Origin: Selenomonadaceae bacterium
GTDB taxonomy: Bacteria > Bacillota > Negativicutes > Selenomonadales > Selenomonadaceae
Direction: 5' to 3'
Assembly: GCA_017455645.1 (NCBI GenBank)
Contig: JAFSZS010000019.1
Coordinates: 1-43,962 of the forward strand
DNA: 43,962 bases
Below are positions 1 through 43,962 of this stretch, piece after piece. Made by a program: the position numbers and the translations under genes. Within the stretch, counting starts at the first letter, position 1. Each line of letters begins with the position of its first letter. Under the pieces are notes generated by a model. The model did no database searches, had not been told where the DNA came from, and saw only the letters and a list, made by a program, of their open reading frames with translations.

Positions 1-96
1 CACAATCACAACGCCTTTGCATTCCACGCCGAAAAAATTTAAAAAAGTTTTATCCTGCCGAGTTGACAGGATTTTTTTTTGTAAAAATTGAACTAA
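1..96. repeat. Direct repeat A, copy 1 (3' end of unknown gene plus terminator)
   Basis: This stretch is repeated almost exactly at 248-342; the main differences are one extra T in the T-run and a few changes at the right edge. It carries the last codons and stop of an unknown reading frame followed by a hairpin/T-run terminator at 53-80. The left limit is unknown because the window starts here. It is the first of several partial duplications in the window. Confidence 0.9.
53..80 (+). terminator. Rho-independent terminator-like hairpin, repeat A copy 1
   Basis: CCTGCC and GACAGG flank a five-base loop and are followed by a run of about nine T. The stem has one C:A mismatch relative to the perfect version at 2284-2312, so this may be a weakened copy of the same terminator family. 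Confidence 0.6.
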
Positions 97-103
97 CCGA
101 TAA

Positions 104-289
104 AAAATTTTAGTGATAAACCTAATGCACATTGGCAACCAAAATGCAAAATTCGTTGAAGATATTCTGCGCGACGTAGTTTTGGAAATTCGGCGGCTGG
201 AAAATATTTCTGCGTTTGAAATTGAATGTGAAAATTTCGAGTCGATACACAATCACAACGCCTTTGCATTCCACGCCGAAAAAATTTAA
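104..289 (+). pseudogene. Chimeric gene remnant: heptosyltransferase start fused to the 3' end of an unknown gene
   Basis: The frame reads KILVINLMHIG, which is the N-terminus of the heptosyltransferase encoded at 2355. It then runs into an unrelated segment beginning NQNAKFVEDIL and ending FAFHAEKI and stop at 287-289. There is no ribosome binding site and no good start codon; a stop lies at 101-103. The right half has the same 3' end as repeat A copy 1, so it is probably the end of the gene that lies left of the window. I do not recognise that gene. The structure suggests an ancestral or donor order of unknown gene, terminator, heptosyltransferase, without the hydrolase now at 362. Confidence 0.6.
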
Positions 290-342
290 AAAAGTTTTAT
301 CCTGCCGAGTTGACAGGATTTTTTTTGTAAAAATTGAATTAA
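248..342. repeat. Direct repeat A, copy 2
   Basis: Near-identical to 1-96. It ends just before the Shine-Dalgarno site of the hydrolase gene at 362. The shared part includes the last codons of an unknown frame and the terminator hairpin at 300-326. Confidence 0.9.
300..326 (+). terminator. Rho-independent terminator-like hairpin, repeat A copy 2
   Basis: Same CCTGCC/GACAGG stem as at 53-80, followed by eight T. It would end transcription of the unknown upstream gene before the hydrolase at 362. Confidence 0.6.
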
Positions 343-361
343 ACGGCAAGGAGGGTTGAAT

Positions 362-2263
362 ATGAATAAAAAAATTTTGGCGTGCGCACTTTTGGGAATG
401 GCGGCTTTTAGTTTAGGCGGCGGAAATACAGGCGCGGCTGAAAGTGTTACAATTCCTACAAAAACTTATTCCGGTAAAGATTTTCCCGTAGAATACAGAG
501 AAGTTTTACCGCTTGACGCCGTGCGCGTCCGTTATCCCGGCTTTAAAGCTGAAACTGTAATTTTAGAAGCGGGTACAATTCGCCGCGAGGGCGCAATGCC
601 TTTACCTTGCGATATTTTGTTTGAACGTGACAAAGAAATTATCCTGCGCGACGGCACAAAAATTTATGCAGATATTTTCAGACCGGTTGACGACGGCAAA
701 TATCCTGCGATTCTTTGTATCAGCCCTTACGGTAAAGAAATTGGCGGACAACATATTGATGATATTCCCAACAGAATGGGAATACCTTTGAATGCAACTT
801 CCGGCTTAGAAAGATTTGAAGGCGCAGACCCCGCTTATTGGGTGTCGAAAGGTTACGCGGTTGTTAATCCCGACCCGCGCGGCGCGTATTCTTCGGAAGG
901 CAATATAAATTACTGGGGGCGTCAATATGCTGAAGATGGTTATGATATTGTTGAATGGATAGCGGCGCAAAATTGGAGCAATGAAAAAGTTGGAATGAGC
1001 GGCAATTCGTGGCTTACCGTTTCGCAATGGTTTATAGCTGCCGAACAACCGCCGCACCTTGCCGCTATTGCGCCGTGGGAAGGTTTTTCTGACCATTACA
1101 GAGAGACGAGCCACAACGGCGGAATTTTGACGCCGGAATTTCCTGAACTTATCGCAGAAACTTTTTCAAGTAAAAACGGCTTGCTTGAAGACCAGCCCGC
1201 AATGATTGTGGATTATCCTTTTCTGAATGAATATTGGGAAGATAAAATTGCGCGCCTTGAAAATATTAAAATTCCCGCGTATGTTGTAGCGAGTTATACA
1301 AATCCCGTGCATACTTACGGAACTTTTATGGGCTACAGAAAAATTCACTCTAAAGATAAATGGTTGCGCGTACATTTAACGCAAGAATGGCACGATTATT
1401 ATAATCCTGAAAATGTTGCGGATTTAACAAAATTTTTTGATTTTTACCTTAAGGGCGAAAACAATAATTGGAAAGATACGCCAAAAGTTCGCTTGTCTGT
1501 TTATGACTTGGAGGGCGGCGACGTTGTAAACCGCGCAGAAAATGAATTTCCATTAAAGCGTACAAAGTATCAGAAATTATTTTTGGACGCGACTACAAAA
1601 AATCTTTCCAATAAAAAAATCTTCGCGCAGTCTTCAGCTGAATATGACAGCGACAGCGATAACTCCCAAATAATTTTTAAACATAAATTTGACAGCGAAA
1701 CAGAATTAACCGGCTATATGAAGTTGCATTTATGGGTTAGTGCGCTTGATAATGACGATATGGATTTAAAGGTGAAAGTTGAAAAAATTTCGGCGGACGG
1801 AAAAATTTTAAATCAAAATAATTTCGGCGGCGTTTCTGCTGATGGACAACTTCGCGTTTCCTGCAGAAAACTTGACGCCCAAAAATCTACCGAAGCACAA
1901 CCCTACCTTGACGGCAAGAGCGAGCAAAAATTAAAAGCCGGTGAAATTGTACCGGTTGAAATTGGGATATGGCCAATGGGTATGATTTATCACAAGGGCG
2001 AAAGTTTACAGCTGACAATTTCCGCGTACAAACCCGCAAATGTCAAATTGACTTTCGGCAGTGCAAAAATCCCAGTGCCTGTAGAAAAATTTACCTTTGC
2101 CCCAAATGAAAAAGTTACACAAAAAATTTTGGGCGGCGATTCTGAAGAAGTTGCAAACGAATCTGAAGTTGTACATTCGCCCAAAACTCACAACAAAGGC
2201 AGACACAAATTTTTTACCGGCGGCAAATATGACAGCTATTTACTAATTCCCGTGATTAAATAA
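362..2263 (+). CDS. Exported CocE/NonD-family hydrolase (peptidase S15-like)
   Basis: A 633-residue alpha/beta hydrolase of the CocE/X-Pro dipeptidyl-peptidase class, probably acting outside the cytoplasmic membrane on an ester or amide. ATG 362 is chosen because AAGGAGG ends seven bases upstream; the in-frame TTG at 356 is too close to it. Residues 1-26 look like a signal peptide. The hydrolase core follows (DGTKIYADIFRP near 96, oxyanion region ISPYG near 120), with the nucleophile Ser216 in G-N-S-W and a probable catalytic His344 in EWHDYY. The C-terminal half is the jelly-roll domain typical of the family. Where many relatives have the triad Asp (SWSD-type motif), this protein has SYTN, putting Asn314 there, so the acid residue is uncertain. 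The substrate cannot be predicted. Confidence 0.85.
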   Translation: MNKKILACALLGMAAFSLGGGNTGAAESVTIPTKTYSGKDFPVEYREVLPLDAVRVRYPGFKAETVILEAGTIRREGAMPLPCDILFERDKEIILRDGTKIYADIFRPVDDGKYPAILCISPYGKEIGGQHIDDIPNRMGIPLNATSGLERFEGADPAYWVSKGYAVVNPDPRGAYSSEGNINYWGRQYAEDGYDIVEWIAAQNWSNEKVGMSGNSWLTVSQWFIAAEQPPHLAAIAPWEGFSDHYRETSHNGGILTPEFPELIAETFSSKNGLLEDQPAMIVDYPFLNEYWEDKIARLENIKIPAYVVASYTNPVHTYGTFMGYRKIHSKDKWLRVHLTQEWHDYYNPENVADLTKFFDFYLKGENNNWKDTPKVRLSVYDLEGGDVVNRAENEFPLKRTKYQKLFLDATTKNLSNKKIFAQSSAEYDSDSDNSQIIFKHKFDSETELTGYMKLHLWVSALDNDDMDLKVKVEKISADGKILNQNNFGGVSADGQLRVSCRKLDAQKSTEAQPYLDGKSEQKLKAGEIVPVEIGIWPMGMIYHKGESLQLTISAYKPANVKLTFGSAKIPVPVEKFTFAPNEKVTQKILGGDSEEVANESEVVHSPKTHNKGRHKFFTGGKYDSYLLIPVIK

Positions 2264-2283
2264 TTTTTCAGCATAAATTTCAA

Positions 2284-2312
2284 CCTGTCGAATGTTGACA
2301 GGATTTTTTTTT
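2284..2312 (+). terminator. Rho-independent terminator after the hydrolase gene
   Basis: Perfect six-base stem CCTGTC/GACAGG with a seven-base loop, then a T-run of nine. It is the intact relative of the hairpins at 53-80 and 300-326 and separates the hydrolase from the heptose operon. Confidence 0.85.
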
Positions 2313-2354
2313 GTCAAATTGAATTAATCTGTAAAAATATTTTGGGAGCAACTT

Positions 2355-3473
2355 ATGTACAAAAAAATTTTAGTGATAAATCTGATGCACATTGGCGATT
2401 TACTTTTGGTAACGCCGGTATTGCGAACTTTGCGAACGAATTTTCCAAAGGCGTACATTGCACTTTTAGCAGATAAAAAATTGGCAGACCTTGTGCAGTA
2501 CAACAAAAATATTGACGAGTGCCTGTTCCTTGACAAAAAGGGGACAGATGACAACTTAAAAAATTTCGTCAAATTTATAAAAAAAATTCGCAGCAAACAT
2601 TTTGACTTGGTGATAAATTTGCACAGGAACGAAAGAGCCTCCGCGCTTGCAGCATTCAGCGGCGCAAAAAAAATTGTAGGTTACGCCAAGCCGGGTTTTT
2701 CTGTTATGTTTACAAAAGTTTTGCCGAATTTAAAAGCCGTCGAGCACCAAATACATTCACATTTCGACGTTTTGAGAAAAGCAGTTGGGATTGAATTTTT
2801 TGACGACGGCGGGCTTGAAATGTGGATTGACGACGCGTCAAAGGCTAATGCTGATAAAATCTTTGCTGAAAATTTTCCTGCAGATACAAAAGTTGTGGCG
2901 TTCAATATCGGCGCAAGTTGGCTGACTAAACGCTGGCTTGATTCATATTTTGCAGAGTGCGCAGATATTTTGATTGAGCGCGGTTACGGCGTTGCATTTT
3001 TGGGCGGCGGTATGGATAAAGAAATTGTTTCAGCGTGCGTTGAGAAAATACAACAGAAAAATTCTCCCCTGCTGAAAATTTTTACGGGCGAATTGACGCT
3101 TGCCGAAGTTGCAGGCTTTTTGGATAATTGCGTTTTAATGTTGACAACTGATTCTGGACCAATGCATATAGGCGTTGCAAGAAATATTCCTATTGTTACA
3201 ATGTTTGGCGCGTCGCCCGTGCCGGGTTTTTATCCCTACGACGCAAAAGACATTCTGGTAAAAACGCCCGTGCCGTGTCACCCTTGCGGCAAGCATATTT
3301 GTCCCAAAAGCGGCGAGGAAAATTTGGAATGTATGAAAAAAATCCCGCCTGACGTTGTTATGAAAAGTGTTGACGAAATTTTGGCAAAGTACGGGCAGCC
3401 CGCCGAAAAAATTCCCCGCGTGTACGGAAAATATCAGTGCCGCGTTGTCGAACTTGAGGAGAGGATATTTTGA
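2355..3473 (+). CDS. LPS heptosyltransferase family protein (GT9)
   Basis: 372 residues, the usual length for glycosyltransferase family 9 (WaaC/WaaF/WaaQ type), which transfer L-glycero-D-manno-heptose from ADP-heptose onto the lipid A-Kdo core at the inner face of the cytoplasmic membrane. Visible motifs are the N-terminal KILVINLMHIGDLLL, the DLVINLHRNERAS acceptor-side segment near residue 93, and the C-terminal nucleotide-binding signature TTDSGPMHIGVARNIP near 265. The gene starts with ATG behind a GGGAGC site. Its stop overlaps a TTG that begins a decayed copy of the next gene. Heptose kinase and epimerase genes downstream support the substrate, but which heptose it adds cannot be told from sequence. 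Confidence 0.88.
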   Translation: MYKKILVINLMHIGDLLLVTPVLRTLRTNFPKAYIALLADKKLADLVQYNKNIDECLFLDKKGTDDNLKNFVKFIKKIRSKHFDLVINLHRNERASALAAFSGAKKIVGYAKPGFSVMFTKVLPNLKAVEHQIHSHFDVLRKAVGIEFFDDGGLEMWIDDASKANADKIFAENFPADTKVVAFNIGASWLTKRWLDSYFAECADILIERGYGVAFLGGGMDKEIVSACVEKIQQKNSPLLKIFTGELTLAEVAGFLDNCVLMLTTDSGPMHIGVARNIPIVTMFGASPVPGFYPYDAKDILVKTPVPCHPCGKHICPKSGEENLECMKKIPPDVVMKSVDEILAKYGQPAEKIPRVYGKYQCRVVELEERIF

Positions 3474-3511
3474 TTCACGAAACTTTGAAAAATTTTGTAG
3501 AAAACCAAATT
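3431..3511. repeat. Direct repeat B, copy 1 (heptosyltransferase 3' end plus kinase 5' end)
   Basis: An 81-base segment identical by eye to 3609-3689. It spans the last codons of the heptosyltransferase, the GAGGAGAGG ribosome binding site and the first 14 codons of the heptose kinase. Confidence 0.95.
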
Positions 3512-3575
3512 TACAAGTGCCGCGTTTTGATTTGTAATGTCGGATAAATATTATTTGGGCAAAATTAAATTCAGC
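3470..3575 (+). pseudogene. Decayed N-terminal fragment of the heptose kinase gene
   Basis: TTG 3470 opens a frame whose first 14 codons equal the start of the functional kinase gene at 3648 (MIHETLKNFVENQI). The following bases still align with kinase codons (TGCCG...TTTTG, then a GATAAATATTATTT-like stretch matching DKYYF) but with substitutions and a small deletion, and the frame stops at about 3545. It is a truncated, mutated extra copy, too short to make a kinase. It could act as a leader ORF because it keeps the native ribosome binding site. Confidence 0.8.
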
Positions 3576-3608
3576 TTGTATTTTTATGAAATTTGAATTT
3601 TCGCGCTT

Positions 3609-3689
3609 ATATCAGTGCCGCGTTGTCGAACTTGAGGAGAGGATATTTTGATTCACGAAACTTTGAAAAATTTTGTAGAAAACCAAATT
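3609..3689. repeat. Direct repeat B, copy 2
   Basis: Second copy of the 81-base segment at 3431-3511, 178 bases downstream. It supplies the working ribosome binding site and start for the kinase. The intervening 97 bases are decayed kinase sequence and AT-rich filler. Confidence 0.95.
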
Positions 3690-4625
3690 GATATGTGCCG
3701 AATTTTGGTTGTCGGCGATGCAATGCTTGATAAATATTATTTTGGTGAAGTTACAAGAATTTCGCCTGAAGCTCCCGTACCAATTAACCGCGTCACGAAA
3801 ATTAAAGAAACGCTCGGCGGCGCGGCAAATGTTACGCACAATCTTTCTTTGCTCGGCTGTCATACTTCGCTTATCGCGCAGATTGGTACAGAAAATCACG
3901 GCGATAATTTGATTGATAAATTAATTTCACGCGGGATTGATATTTTGGGGATTATGCGCACTAACGCCAAACCTACAACCACAAAAATTAGAATTATCGG
4001 CGGCAACCAGCAAATGTTGCGCCTTGATTTTGAAGATACAGCAAAAATTTCTGACGATGACGCCGAAAAACTTTTAATGAACATTTCGGCGCAAATTAAA
4101 AATGTTGACGCGGTTATTATTTCTGATTACGGCAAGGGAATTTGTACCGAAAAAATTTGTCAAACCGTTATAAAAAAATGCCGCGAACAAAACAAAATTG
4201 TAACCGTTGACCCGAAAGGCGACGATTGGGAAAAGTACCGCGGCGCAAATTTTATCACGCCCAATTTGAAAGAATTAAATGACATTCTGCCAAAAAAAAT
4301 TTCCAATGACGATTCAGAAATTGAAATTGCGGCGCGCGGCGTTATCGAAAAATTTAATTTAAGCGGCTTGATAGTTACGCGGTCGGCAAAAGGGTTAAGC
4401 GTTATCGACGGCGAAAAAATTTCTCACATTGCGGCGAAAACGCAAGAAGTATTTGACGTTTCAGGCGCGGGCGATACTGTCATTTCGGTTTTTACTTTGG
4501 GAATTGCGGGCAAACTTGAAGCGGCGCAGGCGGCGTATTTGGCGAATGTTGCGGCGGGCGTTGTTGTCAGTAAAGTTGGTACTTACGCTGTCAGCCGCGA
4601 GGAACTTTTGACGGCTTTAAATTGA
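3648..4625 (+). CDS. rfaE1: D-glycero-beta-D-manno-heptose-7-phosphate kinase (HldE kinase domain)
   Basis: 325-residue PfkB/ribokinase-fold sugar kinase that phosphorylates heptose-7-phosphate at C1 in ADP-heptose synthesis. Evidence: VVGDAMLDKYYFGEV at the N-terminus (substrate-binding region typical of HldE), the GGAANVTHNLSLLG motif near residue 55, and the PfkB signature DVSGAGDTVISVF near 270 with the catalytic Asp. It ends after the kinase domain, so the nucleotidyltransferase half found in fused HldE proteins must be encoded elsewhere. TTG 3648 is the start because GAGGAGAGG precedes it and the N-terminus aligns with the family. Its 5' end is duplicated upstream at 3470. The neighbouring heptosyltransferase and epimerase confirm the pathway. 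Confidence 0.92.
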   Translation: MIHETLKNFVENQIDMCRILVVGDAMLDKYYFGEVTRISPEAPVPINRVTKIKETLGGAANVTHNLSLLGCHTSLIAQIGTENHGDNLIDKLISRGIDILGIMRTNAKPTTTKIRIIGGNQQMLRLDFEDTAKISDDDAEKLLMNISAQIKNVDAVIISDYGKGICTEKICQTVIKKCREQNKIVTVDPKGDDWEKYRGANFITPNLKELNDILPKKISNDDSEIEIAARGVIEKFNLSGLIVTRSAKGLSVIDGEKISHIAAKTQEVFDVSGAGDTVISVFTLGIAGKLEAAQAAYLANVAAGVVVSKVGTYAVSREELLTALN

Positions 4626-4640
4626 AAGGAAAATGTTAAA

Positions 4641-5447
4641 ATGGAAAATGAATTTTTGCCACATTTCAACCAACACAGTACCTGCGCCAATGATTCTGAA
4701 CGCAGAGTTTTTTTGATTATCCCCGAAAAAAATTTACAAACTGAAATAGTTGACGCGCAGGGCAGATTTGTAAATTTTCCCGGTATTGAAAATCCTGATT
4801 TTATCGCCCAATTTATTCGTATGGGTTCGTTAAAACCTGTTGCCGAATTTGTTACTTGGTTTGAAACAGACAAGGACGGCAAATTTTTGGTTATTTGGGA
4901 AGTTCAGCCGGACGGTTGGTATTGGGCAGATGACGGATTTGGCGCGGAGCCGGATTATGAAATCAGGCTTTATTCTTACCTTGATGAAAACGGAAAATTT
5001 TTATTTCCTTTCAAAATTTACAATATCGGCAAAACTGAATATTTCGGTACGAATTTGGAAGAAGAAGCCGCTAAAGAATTTGCCAAAAAACAGGAAGCTG
5101 ACAGAAAAAATATTGAGTCGGGGAAAACTGCCGAAGAAACCACTAAGCTTTTAATAGCAAAAAGTTTGAATTTAATTTTGAATGAGCAAGACCAATGGCC
5201 GGAGGATATATATTTTTATATTCCTCAAAGTAAGTACATGGCAAAAATTGGCGCAACAAAAGATTTGCTGAAAAAAGGAAATTGGCGGTTGCAAGTTAGC
5301 GTTTTTATCGAAGGTTCTGATATGCTGCGCTCTGTTAATTCATTGGGGTTTACGCCGGAAGAATTTTTAAAATATTTACAGGCGGAGCAAACGCACGAAG
5401 AAATTTTTAATGACATAATTAATTTGGTTAAGGCTTGGGAAAAATAA
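4641..5447 (+). CDS. Unknown protein within the ADP-heptose operon
   Basis: 268 residues, start ATG 4641 behind GAAAGGAAAATG. I do not recognise a family. The protein is acidic, has no signal peptide and no membrane segment, and should be cytoplasmic. Residues about 60-130 are rich in aromatic residues (FVTWFETDKDGKF, DGWYWADDGFGAEPDYEIRLYSY), suggesting a compact beta fold. Residues about 142-165 are a charged, Glu/Lys-rich probable helix. The C-terminal third ends in a helical segment (EEFLKYLQAEQTHEEIF). It sits 15 bases after the kinase and 22 bases before the epimerase, so it is co-transcribed with LPS heptose genes, but a role there is only inference. Confidence 0.8.
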   Translation: MENEFLPHFNQHSTCANDSERRVFLIIPEKNLQTEIVDAQGRFVNFPGIENPDFIAQFIRMGSLKPVAEFVTWFETDKDGKFLVIWEVQPDGWYWADDGFGAEPDYEIRLYSYLDENGKFLFPFKIYNIGKTEYFGTNLEEEAAKEFAKKQEADRKNIESGKTAEETTKLLIAKSLNLILNEQDQWPEDIYFYIPQSKYMAKIGATKDLLKKGNWRLQVSVFIEGSDMLRSVNSLGFTPEEFLKYLQAEQTHEEIFNDIINLVKAWEK

Positions 5448-5469
5448 TTGTTGGAAGGAGCAAATTAAA

Positions 5470-6429
5470 ATGATTATAGTTACAGGCGGCGCAGGATTTA
5501 TCGGGAGCAATATTGTAAAGGCTTTGAATGACCGCGGGCGCAAAGATATTTTGATTGTCGATAACCTCGGCAAAACTGAAAAGTACAAAAATTTAATCGG
5601 CTTGAAATTTATGGATTATGTACAGCGTGAAGATTTTTTAAGATTCGTTGCAGATGATGAACTTGACGCGGGCGAAATTGAAGTTATCTTTCATGACGGC
5701 GCGTGCTCCGACACAATGGAATATGACGTTAATTATATGATGAAACTTAACTACGAATATTCCAAGGAACTTTTTCATTACTGCGCGGATAACGAAATTG
5801 AATTTATTTACGCCTCCAGCGCGTCAACTTACGGCGACGGCGAAAACGGCTTCAGAGAAATTGAAACTTGCGAAAGTGCGCTGAATCCCTACGCTTTTTC
5901 AAAATTGCTTTTCGACAGGTACGTCAGGCAAAATTTGTATGAAGTCGAAAGTAAAGTTATCGGCTTGCGTTATTTTAATGTTTTTGGTCCGCAGGAATTT
6001 CACAAGGGCAGAATGGCTTCAATCGCCCTTCAAATGTACAACCAAATTAAAAAATCCGGCGTCATAAAACTTTTCAAAGGTACGGACGGCTATTTGGACG
6101 GCGAACAGCGCAGGGATTTTATTTACGTTAAGGACGTGGCGAAAGTTAATTTGTGGTGTTTTGAAAATGAAATTGCAAGCGGCGTTTATAACTGCGGAAC
6201 CGGCAACGCCACAACTTTTAACGCCGTCGCGCAGGCTGTCATTTCCGCACTCGGCAAGGGCGAAATTGAGTATATCGACTTCCCAAAAGAATTGGAAGGA
6301 AAATATCAATCTTTCACGCAAGCCGACACCAGAAAAATTTTAAGCGCGGGCTACGACGGCGGCTTCACAGATATTAATGACGCCGTGCAAGAATACTGTA
6401 AATTTTTGAATGAAGGCGGTTATTATTAA
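5470..6429 (+). CDS. rfaD: ADP-L-glycero-D-manno-heptose 6-epimerase
   Basis: 319-residue short-chain dehydrogenase-like epimerase that converts ADP-D-glycero- to ADP-L-glycero-D-manno-heptose, the donor for heptosyltransferases. The NAD(P) motif GGAGFIGSNIV is at residues 7-17, the SDR catalytic YAFSK follows NPYA near residue 140, and the family signature RYFNVFGPQEFHKGRMAS is near 170. Length matches HldD/RfaD. ATG 5470 follows GGAAGGAG. Its TAA overlaps by one base the ATG of the histidine kinase, so the two are translationally coupled. Confidence 0.95.
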   Translation: MIIVTGGAGFIGSNIVKALNDRGRKDILIVDNLGKTEKYKNLIGLKFMDYVQREDFLRFVADDELDAGEIEVIFHDGACSDTMEYDVNYMMKLNYEYSKELFHYCADNEIEFIYASSASTYGDGENGFREIETCESALNPYAFSKLLFDRYVRQNLYEVESKVIGLRYFNVFGPQEFHKGRMASIALQMYNQIKKSGVIKLFKGTDGYLDGEQRRDFIYVKDVAKVNLWCFENEIASGVYNCGTGNATTFNAVAQAVISALGKGEIEYIDFPKELEGKYQSFTQADTRKILSAGYDGGFTDINDAVQEYCKFLNEGGYY

Positions 6430-9146
6430 TGCAAAATATTAACAGGCGCGTTGTAGCTGAATTTCTTGTCGTTGCAACGGTACTTTGTTCAATCGGCTAC
6501 TTTGTTCACTGCCAAATTAAGCACAGGTTAAACGAATCGCTCGAAGAAAGTGTAATGCGTCATATCGGCACAATTTCATATTCCATTGAGCATACGCTTA
6601 ACCGCACGATTTCCGAAATGCATTTTATTGTAAACACGATTGAAAGCGGCGAAATAACAGTTGAAAATTTATTGAATGTCAGCCAAGCTTTTAACGATAA
6701 TGCTTATATTACGGGAATAGTGCGCCGGGACGGTACGCCTATAGCCGGAAGTGCATATTTCCTTTCGCCGGAAGAATTCAAAGAAATTGCTGAAGTTTTT
6801 AACGGCGAAGATGTAATTGATTATCGCGGCGTAAACGGTATGATTATTGCCGTTCCGGTTTATGTTGACGGCGAAATTTATGCTTTTTACGAACAATACA
6901 CAAAAAGAGGCGTCGAAGATTTATTAAGTGTTATAAGTTATGACGGGCTCGGCAGAATTGTTTTATCTGATTTTAAAGGTAATTGGACTGAAATTTCTGA
7001 CGCCACAAAAAATAATAAGCTCTTCGATAAAATTTACGAAACTTACGGCTTTTCCGAAAAATACGCAAAAAAAGTCGGCGAAAAGGCTATGAAGGAAGGA
7101 CGCGCCGTCGCGCAGATTCACATTGACGGCGTTGACTTGGTAGGATTCGCCGGGAAAATTTACAACGACAAATTAATGATTTTCGGTTGTGTTACGCAGG
7201 AAGCAGTTTCAGTTGGAATTGGTTATATTCACGTTGCTTTTATCGGGGCTACCGTTGCACTTTGTTTGATTTTGATAATGTTTGCGCGCTCCGCCGTTAA
7301 ATCCGCCGAAAACAGGGAATTGAAAATTCAAAAAGAATCCGCCCTTCAAGCAAGCAAAACTAAAAGCGAATTTTTGTCAAATATGAGCCACGAAATACGC
7401 ACGCCAATTAATGCAGTACTCGGTATGAATGAAATGATCCTGCGCGAAGCCAAAGACGAAACAATTTTGGAATACGCCGAAAATATCAAAAACGCCGGGA
7501 ATAATCTTTTGGGGATTGTCAACGATATTCTGGACTTTTCAAAAATTGAAGCCGGCAAAATGGAAATTATCCCCGTCGAATACGAATTAAGCTCCCTTTT
7601 GAATGACTTAGTTAATATGATTCAGAAACGCGCCGAAAACAAAGGGCTTGAATTAATCGTCAACGCTGATGAAAACCTACCGACAATTCTTTTTGGCGAC
7701 GAAATAAGAATTAAGCAAGTTGTTACAAATATTTTGACAAACGCCGTAAAGTACACCGAAAAAGGCAGCGTAACTTTGAAAGTCGAAATTGTCAGCAAGT
7801 CCAACCAAAATATCAAGCTTCGTTTCAGCGTCAAAGATACAGGAATTGGAATTAAGCCGGAAGATATTAAAAAACTTTTCAGCGCGTTTGAGCGTATCGA
7901 AGAAAAGCGCAACCGCACGATTGAAGGCACGGGCTTAGGTATGAATATTACTGAACGCCTTTTGATTATGATGGGCAGCGATTTAAAAGTTGAAAGCGTT
8001 TACGGCGAAGGCTCCAATTTTTATTTTGACATTGACCAAAAAATTATCAACGCCGCGCCAATAGGAAATTTCGCAGAAACTTTCAGAAATTCCCTTAAAC
8101 AGCACAAAGAATACCACGAAAAATTTACCGCGCCCAATGCAAAAATTTTGGTTGTCGACGATACGCCAATGAATTTAACAGTTGTCAAAGGACTTTTGAA
8201 ACAAACTAAAATTCAAATCGACACGGCGGAAAGCGGCTTTAAATGTTTGGAACTCGTCGAAAAAAATTTGTACGATATAATTTTTCTTGACCACAGGATG
8301 CCGGAAATGGACGGCGTTGAAACTTTGCAGGAAATGAAAAAAATCCCTGTTAATCCCAACGCAAATACGCCGGTAATTTCTTTGACTGCAAACGCAATTT
8401 CCGGCGCACGTGAACAATATATCGCCGCGGGTTTTCAAGATTATTTGACTAAGCCAATCAACAGCGCAAAACTTGAAGAATTGATTATGAAATATTTACC
8501 GCCCGAAAAAATTCAAAGTGCAAATGACGATTCTGCAGTTGAAGAAAAATTGGAGCTGCCCGATTGGATAGCCTCTGTCGACGCACTAAACGCCCGTGAC
8601 GGCGTCGAACACTGCGGAGGGGTAGATTCATACCTTGACGCCCTGAAAGTCTTTGCTACGTCGATTTTAAGCAATTCTGACGAAATAGAAAAATTCTACA
8701 ACGCGGGCGATTGGAAAAATTACACAACCAAAGTACACGCCTTGAAAAGTTCTGCGCGAGTCATTGGGGCAAACGAACTTTCAGAAAAGGCGCGGCGTTT
8801 GGAAGACGCAGGCAACAGCGGTTATATTAACGAAATTCAACAGGATACCGCGCCGCTTTTAAAACTTTATCGCAGTTACGCCGAAAAACTTTCGCCGCTG
8901 ATTGAAATTGAAACTGTTGAAAATAATTCAGATAAGCCGCTGATTGACGCTGAAAATTTGGCTGAAGCTTACGAGGCGTTGCAGGGCGCGGCAGCTGAAT
9001 TTGATATTGATACTGTTGAATTTGTTTTACAGTCTTTGGAAGATTATCAACTTCCGCCGACTGATTTTGAACGTTACAAAAAAATTAAGGACGCCGCTGC
9101 AAAATTGGATTGGAATGTTATTCAGGGCTTAGTTAATAGGGAATAG
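6429..9146 (+). CDS. Hybrid sensor histidine kinase with receiver and HPt domains
   Basis: 905 residues. A membrane helix at about 11-27 and another at about 268-288 enclose a periplasmic sensor domain that I cannot assign. HisKA follows with phospho-acceptor His321 in FLSNMSHEIRTPINA. The HATPase has an N-box (TNILTNAVKYTEKG near 433), DTGIGI near 471 and GTGLGM near 500. A receiver domain has acidic pocket VVDD near 575 and phospho-acceptor Asp621 in FLDHRMPEMDG. An HPt domain carries His770 in VHALKSSARVIGA. A His-Asp-His relay is therefore encoded in one chain; the final phosphate acceptor is probably the response regulator at 9235. Start ATG overlaps the stop of rfaD (TAATG), tying sensor translation to LPS heptose synthesis. 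The last codons lie inside the G-rich heptamer repeat at 9135. Confidence 0.93.
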   Translation: MQNINRRVVAEFLVVATVLCSIGYFVHCQIKHRLNESLEESVMRHIGTISYSIEHTLNRTISEMHFIVNTIESGEITVENLLNVSQAFNDNAYITGIVRRDGTPIAGSAYFLSPEEFKEIAEVFNGEDVIDYRGVNGMIIAVPVYVDGEIYAFYEQYTKRGVEDLLSVISYDGLGRIVLSDFKGNWTEISDATKNNKLFDKIYETYGFSEKYAKKVGEKAMKEGRAVAQIHIDGVDLVGFAGKIYNDKLMIFGCVTQEAVSVGIGYIHVAFIGATVALCLILIMFARSAVKSAENRELKIQKESALQASKTKSEFLSNMSHEIRTPINAVLGMNEMILREAKDETILEYAENIKNAGNNLLGIVNDILDFSKIEAGKMEIIPVEYELSSLLNDLVNMIQKRAENKGLELIVNADENLPTILFGDEIRIKQVVTNILTNAVKYTEKGSVTLKVEIVSKSNQNIKLRFSVKDTGIGIKPEDIKKLFSAFERIEEKRNRTIEGTGLGMNITERLLIMMGSDLKVESVYGEGSNFYFDIDQKIINAAPIGNFAETFRNSLKQHKEYHEKFTAPNAKILVVDDTPMNLTVVKGLLKQTKIQIDTAESGFKCLELVEKNLYDIIFLDHRMPEMDGVETLQEMKKIPVNPNANTPVISLTANAISGAREQYIAAGFQDYLTKPINSAKLEELIMKYLPPEKIQSANDDSAVEEKLELPDWIASVDALNARDGVEHCGGVDSYLDALKVFATSILSNSDEIEKFYNAGDWKNYTTKVHALKSSARVIGANELSEKARRLEDAGNSGYINEIQQDTAPLLKLYRSYAEKLSPLIEIETVENNSDKPLIDAENLAEAYEALQGAAAEFDIDTVEFVLQSLEDYQLPPTDFERYKKIKDAAAKLDWNVIQGLVNRE

Positions 9147-9209
9147 GGAATAGGGAGTAGGGAGTAGAAAAAAATCCCTATTCCCTACCCACTACCCACT
9201 ATTCCCTAA
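9135..9209. repeat. Heptamer repeat array forming a long inverted repeat; G-quadruplex-capable
   Basis: The left arm has GGG tracts at 9139, 9146, 9153 and 9160, each separated by four bases (AATA, AATA, AGTA), which fits the canonical G-quadruplex pattern. The right arm has CCC tracts at 9176, 9183, 9188, 9195 and 9204. The two arms are largely complementary around an A-rich loop, so the RNA could form a strong hairpin. The left arm begins inside the last three codons of the histidine kinase. It resembles the short tandemly repeated repetitive sequences (7-base units) known from cyanobacteria. It may act as a terminator or attenuator before the regulator gene. Confidence 0.85.
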
Positions 9210-9234
9210 ATTTCGACTGAAAGGAGAAATTTCT

Positions 9235-9909
9235 GTGAAACTTGTGATAGTTGAAGATGATCTAATGGTTGCCGCAATTAACCGGGAATTTGCGCTGAAA
9301 ACACCGGAATTAAATATTGTGGCAACATTTTACAACGGGCGGGAGGCGTTGGACTTCCTCGCCAAAAATTCAATCGATTTACTTTTGTTGGATATTTATA
9401 TGTCGGGGTATACCGGCTTGGAACTTTTGAAAGAATTGCGCCAACGCGGCAACAAAACTGACGCAATAATAATTTCGGCGGCAAATGACGCTGAACATAT
9501 CGATGAAGCTTTTCATTTGGGGATTGTCGATTATCTGATAAAACCCTTCACTTACAGCAGATTTCGTGACGCCGTGCAAAAATTTTTACTGCGCCGTTCA
9601 CTGCAACAAAAAGGTACTTACACCCAAAACGATATTGATAAATTGCTGGAAGCCTCTTCCGATTCTTTCTGCGCCTTAAAAAAAGGTCTCCAACAACAAA
9701 CGCTTGATAAAATTTTAGAATCCTTAATCCCTGAAAAAAAATGCGGCAAATTTATGACAAGTGAGCAAATTTCCGAGAAAACAAATTTTTCAAAAATGAC
9801 AATTCGCCGCTATATGAATTATCTGATTGAACAAAAAAAAGCCGTCAGCAGAATAAATTATTCTACCGGCGGACGCCCTTCAATCGAATATGCTATTGTA
9901 ACCGATTAA
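9235..9909 (+). CDS. CitB/DcuR-type response regulator
   Basis: 224 residues. The N-terminal receiver has acidic pocket residues in VIVEDD (Asp8, Asp9), phospho-acceptor Asp53 in LLLLDIYMSG and conserved Lys103 in LIKPF. The C-terminal half ends with a helix-turn-helix (MTSEQISEKTNFSKMTIRRYM) and the wing/tail TGGRPSIEYAI, typical of the CitB/DcuR family that regulates C4-dicarboxylate or citrate use. GTG 9235 follows GAAAGGAG. The partner is probably the hybrid kinase just upstream. CitB regulators usually pair with CitA/DcuS-type kinases, so a multi-step phosphorelay kinase is an unusual partner. It converges on gyrA with three bases between stops and no terminator. Confidence 0.9.
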   Translation: MKLVIVEDDLMVAAINREFALKTPELNIVATFYNGREALDFLAKNSIDLLLLDIYMSGYTGLELLKELRQRGNKTDAIIISAANDAEHIDEAFHLGIVDYLIKPFTYSRFRDAVQKFLLRRSLQQKGTYTQNDIDKLLEASSDSFCALKKGLQQQTLDKILESLIPEKKCGKFMTSEQISEKTNFSKMTIRRYMNYLIEQKKAVSRINYSTGGRPSIEYAIVTD

Positions 9910-9912
9910 AAA

Positions 9913-12354
9913 TCAATCAGCTTGAATTGTAACCGTTGCAAGCGCGGCGATTTTATCGTTGTCTTTAATTTTCATTACAATTATTCCCTGCACATTTCTG
10001 CCGGTAACTCTAATATTAGAAATATTAGTACGAGTTACAAGCCCTTCATTTGTGATAAGCAAAAGTTCTTGTTCAGGCTTAACAATTTTTATACCGACAA
10101 CTTTACCGGTTTTTTCGGTAATTTTCATATTGATAATACCCAAGCCGCCGCGACTTTGCGGGCGATATTCGCTGGTTGGCGTACGTTTAGCCAAGCCGTT
10201 TTCGCTTACCGTCAAAATTGCGGCGTCGTCTTTTAATTTATCCATTGCAACAACGTAATCGCCTTTTTTCAATCTGATACCGATAACGCCGCGGGTATTT
10301 CGGCTCATTGCCCTGACTTCTTCTTCGGGGAAAATAATCGCCTTGCCTTCCGCCGTACCCAAAATTATATTTCTTTCGCCCTCGGTAAATTTGACGCCGA
10401 TTAATTCATCGTCCCTCGGCAGTTTAATTGCAATGATACCGCGTTTCGGCATTGAACTAAATTCTGAAAGTTGAGTTTTTTTAACCATACCTTTTTTGGT
10501 TGCCATAAAAAGATAACGTGTCGGATCGTAATCACGAACTTTAATCAGCGCGGTAATTCTTTCGTTGTCTTCCATTGGTATTAAGCTGCTGATGTGAACG
10601 CCCTTAGCCGTCCTGCCCGCCTCGACGACGTGATAAGCTTTAAGCGGAAAAACTTTACCGCGGTTAGTAAAAAATAAAATTGTTTGGTGATTCGTGACAA
10701 CCAAAAGATGTTCAACGACGTCTTCAGCCTTCATAGTCATACCGGGAATACCAACGCCGCCGCGTCTTTGGTTTTTGTAAGAATTTAAGCCGATTCTTTT
10801 AACGTAGCCGCCGCGCGTTACAGTTACAACAACGTTATCATCGCTGATTAAATCTTCTTTTGAAAAATTAACGGGCTTACTGCTGACAATTTCGGTACGG
10901 CGGGCGTCTCCGAATTTTTCTTTGACTGCGGTTAATTCTGTCTTGATAATTTCCAGAATTTTATTTTCGTCTGCCAAAATTTCGGTAAGGTTTTCAATTT
11001 GCAGGAGAATTTCTTTGTATTCGTCTTCGATTTTTTCACGTTCAAGCCCTGTTAATTTTTGAAGGCGTAAATCTAAAATTGCCTGCGCCTGAATTTCGGT
11101 AAACTCAAAATTTTTAACCAACTCATCTTTTGCGGCGTTGGTATTTGAACTTTGGCGGATTGTGGAAATGACGGCGTCAAGATTTTCAATCGCCTTGGTT
11201 AAACCTTCCAGAATATGAGCGCGTGCCTTAGCTTTTTCCAAATCGTAACGAGTGCGGCGCGTGATAATTTCTTTTTGGTGTTTGATATAATATTTTAAAA
11301 TTTGTTTCAGATTTAAAACTTCGGGCTTGCCGTCGACAAGTGCCAACAGGATAACTCCGAAAGTATCTTGCATTTGGGTATGTTTGAAAAGTAAATTCAA
11401 AATAACTTGCGGGTTGGCGTCGCGGCGTAAATCCATAACAATTCGCATACCTTCGCGGTCTGATTCGTCGCGCAGGTCGGTAATACCTTCAACAGTTTTT
11501 TCACGCACCAAATCAGCAATTTTTTCAATCAGGCGCGCCTTGTTGACTTGGTAGGGTAATTCTGTAACAACAATTCTGGGCTTGCCGTTGGGGCGCGTTT
11601 CAATTTGAGTTCTTGCACGCATTAAAATTGTACCGCGTCCGGTTGTGTAAGATTCATAAATTCCCCGCTCGTCCATAATCAAGCCGGCAGTCGGGAAATC
11701 GGGACCGTGGATAATTGCCATTAATTCTTCAAATTCGGCGTCGGGGTTATCAATCATAAATAAAGTTGCGTCGATAACTTCGTTCAAATTGTGCGGAGGA
11801 ATATTTGTAGCCATTCCAACGGCAATTCCCGAAGTTCCATTTACCAAAAGTTGCGGGAATTTCGCCGGAAGTATTGCGGGCTCTTTCAAAGATTCGTCGT
11901 AATTCGGTACAAAGTCAACAGTTTCTTTGTCAATGTCATCAAGCATCAGTTCAGAAATTTTTGACATACGAACTTCAGTATAACGCATTGCGGCGGCGGG
12001 GTCGCCGTCAACAGAGCCGAAATTTCCGTGTCCGTCTGCAAGTTGATAACGCATTGAAAAATCTTGCGCCATTCTGACAATAGCGTCATAAACTGAAGTA
12101 TCGCCGTGCGGGTGGTATTTACCCAAAACTTCACCGACGATACGCGCAGATTTTTTATAAGGCTTGGTTGAAGTCATTCCTGCTTCTTGCATTGCGTACA
12201 AAATTCGGCGGTGTACAGGTTTTAAGCCGTCGCGCACGTCAGGTATTGCGCGTGAAACTATTACCGACATTGCATAATCGATATATGAATATTTCATTTC
12301 GTGTTCAAGGTTTACCGGTACAATATTACCATGCATATACTCAAATTTTTCCAA
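9913..12354 (-). CDS. gyrA: DNA gyrase subunit A
   Basis: 813 residues, full length for GyrA. This subunit breaks and rejoins DNA in the A2B2 gyrase that introduces negative supercoils. The winged-helix region contains [10 protein letters not shown], and the catalytic Tyr125 lies in AAMRYTE. The GyrA box [10 protein letters not shown] is near residue 530, and six beta-pinwheel repeats follow (for example [23 protein letters not shown]). At the quinolone-resistance positions it has Thr86 and Asp90, equivalent to E. coli Ser83 and Asp87, so no obvious resistance change. TTG 12354 is chosen because GAGGTGA lies five bases upstream and the N-terminus fits. A good promoter lies at 12386-12414. gyrB is not in the window. 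Confidence 0.97.
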
Positions 12355-12385
12355 AGTCTCACCTCATTTTTTTGAAAACGCGGCA

Positions 12386-12414
12386 ATTATAGCATTTTCC
12401 GCTCTAAAAGTCTA
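12386..12414 (-). promoter_or_regulatory. Probable sigma-A promoter of gyrA
   Basis: On the minus strand, TAGACT (-35, 12409-12414) and TATAAT (-10, 12386-12391) are separated by 17 bases, with an extended TG motif before the -10. An imperfect inverted repeat (CCGCT...AGCGG, about 12399-12433) overlaps the -35 and might be an operator or a supercoiling-sensitive element. Confidence 0.75.
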
Positions 12415-12442
12415 TAATGTTATTTTAGCGGTATTTTTTGTA

Positions 12443-13672
12443 TTACAAAAAGTTACAAACGGCATCAATAATTTTTTCTTCCCAAATATAATTATCGCTG
12501 AAAATTCCTTGACTGCGCGAATCTTTTTCAACGTCAAAGGGCGTGCCGTTAATCATATAAATCAAGCCGGTTTTAGTTTTTGGAATGAAAAAAATTCCCG
12601 ACAACATACCAAACGCCTCGCCGCTGTGTCCGACAAAATTTATTTCGTGATTTTTACAAAGGCGGTTGCTGCTTTTCCCGTCAATAAAATAAACGCCGAG
12701 CCCGTAAGATTGAAAGACGCCGCCGCAAGTCGAGCCGTTTTTGCCGTTGTAAATCCATTGCGGCTTAAACATTTCGGCAAAACTTTTTTGACTCAAAATT
12801 TGCTTGCCGTGAAAAATCCCGCCGTTCATCAGCATTTCAAGCGTATTTGCCATTTCTTCAAAAGAAATTCTCAAGCCGCCCTGCGGTGAAAAAATTGTGC
12901 CGTTGGTTCCAATTTTATAATCTTTCAAACTGTAACTTTGCCGGAAATTTTCTTTGTAGGGATTCTGCAACGAAATTGTATCTTGCGGCGGCTGAATATT
13001 TTTAAAATCGTCAATTTTGGCGTACCAATCGCCGCGCTGGTTTTTCTGATAAATTGCGCCGAGCTTTTCAAAATCTGCGCGAAGTAAATTTGAGGGTAAA
13101 TAATCAGCCCGCGTTTCAAGTTGCGCCAAAATATTTTTTTTCTGGTAAATGTCAAATCGAACGCCGGTAACATTTTCAATTACAGTTCCCAAAATTCCGT
13201 AATTCAAATTTGAGTAAGTAAAAAAATTTTCTTCCGTGCCGAAATGTGCGCCGCTTTCAAAAAATTTCCCGTCCGATTTAAAAAATTCTGCAAGGCTGAA
13301 ATTCGGCGGGATACTGTAAATTGTGCCGTCGCGCAGGCTTGAGGTATGACTTGCCAAATTGCGCACGGTTATTTTTTTTTGCCTAAAATTTGGGTTGCGC
13401 AGTTCAAAATTCAAATATTCGCTGACGTCTTCATCAAGATTAATTTTGCCCTGCTCGACAAGCTGCAAAATTGTAAAAACCGTAAACATTTTTGAAATTG
13501 ACGCCGCCCTGAATCTTGTATCGCTTGTTACAGGTTTAAAATTTCTTTTACCAATGACGCGCCGCCCCAAAAATTTTGAATAAACTTGCGCGCCCTCCCT
13601 GTAAACAATGACGCCCAAGCCCGGTACTTGAAAATCGCCGTCGCCTGTCATTTCTTCCAATTCGCTGTCCAA
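12443..13672 (-). CDS. Serine hydrolase of the beta-lactamase / penicillin-binding fold
   Basis: 409 residues. The class C-like active site is complete: Ser58-I-S-Lys61 (SISK), Tyr153-S-Asn155 (YSN), and HSG in NFVGHSGEAFG near residue 365 in place of KTG. Such proteins act as D,D-peptidases, esterases or D-amino-acid hydrolases more often than as true beta-lactamases. No signal peptide is visible, so it may be cytoplasmic, or the true start may have been missed. TTG 13672 is supported by AAGGGGAG seven bases upstream and by lack of an upstream extension. It diverges from the M15 peptidase gene across 77 bases, suggesting a shared link to peptidoglycan or D-Ala peptide processing. Confidence 0.85.
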   Translation of the reverse strand: MDSELEEMTGDGDFQVPGLGVIVYREGAQVYSKFLGRRVIGKRNFKPVTSDTRFRAASISKMFTVFTILQLVEQGKINLDEDVSEYLNFELRNPNFRQKKITVRNLASHTSSLRDGTIYSIPPNFSLAEFFKSDGKFFESGAHFGTEENFFTYSNLNYGILGTVIENVTGVRFDIYQKKNILAQLETRADYLPSNLLRADFEKLGAIYQKNQRGDWYAKIDDFKNIQPPQDTISLQNPYKENFRQSYSLKDYKIGTNGTIFSPQGGLRISFEEMANTLEMLMNGGIFHGKQILSQKSFAEMFKPQWIYNGKNGSTCGGVFQSYGLGVYFIDGKSSNRLCKNHEINFVGHSGEAFGMLSGIFFIPKTKTGLIYMINGTPFDVEKDSRSQGIFSDNYIWEEKIIDAVCNFL

Positions 13673-13691
13673 TGCGCCGCTCCCCTTTACC

Positions 13692-13720
13692 TTGAAAATT
13701 TCCTGAATGTTTGATATTAT
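13692..13720 (+). promoter_or_regulatory. Probable promoter of the M15 peptidase gene
   Basis: TTGAAA (13692-13697), a 17-base spacer, and TATTAT (13715-13720), about 30 bases before the TTG start of the peptidase. It lies in the divergent spacer with the serine hydrolase. Confidence 0.65.
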
Positions 13721-13749
13721 AACAAATATTTTTTAGAAGGGGTGGAATT

Positions 13750-14364
13750 TTGGACAAGAATTTTTGCATTGCCGAAATTGACGCGGAAATTTTCGCAAGA
13801 ATCGACGGCAAATCTTACAAAAAAAATTGTACCGTGCCGCTTGAAGATTTACGCTACTTGAAAATTTTGCACAAAAATTTGAGTGGCGAAATTTTGAGCG
13901 GCGAATTAATTTGTAACGTCAAAATTGCCGAAACGCTGATTGACATTTTCCAAAAACTTTTTGCGGCGAATTATCCCATTGAAAAAATCCGGCTGGTTGA
14001 CGACTACAACGCCGAGGACGAACTTTCAATGCGGGATAACAATTCGTCGTGTTTTAATTTTCGCTACGTTTCAAACACCACGAGAATTTCAAAACACGGC
14101 TACGGCTTGGCGGTTGATATTAACCCGCTGTACAATCCCTACATTAAATTTGTAAACGGCAAAAAAAGTATCGAGCCCGCAAACGCCGCCGAATTTGAAG
14201 ACCGTACAAAAAATTATCCCTACAAAATTGTTGAAGGCGATTTGTGCCACAAACTTTTTACGGAGCGCGGCTTTTTATGGGGCGGCAACTGTTGGAAAAA
14301 TGAATTGGATTATCAGCATTTTTTTATTTCGGACGGTTATACTGAAAATGGTGAACCCCGCTGA
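13750..14364 (+). CDS. M15-family D-Ala-D-Ala carboxypeptidase-like zinc peptidase
   Basis: 204 residues. The zinc ligands and motif of the M15C (VanY/CwlK-like) family are clear: His116-x6-Asp123 in SKHGYGLAVDINP and His190 in DYQHF. These enzymes trim D-Ala from peptidoglycan stem peptides or cut peptide bridges. A short N-terminal segment (1-50) is not recognisable, and no signal peptide is seen, so how it would reach the wall is unclear. TTG 13750 is chosen because AGAAGGGG precedes it. oppA begins 36 bases after its stop, so it may be co-transcribed with the oligopeptide transporter, which would fit uptake of released wall peptides. Confidence 0.85.
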   Translation: MDKNFCIAEIDAEIFARIDGKSYKKNCTVPLEDLRYLKILHKNLSGEILSGELICNVKIAETLIDIFQKLFAANYPIEKIRLVDDYNAEDELSMRDNNSSCFNFRYVSNTTRISKHGYGLAVDINPLYNPYIKFVNGKKSIEPANAAEFEDRTKNYPYKIVEGDLCHKLFTERGFLWGGNCWKNELDYQHFFISDGYTENGEPR

Positions 14365-14400
14365 TTTAGGGGAAAGTGAAAAGGGAAGAGGGAAAAGTTT

Positions 14401-16050
14401 ATGAGAAAAATTTTAATGTTTACGCTGCTGATTTTGGCGGCAATGGTAACAGCCTGCGGCGGCGGCGAAGAAAAAGACAGCAACACTTTGAAAGTTATGC
14501 TTGGCTCAAATGCAGTTTCATTGGATGCCGCACAAGCTACGGATTCTGTTTCTTTTGAATTAATGGCAGATTGTATTGACGGCTTAACGCAAATGGATTC
14601 AAACGGCAAGGCAATTCCGGCTATTGCTGAAAGTTACGATATTTCCGAGGACGGCAAAACTTATACATTTCACCTGCGCGACGCCAAATGGGCAAACGGC
14701 GATGAAGTTACCGCAGAAGATTTTGTATTTGCGTGGCGTCGTCATTGCTTAGAATCTACAAAGTACGCTTACATTATGGGCGCAACGGTTGCTTGCGTAA
14801 AAAATGCTGACGCCGTTACAAAAAAAGAAGCCGCGCCTGAAACTTTGGGAATTTCCGCGCCGGATTCAAAAACTTTGGTAGTTGAACTTGACGCGCCTGT
14901 TTCTTTCTTCCCGTCGTTAATGTGCTTCCCCGCTTTTTATCCAATTAACGAAAAATTTTACAACAGCCTTGAAAAGGGAACTTACGGCACAAGCCCCGAA
15001 ACTTTCCTTTCAAACGGCGCATTTACTTTGACTGAATATTTGCCCGGTACTTCAAATATTCGCCTTCAAAAAAATAATTCTTACTGGAACGCTCAAAATA
15101 TTTCACTGGAAAATTTGCAGTATCAAGTTGTTTCATCTTCAGACAACGCTTTAACCGCCTTCAAAAACGGCACGCTTAACCTTGTTGCAATTAACGGCAA
15201 CCAAGTCGAAAATGTTAAAAATGACGCCGACCTTTCCAAAAATTTAAAAATAATTCCTACCGGCTTGTTGCAATATCTTTCATTTAATCAGGACGCAAAA
15301 AATCATCACGGCGGCGCACTTGCAAACGTCAATTTGCGCCTTGCAATTTCAAACGCCATTGACAGAGAATCTTTGGTTAATAATTACGTGACGAACGGCG
15401 CGCAGGCAACCTATACCGCAATTCCAATCAATTTTGCGCCGAACGCCGAAACAGGCAGATTTTTTGCTGAAGACCAAAAACAATTTTCAGATGTTGTAAG
15501 TTTTGATGTGGAAAAGGCACGCAGATTTTTTGACGCGGCTAAGGCTGAACTCGGCAAAGATATTTTTGATTTAGATATTATTTACGCAAATGACAGCGGC
15601 GATACCGTTATTAAAGTCGCGCAGGCTATTAAATCTCAAGTTGAAGAAAATTTGCCGGGCGTCATTTTGAATTTGCAACCAATGCCAAAGGCTGAATATC
15701 TTGACCGCGTAACTACCAACAGCTACGATATTGCAATTACAAATTGGGCTCCAGATTATGACGACCCTATGACATTTTTAACTTTGTGGACAACCGAAGG
15801 CAGCGAAATTTCCGAGCATTGGAGCAATTTAGATTATGACAGAATTATTACCGAATGCACAACCGGCGACCTTGCCGCAAATTACAACGAACGCTGGAGC
15901 GCAATGTATGACGCCGAAGAAATTTTGTTGAGAAATGCAGTTATCGCCCCGCTTTACACAAACGCAAGCGCAGTTTTAATTTCTGAAAATGTTAAGGGCG
16001 TTGATTTTCACTCCGTGGCGATTGAGCGCGTCTTCAAAAATGTAAAATGA
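14401..16050 (+). CDS. oppA: Oligopeptide ABC transporter substrate-binding lipoprotein
   Basis: 549 residues, SBP_bac_5 family (OppA/DppA). A lipoprotein signal peptide ends at Cys19 (MVTAC). The family signature region is LKVMLGSNAVSLDAAQATDSVSFELMADCIDGLTQ, followed by AESYDISEDGKTYTFHLRDAKWANGDEVTAEDFVFAWRR near residues 78-117. It captures peptides at the outer face of the cytoplasmic membrane for OppBCDF. ATG follows GAAGAGGG. Its stop overlaps the oppB start (ATGA). Confidence 0.95.
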   Translation: MRKILMFTLLILAAMVTACGGGEEKDSNTLKVMLGSNAVSLDAAQATDSVSFELMADCIDGLTQMDSNGKAIPAIAESYDISEDGKTYTFHLRDAKWANGDEVTAEDFVFAWRRHCLESTKYAYIMGATVACVKNADAVTKKEAAPETLGISAPDSKTLVVELDAPVSFFPSLMCFPAFYPINEKFYNSLEKGTYGTSPETFLSNGAFTLTEYLPGTSNIRLQKNNSYWNAQNISLENLQYQVVSSSDNALTAFKNGTLNLVAINGNQVENVKNDADLSKNLKIIPTGLLQYLSFNQDAKNHHGGALANVNLRLAISNAIDRESLVNNYVTNGAQATYTAIPINFAPNAETGRFFAEDQKQFSDVVSFDVEKARRFFDAAKAELGKDIFDLDIIYANDSGDTVIKVAQAIKSQVEENLPGVILNLQPMPKAEYLDRVTTNSYDIAITNWAPDYDDPMTFLTLWTTEGSEISEHWSNLDYDRIITECTTGDLAANYNERWSAMYDAEEILLRNAVIAPLYTNASAVLISENVKGVDFHSVAIERVFKNVK

Positions 16051-16988
16051 CAAAGTACGTAGCAAAAAGAATTTTAATGGCGGCGTTAACGCTGTTTGCA
16101 ATAACTTTTGTACTGTTTGTTTTAATTCGGATAATGCCCGGTAATCCTTTTCCCGTCGAAAGAATGAGCGCGGAAATGATTTTACAAAAACGCCTTGAAC
16201 TTGGACTGGATAAACCAATTTTGGTACAGTTTGCAGATTATTTGAAAATGTTGGCAAGCGGCAGTTTCGGCAATGGAACTTCACTTTACAACGGCGCGCC
16301 GATTAAGCCGATTATGTTAAAATGTTTGGAGAACTCCTTCAAAATTGGCGTAATTTCGATTTTGTTCGGTACGGTTGTCGGGCTTTTTATTGGAATTGTT
16401 GCCGCAATGCACCGCGGGAAATTTTTGGACGGTTTTTGTACGGTTGTTTCAATTTTGGGCGTTTGTATTCCCTCGTACGTTTTTATGATTTTTCTGCAGT
16501 ACTTTTTTTCGTACAAGATACCGTTTTTCCCGTACTTTTTCGACGCGTCCAATTTTCTTTCTTCGGCGGTTATGCCCGCGCTGTCGCTAAGTCTTTTTGC
16601 AATTTCAACCGTTTCAAGATTTACCAGAAATGAAATGGTCGAAGTTATGAACAGCGATTACGTGAAACTTGCAGAGGCGAAAGGCTTGTACGGTTGGCAA
16701 CTTATGCGCCGCCACGTTTTGAGAAATGCTTTAATTCCTATCGTTACGGTAATTGCGCCGCTCGTTGTAGATTTATTAACGGGCGCAATGGTTATTGAAA
16801 AAATTTACGGGATTAACGGCGTCGGTAAATTGATGGTTGACGCAATAGCCGGGCAGGGCGTCGATTACAATTATGTTTTGGCGTTGGGAATTGTTTTTTC
16901 TGCGCTTTATATTGCGATTATGTTGCTGCTTGATATTTTGTACGGAATAATTGACCCGCGTATCAGATTAGCGGCGAAGGAAGGTTGA
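16047..16988 (+). CDS. oppB: Oligopeptide ABC transporter permease OppB
   Basis: 313 residues with six predicted membrane helices and the BPD_transp_1 EAA-type loop (EAKGLYGWQLMRRHVLRNALIPI near residue 210). The N-terminal MTKYVAKRILMAALTLFAITFVLFVLIRIMPGNPF is typical of OppB/DppB. It forms the membrane channel with OppC. Start overlaps the oppA stop by four bases; translational coupling is likely. Confidence 0.95.
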   Translation: MTKYVAKRILMAALTLFAITFVLFVLIRIMPGNPFPVERMSAEMILQKRLELGLDKPILVQFADYLKMLASGSFGNGTSLYNGAPIKPIMLKCLENSFKIGVISILFGTVVGLFIGIVAAMHRGKFLDGFCTVVSILGVCIPSYVFMIFLQYFFSYKIPFFPYFFDASNFLSSAVMPALSLSLFAISTVSRFTRNEMVEVMNSDYVKLAEAKGLYGWQLMRRHVLRNALIPIVTVIAPLVVDLLTGAMVIEKIYGINGVGKLMVDAIAGQGVDYNYVLALGIVFSALYIAIMLLLDILYGIIDPRIRLAAKEG

Positions 16989-16990
16989 CA

Positions 16991-17980
16991 ATGGAAAAAA
17001 ATTACACGCCGCAAAAGGAAGATTTTCAATTTATCACGGAGCGAAATTTGGAAATTGATTCAACTTTTACTTCGCAGGGATATTGGCGCGGCGTTTTCGT
17101 TCACTTCACAAAAAATAAATTTGCAATGACGGGCGTTTTTCTTGTCAGCTTGATAATAATTTTTGCGGTATTTGCGCCGCTTTTAAGTTCCTACGCTTAC
17201 GACGAAATTATTTCTGTTACTGATGACGCCGGCAAAGAAATTGTTGCAAAAAGTTTGCCGCCTCAATTTTCAAACGCCGTCGCGCAGGATTATTTTTCTG
17301 CCAAAACTTTTATTTTTGGTACTGATGACATGGGGCGGGATTTATGGACGCGCACTTGGCAAGGGGCGCGCGTTTCTTTAATCATTGCGTTTGTGGCGAT
17401 TTTTATTGATATGCTGATTGGCACGACTTACGGCTTAATTTCGGGATTTTTTGGCGGCACTGTCGATAACGTACTTCAAAGATTCATTGAAATTATCGGC
17501 AGTATTCCGACGCTCGTTATAATTTCGATTCTTGCAATTTTTATGCCAAAAGGTATTGGGCTTGTCATTGCGTCATTGCTGATAACTGAATGGATTGGAA
17601 TGAGCAAAATTGCTCGCGCAGAATGTTTAAAGCTGAAAGAAAGAGAATATGTTTTGGCGAGCCGAACTTTAGGCGCGGGCAGTTTTCACATTATCTTTAC
17701 ACAAATTTTGCCAAATACGATTGGTCCAATTATTACGCAGGTAATGTTTTCAATTCCGGTTGCGATTTTCACGGAGGCTTTTTTAAGTTTTGTCGGCGTT
17801 GGAATTGTTTTGCCGCAATGTTCGATTGGCTCCTTGATTGAGGCGGGCTTTAACAACATTACAATTTTGCCCTATCAGATTTTGCCGCCAATTTCGGTAC
17901 TTGCAATTTTAATGTTGGGATTTAATTTGATTGGTGACGGTTTCAGGGAGGCGTTAGCTCCAAAACTTGAAAATTTGTAA
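16991..17980 (+). CDS. oppC: Oligopeptide ABC transporter permease OppC
   Basis: 329 residues from ATG 16991, chosen because AAGGAAGG lies six bases upstream; an in-frame TTG at 16985 would overlap the oppB stop. It has the extra N-terminal cytoplasmic segment of OppC, membrane helices from about residue 45, GTDDMGRDLWTRTWQGARVSL near 112, and an EAA loop (ASRTLGAGSFHIIFTQILPN near 230). It ends in GFREALAPKLENL, the normal OppC C-terminus, so the 328-base gap after it is not part of this gene. Confidence 0.94.
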   Translation: MEKNYTPQKEDFQFITERNLEIDSTFTSQGYWRGVFVHFTKNKFAMTGVFLVSLIIIFAVFAPLLSSYAYDEIISVTDDAGKEIVAKSLPPQFSNAVAQDYFSAKTFIFGTDDMGRDLWTRTWQGARVSLIIAFVAIFIDMLIGTTYGLISGFFGGTVDNVLQRFIEIIGSIPTLVIISILAIFMPKGIGLVIASLLITEWIGMSKIARAECLKLKEREYVLASRTLGAGSFHIIFTQILPNTIGPIITQVMFSIPVAIFTEAFLSFVGVGIVLPQCSIGSLIEAGFNNITILPYQILPPISVLAILMLGFNLIGDGFREALAPKLENL

Positions 17981-18000
17981 CACTGAAAAAATTATGCCCG

Positions 18001-18121
18001 TGAAACGCTCTGAAATGCCCGCTACGGGCTTTATCTTGGGGTGTTGGTACATTTACCCTTAAAAAATTTAAAACGCGTCTGCGTGGCTCTCAACGCAAAT
18101 TTCACAATTTCAAAATAAAAA
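18001..18121. repeat. Direct repeat C, copy 1 (oppC-oppD spacer)
   Basis: About 120 bases repeated at 18178-18298 with roughly ten differences. It includes GCCCG-CTA-CGGGC (18017-18029), a perfect five-base hairpin followed by TTTATCTT, which may be a weak terminator. An ATG at 17994 opens a frame reading KRSEMPATGFIL that ends after about 23 codons; copy 2 keeps a longer version of the same frame, and I do not recognise the peptide. The 56 bases between the copies include one CTGCGCGA word at 18134. Confidence 0.9.
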
Positions 18122-18177
18122 AAATTTATAAATCTGCGCGAAGAAATTTTTTTATCTGAAGTTTAAAATCTTGCCGC

Positions 18178-18298
18178 TGAAACGCTCTGAAATGCCCGCT
18201 ACAGGCTTTATCTTGTGGCGTTGGTACATTTACCTTAAAAAATTTAAAACGCGTCTGCGTGGCTCTCAGCGCAAATTTCTCAATTTCAAAATAAAAAA
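18178..18298. repeat. Direct repeat C, copy 2 (oppC-oppD spacer)
   Basis: Second copy. Here the hairpin is broken (GCCCGCTACAGGC) and the reading frame stays open into oppD, giving an apparent 46-residue N-terminal extension that I reject as part of OppD because family members begin at the ATG at 18309. Differences between copies are scattered substitutions and small indels, meaning the copies diverged long ago or came from different strains. Confidence 0.88.
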
Positions 18299-18308
18299 GT
18301 TGGTTGCT

Positions 18309-19364
18309 ATGGAAAATATTTTATCTGTAAAAAATTTGGATATTTCTTTTCGCACGAATGCCGGAAATATTCACGCAATACGCGGCGTCAATTTCGATTT
18401 GCCGCGCGGTAAAACTATCGCACTTGTCGGAGAAAGCGGCTCCGGTAAATCTGTCACAATGAAAGCCGTTGCAGGCTTGCTTGACCAAAACAGCACGATT
18501 AACAGCGGCAATATTTTTTACAATTTCGCGCAGGACAAAACGCTGGACTTGTTGACACTTTCAAAAAAAGATTTACGCCAAAAAATTAACGGGCAACAAA
18601 TTGCAATGGTTTTTCAAGATCCAATGACAAGTTTAAATCCTACAATGCAAATCGGCGAGCAAATTATGGAGGCAATGCTCCTTCACAAAAAAATTTCAGA
18701 AAATGACGCCCGCCAAAAAGCACTTGAACTTTTGAAAACTGTTGGAATTATCGACGCCGAAAAACGTATGAAAAATTATCCGCACCAACTTTCGGGCGGA
18801 ATGCGTCAACGTGTTGTAATTGCTATCGCCCTTTCTTGCGAGCCGAAAATTTTAATTTGCGACGAACCGACAACCGCGCTTGATGTTACGATTCAAGCCA
18901 AAATTTTAAATTTAATCAAGGATATTCAAGCGAAAATGGGCTTGTCTGTCATTTACATTACGCACGATTTGGGCGTTGTTGCCAATGTTGCAGATTTTGT
19001 TTATGTAATGTACGCGGGGAAAATTATTGAGTTTGGAACTGTCAACGAAATTTTTTATGACCCGCGCCACCCTTACACTTGGGGATTACTTTCAGCAATG
19101 CCGGATTTGGAAACTTCAGATGACAGGCTTTATTCAATCCCCGGCAGTCCGCCAAATTTATTGCACGAACCAACGGGCGACGCCTTCACTGCAAGGAATA
19201 TTTTTGCGCTGAAAATTGACGAAAAAGCCGCGCCGCCTATGTTCAAAATTTCTGAAACTCATTACGCGGCAACTTGGCTACTTCACCCTGACGCGCCAAA
19301 AGTTCAAATGCCGCCGGAATTGCAAACGCGCCTTGAACGCTCCAGAAAGGCGGCGGGTTTATGA
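18309..19364 (+). CDS. oppD: Oligopeptide ABC transporter ATP-binding protein OppD
   Basis: 351 residues from ATG 18309. Walker A GESGSGKS near residue 39, Q-loop VFQDPMTSLNPT near 101, ABC signature LSGGMRQR near 160, Walker B LICDEPTTALD near 180, H-loop THDLG near 220, and the C-terminal oligopeptide-transporter extension. No convincing Shine-Dalgarno site precedes the start, which lies just after repeat C; initiation may be weak or coupled to the open frame in repeat C copy 2. The last 50 codons are present again directly downstream (19408-19564). Confidence 0.92.
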   Translation: MENILSVKNLDISFRTNAGNIHAIRGVNFDLPRGKTIALVGESGSGKSVTMKAVAGLLDQNSTINSGNIFYNFAQDKTLDLLTLSKKDLRQKINGQQIAMVFQDPMTSLNPTMQIGEQIMEAMLLHKKISENDARQKALELLKTVGIIDAEKRMKNYPHQLSGGMRQRVVIAIALSCEPKILICDEPTTALDVTIQAKILNLIKDIQAKMGLSVIYITHDLGVVANVADFVYVMYAGKIIEFGTVNEIFYDPRHPYTWGLLSAMPDLETSDDRLYSIPGSPPNLLHEPTGDAFTARNIFALKIDEKAAPPMFKISETHYAATWLLHPDAPKVQMPPELQTRLERSRKAAGL

Positions 19365-19564
19365 TTCAACTTGTTTTTAAAGTTTCTAACAGTTTTAAAA
19401 ATTTTGTACTGAAAATTGACGAAAAAGCCGCGCTACCTATGTTCAAAATTTCTGAAACTCATTACGCGGCAACTTGGCTTTTACACCCCGACGCGCCAAA
19501 AGTTCAAATACCACCCGAATTACAAACGCACCTTGAACGCTCCAGAAAGGCGGCGGGACTATGA
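19361..19564 (+). pseudogene. Duplicated OppD C-terminal segment kept as an open mini-ORF
   Basis: A 67-codon frame whose last 50 residues repeat the C-terminus of OppD (KIDEKAA..., HYAATWLLHPDAPKVQ..., ERSRKAAGL). The first 17 residues (MIQLVFKVSNSFKNFVL) are unrelated. Its ATG overlaps the oppD stop (ATGA) and its own stop overlaps the oppF ATG, so the translational-coupling chain from oppD to oppF is preserved. Comparing the two copies by eye, about eight codons differ silently and three change the residue (P to L, M to I, R to H). It cannot be an ATPase by itself. Confidence 0.85.
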
Positions 19565-20445
19565 AACCTTTGCTTGAAGTTAAAAATCTTTTCCAACATT
19601 TCAAAATTTCGCGCAGATTTACCGTTAAAGCTGTCAACGGCGTTTCATTTGAAATTTATCCAGGCGAAACTTACGGGCTCGTTGGCGAAAGTGGCAGCGG
19701 CAAAACTACAATCGGGCGCAGTATCATTCGCTTGTACGATCCGACGGGCGGCGAAATTTTTTTCAACGGCTCCAAAATTTCCGGCAAACTTGACGCCGCT
19801 ACAAATAAAATGCTAAGAAAAAATATGCAGATGATTTTTCAAGACCCTATGTCCAGTTTAAATCCGCGCAAAAAAATTTCTGACATTATCGGCGAAGGGC
19901 TCGATATTCAAGGGCTTTATTCAGATTTAAAACAGCGCAATGAAATTATTTCTGAAATTCTAAAAAAAGTAGGATTATCGCCTGCGCACGCCGAACGCTA
20001 CCCTCAACAATTTTCAGGCGGACAAAGACAGCGCGTAGGAATTGCCCGCGCCTTGGTTATGAATCCAAAATTGATTATCGCTGATGAATGCATTTCCGCG
20101 CTTGATGTTTCTGTACAGGCGCAAGTTGTCAATCTGATGAAAGATATTCAAGCTGAAACTAAATGCGCCTACCTTTTCATTGCGCACGATTTAAGCATGG
20201 TAAAATATATTTCTGACAGAATCGGCGTCCTTCACAAAGGCTACCTTGTTGAAACCGGTACAACCGAAGAAATTTTTTCAAATCCCGTGCACCCGTATAC
20301 AAAAAGCTTGTTGTCTGCCGTCCCGCTTACAAATCCTGTCATTGAGAAAAAGCGAAAACTTGTTTCTTTCGACGCCTCAAATTTCAACTATGAAAATCAA
20401 AAATTGCGGCAGATTAGCGGCTCTCATTTTGTTATTGGCGATTAA
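19561..20445 (+). CDS. oppF: Oligopeptide ABC transporter ATP-binding protein OppF
   Basis: 294 residues. Walker A GESGSGKT near residue 38, Q-loop IFQDPMSSLNPR near 92, signature FSGGQRQRVG near 153, Walker B LIIADECISALD near 172 (Cys in place of the usual Pro after DE), H-loop AHDLS. C-terminal SNPVHPYTKSLLSAVP is the usual OppF ending, followed by a short tail. ATG overlaps the stop of the duplicated OppD segment. Its 3' end is present twice more downstream in shortened form. Confidence 0.95.
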   Translation: MKPLLEVKNLFQHFKISRRFTVKAVNGVSFEIYPGETYGLVGESGSGKTTIGRSIIRLYDPTGGEIFFNGSKISGKLDAATNKMLRKNMQMIFQDPMSSLNPRKKISDIIGEGLDIQGLYSDLKQRNEIISEILKKVGLSPAHAERYPQQFSGGQRQRVGIARALVMNPKLIIADECISALDVSVQAQVVNLMKDIQAETKCAYLFIAHDLSMVKYISDRIGVLHKGYLVETGTTEEIFSNPVHPYTKSLLSAVPLTNPVIEKKRKLVSFDASNFNYENQKLRQISGSHFVIGD

Positions 20446-20764
20446 AAATTTTCGATACAAATTTAAAATTGGTACAATCGAAGAAATTTTTTCAAATCCC
20501 GTTGAGAAAGAGTGAAAACTTGTTTCTTTCGACGCTTCAAATTTCAACTACGAAAATCAAAAATTGCGGCAGGTTAGCGGCTCTCATTTTGTTATTGGCG
20601 ATTAAAAATTTTCGATACAAATTTAAAATTGGTACAATCGAAGAAATTTTTTCAAATCCCGTTGAGAAAAAGCGGCAACTTGTTTCTTTCGACGCTTCAA
20701 ATTTCAACTACGAAAATCAAAAATTGCGGCAGGTTAGCGGCTCTCATTTTGTTATTGGCGATTA
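20257..20764. repeat. Direct repeat D: three copies of the oppF 3' end
   Basis: Copy 1 is the genuine oppF end (20257-20470, 214 bases with its tail). Copy 2 (20471-20630) and copy 3 (20631-20764, truncated at the right) are 160-base units. They differ from copy 1 by an exact 54-base (18-codon) deletion between AAATCCCGT and TTGAGAAA, and share three derived substitutions. Copy 2 has a stop where copy 3 has an intact frame. The order suggests that the deletion arose first and the shortened unit was then duplicated in tandem. No other gene fits in 20446-20810. Confidence 0.93.
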
Positions 20765-20810
20765 AAATTTTTTCGATATTATTATAAATATTTGAAAGAA
20801 GGGTTGCGCT

Positions 20811-21584
20811 ATGTTTAGATTTTTAGCAGTTTTGGCAACAGTTTTAATTTTTGCCGCCGCGGTAAATTTTGCCCCCGTTCAATCTAAATCCGTACCTGTC
20901 AAAGAAAATATTTCAACCGTCCAACAAAATATTTTGCCCGCGCACGTTCATACTTCAGATTGTGAAAAAACTGACGCCGAGCCCGTACAAATAATTTGCA
21001 TTCTGGACCGCTCCGGTTCAATGCGCAGTCTTGCTGAAGATACAATCGGCGGCTACAATTCTTTCTTGGAAAAACAAAAACAGCTTGAAGGCACTGCTGA
21101 AGTTACAACCGTACTTTTTGATGACCAGTACGAAAAAATTTCTGAAGGCGTCGATATTCAGCAAGTTTCAGAATTAACTTCCGCCGAATATTACGCCCGC
21201 GGCACAACTGCTTTGCTTGACGCCGTCGGCAAAACTGTAATGGATACTGCAGGAAAAATGGAAAAAGATAAAATTTGCCCGTCAAAAAGGCGCGTGCTTT
21301 TCTTGATTATGACTGACGGCTTGGAAAATGCAAGCGTCGAATATGACAAATCCGCCGTTAAATCTATGATTGAACAAACTACCGAAAATTACAACTGGAA
21401 TTACATTTTCATGGGCGCAAATATTGATTCTGTTTCTGAAGCCGAAAAGCTCGGTATTAATTCAAAATTCGCCGCGGATTATTCGCACAATCGCGAAGGC
21501 GTCGAAAAATCTTTTGAGCAAATGGACGCCGCCGCCTCTGAACTTCGTGAAAGTGGAGCTGTTTCTGAAGATTGGAAAGATTAA
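20811..21584 (+). CDS. Exported von Willebrand factor A domain protein
   Basis: 257 residues. An N-terminal signal peptide or anchor (MFRFLAVLATVLIFAAAVNFA) is followed by a short linker containing HVHTSDCEKTD, then a VWA domain starting at about residue 62. The MIDAS metal site is visible: DRSGSM near 68, the Thr in ARGTTALLDA near 130, and the Asp in MTDGLENAS near 167. VWA domains bind protein partners through a divalent metal. This family with DTIGGYNSFLEKQK is usually cytoplasmic, so export is unusual. ATG follows AGAAGGG. It is flanked by repeat D upstream and repeat E downstream. The function is unknown. Confidence 0.85.
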   Translation: MFRFLAVLATVLIFAAAVNFAPVQSKSVPVKENISTVQQNILPAHVHTSDCEKTDAEPVQIICILDRSGSMRSLAEDTIGGYNSFLEKQKQLEGTAEVTTVLFDDQYEKISEGVDIQQVSELTSAEYYARGTTALLDAVGKTVMDTAGKMEKDKICPSKRRVLFLIMTDGLENASVEYDKSAVKSMIEQTTENYNWNYIFMGANIDSVSEAEKLGINSKFAADYSHNREGVEKSFEQMDAAASELRESGAVSEDWKD

Positions 21585-21594
21585 TTTTTTACAG

Positions 21595-21668
21595 TAAAAT
21601 TTCTTCGCGCAGGTTTTAACGTCGCGCGTTTTTTTATCTTTTGAAAAGTCATAATGAAGAAAATTTAA
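21595..21668. repeat. Direct repeat E, copy 1
   Basis: About 74 bases repeated at 21693-21767, containing a terminator hairpin, the CTGCGCGA word (complement, at 21605) and a -10-like CATAAT. The 24 bases between the copies are unique. Confidence 0.9.
21606..21635 (+). terminator. Terminator of the VWA gene (repeat E copy 1)
   Basis: CGCGC/GCGCG stem with a 13-base loop, followed by seven T. The left arm is part of the CTGCGCGA word in reverse complement. Confidence 0.7.
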
Positions 21669-21703
21669 AATTGCCACAAGCATTTCAATCAATAAAATTT
21701 CTT

Positions 21704-21735
21704 CGCGCAGGTTTTAACGCCGCGCGTTTTTTTTT
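21704..21735 (+). terminator. Second terminator copy (repeat E copy 2)
   Basis: Same CGCGC/GCGCG hairpin with a nine-base T-run, immediately upstream of the extended -10 promoter. Confidence 0.65.
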
Positions 21736-21746
21736 GTCTTTTGAAA

Positions 21747-21755
21747 TGTTATAAT
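21747..21755 (+). promoter_or_regulatory. Extended -10 promoter of the binding-lipoprotein / cyclase operon
   Basis: TGTTATAAT is a perfect extended -10 element, 28 bases before the ATG at 21784. The -35 region is only a T-run, as is usual for extended -10 promoters. Confidence 0.6.
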
Positions 21756-21783
21756 GAAGAAAAAATTTTAAGAGGTGAAAAAA

Positions 21784-22743
21784 ATGTACCGGCAAATTTT
21801 AAAATTGCTCTCAATCATCACTTTTACCGCGCTGTTGTTAAGCGGTTGCACTTCTTCGCCTGATATTGTGGTAATTGACCATTCGCCGCAAAAAGAAAAA
21901 GCCGCCTATGAAACTGACTACACAATTTATTTAATCACAATGGATTTGGCAGACGATTTTTGGCGGTCAATCGATACGGGCTGTCGGCAAGCGGTTGAAG
22001 AAATTGGTTATATCGATTATCACTGGATAGGACCGGACGTAAACGAAGACGAGCCGCAAAGACAATGTATCGAACAGGCAATTAACGAGGGCGCGGACGC
22101 AATTTTATTGGCGGCAAGTTCGCCTTGGGGCGTCAATGAAAGTTTGGAAAAAGCGCAAAAAGCCGGCGTAAAAATTATTTACGTCGATAACGCCGCGCAA
22201 TTTGAACACGTTGCTTTTTTGGCAACAGACAACGAAAAAGCGGGAATGGTTGCCGGTGAAACTATGCAAAAAGCTTTATCTGACGCGGGAATAACTTCAG
22301 GCACTATCGGAATCAGTGCAAATAAATCTAATGTTACAAGCACTGAACTTAGAATCAAGGGTTTTCGTGAAGCATTTGAAAATACAGAATTTAAACTGGA
22401 CGATACTTTTTTCATGGAAGATAACGATCAATCGCTGAAAGATTTTGCCGCGGAACATTTTGAATATGTTGCATTTTTCGGCTCCAATGAAAGAACCGCC
22501 CGCAATATCGGTGAACAACTTCAATTTTCCGGCTCCAATCAAATTGTTGTTGGTTTTGACACTTCGGACGCAGTTTTAACTCTTTTGTACAACGGCGTTT
22601 TGTATGCAACTTTGCAACAGAATCCGCAACGAATGGGGCACGACGGAATTAAAATAGCTGTCGAAAGTTTGAGGGGCGAATACAACGAAACAAACGTCAG
22701 AATAGATACCGGCGTTACTGTTCTTGATAAAAATTCTATATAG
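21784..22743 (+). CDS. Sugar-type (RbsB/LacI-fold) periplasmic binding lipoprotein paired with a diguanylate cyclase
   Basis: 319 residues from ATG 21784, which lies six bases after AAGAGGTG. A lipoprotein signal ends at Cys22 (LLLSGC). The rest is a Periplasmic_binding_4-type fold: TDYTIYLITMDLADDFWRSIDTGCRQAVEE, then AINEGADAILLAASSPWGVNESLEKAQKAGVKIIYVDN, a hinge, and FFGSNERTARNIGEQL / QIVVGFDTSDAVLTLLYNG. Such proteins normally deliver sugars, or AI-2-like signals, to an ABC importer or chemoreceptor. No ABC sugar importer is nearby; the only operon partner is a GGDEF protein ten bases downstream. I infer a sensory role. Confidence 0.88.
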   Translation: MYRQILKLLSIITFTALLLSGCTSSPDIVVIDHSPQKEKAAYETDYTIYLITMDLADDFWRSIDTGCRQAVEEIGYIDYHWIGPDVNEDEPQRQCIEQAINEGADAILLAASSPWGVNESLEKAQKAGVKIIYVDNAAQFEHVAFLATDNEKAGMVAGETMQKALSDAGITSGTIGISANKSNVTSTELRIKGFREAFENTEFKLDDTFFMEDNDQSLKDFAAEHFEYVAFFGSNERTARNIGEQLQFSGSNQIVVGFDTSDAVLTLLYNGVLYATLQQNPQRMGHDGIKIAVESLRGEYNETNVRIDTGVTVLDKNSI

Positions 22744-22753
22744 GTGAACCGCC

Positions 22754-23914
22754 ATGAAATACAGTACAAAACTTTTAATTGCAAACTGCATACCAATTTT
22801 GGTTTTCGCCGTCATTTCGCTAATCGCCGGCTTTAATCAGTTTCAAACAAGCATTTACAACGAAAAAGAAAATTATTTAAAATCTTCAGCATTGGCGGCT
22901 TTAACTTTGTATTCTACGCACGGTTACGGCGATTTTGGAAGAAAAGCCGACGGCAACGTTTGGCGCGGTATGAATTTTAATATTTCGCAGGAAAAATCTT
23001 TGGTAGACGATTTAAAGGAAAGAATCAATGTTGATACAACTTTCTTTTTCGGCGACGTTGCAGAAATGACTTCAATTAATCAAAATGGAGTGCGCACGGT
23101 TGAAACTGATGCATTGCAACACATAAGAGACTACACTTTAAAGCGCGGCTCCGACCTTTGGTGTCGCAGTATCAAAATTAACGGCAGAACTTGCCAAGCT
23201 TACGTTATACCAATTCACCAAGACAGCGATAATTCCATTGTAGGCGCGCTTATGGTTTCAGTTCCTGCGCTTGCCTTTAACAATACAATTCGCAATTACA
23301 TTTTGACAACCGCCGCAACTGCGCTGCTTGTTTTATTTTGCGCGGGCTTGTTTATTCGTTGGTACGTCAGCAGATTTTCTGAAGAATTTTACGAAGTCTC
23401 GGATAAAAGCAAGCGCGATTTATTAACCGGCTTGTACAACAAACGCTCTTTTGAAGAAGAAGCGGCGTTTGCCATTGCCAATAAAAAGCCGGAAGAAGTT
23501 TCAATTTTGCTGATTTTTGACTTTGACAATTTTAAGTACGTCAATGATACTTTCGGGCACGCAATAGGCGACGAAGTTTTAAAAGCGTTTGCAACAATTT
23601 TGGGGAGAGCTTTTCGCACTCAAGATATTATCGGCAGAATCGGTGGCGATGAATTTATGGTTTTTATGCCGAATATGTCTGAAGAATATATAACGCGCCC
23701 GGATAAGATTTCTGAAGAGATTTTGTATCAATTAAGAGTTTTGACAGTTGGACCCGCGGCGCACTTTTCCTGCAGTATCGGTATTGGAACCGACAGCAGC
23801 GGCTACGATTTTCAAAGTCTTTACAAATTGGCAGATAAAGCACTTTACCAATCCAAGGAGAACGGCAAGGCTTGTTTTGTCAGGTATTCTTCAAAAGATT
23901 ATCCAAAAGAATAA
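22754..23914 (+). CDS. Membrane diguanylate cyclase with periplasmic Cache-like sensor
   Basis: 386 residues. Membrane helices at about 8-28 and 181-203 enclose a periplasmic domain resembling a single Cache fold (GSDLWCRSIKINGRTCQAYVIPI...GALMVSVP). The cytoplasmic GGDEF domain has the intact active motif GGDEF at 297-301 and an inhibitory I-site RTQD (RxxD) at 288-291, so it should make c-di-GMP with product feedback. It follows the binding-lipoprotein gene by ten bases with its own AGGTGA site. A model in which the loaded lipoprotein docks on the periplasmic domain is inference. Confidence 0.93.
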   Translation: MKYSTKLLIANCIPILVFAVISLIAGFNQFQTSIYNEKENYLKSSALAALTLYSTHGYGDFGRKADGNVWRGMNFNISQEKSLVDDLKERINVDTTFFFGDVAEMTSINQNGVRTVETDALQHIRDYTLKRGSDLWCRSIKINGRTCQAYVIPIHQDSDNSIVGALMVSVPALAFNNTIRNYILTTAATALLVLFCAGLFIRWYVSRFSEEFYEVSDKSKRDLLTGLYNKRSFEEEAAFAIANKKPEEVSILLIFDFDNFKYVNDTFGHAIGDEVLKAFATILGRAFRTQDIIGRIGGDEFMVFMPNMSEEYITRPDKISEEILYQLRVLTVGPAAHFSCSIGIGTDSSGYDFQSLYKLADKALYQSKENGKACFVRYSSKDYPKE

Positions 23915-23924
23915 AAAAAAATTT

Positions 23925-23948
23925 GCCGTCAAAAGGGCGGCTTTTTTT
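23925..23948 (+). terminator. Rho-independent terminator after the diguanylate cyclase
   Basis: GCCG/CGGC stem around a TCAAAAGGG loop, followed by seven T, eleven bases after the stop codon. Confidence 0.75.
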
Positions 23949-23966
23949 ATTGGAATTGAATTGTAC

Positions 23967-24011
23967 TAAAAAAATCCTCGCGCAGGACTTTTTAATTTTT
24001 AATCTGCGCGA
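23967..24011. repeat. Intergenic hairpin repeat F, copy 1 (inverted pair of CTGCGCGA words)
   Basis: About 45 bases nearly identical to 28347-28391. It carries the octamer as an inverted pair (23978-23985 complement, 24004-24011 direct), giving a seven-base CGCGCAG/CTGCGCG stem around an A/T-rich loop, and a smaller TCCT/AGGA hairpin followed by CTTTTT. It can act as a terminator. Confidence 0.85.
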
Positions 24012-24020
24012 ATATATTGC

Positions 24021-24049
24021 TTGACAGTACAATAACAGGGTAGTATATT
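24021..24049 (+). promoter_or_regulatory. Strong sigma-A promoter of the ABC exporter operon
   Basis: Perfect TTGACA (24021-24026), 17-base spacer, TATATT (24044-24049), about 30 bases upstream of the leader ORF. It is the best -35/-10 match seen in the window. No regulator gene lies next to it. Confidence 0.85.
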
Positions 24050-24077
24050 GCAAAAGAATTTTGAAGGGAAAATTTTT

Positions 24078-24119
24078 ATGCGAAAACAAGGCTATTCGTG
24101 CTCTTTACAAAATGAATGA
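24078..24119 (+). CDS. 13-codon leader peptide overlapping the ABC exporter gene
   Basis: ATG 24078 follows GAAGGG by nine bases and encodes MRKQGYSCSLQNE and stop. The stop overlaps the ATG of the ATPase gene (ATGA), and the ATPase gene has no Shine-Dalgarno site of its own. This is the layout of a translational-coupling or drug-sensing attenuation leader. It may instead be the decayed end of a lost regulator gene. Confidence 0.55.
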   Translation: MRKQGYSCSLQNE

Positions 24120-24871
24120 TTGAAATTTTAAACTTAGTAAAAAAATTTAAAAGCGTTGACAAAAATAATCAGCCAACTTTTAAAATCGCCGTCGATAACG
24201 TAACTTTAAAAATTCGGCGCAATGAAATTTTTGGAATTTTGGGACCGAACGGCGCGGGCAAAACTACCTTGATAAAAATGCTGACAGGTCAAATTTTACC
24301 AACTGCCGGAAAAATTTTTTACGACGGAAAAACTTTTGAAGAAAATAAAACGGCAATAAAAAAAATGCTGGGCGTAGTTCCCCAACACATTAATTTTGAC
24401 CAAGATTTAAACGTTGGCGAAAATTTGGAATTGCACGCGCGTTTGTACGGTATGGAAAAAATTGACAGGCGACAAAGAATCGACAAATTGCTGAGTTATA
24501 TGGAGCTTGCCGATTGCAAAAATTACAGCGTCAAAAAATTATCCGGCGGTATGAAGCGGCGGCTTTTAATTGCTCGCGCCTTGATTCATCGCCCGCAAAT
24601 TCTTTTTCTTGACGAACCGACAGTTGCACTTGATCCGCAAGTTCGCAGAAAAATTTGGGCTTTGATTGAAGAGTTGGCAAAAGGCGGCGTGACAATAATT
24701 TTGACTACACATTACATTGAAGAGGCAGAAAAACTTTGCCAACGTACGGCGATTATCAACGGCGGCAAATTAATTGCGGTTGATTCGCCCCAAAATTTTT
24801 GTGACAGGCTCGGAAAAAATAGTTTGGAAGATGTTTTTGTTGAATTGACAGGGCGGCGAAATTCTTTATGA
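24116..24871 (+). CDS. ABC transporter ATP-binding protein (ABC-2 / drug-export type)
   Basis: 251 residues. Walker A GPNGAGKT near residue 44, Q-loop VVPQ near 88, signature LSGGMKRRLLIAR near 143, Walker B ILFLDEPTVALD near 163, H-loop TTHYIEEAEKL near 195. It belongs to the DrrA/CcmA/NodI-like group, which works with one small ABC-2 permease to export drugs, lipids or polysaccharide. The ATG overlaps the stop of the 13-codon leader. The downstream permease overlaps its stop (ATGA). Confidence 0.93.
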   Translation: MIEILNLVKKFKSVDKNNQPTFKIAVDNVTLKIRRNEIFGILGPNGAGKTTLIKMLTGQILPTAGKIFYDGKTFEENKTAIKKMLGVVPQHINFDQDLNVGENLELHARLYGMEKIDRRQRIDKLLSYMELADCKNYSVKKLSGGMKRRLLIARALIHRPQILFLDEPTVALDPQVRRKIWALIEELAKGGVTIILTTHYIEEAEKLCQRTAIINGGKLIAVDSPQNFCDRLGKNSLEDVFVELTGRRNSL

Positions 24872-25611
24872 ATCTGCGCGACGTTGCAACGGTATTTTGG
24901 CGAGATTGGATTGTTTTAAAACGTCGCCTTACAAAATTTATTTTCAGCAGAATGGTTGCGCCGCTTTTATGTTTGACGGCGTTTGGCTGGGGAATCGGCA
25001 GAAATATTCAGCTGGACTCCGGCAGTTATTTAGATTTTATCGTACCGGGAATTATGGCGTTAAACTCAATGAATTTAGGATTTCACAGCATAATTACGGT
25101 ACACGCCGAGCGCGTCTATCATAAAAATTTGGAAGAATATTCACTTTCGCCGATAAGCGCAGAATCTTTCTTGACAGGAAAAATTTTGGGCGCAGTGCTG
25201 AAAAGTTTAATTTCTTCGGTGATAATAATTTTGTGCGCTGAAATTTTCGGCGCAAATATTTTTTTGTCGCCAAATTTATTTTTGGTACTGATTTTAAATT
25301 CAATCATTTTTGCCGAAATTGGATTTTACGCGGCAATGAAACTTTCAAGCTATGAAGAAATGGCGCAAGTCAACACTTATATTTTGTTGCCGATGTCTTT
25401 TTTGTGCGGAACTTTTTTTAAAACTGCAACTTTGCCTTCGGCTGTAAGATTTTTGGTTGAATGTTTGCCGTTGACGCACGCAAGCCAACTTTTGAGAAAT
25501 TTAACTTCCGGCGGCGGAATTTTATTTGAATCGCTGTTAATTTTGACAGCGTATGCGGCGGCAGGATTTTTTTTGAGTTTGCACGCTTTAAAAAATTGTC
25601 AGGAAGATTAA
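24868..25611 (+). CDS. ABC-2 type transporter permease
   Basis: 247 residues with six predicted membrane helices and the ABC-2 core (FIVPGIMALNSMNLGFHS near residue 60, EEYSLSPISAESFLTGKILGA near 90, and LPMSFLCGTFF near 169). NodJ/DrrB-like. It forms an export channel with the ATPase just upstream. Its 3' end overlaps by four bases the 3' end of the convergent fecE-like gene, so no terminator separates them. Confidence 0.92.
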   Translation: MNLRDVATVFWRDWIVLKRRLTKFIFSRMVAPLLCLTAFGWGIGRNIQLDSGSYLDFIVPGIMALNSMNLGFHSIITVHAERVYHKNLEEYSLSPISAESFLTGKILGAVLKSLISSVIIILCAEIFGANIFLSPNLFLVLILNSIIFAEIGFYAAMKLSSYEEMAQVNTYILLPMSFLCGTFFKTATLPSAVRFLVECLPLTHASQLLRNLTSGGGILFESLLILTAYAAAGFFLSLHALKNCQED

Positions 25612-26390
25612 CGCCGGATTATTGAAATTGGAGAAAGAATTGACGCGCCGCGGCTGTTTGTGAAAATATCTGCTTCAACGCCAAAAACTTCAACCAGCAT
25701 TTCTGCATTGATAATATTTTTGGGCGCACCCTGCAAAATTTTTCCGCCGCTCAAAACAATTACTTTATCTGCATATTGTAGCGCGTGATTAATATCGTGC
25801 AGTACCGTTATCACTGTCATTTTAAATTTTTCATTAATCAGGCGAATCAGTTGCATTACTTCAAGTTGGTGCGAAATATCAAGGTAAGTTGTCGGCTCGT
25901 CAAACAAAATAATTTCCGGACGTTGCGCGAGTGCCATTGCAATTCTTGCACGTTGGCGTTCGCCGCCCGAAAGTGAATTTACTTGCCGGTCTTTGAACTT
26001 TTCCAATTTTACAACGCTAATTGCCCATTCGGTAATTTCTATGTCTTCCTTGGGGTTGCCGCCGGAAAACAAATTTCTGTATGGAAACCTGCCGAAGTCA
26101 ACCAAACGCGCAACGGTTGTATCAGGCGGGATTTGCATAGTTTGCGGCAAAATTGCAAGATGCCGCGCTATTTTTTTTCGGCTTAATTTACGAATGTTTT
26201 CACCGCCCAAAAAAATTTCGCCTTCATAATTGGTATTTAAAGCCGCCAAAATTTTTAACAGCGTAGATTTTCCCGCGCCGTTCGGTCCGATAATTGCAGT
26301 GCAACTTCCCTCAGGAAAAAGCGGCGTGATATTTGAAAAAATATTTTTTCCGGCGATTGACACGGAAATATTTTTGGCTTCCAACTTCAT
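25608..26390 (-). CDS. Iron-siderophore/corrinoid-type ABC transporter ATPase (FecE/BtuD family)
   Basis: 260 residues from ATG 26390, chosen because AGGAGTG lies upstream and the protein aligns from MKLEAKNISVSIAG; a longer frame to 26525 would run into the divergent gene. Walker A GPNGAGKS near residue 34, signature LSGGERQRARIAMAL near 136, Walker B IILFDEPTTYLD near 158, H-loop VLHDINHAL near 188. It should power the FecB/FecC-type system encoded divergently 49 bases away. The Shine-Dalgarno site overlaps a CTGCGCGA word at 26405. Confidence 0.92.
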   Translation of the reverse strand: MKLEAKNISVSIAGKNIFSNITPLFPEGSCTAIIGPNGAGKSTLLKILAALNTNYEGEIFLGGENIRKLSRKKIARHLAILPQTMQIPPDTTVARLVDFGRFPYRNLFSGGNPKEDIEITEWAISVVKLEKFKDRQVNSLSGGERQRARIAMALAQRPEIILFDEPTTYLDISHQLEVMQLIRLINEKFKMTVITVLHDINHALQYADKVIVLSGGKILQGAPKNIINAEMLVEVFGVEADIFTNSRGASILSPISIIRR

Positions 26391-26439
26391 AAGAATTTTC
26401 ACTCCTGCGCGATTTATTTTTTTAAGGAGACAAAAGATT

Positions 26440-27378
26440 ATGCAAAAAAAATTTTCATTGCTTACGATTTTAATTTTTATTTTAGCAACAATGGCAGGTT
26501 GCAGCAACGAAACAAGCAATACCAATTCTCAAAATTTTTGCGTCGTGACTGATGACGCGGGAAGGACTGTTGAACTTGCCAAAAAGCCTGAAAGAATTGT
26601 TGCGATATCAGCGTCATTTCTGGAGCCGTTAAATGCAGTCGGCGGCGAAGTTGTAGGGCGTCCCAGTTCCAAAAACAAATTGCCTGACTTCGCCAAAGAC
26701 GCCGCGGATATTGGTCCCGTCTACCAAATTGACACAGAAAAACTTTTGGCTTGCACGCCGGATTTGGTTCTTCTCAACAAAGGAATGAACGAAAGACTTT
26801 CTGCCCTGCTTGACGAAAATAAAATTCCGTTCCTTATCCTCGATATGAAAACTTACGACAACGTAAAAAAAAATATCGAAACTTTTGCCACAATTACCGC
26901 TCAACCGGAAAAAGGCAAGCAAATTGTTGAGGCAATGGATTTGGAAATAAAAAATATCGTTAACAAATTGCCCAAAGAAAAAAAGCGCGTGGCAATTTTG
27001 CACAGCACGGCTCAAGATTTAAGCGTCCAACTCGATAACAGCATTGCAGGTAATGTTGTAAAAATTTTGGGCTGGGAAAACGTCGCGCAGGATTTAATGA
27101 CTGCTGATGAAAATGATACAGTTCCTTACAGTTTGGAAACTTTGATTGAACAGAATCCCGAAATTATTTTTATTACCAGCATGGGCGATATTGACGAAAT
27201 AAAAAATGCAATGGATAAAAGATTGGCGGAAAATGACGCGTGGCAAACAATCCCCGCCGTCAAAAATAATCACTTTTACTATTTGCCGCAAGATTTATTT
27301 TTGTTAAGCCCCGGTATTCATTATCCTGACGCCGTAAAATTTATGGCACAATTAATTTATCCGGAGTCGGCAGAATGA
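26440..27378 (+). CDS. Iron/corrinoid-type ABC transporter substrate-binding lipoprotein
   Basis: 312 residues from ATG 26440 (AAGGAGA nine bases upstream). The lipoprotein signal ends at Cys21 (ATMAGC). The class III binding-protein fold is evident: VTDDAGRTVELAKKPERIVAIS at the start of the mature domain, PDLVLLNKGM, and ENAWQ-like ENDAWQTIPAVKNNHFYYLP at the end. Ligands of this family include ferric siderophores, heme and cobalamin. No cobalamin riboswitch fits in the 49-base divergent spacer, so an iron ligand is somewhat more likely. Its stop overlaps the permease ATG. Confidence 0.9.
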   Translation: MQKKFSLLTILIFILATMAGCSNETSNTNSQNFCVVTDDAGRTVELAKKPERIVAISASFLEPLNAVGGEVVGRPSSKNKLPDFAKDAADIGPVYQIDTEKLLACTPDLVLLNKGMNERLSALLDENKIPFLILDMKTYDNVKKNIETFATITAQPEKGKQIVEAMDLEIKNIVNKLPKEKKRVAILHSTAQDLSVQLDNSIAGNVVKILGWENVAQDLMTADENDTVPYSLETLIEQNPEIIFITSMGDIDEIKNAMDKRLAENDAWQTIPAVKNNHFYYLPQDLFLLSPGIHYPDAVKFMAQLIYPESAE

Positions 27379-28346
27379 AAAAGCCAATTTTAATTTTGGC
27401 GATTTTTATTTCTTTGGCGTGCTTGGGATTTTTTGTAAGCGTGATAAAAGGCTCGGTTGAAATTTCTTTGGCTGAAATTTTTTCTGCGCTTTTTGGAAAT
27501 GCTTCGGGAACAAACGCGCAAATTTTAAATAACATACGTTTACCGCGTACGATTGTTGCTGCATTGGTAGGGATAAATCTTTCACTTTCAGGCGCAATTT
27601 TACAGGCTGTAATGAAAAATCCATTGGCAGACCCGCACATAATAGGAATTTCTTCAGGCGCGGGATTGGCGGGAATTGCGGTAATGTTGTTGTTGCCGGA
27701 AAAAAATTGGGCGATAACGCCTTTTGCATTTTTGGGCGCAATGTCGGCGGCAATTTTGATTTATATTTTGGCGTGGAAAAATGGAATACGCCCAATACGA
27801 ATAATTTTGGCGGGCGTGGCAGTTTCGGCATTTTTAAGCGCAGGAATTTCTTCATTAATGATTTTAAACAGTGATAAAGTTCACGGCGCGTTGATGTGGA
27901 TGGTTGGCGGCTTATCGGCTCGCAGTTGGTTGCACGTTGAAATTATTTTGCCCTACACAATTTTTGGAACTTTGCTTGCTTTTATCGGTGCGAAATATTT
28001 AAATGTGCTTGCGCTCGGCGATGAAACGGCAAAAAGTTTAGGTTTGCGTGTTGAATTTGTTAGATTGATTTTTACGGCACTTGCGGCACTTTTGGCGGCA
28101 AGCGCAGTTTCAGTTGTAGGACTTTTGGGATTTGTCGGGCTGATTGTTCCTCACGCGGCAAGATTAATTATCGGCTCCGACCACAATTTTTTATTGCCTG
28201 CCGCGGCTTTTTTGGGAATAGCTACTGTAACTTTCAGCGATACTTTTGCACGAACAATTTTTGCGCCGGTTGAATTGCCTGTTGGGATTGTAATGGCGGC
28301 GGCTGGTGCGCCCTTTTTTCTTTTTCTCCTGCGTAAGGAACTTTAA
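27375..28346 (+). CDS. Iron/corrinoid-type ABC transporter permease (FecCD family)
   Basis: 323 residues with about nine to ten membrane helices. FecCD hallmarks: NIRLPRTIVAALVGINLSLSGAILQAVMKNPLADPHIIGISSGAGL near residues 53-100, and GLLGFVGLIVPHAARLIIGSDH near 248. It is likely a homodimer working with the lipoprotein upstream and the divergent ATPase. ATG overlaps the upstream stop (ATGA). The gene ends just before the hairpin repeat at 28347. Confidence 0.94.
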   Translation: MKKPILILAIFISLACLGFFVSVIKGSVEISLAEIFSALFGNASGTNAQILNNIRLPRTIVAALVGINLSLSGAILQAVMKNPLADPHIIGISSGAGLAGIAVMLLLPEKNWAITPFAFLGAMSAAILIYILAWKNGIRPIRIILAGVAVSAFLSAGISSLMILNSDKVHGALMWMVGGLSARSWLHVEIILPYTIFGTLLAFIGAKYLNVLALGDETAKSLGLRVEFVRLIFTALAALLAASAVSVVGLLGFVGLIVPHAARLIIGSDHNFLLPAAAFLGIATVTFSDTFARTIFAPVELPVGIVMAAAGAPFFLFLLRKEL

Positions 28347-28391
28347 CAAAAAAATCCTCGCGCAGGACTTTTTAATTTTCAATCTGCGCGA
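28347..28391. repeat. Intergenic hairpin repeat F, copy 2 (bidirectional terminator)
   Basis: Nearly identical to 23967-24011 (one clear difference in the loop before the flanks diverge). It holds the CTGCGCGA word as an inverted pair (28358-28365 complement, 28384-28391 direct). It sits between the convergent ends of the permease gene and the GGDEF-EAL gene, where a bidirectional terminator is expected. Confidence 0.85.
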
Positions 28392-28395
28392 AGAT

Positions 28396-31300
28396 TCAAT
28401 AACTTTTGACAAAATCCCAAAGTTTTTCCTTTTCCAGAAAATCAATAATGAAGACGTAAAAAATATCGCCGTCTTCAGTGGAATGCACGCGCCGCCCAAA
28501 ATCTTCAATGATTTTTGTATCGCCGCTCGCAGTTTTTATTCTGTATCGAACATAATCGTAGCCTGCAGAAATTTCAATTTGTTCATAAATTGTTTGGTGA
28601 ACTTTTTCCCAATCGTGCGGATGAACGCAACCTTTGAAACTGTTGCCGGTAAATTTTCTGAACTGCTCCAAAGATTCACAATCGTAAATTTTCCAAAGGC
28701 GAGTGTTGGCGTACAAAATTTCCTGCGCGTCATTGTCTTTGTAAATCAAAAAGCCGCCGGGCATACCTTCAGAAATTTTAGAAAGACTTACGCCGAGTTG
28801 GGCGCGGTTTTCTGCAATCATTTTCATTGAAAACTTTTGAAAAGAATTGCGCCCCGCCATTTTCACGGCGTACAAAGCCATATCTGCATTTTGGTAAAGT
28901 TCCCGGTAACTTTCGCCCTGCTCCGGAAAAATCGAATAGCCGATTGACATTGTGTAACTTACCTGCTGATTGTTGTAGTAAATAAATTTTTCCTGCGCAC
29001 TGAAATTTTTTAAGCATTCCTCAATTTCCAGCGGCGAAAGATTTTTTAGAATTACCAAAAATTCATCTCCGCCCAAACGCGCAATAATCCCTGTATCCTC
29101 AAAATTTTCAGTCATTCTTGACGCCGCGTCTTTTATAATTCCGTCGCCGCAATCGTGCCCGAATCTGTCGTTAATTTGTTTGAAATTATCAAGATCCAAA
29201 ATCACAAACGCAAAAAAATTTTCGTCAACCATAAATTTTTGAATCAGATTAACCGCAGTCCTGCGATTGTATACGCCGGTTAAATTGTCCCGTTCAATCA
29301 AAGAAATCATTGCTTCATTTGTGCGGCGGTAGGCGTCAATGTCAAACATTAAGAAAAAGGCGTGAACTTCGTTGACGTCGGGAGCCTCTCGAACTTGATA
29401 AACTGCGTGCAACCAACGCGGCTCTGCATCAGAATCTGCGCGACTTAAAAATTCTGTTTCGGCGGAAATTTTGCCGCGCTCGTATTCGCTCAATAATTTC
29501 TTGCGATTGAAAAATTTTGCAATTTCATTTTGAGAATTTTTGGCAACCGTATTCAAAACAACGTCACGGATAACTTCACTGTACCGCCTCGAAATGTAAT
29601 TTGAATTAATGTTGCTCATTGTCTGCTTGCCAAGGTGCATATATAAAATCCTGTCGGTTGTTAAATCTGCCTCAAGGTAAAAAGAATTGTACAGAAATTG
29701 CTCAAAGGAGCCGTAACCCAAAATTGAAGTGAAGGAACGGCTTGCAAGCAAAAGAAAAATAGGATTGCCGGGCATATCGTAATATTCCATTCCTTGATTA
29801 TCAATTTCCGGCAAGCGTTTAGTTCTTTCGGCGTCAATATTCCTCGCGCAGCTTAGAAAATATTTTTTGCCGTGGTAAATCATTGGGATAATTATATACA
29901 TTTGCCAAGTAAAATTGTGGCGTTCGTTGCGCGTGCGGAAATAATCTGTAACGTGCGTACCGCCGACTTCATTGATTCTTTCTTCGATTGTTTCAAGGTC
30001 AAAAAATTTTTCAAACTTAATTCTGTCTTCGACGTGAATATTTTTTTCGGCGAAATTTTTAATTGACTGCGCGACCGAGCCTTTAACAAAACTTTCAATG
30101 TATCGTGAAGAACTGATATAAATATTTTCAACTTCGGTGCCGTCGCCGTGAATTAAATCAATTCGGCTGTAAAGCGTGTACAAAAATTTCAGTGCCACGT
30201 TTTGCCGCTTTTCTTTTCGGATTGAAAGATTGGTTGAAATATAATCGACAATGGCAAGGAGCGCGCTTGTTTTAGTTTCTGAATTGTAAGCGATACAGCG
30301 CAGGCGAATACTGAAAAAACCTTCGCTTGTTACAAAATCGCAACTGTCCTCCGCGCCGGTTTTTATGCACTGTTGCGCGGTACTGCGAATTTTCATTGAA
30401 AACGGCAGCGAAAAATTATTGAAAACGTCATTGGGCAAACATTTTTCACCGAGTCCCAAATTTTTAAAAATATTTCTGAAGCCGGCGTTTGAAACCAAAA
30501 ATTTAAATCTTTGCCCGTCAAATTCAGAAATTGCAAGCGGCAAGCCGTTAAGCATAAAATTTAAATCGTCTTGAGCGGTAGAAATTCGCGCAGAAATATT
30601 TTCTGAAGATATATTTTCAAAATTTTGAGCAGACCAGCCGGTTTTCAGCGGCGTTTGAGAAAGTAAATTGACGCGCCCTATTGCGTTGTAATATTTTCTT
30701 TCGTTGGGGTTTTCGTGGCGATTGGGCGAACGGTCCAACATATCAAAGGAAGTTGGACGCCCGAATAAAAATCCCTGCGCACTTTCGCAACCTGTTTGGC
30801 GCAGAAATTCCAAAACAACTTCATCTTCGACGCCTTCCATCAAAGTGCGAATACCCAATTCTTTTGCCATATTCATAATATTTTTCAGGATAAGGCGCGA
30901 GCGTTCCTTGGTATGAAAATTTTGCAAAAATCGCTTGTCAATCTTCAGCAAGTCAAAATTTATTTCTTCCAAAACATTCAGCGAAGAATATTTACTGCCG
31001 AAATTGTCCAGCCAAATTTCAAAGCCGTTGCGTTTAAATTTTTCCAGTACGTCATAAATTTCTTGTCGATTTTCGCCGAGTGCGCGCTCTGTAATTTCTA
31101 TGTTCAGCAAATTTTTTGGCAGGTTGTTAATCCTTAAAGCTTCCGACGCAAGGTAAGGCATATTTAAAAATTGAAAATCCAACGCGCTTAAATTTATTGA
31201 CACCGGAACGATAGGGAAGCCGCGCTCCATTGACATTTTCATTTGTGAACAAATTTTTCTCAAAACAAAAACGTCCAACTTGTGAATCAAGCGGGCGTCT

Positions 31301-31980
31301 TCAAGCACTCCAATAAAATCTGCCGGCGAAAGAAAACCGTACTGCGGATCTTCCCAACGCGCCAGCCCTTCATAGGCGCAAATTCTGCCGTTGACTACGT
31401 GCACAATCGGCTGATAATAAACTTTGATATAATCGTTGGTTGCAGATTCATTGATACTTTCGACGATATGACGCCGCAATTTTTCACGCTTGCCGAGTTC
31501 ATTATTAAAGTAAGCAAAGTGAACTTTTTCAGAATCTTTCACGGCTTCACAGGCAATTTCGGCGCATTCTTGAGCGTGCGCTGTTGTTTCGCCCTGTGCA
31601 TTTGGAACAACATAAACGCCCGCCTTCATGATAATTTCTTCGTGTCGATTGAAAAAAGCTACAGCGTTTCTTACGATTTTTATTCGCCGCTCGACGTCCA
31701 AATTTCTTGCAACCAAAATAAATCTGTCATTGAAACACCTTGCAACGCAATATTCGGGAAAAGTTTCGGCGATAACGTCTGCAACGTGCGTAAGCAGGCG
31801 GTCGCTCTCGTCGAAGCCGTGCAAGTAGCTGAACGCGCGAAAATTTTTTACGTCAAAATGAATAAAGACAATTCCTTTTTTGAGTGCCTCCGCGTCGGAC
31901 AAAATATTTTGCGAAAATTTTTTAAAGCAGGTCATACTCGGTAAGCCGGTTAGGGCGTCTTTTTGGCTTGTTTGTTCCAT
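28396..31980 (-). CDS. Large multidomain GGDEF-EAL-GGDEF c-di-GMP protein
   Basis: 1194 residues, no signal peptide or membrane helix, so cytoplasmic. Order: degenerate GGDEF (residues about 1-165, FNDRF at 83-87 where GGDEF should be); EAL-type domain (about 170-415) with EGL at 204-206, EITERA near 295, DNFG at 325-328 instead of DDFG, and EGVED near 382; a poorly conserved, probably PAS-like middle (about 470-880); a second GGDEF with intact GGDEF at 970-974 and no RxxD I-site; a C-terminal PAS-like domain (about 1075-1180). The second GGDEF should be active. The Asp-to-Asn change in the metal-binding motif casts doubt on phosphodiesterase activity. The RBS is AAGGGGAG. It lies 33 bases after the SBP-EAL gene and is probably co-transcribed. 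Confidence 0.93.
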   Translation of the reverse strand: MEQTSQKDALTGLPSMTCFKKFSQNILSDAEALKKGIVFIHFDVKNFRAFSYLHGFDESDRLLTHVADVIAETFPEYCVARCFNDRFILVARNLDVERRIKIVRNAVAFFNRHEEIIMKAGVYVVPNAQGETTAHAQECAEIACEAVKDSEKVHFAYFNNELGKREKLRRHIVESINESATNDYIKVYYQPIVHVVNGRICAYEGLARWEDPQYGFLSPADFIGVLEDARLIHKLDVFVLRKICSQMKMSMERGFPIVPVSINLSALDFQFLNMPYLASEALRINNLPKNLLNIEITERALGENRQEIYDVLEKFKRNGFEIWLDNFGSKYSSLNVLEEINFDLLKIDKRFLQNFHTKERSRLILKNIMNMAKELGIRTLMEGVEDEVVLEFLRQTGCESAQGFLFGRPTSFDMLDRSPNRHENPNERKYYNAIGRVNLLSQTPLKTGWSAQNFENISSENISARISTAQDDLNFMLNGLPLAISEFDGQRFKFLVSNAGFRNIFKNLGLGEKCLPNDVFNNFSLPFSMKIRSTAQQCIKTGAEDSCDFVTSEGFFSIRLRCIAYNSETKTSALLAIVDYISTNLSIRKEKRQNVALKFLYTLYSRIDLIHGDGTEVENIYISSSRYIESFVKGSVAQSIKNFAEKNIHVEDRIKFEKFFDLETIEERINEVGGTHVTDYFRTRNERHNFTWQMYIIIPMIYHGKKYFLSCARNIDAERTKRLPEIDNQGMEYYDMPGNPIFLLLASRSFTSILGYGSFEQFLYNSFYLEADLTTDRILYMHLGKQTMSNINSNYISRRYSEVIRDVVLNTVAKNSQNEIAKFFNRKKLLSEYERGKISAETEFLSRADSDAEPRWLHAVYQVREAPDVNEVHAFFLMFDIDAYRRTNEAMISLIERDNLTGVYNRRTAVNLIQKFMVDENFFAFVILDLDNFKQINDRFGHDCGDGIIKDAASRMTENFEDTGIIARLGGDEFLVILKNLSPLEIEECLKNFSAQEKFIYYNNQQVSYTMSIGYSIFPEQGESYRELYQNADMALYAVKMAGRNSFQKFSMKMIAENRAQLGVSLSKISEGMPGGFLIYKDNDAQEILYANTRLWKIYDCESLEQFRKFTGNSFKGCVHPHDWEKVHQTIYEQIEISAGYDYVRYRIKTASGDTKIIEDFGRRVHSTEDGDIFYVFIIDFLEKEKLWDFVKSY

Positions 31981-32013
31981 TATTTTTTTTGGCTCCCCTT
32001 ATTTTTGCAGAAA

Positions 32014-34956
32014 TTAAAATGCTCCGCTACTTGCAACTTCGGCATTGCGTTTCTCAAAGAAATTTATAAAATCTTCAACCGGCATTGGCTTAGCGTTCAA
32101 AAATCCCTGCCCGTACCGGCAACCTAAACTTAGCAACAAATTTTCTTCCTCGACAGTTTCAATACCTTCACAAATTACGCTCATTCCCAAAGATTGTCCC
32201 AGCTCAATAACTTTGCCCAAAATCTTTTTCATTTTTTGCGAAGAATCCGCGCCCGTTAATACAGACCTGTCAATTTTCATTACATCCATTGGCAAACTGC
32301 TTAACAAACTGAATGACGAATAGCCCGCGCCGAAATCGTCAACCGAAATTGTAAAGCCCATTGATTTTAAGCCGTTGATGATTCTTTGGGCGTTTTGTCG
32401 CGCAACTTTTTTATCGAAGTCGCCAAACATTGTTTCGGTTATTTCAAGTTCAATCAAATTGGGCGGCAGATTATATTTTTCGATAATCGCCCGCATTTTT
32501 TCCAAATAGCCGTCTTCAGTCATATGCAGGCGGGATTGATTAACCGAAATTGGTATAACTTCCTTTCCGGCGTCAAGGCGTTCTCTTTGAAGTTGGCAAG
32601 TTTTTTCCAAAATGTAATAATCGACTTGAATAACAAAGCCGTTTTGCTCGAAGAGCGGGATAAATTTACCGGGCGGCATAAATCCCAATTCAGGACTAAT
32701 CCAGCGTATGAGAGCTTCCGCGCCGACAATTTTTTTGGTTTTAATATCGTACTTCGGCTGATACCACGCCTTAAATTCGTCGTTTTTCAGCGCGTCAATC
32801 ATTCGGTTTTCAATATCGTGTTCGGTTGTCAAAATTTCTTCCAAATTGTCGTCAAAAATTTTTACTTCATTTGCGGAAATTTGTTGACAGGAGGTAACGG
32901 CGCGCCCTATCGCTTGTTGCACGTCAAGGCTTTCATCGTAGTTGCTTATTCCCGCCTTCATATGCACGACGATTTTTGCATTGGCGTCCGCCGTGTCCAT
33001 GTAGCTGTACTTTTCGATAATTTTTGCCGCCCAATCTGCAATTATTGCTACATCTTCGGCTTGACAAAAGCAAATTAAGTGCCCGACGTCAATTCCTGCC
33101 GCCGTAAAAATTACATGCGATTCATTTTTTAAACCGTCCGCCAATGTATGAAATTGTTTATCGACAATTTTATGACCGGTGTTTTTTGTCATTACCGCGT
33201 TGCTTGCCATTGAAAAAACTGTAAAGAAAGTTTTGGCGTAGGGATTATTTTCTTGCAAATATTTAAGTGCAACAGGAACTTTCATTTCAAGCCACGCAAC
33301 ATTCGGCAAATTGTACCTTGAATCTGTATACGCCATTTTCTGCACAATTTCAAAATTTTTCTTGTTCATTTTGCGGCGGTAAATGTACGCGCCCAACGCC
33401 AAAATTAAAAATCCGAAAAAGAAAATGACTTTGAACGGGTTATCGTGAATAATTTTTTTCAGATTGAAAGGCGCGGAAATTTGGCGGTGTTTGTTAAGCA
33501 TATCCCGCACCCAGCTGACGTCGATATGATTTATTTCCTTGTTGAGAATGTGCCAAAGTTTTAAATCGCCTTTGGAAAAAGTGCCTAGGCTTATCAATTC
33601 GCTGTAAGCTGAAACTGCGCCAACTTCCAAATCGTAAGTTTCGGCGGCGTCAATCAGCGCGTTGACACAATCCCGCGCAACGTAGGCAACATCTGCGCGA
33701 CCGTCATTTACAGCTTTTAAAGTTTCTTCAATCGTTGGAAAGTACAAGATTTTTTCTTTGTCAAAATTCTGCTCAATGAAATCTGCCGTGTACTGCAAAT
33801 TTTCACAGCACGCAACTTTTCCCTGCGCGGGTTCACCGTAATAATTTTCACGTGTTACCGGTACATAATCCCGCCGAAAATAATTTTGCGTAGGACGAAT
33901 ATTATATTTTTCTGCCCAGCTGAAATCACAAACCGAATCGGCAACAAAGTCAACTTCGCCTTTCGATATTAAATCCCGCGTTTCTTCAAAGGAATTGGTT
34001 GCAACAATTTCAATTTCAATTTTTAAATCGTCGGAAATTCTTTTGATAATATCCGGCAAAACGCCCGCCAATTTTCCCGCGTCATCAAGGTAAGCGTAGG
34101 GGTGTTGGTACAAAAAAATCGCCGTGCGCAGTTTTTTCTTTTCTGCCAAAAAATTTTTTTCGTCACGATTTAAAAGCAGCGGAAAACCTTCCTTGAGATT
34201 GTACTTGCGTTTCAGCGTGTCACGAATATCTGACTGGTCCAATAAAAGTTGGTCCATTGCCCAATTTAACCGGTCCAAAAGTTCTGTCCTGTCTGCGCGA
34301 ACTGAAAGGCGGTAATTCTGCCTGTCAAAAAGCGCGTAGGTATTTTTAGCCTTGTTGTAAAAAAGCATTGCGTCAACGTAGCCGTCAACTTCGCCGCGGG
34401 CGTAAGCGTCAACAACTTCTTGATAAGTTCTGTAATTGGTAAAAGTGTATTGAAAACCTTCAGCGCGTGCAACTTCTTCAAGCCCGGGCGTATCGTAATT
34501 TGTGCGCACTCTTGCCAAATTTATTTGCGGCTTAATCTGATTTTCTTTAATTACCAGCTCCATTGGAAAACGCCCGACAACGTGATCTGTAGATTTTGCA
34601 TTTATCAGCCACTTATGGTCGCCCGGCAAATTTGGGATTATGTCAATTTCGCCGCTGTTAAGTTTGTCCAAAAGGTCTGTCCAATCGTCGAAAACAATGT
34701 ACTCAAATTCGCAGGGAACGTAATTTTCCAGAAATTCCATATACTCGTATCCGTAGCCGACGGTATGCCCCGGGCGGTCTTCTGACATGAAGCCGGTATT
34801 GACAACGTAGCCGACTTTTAGTTTTTCGTACTCTTTTTGAACGGGCACGCCTTCCACATTTGCAATACCGCTGAAATTTATCATTGAAGTAATTACTGTT
34901 GCCGCTAGCAAATTTTTTAAATTTTTTCTCATAAATTGGCGTGGCTGAAAATTCAT
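32014..34956 (-). CDS. Tandem solute-binding-domain c-di-GMP phosphodiesterase (SBP-SBP-TM-GGDEF*-EAL)
   Basis: 980 residues. A signal peptide is followed by two SBP_bac_3-like (amino-acid-binding) domains (about 45-255 and 270-495), a membrane helix (509-525), a degenerate GGDEF (about 540-700, motif absent), and an EAL domain (about 715-965) with EALIRW at 747, EITET near 838, DDFGAGYSS at 873 and EGIET near 930. All metal and catalytic motifs of an active EAL phosphodiesterase are present. Fused binding domains in the periplasm should gate c-di-GMP breakdown, as BvgS-like receptors do for kinases. ATG 34956 has only a weak site; ATG 34932 (MRKNLKNLL) would give a cleaner signal peptide. 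Divergent from the TRAP-type lipoprotein gene. Confidence 0.93.
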   Translation of the reverse strand: MNFQPRQFMRKNLKNLLAATVITSMINFSGIANVEGVPVQKEYEKLKVGYVVNTGFMSEDRPGHTVGYGYEYMEFLENYVPCEFEYIVFDDWTDLLDKLNSGEIDIIPNLPGDHKWLINAKSTDHVVGRFPMELVIKENQIKPQINLARVRTNYDTPGLEEVARAEGFQYTFTNYRTYQEVVDAYARGEVDGYVDAMLFYNKAKNTYALFDRQNYRLSVRADRTELLDRLNWAMDQLLLDQSDIRDTLKRKYNLKEGFPLLLNRDEKNFLAEKKKLRTAIFLYQHPYAYLDDAGKLAGVLPDIIKRISDDLKIEIEIVATNSFEETRDLISKGEVDFVADSVCDFSWAEKYNIRPTQNYFRRDYVPVTRENYYGEPAQGKVACCENLQYTADFIEQNFDKEKILYFPTIEETLKAVNDGRADVAYVARDCVNALIDAAETYDLEVGAVSAYSELISLGTFSKGDLKLWHILNKEINHIDVSWVRDMLNKHRQISAPFNLKKIIHDNPFKVIFFFGFLILALGAYIYRRKMNKKNFEIVQKMAYTDSRYNLPNVAWLEMKVPVALKYLQENNPYAKTFFTVFSMASNAVMTKNTGHKIVDKQFHTLADGLKNESHVIFTAAGIDVGHLICFCQAEDVAIIADWAAKIIEKYSYMDTADANAKIVVHMKAGISNYDESLDVQQAIGRAVTSCQQISANEVKIFDDNLEEILTTEHDIENRMIDALKNDEFKAWYQPKYDIKTKKIVGAEALIRWISPELGFMPPGKFIPLFEQNGFVIQVDYYILEKTCQLQRERLDAGKEVIPISVNQSRLHMTEDGYLEKMRAIIEKYNLPPNLIELEITETMFGDFDKKVARQNAQRIINGLKSMGFTISVDDFGAGYSSFSLLSSLPMDVMKIDRSVLTGADSSQKMKKILGKVIELGQSLGMSVICEGIETVEEENLLLSLGCRYGQGFLNAKPMPVEDFINFFEKRNAEVASSGAF

Positions 34957-34991
34957 TCGCCCCGCGTCTGCCTCCCGTTCTTTTTTGTGTT

Positions 34992-35020
34992 ATTTTATCA
35001 TATCGGTACACGCCGCGCAA
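34992..35020 (-). promoter_or_regulatory. Possible promoter of the SBP-EAL operon
   Basis: On the minus strand, TTGCGC (35015-35020) and TAAAAT (34992-34997) are 17 bases apart, 35 bases before the start codon. The divergent spacer (34957-35145) is otherwise AT-rich, with one CTGCGCGA word at 35095 (complement). Confidence 0.5.
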
Positions 35021-35145
35021 AAATTTTTACGGCAGGAATTTTTTTTTATGTATCGAAAAATTTTTTATTATCTTTAGTATTTTTACTCAATAATTCGCGC
35101 AGATTGAAAAAAAATTTCGTATTAAATAGAAACGGGGTACAGCTT

Positions 35146-36204
35146 ATGATATGGCGTTGTTTTGCGTCAATTTTTTTATTATTGACGATTGTACCAATTT
35201 TGAGCGGTTGCGGCACGCCGCGGGCGGGAACTCAAAAAAATTCTGATGAATATGAAAAAGTGCGCTTGGTAATGACTGCCAACGGTACAGAAATTGGAAT
35301 TGAAAGTTTGACGGCGCGGAAATTTGCAGAATTGGTTTCAGTTGCAAGCGGCGGAAATGTTTCAATAGAATTTTACCCGAATGACGAATTAAACGGCGGC
35401 AATACAAATGAAGCCGTGCGCTCGTTGACTGAAGGCTCGGTAGATTTGGGCGCGTACGTTGCCGGTACAATGTCAATGCTTGACCCGCGTTTGGAAGTTG
35501 CAACCATTCCTTGGTCTTTTTCAAGTTACAAAGAAGCGCGGCAAGTTATCGACAGCACCGGCGGCGATTTTTACGCCAAAGTTCTTTCTGAATACGGCTT
35601 GATATATCTTGGCTCGACACATAACGCAATGCGGCAACTTTCCAGCAATGTAAAACCTATCCACAATCCGGAAGATTTACAGGGCTTGCGTATTCGTGTT
35701 TTGGGCGGCGAAGTTTACCGGCTTTTATTTTCAACGCTCGGCGCAACGCCTGTACCTTTAAGTTGGAGCGAATTAAATATTGCAATTCGTCAAGGTTACA
35801 TTGAAGGGCAAGAAAACGGCTTTTTCCTCATGCGCTCCGGCAAGTTAAACGAAATTCAAAAATATATGACTGTTTGGAATTACCTTTATGAAAATTATCT
35901 TTTTGTAATTAACCGAAAAACTTTTGACCAGTTGCAGCCGAAAACTCAAAAATTGCTCCGTGACAAAATGCACGAGGCTTGCGAATGGAGCCGCGATTAT
36001 CTGGAAAATACAGAAAGAAAAATTCGCGCCCAATTTGAAGAAGAAGGCTTGGAAGTCATAGACTTAACGCCGGAAGAATTAAGAGTTTTCAAAGAAAAAG
36101 TAAAACCCCTGCGCGAAAGTTTGAAGGAAAAGTACGGCGAAGAAGCTTGCAAGGCTTTTCTGATTGATATGGAAAAAAATTTTGAAAAGGATGATGACTT
36201 GTGA
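35146..36204 (+). CDS. TRAP-type (DctP) solute-binding lipoprotein paired with a diguanylate cyclase
   Basis: 352 residues from ATG 35146 (MIWRCFASIF), lipoprotein signal ending at Cys22 (ILSGC). DctP-family features: LVMTANGTEIGIESLTARKFAELV, GGNVSIEFYPNDELNGGNTNEAVRSLTEGSVDLGAY, IPWSFSSYKEAR, the conserved Arg region LQGLRIRVLGGEVYRLLFSTLGATPVPLSWSELNIAIRQGYIEGQENG. TRAP binding proteins deliver carboxylates to DctQM permeases, but no DctQ or DctM gene is here; the next gene, overlapping by four bases, is a GGDEF protein. It is therefore probably a sensory binding protein for an organic acid. Confidence 0.9.
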   Translation: MIWRCFASIFLLLTIVPILSGCGTPRAGTQKNSDEYEKVRLVMTANGTEIGIESLTARKFAELVSVASGGNVSIEFYPNDELNGGNTNEAVRSLTEGSVDLGAYVAGTMSMLDPRLEVATIPWSFSSYKEARQVIDSTGGDFYAKVLSEYGLIYLGSTHNAMRQLSSNVKPIHNPEDLQGLRIRVLGGEVYRLLFSTLGATPVPLSWSELNIAIRQGYIEGQENGFFLMRSGKLNEIQKYMTVWNYLYENYLFVINRKTFDQLQPKTQKLLRDKMHEACEWSRDYLENTERKIRAQFEEEGLEVIDLTPEELRVFKEKVKPLRESLKEKYGEEACKAFLIDMEKNFEKDDDL

Positions 36205-38603
36205 AGAAGAAAATTTACCACTTTTGCCTGTCAGCATTCTTGTACTTCATAGTTGCAAAATACGCGGGCTTGATTTTGATAATGCCGGATAAAATTTTTG
36301 GAGTTGCAACATTTTTACCGCCGATGTTGGGTTTAATGTGGGGACCGTGGGCAGCGGCGGGCGTTTACATTGGCGGAATTTTTTCAACGCCTGAATTTGC
36401 AAATTTCTTTTCGGCGAAACTTAGCGGCGGCGATTATTTTTTTATTTGGTTTAAAGGTTTATGGGTATTTTTGGTGGGCTTTTTGCCTTACTTTCTTTGG
36501 CACAAAATTTTGATTGACACAGACGAAAACGCGCCGGCTCTTCGAGTTCATACGCTGAAAAAATTTATCACAGTCTTTTTCATAACATTTGCGGTAACTT
36601 CAATCTTTCGCGGCTTGACGGCAAGCGCGGCAGAATTTGAAATGGTAACCGATTGGTTTTTTGCGGCAAGAAAAGCTACACTGCCAATTTTTATTTTCGC
36701 GTGTTTCGTCAACGATTTTTTCATTGCCGTTTTTTTAGATTTGGCGTGGTTTTTCTTTTTGGCAAGCAGCGGTTACACTTTGTACAACCCTGCAAAAATT
36801 ATTGCCGCGCCGCCGATAAATCCTGACGACCATACAAATACCGAAACAAAACAAGCTTGGGTTATTGCGTTTTGGTTTTATTCACTTTTCCCCTTGGGCG
36901 TTTTTTATCTGGACAAATTCCAATTTTACGGTATGGATTTTATCAACGTTTGGCTTTTTTTCGTGGCAGAATGCCTTTCAATGGTTGATATTTATCTTGT
37001 GCTGATGTTGTATTTAATGTTGCGTCATCGCCGCTCCATAATGATGGAAGTTGTATTTTTGGTATCGCAGACAGTATTTTTATCTGCAACAGTTTTGGGC
37101 TGGGGAAGTTCGGTAGCAATGGGCGAAATGGTAACTTCGCACGCCAATGAATCCCTGCACGCAATGAGTGCTATTTGCCGTGAAAGATTGTACCGCACTT
37201 TCTTTTTGGTTAGGCAAGCTGTAAACGGTATGAAATTGCAAGCCTTAAATTCTTTGGAAAGTTACGAGCGTTTGGCTGATGATTCAGAATATCGGCGAAA
37301 TTACCTTAACGAAATGAAGAAAAATTTCAATGCTATAGGGCTGGGAATTGACGGCAACATTTCATACTATTTGCGCTTTATTCCCGAAATTGAAGGAACA
37401 AGCGGCGGTTTCTCAATGCAAAGGGAAGAGGCGCGCTGGGAAGGGCAACTTTCAAATTTCAAGGAACGTGCGCCCATTGACCTTGCGCCTTATGATCCGG
37501 AAGATGTTCAAAATGTCGGCTGGTTTTACATTCCAATGAAGTCAAGAACTGCAACTTGGATTGAGCCTTACGTTGACGCCGTTACAGATTTTTATGTAAT
37601 TTCCTACGTTGCGCCGCTTTTTCTTGAGGGAAAATTTATTGGCGTTGTCGGTATGGATATTGATTTTAATTTTATTATTCAAGAATTGCGCCGAATGTCC
37701 ATTTACGATTACGGCTACGTTTATATTATGAATCGAAACAATTTGGTACTTTACCATCAAGATTTGCCGCAAGGCGCGGTTTTCCAACCCAATCCCGATT
37801 TTCAAGAAATTGAAATTTTTTTGACAAATGGAATGTGGCTTGGAATTGCAACGCCTTTAACCCGCGTCCATGAAGAGCGAAATAAAATAATGATGCACTT
37901 AGTCGCCGCAATAGTTTTTGTTGCAATGTTAATTTCGCTTGTCAGCATTTTCTTTGCGTCCAAGGCGATTAAACCTTTGGCGGGAATGACTGAAGCGGCG
38001 CGGCGAATTGCCTCCGGCGATTTAAACGTTAAAATTTCTTATGAATCCGGCAACGAATTGGGAATTTTGGTACGCAGTATAAAAGAAATGGCGGCGAAGT
38101 TGGAAATTTATGTTTACCGTGACAAATTAACCGGTCTTTTGAACGCGGCGGCCTATATCAGCAAAAAAGCTGAACTTGACGAACAAAGCAAATTAAATTC
38201 CGGCTTAAATTACGGCGTTGTTATTTTTGACGCCAATTTTTTGAAAAAGGTTAATGACAATTACGGGCACGAAGCCGGCAATGAACTTTTGCGCCGCGCT
38301 GCCAAAGTTATCAGCAAAGTTTTTGCCAACAGTTCAGCTTACAGAGTTGGCGGCGACGAATTTGCGGCAATTTTGGAAAATCAAGACTACGACAGGCGCG
38401 AAGAACTTTTAAAACTCTTCGATGAAGCAGTTGCAGCTGAAACTTTTACCGCGGCGGGCGATACGCTGAATTTGTCTGTTGCTCGCGGGCTCGGTATTTT
38501 TGAGCCGGGTATGGATTTTGCCGCCGTTTCCAAAAAAGCTGATTCTGAAATGTACTCTCACAAAGCCGCAATTAAAGCTAAATTCGGCGAAGAAGTACGT
38601 TAA
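36201..38603 (+). CDS. Membrane diguanylate cyclase: multi-TM domain, dCache, HAMP, GGDEF
   Basis: 800 residues. Residues 1-290 form six or seven membrane helices of a MASE-like integral sensor (GVATFLPPMLGLMWGPWAAAGVYIGGIF resembles MASE1-type proteins). Residues about 305-560 form a periplasmic double-Cache-like domain (GVVGMDIDFNFIIQEL, YVYIMNRNNLVLYH). A helix at about 568-590 leads to HAMP (AIKPLAGMTEAARRIASGDLNVKI) and a GGDEF domain with GGDEF at 717-721 and no RxxD I-site, so no product inhibition is expected. GTG 36201 overlaps the stop of the TRAP-type lipoprotein gene (GTGA): tight translational coupling. Confidence 0.92.
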   Translation: MKKKIYHFCLSAFLYFIVAKYAGLILIMPDKIFGVATFLPPMLGLMWGPWAAAGVYIGGIFSTPEFANFFSAKLSGGDYFFIWFKGLWVFLVGFLPYFLWHKILIDTDENAPALRVHTLKKFITVFFITFAVTSIFRGLTASAAEFEMVTDWFFAARKATLPIFIFACFVNDFFIAVFLDLAWFFFLASSGYTLYNPAKIIAAPPINPDDHTNTETKQAWVIAFWFYSLFPLGVFYLDKFQFYGMDFINVWLFFVAECLSMVDIYLVLMLYLMLRHRRSIMMEVVFLVSQTVFLSATVLGWGSSVAMGEMVTSHANESLHAMSAICRERLYRTFFLVRQAVNGMKLQALNSLESYERLADDSEYRRNYLNEMKKNFNAIGLGIDGNISYYLRFIPEIEGTSGGFSMQREEARWEGQLSNFKERAPIDLAPYDPEDVQNVGWFYIPMKSRTATWIEPYVDAVTDFYVISYVAPLFLEGKFIGVVGMDIDFNFIIQELRRMSIYDYGYVYIMNRNNLVLYHQDLPQGAVFQPNPDFQEIEIFLTNGMWLGIATPLTRVHEERNKIMMHLVAAIVFVAMLISLVSIFFASKAIKPLAGMTEAARRIASGDLNVKISYESGNELGILVRSIKEMAAKLEIYVYRDKLTGLLNAAAYISKKAELDEQSKLNSGLNYGVVIFDANFLKKVNDNYGHEAGNELLRRAAKVISKVFANSSAYRVGGDEFAAILENQDYDRREELLKLFDEAVAAETFTAAGDTLNLSVARGLGIFEPGMDFAAVSKKADSEMYSHKAAIKAKFGEEVR

Positions 38604-38625
38604 ACTTTTGCAAAAAAAATATTTT

Positions 38626-39279
38626 CTATTTAATATGAGGATATTTACTGCTATTAAGTAGCACTATAAAAACCAAAGAAAAAATTATCAGAGCCATTGC
38701 CCACTGAAAAGCCAAATCGTAATCGTTGGCTTGCACGGCTGAATAAATTGCAGTACTCATTGTTTGAGTAACGCCGGGGATATTTCCGGCAAACATTATC
38801 GTTGCTCCAAATTCGCCTAGTGCCCGCGTAAATGCTAAAACTGTTCCCGCCAAAATCCCAAATCTTGTATTGGGCAAAATTATTTTCCAAAAAATTTTCC
38901 ATTCGCTAACGCCTAAAGTTTGCGCGGCGTAAATTATATTTTTGTCGAGTTGTTCAAATGCTCCGCGCGTTGTTCGGTACATCAGCGGCAACGAAACTAC
39001 AACCGCCGAAATTACCGCCGCCTGCCACGTGAAAACCAACGATATATCGAACTGCAGTAAAAATTTTCCAATAAAACTCCTCTTGCCAAAAAATAAAATT
39101 AAAAAAAATCCTACCACCGTCGGCGGCAAGACCATTGGTAAAGTTATAAGCGCGTCTGCAATTCCTTTGAAGCGTTTCAAGTTCGCCACTTTGTACGCCA
39201 AAAAAATTCCGGCAAAGAAAGTGATAAAAGTTGCAGAAAGCGCAGTTTTTAAAGTTACTATCAGCGGGGCAATTTCCAT
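38626..39279 (-). CDS. modB: Molybdate ABC transporter permease ModB
   Basis: 217 residues, five to six membrane helices, BPD_transp_1 fold with LPMVLPPTVVGFFLILFFGKRS near residue 45 and the EAA loop AAQTLGVSEWKIFWKIILPN near 138, then TRALGEFGATIMFAGNIPGVTQTMS, a strong ModB/CysW-type signature. ATG 39279 lies four bases after the modC stop, with GGGTGA as ribosome binding site inside the end of modC. Convergent with the diguanylate cyclase, 22 bases apart, with no clear terminator. Confidence 0.95.
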   Translation of the reverse strand: MEIAPLIVTLKTALSATFITFFAGIFLAYKVANLKRFKGIADALITLPMVLPPTVVGFFLILFFGKRSFIGKFLLQFDISLVFTWQAAVISAVVVSLPLMYRTTRGAFEQLDKNIIYAAQTLGVSEWKIFWKIILPNTRFGILAGTVLAFTRALGEFGATIMFAGNIPGVTQTMSTAIYSAVQANDYDLAFQWAMALIIFSLVFIVLLNSSKYPHIK

Positions 39280-39283
39280 TTTT

Positions 39284-40315
39284 TCACCCGTTCATTAAAA
39301 TAATTTTTTCAGCCGGAAAATTTATAGAAATTTCGGCAGCTTTAATTTTCTGCCACAAATTTTTTTGAACTTCCCAACGAATTAAATTTTTGCCTGCGCG
39401 AAGCATCACGATATAAAAAAATGTGTCTTCAATTTCTTTGGCAACTTCAAAGGGAAAAACATTTTCGCCGGCAGTTGCATTTTCCAAAAAATTTGAATGA
39501 ATCCCGACAAATTTTAAATCGTCAGGGATTTTTTTATTTAGCGTCAAAGTTATGTTCCAATCGGTCGCGAAAATTTTATTGGCGTCAATTTTTTTTGCGG
39601 CAGAAATATTTTTGCAGCCCGTCAAAGTAGCCGCGGCAACAGTTTTGGGATTTTTGAAAATTTCCTGCTTTGTATTTGCTTCAGAAATTTTGCCCTGCGA
39701 CATTACAGCAATTTTATCTGAAAGTCTGAAGACTTCGCCGCGGTCGTGCGAAACTAAAATTGCCGCGCCGCCGTAAGATTGAAAAATTTCCTCAAGTTCC
39801 AATTCAAGCCGCCATTTCAAAAAATTATCCAGTGCAGAAAAAGGCTCATCCAGTAACAAAATTTCGGCGTGCGAACTCAAAATTCTTGCAAAGGCTACGC
39901 GCTGTTGTTGCCCGCCGCTTAATTCGCCGGGGTAGGAATTTTCTAAGCCGTTCAATTCAAAGCGTGCAAGATTTTCGCGCAGCTTTTGAATTTTTTCAGA
40001 TTGTGAACCGACGGCGGCAAATAAAATATTTTCTGCAACCGTCATATTTGGGAAGAGTGCATAATTTTGAAAAAGATAACCGACGCGCCGAGCTTGAGGC
40101 GGCAAATTTATTTTTTTATCGCTGTCAAAAAGTATTCGCCCGTTCAAAATAATTTTGCCTTCGTCAGGCGTTTCAATACCGGCGATAGTTTTCAGCGTCA
40201 TACTTTTACCGCAACCCGACGCGCCCAAAAGTGCAAAAACTTCATCTTGCACTTGAAAAGTTACATTCAATACAAAGTCGCGCAGATTTTTTTTAATCGA
40301 TACTTCTAAAACCAT
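39284..40315 (-). CDS. modC: Molybdate ABC transporter ATP-binding protein ModC
   Basis: 343 residues from ATG 40315. Walker A GASGCGKS near residue 31, Q-loop LFQNYALFPNMTV near 83, signature LSGGQQQRVAFARIL near 131, Walker B ILLLDEPFSALD near 151, H-loop SHDRGE. A C-terminal TOBE-like region (about 225-343) is degenerate compared with E. coli ModC. The gene overlaps modA by 23 bases and has no clear ribosome binding site, so it is probably translated by coupling; a TTG at 40324 is an alternative start. Confidence 0.93.
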   Translation of the reverse strand: MVLEVSIKKNLRDFVLNVTFQVQDEVFALLGASGCGKSMTLKTIAGIETPDEGKIILNGRILFDSDKKINLPPQARRVGYLFQNYALFPNMTVAENILFAAVGSQSEKIQKLRENLARFELNGLENSYPGELSGGQQQRVAFARILSSHAEILLLDEPFSALDNFLKWRLELELEEIFQSYGGAAILVSHDRGEVFRLSDKIAVMSQGKISEANTKQEIFKNPKTVAAATLTGCKNISAAKKIDANKIFATDWNITLTLNKKIPDDLKFVGIHSNFLENATAGENVFPFEVAKEIEDTFFYIVMLRAGKNLIRWEVQKNLWQKIKAAEISINFPAEKIILMNG

Positions 40316-41075
40316 ATTTTTCAAAAATTTTCTTTGCAGTTTCAGCCGAAGTAAAATCTAAAAACTTTTTCGCCGCGTCAAGATTTTTTGTGTCTTTAAT
40401 CACAGCCGCGGGATAAATTACCGGCTTATGAGAATTTGCGGGCGCGGTTGCAACAACTTTAACTTTGTCGGAAATTGCCGCGTCAGTTGCGTAAACAACG
40501 CCGCAATCTGCCTCGCCGCTTTCAACCCACGCCAAAACTTGCCGCACGTCAGAACCGTAAACCGCCTTTGCTTGTACCGCGTCCAAAATTCCAAAATTGT
40601 TAAAAATTTCTTCGCTGTACTGCCCAACCGGTACGCCCTTTGGCTCGCCAAGTGCAATGTGCTGAATATTTTCTTCAGTCAAATTTTCAAAGCCGGAAAT
40701 ATTTTTGTCGCTGTCATTCGGCACAATTAAGACAACTTTATTTTCAAGCAGATTTTTTCTTGTACCTTCAGCAAGTGCGCCGGCAGTTTCGAGCGCGTCC
40801 ATTTGTTTTTGCGCGGCTGAATAAAATAAATCAGTACCGCCGCCGTTTTCAATCGCCTGTTGAAGTGCGCCGCTGGAGCCGAAATTAAAAATTACTTTGA
40901 AGTTGGGATTTTCTTTTTCAAATTCGGCGGAAATTTCTTTCATTGCGTCAGTTAAACTTGCCGCCGCTGCAACGTGAATTTCTGTTTGCGGATTGTCATT
41001 CGTGGCAGTACCGCCGCCGCAACCCGTTACCAATAAAGCCGCCGTTGCCATTACCATACCCCAAAATTTTTTCAT
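40293..41075 (-). CDS. modA: Molybdate-binding lipoprotein ModA
   Basis: 260 residues from ATG 41075, behind TGGAGG eight bases upstream; a longer frame to 41141 would include the riboswitch terminator. Lipoprotein signal ends at Cys19 (LLVTGC). ModA motifs: EIHVAAAASLTDAMKEISAEFE, VIFNFGSSGALQQAIENGGGTDLFYSA (Ser residues that contact the oxyanion), LAWVESGEADCGVVYATDA. First gene of modABC, controlled by the Moco riboswitch upstream. Confidence 0.95.
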   Translation of the reverse strand: MKKFWGMVMATAALLVTGCGGGTATNDNPQTEIHVAAAASLTDAMKEISAEFEKENPNFKVIFNFGSSGALQQAIENGGGTDLFYSAAQKQMDALETAGALAEGTRKNLLENKVVLIVPNDSDKNISGFENLTEENIQHIALGEPKGVPVGQYSEEIFNNFGILDAVQAKAVYGSDVRQVLAWVESGEADCGVVYATDAAISDKVKVVATAPANSHKPVIYPAAVIKDTKNLDAAKKFLDFTSAETAKKIFEKYGFRSID

Positions 41076-41087
41076 AATAAAACCTCC

Positions 41088-41131
41088 AAAAAAATTAGAC
41101 TGTCTCCCCAAGCGAATTGAAAAGGCAGTCC
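41088..41131 (-). terminator. Expression-platform terminator of the Moco riboswitch
   Basis: On the minus strand, GGACTG (41126-41131) pairs with CAGTCT (41097-41102), with a possible inner CC/GG extension, followed by AATTTTTTT directly before the modA ribosome binding site at 41082-41087. Formation of this hairpin would stop transcription before modA. Confidence 0.75.
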
Positions 41132-41194
41132 TTTTTCGCAAATTTTTAAAGCTACACCCTTAGAAATTGCCGCGCCAAAAATCTGCAGATATGT

Positions 41195-41291
41195 AAACTC
41201 CTTTTCAAAATGGAAGGCGGCGAAGTTTCCAACGCCACCCCGGCTGAATGTCATAGCTTAAAGCCTTAGACATTTTCGCTCGGAGAAATTT
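41195..41291 (-). ncRNA. Moco (molybdenum/tungsten cofactor) riboswitch, modABC leader
   Basis: Reading the minus strand: CTCCGAGC at the 5' side; an ATGTC/GACAT helix; then GCCGGGGTGGCG, TTGGAAACTT and CGCCGCC, forming a GGCG/CGCC helix capped by a GGAAAC loop; and finally AAAAGGAG, whose GGAG (41198-41201) closes the outer helix with CTCC (41282-41285). The order of CUCCGAGC, GGGUGGC, GGAAAC, GCCGCC and AAAGGAG matches my recollection of the Moco RNA motif consensus. It lies in the modA leader with a terminator downstream, so cofactor sufficiency would shut molybdate uptake. The only decisive test is a covariance-model search. Confidence 0.8.
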
Positions 41292-41328
41292 TTTCAAGCT
41301 AAGTCTACCATTGCGCCAAAAGTTGTAC

Positions 41329-41344
41329 AGTGATATTTCTCACA
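41329..41344. promoter_or_regulatory. Crp/Fnr-family binding site between modA and narG
   Basis: AGTGA-TATTTC-TCACA: a near-perfect 5-6-5 dyad of the Crp/Fnr superfamily (TGTGA-N6-TCACA type). Its centre (41336.5) lies 41.5 bases before the start point predicted from the TAAAAT at 41366-41371, the standard class II activator position, on the narG side. It could also influence the divergent mod transcript. Confidence 0.7.
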
Positions 41345-41365
41345 TACCCGCCAAATTAAATTTGT

Positions 41366-41371
41366 TAAAAT
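41366..41371 (+). promoter_or_regulatory. -10 element of the narG promoter
   Basis: TAAAAT with no good -35 box, as expected for an activator-dependent promoter. The predicted start is near 41378, 19 bases before the GTG start. The Crp/Fnr-type site overlaps the -35 position. Confidence 0.6.
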
Positions 41372-41396
41372 TATCTGAAAAAAGGAGAGTGAGGAC

Positions 41397-43962
41397 GTGG
41401 GCAGTATTTTAAAAAAATTTAAATATCTGATTCCCAAAGAGCGTTCCGCAAATAATCATCAGCAAACAAACGAAGGCGGGCGCGATTGGGAAAATATGTA
41501 TCGTGATCGTTGGAGCTTTGATAAGTGCGTACGTTCGACGCACGGCGTAAATTGTACCGGTTCTTGCAGTTGGAATATTTATGTTAAAAATGGGCTTGTG
41601 GCGTGGGAAAATCAAGTTCACGATTACCCCGAAACTTCGCCTGAAATGCCGGATTTTGAGCCGAGAGGTTGTCCGCGTGGCGCGTCTTTTTCGTGGTATT
41701 TGTACAGTCCGCACAGAATCAAATATCCATATTTGCGCGGCGAACTTGCCGAACTTTGGCGCGAGGCAAGAAAAAATTTCCCTACCGCGTTGGAAGCGTG
41801 GCAAAGTATCGCCAATGATCCCGCTAAAATGAAAAAGTACAAAGAAGCGCGCGGCATGGGCGGATTTGTGCGTTCAAATTGGGATGAAGTTTCAGAATTG
41901 GTTGCGGCGTCTTTGTTGCATACTGTTCAAAAGTACGGTCCCGACAGAATTTTTGGCTTTTCGGTAATTCCTGCAAAGTCAATGTTGAGTTACGCGGCAG
42001 GTTTAAGATTTGTGCAACTTATGGGCGGCGCAGGTTTAAGTTTTTATGATTGGTATGCAGATTTACCGCCGGCTTCTCCGCAAGTTTGGGGCGACCAAAC
42101 TGATGTGCCGGAGTCTTCAGATTGGTTTAACGCGAGCTATATAATTACGTGGGGTTCAAATGTTCCCTTGACGCGCACGCCGGACGCACATTTTTTGACA
42201 GAAGCGCGTTACAAAGGTACAAAGGTTGTTTCAATCGCTCCCGACTACGCAGAATCCACAACCGTTGCCGACACGTGGATAAATTTAAAAACAGGCAGTG
42301 ACGCCGCCTTTGCAATGGCAATGGGACACGTCATTTTGAAAGAATATTATTGGGGCGAACCGGCGGAATTTTTTGTTGACTACGCCAAAAAATTTACAGA
42401 TTTTCCATTTTTGGTAATTCTGGACGAAAAAGACGGCAAGTATCAGCCCGGCAGATTTTTAAATGCAAAAGACATTGGGCGCACTGATAAACACGCCGAA
42501 GTTAAACATTACGTAATTGACGAAATTACAAACAAACTTGTTATTCCAAACGGCACAATGGGCGACCGCTGGGACAGGCAAAACAAATGGAACCTGCGCG
42601 ATGAAGATTCAGACACCGGCGAAAAGATTTCACCAAAACTTTCAATCTTAAAGGAAAAGGACGGCGTTGCAGAAATTATTTTGCCGTATTTTGGCAATGA
42701 CAGAGGCAATAATTTAACTTTGACTCGCGCAGTTCCTGTAAAAAAAATTAAGACGGCTGACGGTGTGAAACTTGTTACAACGGTTTATGATTTAACTTTG
42801 GCTAATTACGGGATTGATACCGGACTGGGCGGCGAATGCGCAAATTCTTATGAAAATGACACACCCTACACTCCGCGTTGGCAGGAAAAGTTTACAGGCG
42901 TTAAATCTGATATGGTAATTCATACAGCGCGGGAATTTGCCGACAATTCTTTGAAAACTCACGGGCGCACAATGGTTATAATGGGCGGCGGAATTAATCA
43001 CTGGTTTCATGCCGATGTTGTTTATCGCACGATTTTAAATTTGCTTTTATTCTGCGCGTGCGAAGGCAGGAATGGCGGCGGCTGGGCTCATTATGTTGGA
43101 CAAGAAAAATTGAGACCTGCCGAAGGTTGGGCGCGTCTTATGACTGCTACAGATTGGCAAGGCGGCGCAAAATTGCAAAATTCCACTTCATATTTTTATT
43201 TTGCAACGGATCAATGGCGCAGTGAAGAAGTTGACACGTTGCCGCTTGTTGCACAAACTGAAAAGCCGCGTTATCGTCACCCGGGCGATTATAACGTTTT
43301 GGCGGCGCGTTTAGGCTGGTTGCCGAGTTATCCTACTTTCAATAAAAGCGGGCAGAAAATTTTTGACGAGGCAACGGCGGCAGGATTTGAAGGAATTGAC
43401 AATATTAAAAAATTTGTCGCGCAGTCTTTGAAAAATAAGACTTTGCAATTTGCGATTGAAGACCCTGACGCACCGGAAAATTTCCCGCGCAATATGTTTA
43501 TCTGGCGAAATAATTTAATTGGTTCTTCGTCGAAGGGACACGATTATTTTTTGAAATATTTGCTCGGTACAAAAAATTCACTGTTCGCAGAGGAAGAATC
43601 GCCAATTAAACCAACCGAAATAAAATTCCGCAGTAATTCAGAAATTGGAAAACCGGGCGGCGCGTTGGAAGGCAAATTAGATTTATTGGTTGATATAGAT
43701 TTTAGAATGGCGTCAAGTGCGCTTTATGCTGACGTTGTTTTGCCGACTGCCACTTGGTACGAAAAAACAGATTTATCTTCAACTGATATGCATCCTTTCG
43801 TTCATCCTTTTCAACCGGCAGTAGACCCGCTGTGGGAGGCGCGTACCGACTGGGATATTTTCCGCACGCTTGCAAAGGCAGTTTCAAAAGTTGCCACTGA
43901 ATCAAATTTCCCTGTGTACAAAGACGTTTTCGCCGCGCCTATTCAACACGACAGCGAAGGCG
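41397..43962 (+). CDS. narG: Respiratory nitrate reductase alpha subunit (3' part beyond the window)
   Basis: An open frame of 855 codons runs from GTG 41397 (AAAGGAGAG nine bases upstream) to the window end without a stop; NarG is about 1,200 residues, so roughly a third is missing. Near the start, RDWENMYRDRWSFDK is followed by the FS0 iron-sulfur ligand region STHGVNCTGSCSW and YVKNGLVAWE, then EPRGCPRGASFSWYLYSPHR, all diagnostic of NarG. Later WGSNVPLTRTPDAHF and MGGGINHWFHADVVYR belong to the molybdopterin-binding domains. It catalyses nitrate to nitrite with quinol electrons passed through NarH and NarI. Divergent from modABC. The start region contains no obvious twin-arginine motif, as in cytoplasm-facing NarG. 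Confidence 0.95.
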   Translation, partial: MGSILKKFKYLIPKERSANNHQQTNEGGRDWENMYRDRWSFDKCVRSTHGVNCTGSCSWNIYVKNGLVAWENQVHDYPETSPEMPDFEPRGCPRGASFSWYLYSPHRIKYPYLRGELAELWREARKNFPTALEAWQSIANDPAKMKKYKEARGMGGFVRSNWDEVSELVAASLLHTVQKYGPDRIFGFSVIPAKSMLSYAAGLRFVQLMGGAGLSFYDWYADLPPASPQVWGDQTDVPESSDWFNASYIITWGSNVPLTRTPDAHFLTEARYKGTKVVSIAPDYAESTTVADTWINLKTGSDAAFAMAMGHVILKEYYWGEPAEFFVDYAKKFTDFPFLVILDEKDGKYQPGRFLNAKDIGRTDKHAEVKHYVIDEITNKLVIPNGTMGDRWDRQNKWNLRDEDSDTGEKISPKLSILKEKDGVAEIILPYFGNDRGNNLTLTRAVPVKKIKTADGVKLVTTVYDLTLANYGIDTGLGGECANSYENDTPYTPRWQEKFTGVKSDMVIHTAREFADNSLKTHGRTMVIMGGGINHWFHADVVYRTILNLLLFCACEGRNGGGWAHYVGQEKLRPAEGWARLMTATDWQGGAKLQNSTSYFYFATDQWRSEEVDTLPLVAQTEKPRYRHPGDYNVLAARLGWLPSYPTFNKSGQKIFDEATAAGFEGIDNIKKFVAQSLKNKTLQFAIEDPDAPENFPRNMFIWRNNLIGSSSKGHDYFLKYLLGTKNSLFAEEESPIKPTEIKFRSNSEIGKPGGALEGKLDLLVDIDFRMASSALYADVVLPTATWYEKTDLSSTDMHPFVHPFQPAVDPLWEARTDWDIFRTLAKAVSKVATESNFPVYKDVFAAPIQHDSEG

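Follow-up and report, generated by a model that had tools for sequence, protein, structure and literature searches.

The window, by which we mean the whole 43,962-nt stretch of DNA analysed here, encodes an orphan DctP lipoprotein that is most likely the detachable sensing part of a receptor, not an uptake component. A TRAP-type lipoprotein without a transporter is kept beside a membrane enzyme predicted to make c-di-GMP, which argues for a receptor role. We estimate a probability of about 0.7 that the two genes specify one receptor in two pieces, in which the loaded lipoprotein would dock on the periplasmic dCache domain of the diguanylate cyclase and switch it. The analysis itself showed that the genes are coupled and the pair conserved, that the sensor DctPs arose once and that a dedicated permease is lacking; it also showed an exchange of partner for a ChvE-like protein, the predicted folds and the loss of uracil-specific residues from the dCache domain.

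A conserved pair of coupled genes

The DctP lipoprotein gene (35146..36204, forward strand; 352 aa) runs from an ATG at 35146 to a TGA at 36202-36204. The receptor diguanylate cyclase gene (36201..38603, forward strand; 800 aa; Pfam dCache_1, HAMP and GGDEF) starts with the GTG at 36201, within a GTGA (36201..36204, forward strand) in which the DctP stop overlaps the cyclase start by 4 nt. A Shine-Dalgarno-like AAAAGGA for the cyclase was read within the DctP gene (36185..36191, forward strand). The sequence-only reading had reported this overlap between the lipoprotein gene and the 800-residue cyclase, as well as the absence of dctQM beside it, and both were confirmed: neither dctQ nor dctM adjoins the pair. 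No c-di-GMP riboswitch was found in the window, and predictions of promoters and terminators were at chance level.

When 151 genomes of the family were searched with the N-terminal part of the cyclase, nearly all close relatives were located immediately downstream of a DctP gene. According to a scan of the named genomes, the carriers are Selenomonadaceae metagenome-assembled genomes (MAGs), mostly from the ruminant rumen and gut. We tallied ~36 distinct DctP-cyclase loci, at each of which a binding protein is encoded with a transmembrane receptor, as in receptors stimulated by substrate-binding proteins (SBPs). The flanking genes are unrelated from locus to locus, and the only common genes are these two. 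Among 30 pairs whose junctions were measured, 14 had the 4-nt overlap, 14 a gap of at most 30 nt and two a slightly larger gap. The number of distinct loci, the recurrence of the same overlap and the differing flanks together indicate that the DctP-cyclase order exceeds chance.

A divergent gene on the reverse strand, 189 bp from the pair (32014-34956), encodes a protein of 980 aa that combines two SBP_bac_3 domains with a degenerate GGDEF domain and an EAL domain. A phosphodiesterase with built-in binding-protein sensors thus appears to adjoin a cyclase with a separate sensor. This EAL protein was considered as a conserved divergent partner and rejected, as it is not kept beside the pair in other loci. 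On the same strand, a 1194-aa protein (28396-31980) has an unusual domain order, in which EAL spans residues 175-409, GGDEF spans 897-1045 and PAS_3 lies close to the C-terminus. A molybdenum cofactor (Moco) riboswitch (41182-41297, reverse strand; 67 bits) lies upstream of a modABC operon (38626-41141).

The lipoprotein and its origin

The lipoprotein was identified as a DctP by Pfam (9e-65) and by TIGR00787 (181 bits against a cutoff of 175). Its AlphaFold2 model has a pLDDT of 84, and the best PDB match was 4p47 (TMt 0.87). The signal peptide and lipobox LSGC (35146..35211, forward strand) include Cys22 as the lipidation site, and G21-C22 are invariant in an alignment of 29 cyclase-linked DctPs. 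Lipidation was rejected as a mark of sensing, since the DctPs in dctPQM operons of the family are nearly all lipoproteins too. Arg184 (35695..35697, forward strand), in an IRV motif, occupies the conserved carboxylate-binding position of TRAP binding proteins; it is invariant in the same 29 proteins and aligns with the IRT/IRV arginine of 4p47 and 4xeq. In TRAP SBPs, this conserved arginine is known to bind carboxylate. Solely from the invariant R184 and this family knowledge, the ligand is probably a carboxylate or organic acid. The sister dctPQM operons adjoin split transketolase genes, a neighbourhood that hints at sugar-type substrates and is too indirect to name the ligand.

A tree was built from 78 DctPs, and one branch (support 100/99) set apart the 33 cyclase-linked proteins; their sister group comprised DctPs from the same family that are linked to dctPQM and ~50% identical. 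The tree contained no permease-linked member within the sensor-DctP clade, and its topology indicates that the sensor DctPs arose once. Distances among DctPs and among cyclases were correlated across 31 pairs (Mantel r 0.93), as shared ancestry also predicts, and splitting the correlation by domain singled out no docking domain.

No dedicated permease

The assembly containing the window (G000) is a MAG of 2.31 Mb in 247 contigs, 81% complete. The DctP of the window is the only one in the whole assembly. The sequence-only reading had named a dctQM locus elsewhere that relies on this lipoprotein for transport as one observation that would speak against its proposal; a search of the 81%-complete assembly with a DctM profile gave no match. 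Likewise, none of 11 other genomes with the pair (79-99% complete) yielded a stand-alone DctM. Seven of these had fused permeases only (open frames of 638-666 codons), and three had no DctM match of any kind; G079 and G142 are among the genomes lacking DctM, and the one sub-threshold match in G092 is a Na+/sulphate symporter. The fused permeases are TAXI-type, two of them seen adjoining the TAXI binding protein NMT1_3. Elsewhere in the genus there are species with DctPQM operons, each of which includes a separate DctP; some sibling species have both such an operon and a DctP-cyclase pair, where cross-feeding between the two is possible.

These data bear on the possibility that the lipoprotein is a transport protein for an unlinked permease, either a TAXI-type fused one or a DctQM missed by the assembly, and that its adjacency to the cyclase reflects regulatory co-expression. 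The retained TRAP ligand arginine, the limited completeness of G000 and the siblings with dctPQM are compatible with such a role. We nevertheless consider it quite unlikely, as a stand-alone DctM is missing even where completeness reaches 99%, DctM is wholly absent from G079 and G142 and G092 shows only the sub-cutoff symporter, TAXI permeases adjoin their own NMT1_3 protein where this is visible, and the sibling operons have DctPs of their own. The earlier proposal of an orphan TRAP-type lipoprotein serving a cyclase instead gained support, both from the lack of a stand-alone DctM in G000 and the 11 further genomes combined with one sensor-DctP clade, and from paralogous cyclases that pair with a different binding lipoprotein.

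Exchange of the binding partner

Upstream of these paralogous cyclases (35-40% identity), the place of DctP is taken by a sugar-binding lipoprotein close to ChvE (3urm, E 1.7e-111), so that the binding partners are swappable. In the cyclase tree, the ChvE-linked enzymes form one clade (100/100) and the DctP-linked enzymes another, within which the partner was lost several times. The alternative partner resembles that of the ChvE-VirA system of Agrobacterium, in which the sugar-binding protein reportedly docks on the sensor and ChvE is also said to serve a transporter; unlike the cyclases, VirA has a histidine kinase output. At two loci (L082:7672-10447 and L094:1133-3864), a chemoreceptor-like gene directly followed by a gene for another ChvE-like lipoprotein (~40% identical) lies beside a DctP-cyclase pair.

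The unrelated flanks indicate that the cassette moves as a unit, and one might suppose that the two genes simply travel together, linked without functional interaction. This is very improbable given that the two genes almost always overlap or are separated by a short gap, that another SBP class occupies the same place in the paralogues, and that the sensor-DctP clade, which has no permease-linked members, has a single origin.

About eight full-length relatives of the cyclase have no adjacent SBP gene; either the cyclase does not strictly need a neighbouring partner or that partner is encoded elsewhere. A 65% relative of the window cyclase at locus L035 (G113:C12, 3716-8000) lacks a DctP; Dpp-type ABC permease genes lie upstream, and a binding protein is not visible. 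Neither kind of SBP adjoins the ~40 homologues examined in which the N-terminal membrane domain is missing (mostly ~520-590 aa; hosts in Clostridia, Treponema and Fibrobacter). An adjacent SBP was seen only with cyclases carrying the S-component-like membrane domain described below, and all such relatives have this domain. Because one deep split in the tree underlies the contrast, it is suggestive only.

The dCache domain has lost uracil-specific residues

The AlphaFold2 model of the cyclase (mean pLDDT 84.7) shows a long membrane region preceding the periplasmic dCache domain (37125..37886, forward strand). The closest solved structure is the dCache of 9HVJ (Z 28.1; profile E 2e-77), a Roseburia receptor for uracil and short-chain fatty acids (SCFAs) whose contact residues have been named (PMC12415202). 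The uracil residues that we checked were R116, T145, W160, Y176, N178, N180 and D205, with F129 not confidently placed. The window domain has R, I, W, Y, D, V and D at these seven positions and thus lacks the full set. The triad of T145, N178 and N180 is mostly lost in DctP-linked cyclases (kept in 2/19, 0/19 and 2/19, respectively). It is also missing from the ~8 full-length relatives that have no SBP gene next to them, which would be expected had these lost their partner at a later stage. The short SBP-less homologues keep it (8/8, 7/8 and 8/8). As for the SCFA site (Y225, H238, Y273 and K280), the window domain retains Y506 and H519 and lacks the Y273/K280 loop. This loop is missing in most short homologues too, so that the uracil residues alone separate the SBP-linked from the short group.

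Sensing of uracil or SCFAs by the window dCache was therefore rejected, as key residues are absent. Compared with the dCache_1UR receptors (Roseburia 9HVJ; diguanylate cyclase example M8, PMC12415202), the window cyclase shares the closest solved dCache fold, and the short homologues share the uracil residues; the window cyclase differs in the replacement of T145, N178 and N180 and the absence of the SCFA loop. Read most simply, these alignments indicate that the lineage acquiring binding lipoproteins abandoned the direct sensing of uracil. The short dCache cyclases (L116-L155, from Clostridia, Treponema and Fibrobacter), eight of which were checked residue by residue and keep the dCache_1UR uracil residues, are candidate uracil sensors.

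The pocket scaffold formed by R116, W160, Y176 and D205 (R392, W441, Y457 and D486 in the window) is kept in 19/19 DctP-linked cyclases, and direct ligand binding at the distal pocket is possible because this scaffold is intact. The cyclase could then sense the ligand itself, through this pocket, the S-component-like domain or both, with the lipoprotein acting as a non-docking scavenger or buffer that concentrates the ligand. The invariance of the four scaffold residues fits such an arrangement, as does the existence of full-length cyclases without an SBP neighbour. We judge it improbable, however, since the residues for uracil specificity are replaced only in the SBP-bearing lineage, and since partner class follows cyclase clade, which suggests a specific fit.

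An S-component-like membrane domain

The N-terminal membrane region (36201..37115, forward strand) has ~8 helices, and residues 1-210 resemble an ECF S-component of the QueT type. It had been described as MASE-like, a label that did not hold: no test gave a MASE1 match, whether for the cyclase itself, for 10 relatives or for 19 N-terminal regions, nor was there one anywhere in G000. The profile of the membrane domain instead matched QueT-type proteins (245-274 residues, some beside EcfT) with an hhalign probability of 98.8 (E 4e-17). It also matched the N-termini of SpoIIE-type phosphatases (probability 99.8), one of which is encoded in G000. Two unrelated membrane proteins did not match, nor did a single QueT sequence, a profile of S-component-like proteins being needed. 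No Pfam model matches the domain, and the likeness to S-components is thus distant. The fold search with the whole model was dominated by dCache and GGDEF matches and was uninformative on S-components.

The G000 phosphatase (L174:2626-5268, G000:C4) has the S-component-like domain fused to SpoIIE, with a UPF0489 protein gene before it and a LytTR response regulator gene after it; similar sets occur at L176 and L177. At L198, L200, L201 and L203, QueT-type S-components are encoded with an ECF T-component and nucleoside phosphorylase-like genes, which suggests that the ECF substrate is nucleoside- or methylthioadenosine-related.

The membrane domain may provide a second ligand input or a docking surface. 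The earlier idea that the cyclase integrates two inputs stands in so far as a multi-domain input from membrane domain, dCache and lipoprotein is plausible, and fails in that the membrane part is ECF-S-like, not MASE-like. All SBP-adjacent relatives have this domain and the ~40 dCache-only homologues have no such SBP, a pattern that would also fit docking on the S-component-like domain, not on dCache, with the TRAP lipoprotein passing ligand to a cyclase-fused module. We regard this as unlikely; if true, the receptor would combine components of TRAP and of ECF transporters.

HAMP and GGDEF domains

The HAMP linker (37953..38105, forward strand; Pfam 2e-11) is followed by the GGDEF domain (38115..38570, forward strand; Pfam 5.8e-22). 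The GGDEF motif is intact (38349-38363, residues 717-721), and the metal Asp is retained, with D677 and N685 kept in the alignment. The guanine-contacting Asp is replaced by N694; this guanine-reading residue is Asp in canonical enzymes and Ser in Hypr enzymes (PMC6456294). From these residues, the protein is a putative active cyclase. The absence of the RxxD inhibitory site, already pointed out by the sequence-only reading, was borne out (positions 708 and 711 are F and S) and extends to all aligned relatives. RxxD is missing in many GGDEF proteins. It does not follow that output is uncapped by product, as had been proposed, because only one known feedback site is lost with RxxD.

Proposed mechanism and known systems

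We infer the ligand, the docking site, the direction of regulation and the catalytic activity. In the two-piece receptor, a DctP freed from its ancestral role of supplying a TRAP permease would be lipid-anchored in the envelope, probably on the periplasmic side of a diderm. It would close around a small ligand, probably a carboxylate, and the closed form would dock on the periplasmic dCache domain. Docking might shift the signalling helix (TM ~553-575) and, through HAMP, the GGDEF dimer, which would respond with altered c-di-GMP synthesis. The S-component-like membrane domain could act as a second ligand or docking input.

The NspS-MbaA system of Vibrio cholerae and Sinorhizobium meliloti differs in its partner, NspS being reportedly a polyamine-binding, PotD-like protein and the window partner a TRAP DctP lipoprotein. 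MbaA is a GGDEF-EAL protein, whereas the window cyclase is GGDEF-only and carries dCache and S-component-like domains. The likeness lies in the control of a membrane-bound c-di-GMP enzyme by a periplasmic binding protein that is a separate polypeptide (PMC9993111), as would be the case here. SBP-driven c-di-GMP enzymes thus have precedents (PMC8846402, PMC9602780, PMC9993111). In Salmonella, STM1987 is likewise a dCache_1 diguanylate cyclase with a periplasmic binding protein, ArtI, and its arginine response needs both the dCache and the binding protein (PMC8846402); ArtI binds arginine, whereas the window partner belongs to the TRAP type, is coupled to the cyclase gene and has no permease. 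BctC of the Bordetella BctC-BctE system is TctC-type and passes its signal to a kinase (PMC5812351, PMC9602780). A carboxylate-binding protein of a secondary transporter is a sensor input there too, but the protein belongs to the TctC family and acts on a histidine kinase, and its transporter has been kept. According to a review of c-di-GMP sensing (PMC8846402), SBP_bac_3 is the sole member of the binding-protein clan whose part in c-di-GMP networks has been investigated. No TRAP DctP partner of a cyclase was described in the open papers searched; as the search was limited to these, it is weak evidence that a TRAP-type binding protein as cyclase partner is new, SBP-driven c-di-GMP enzymes being already known.

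If the two-piece receptor is real, permease-less DctP proteins would gain an assigned function. The partner of one cyclase scaffold is a lipoprotein of either TRAP or ChvE type, or is missing, which gives a natural series along which the residues for direct dCache ligands change. This series makes testable a shift from direct small-molecule sensing to sensing via an exchangeable binding protein.
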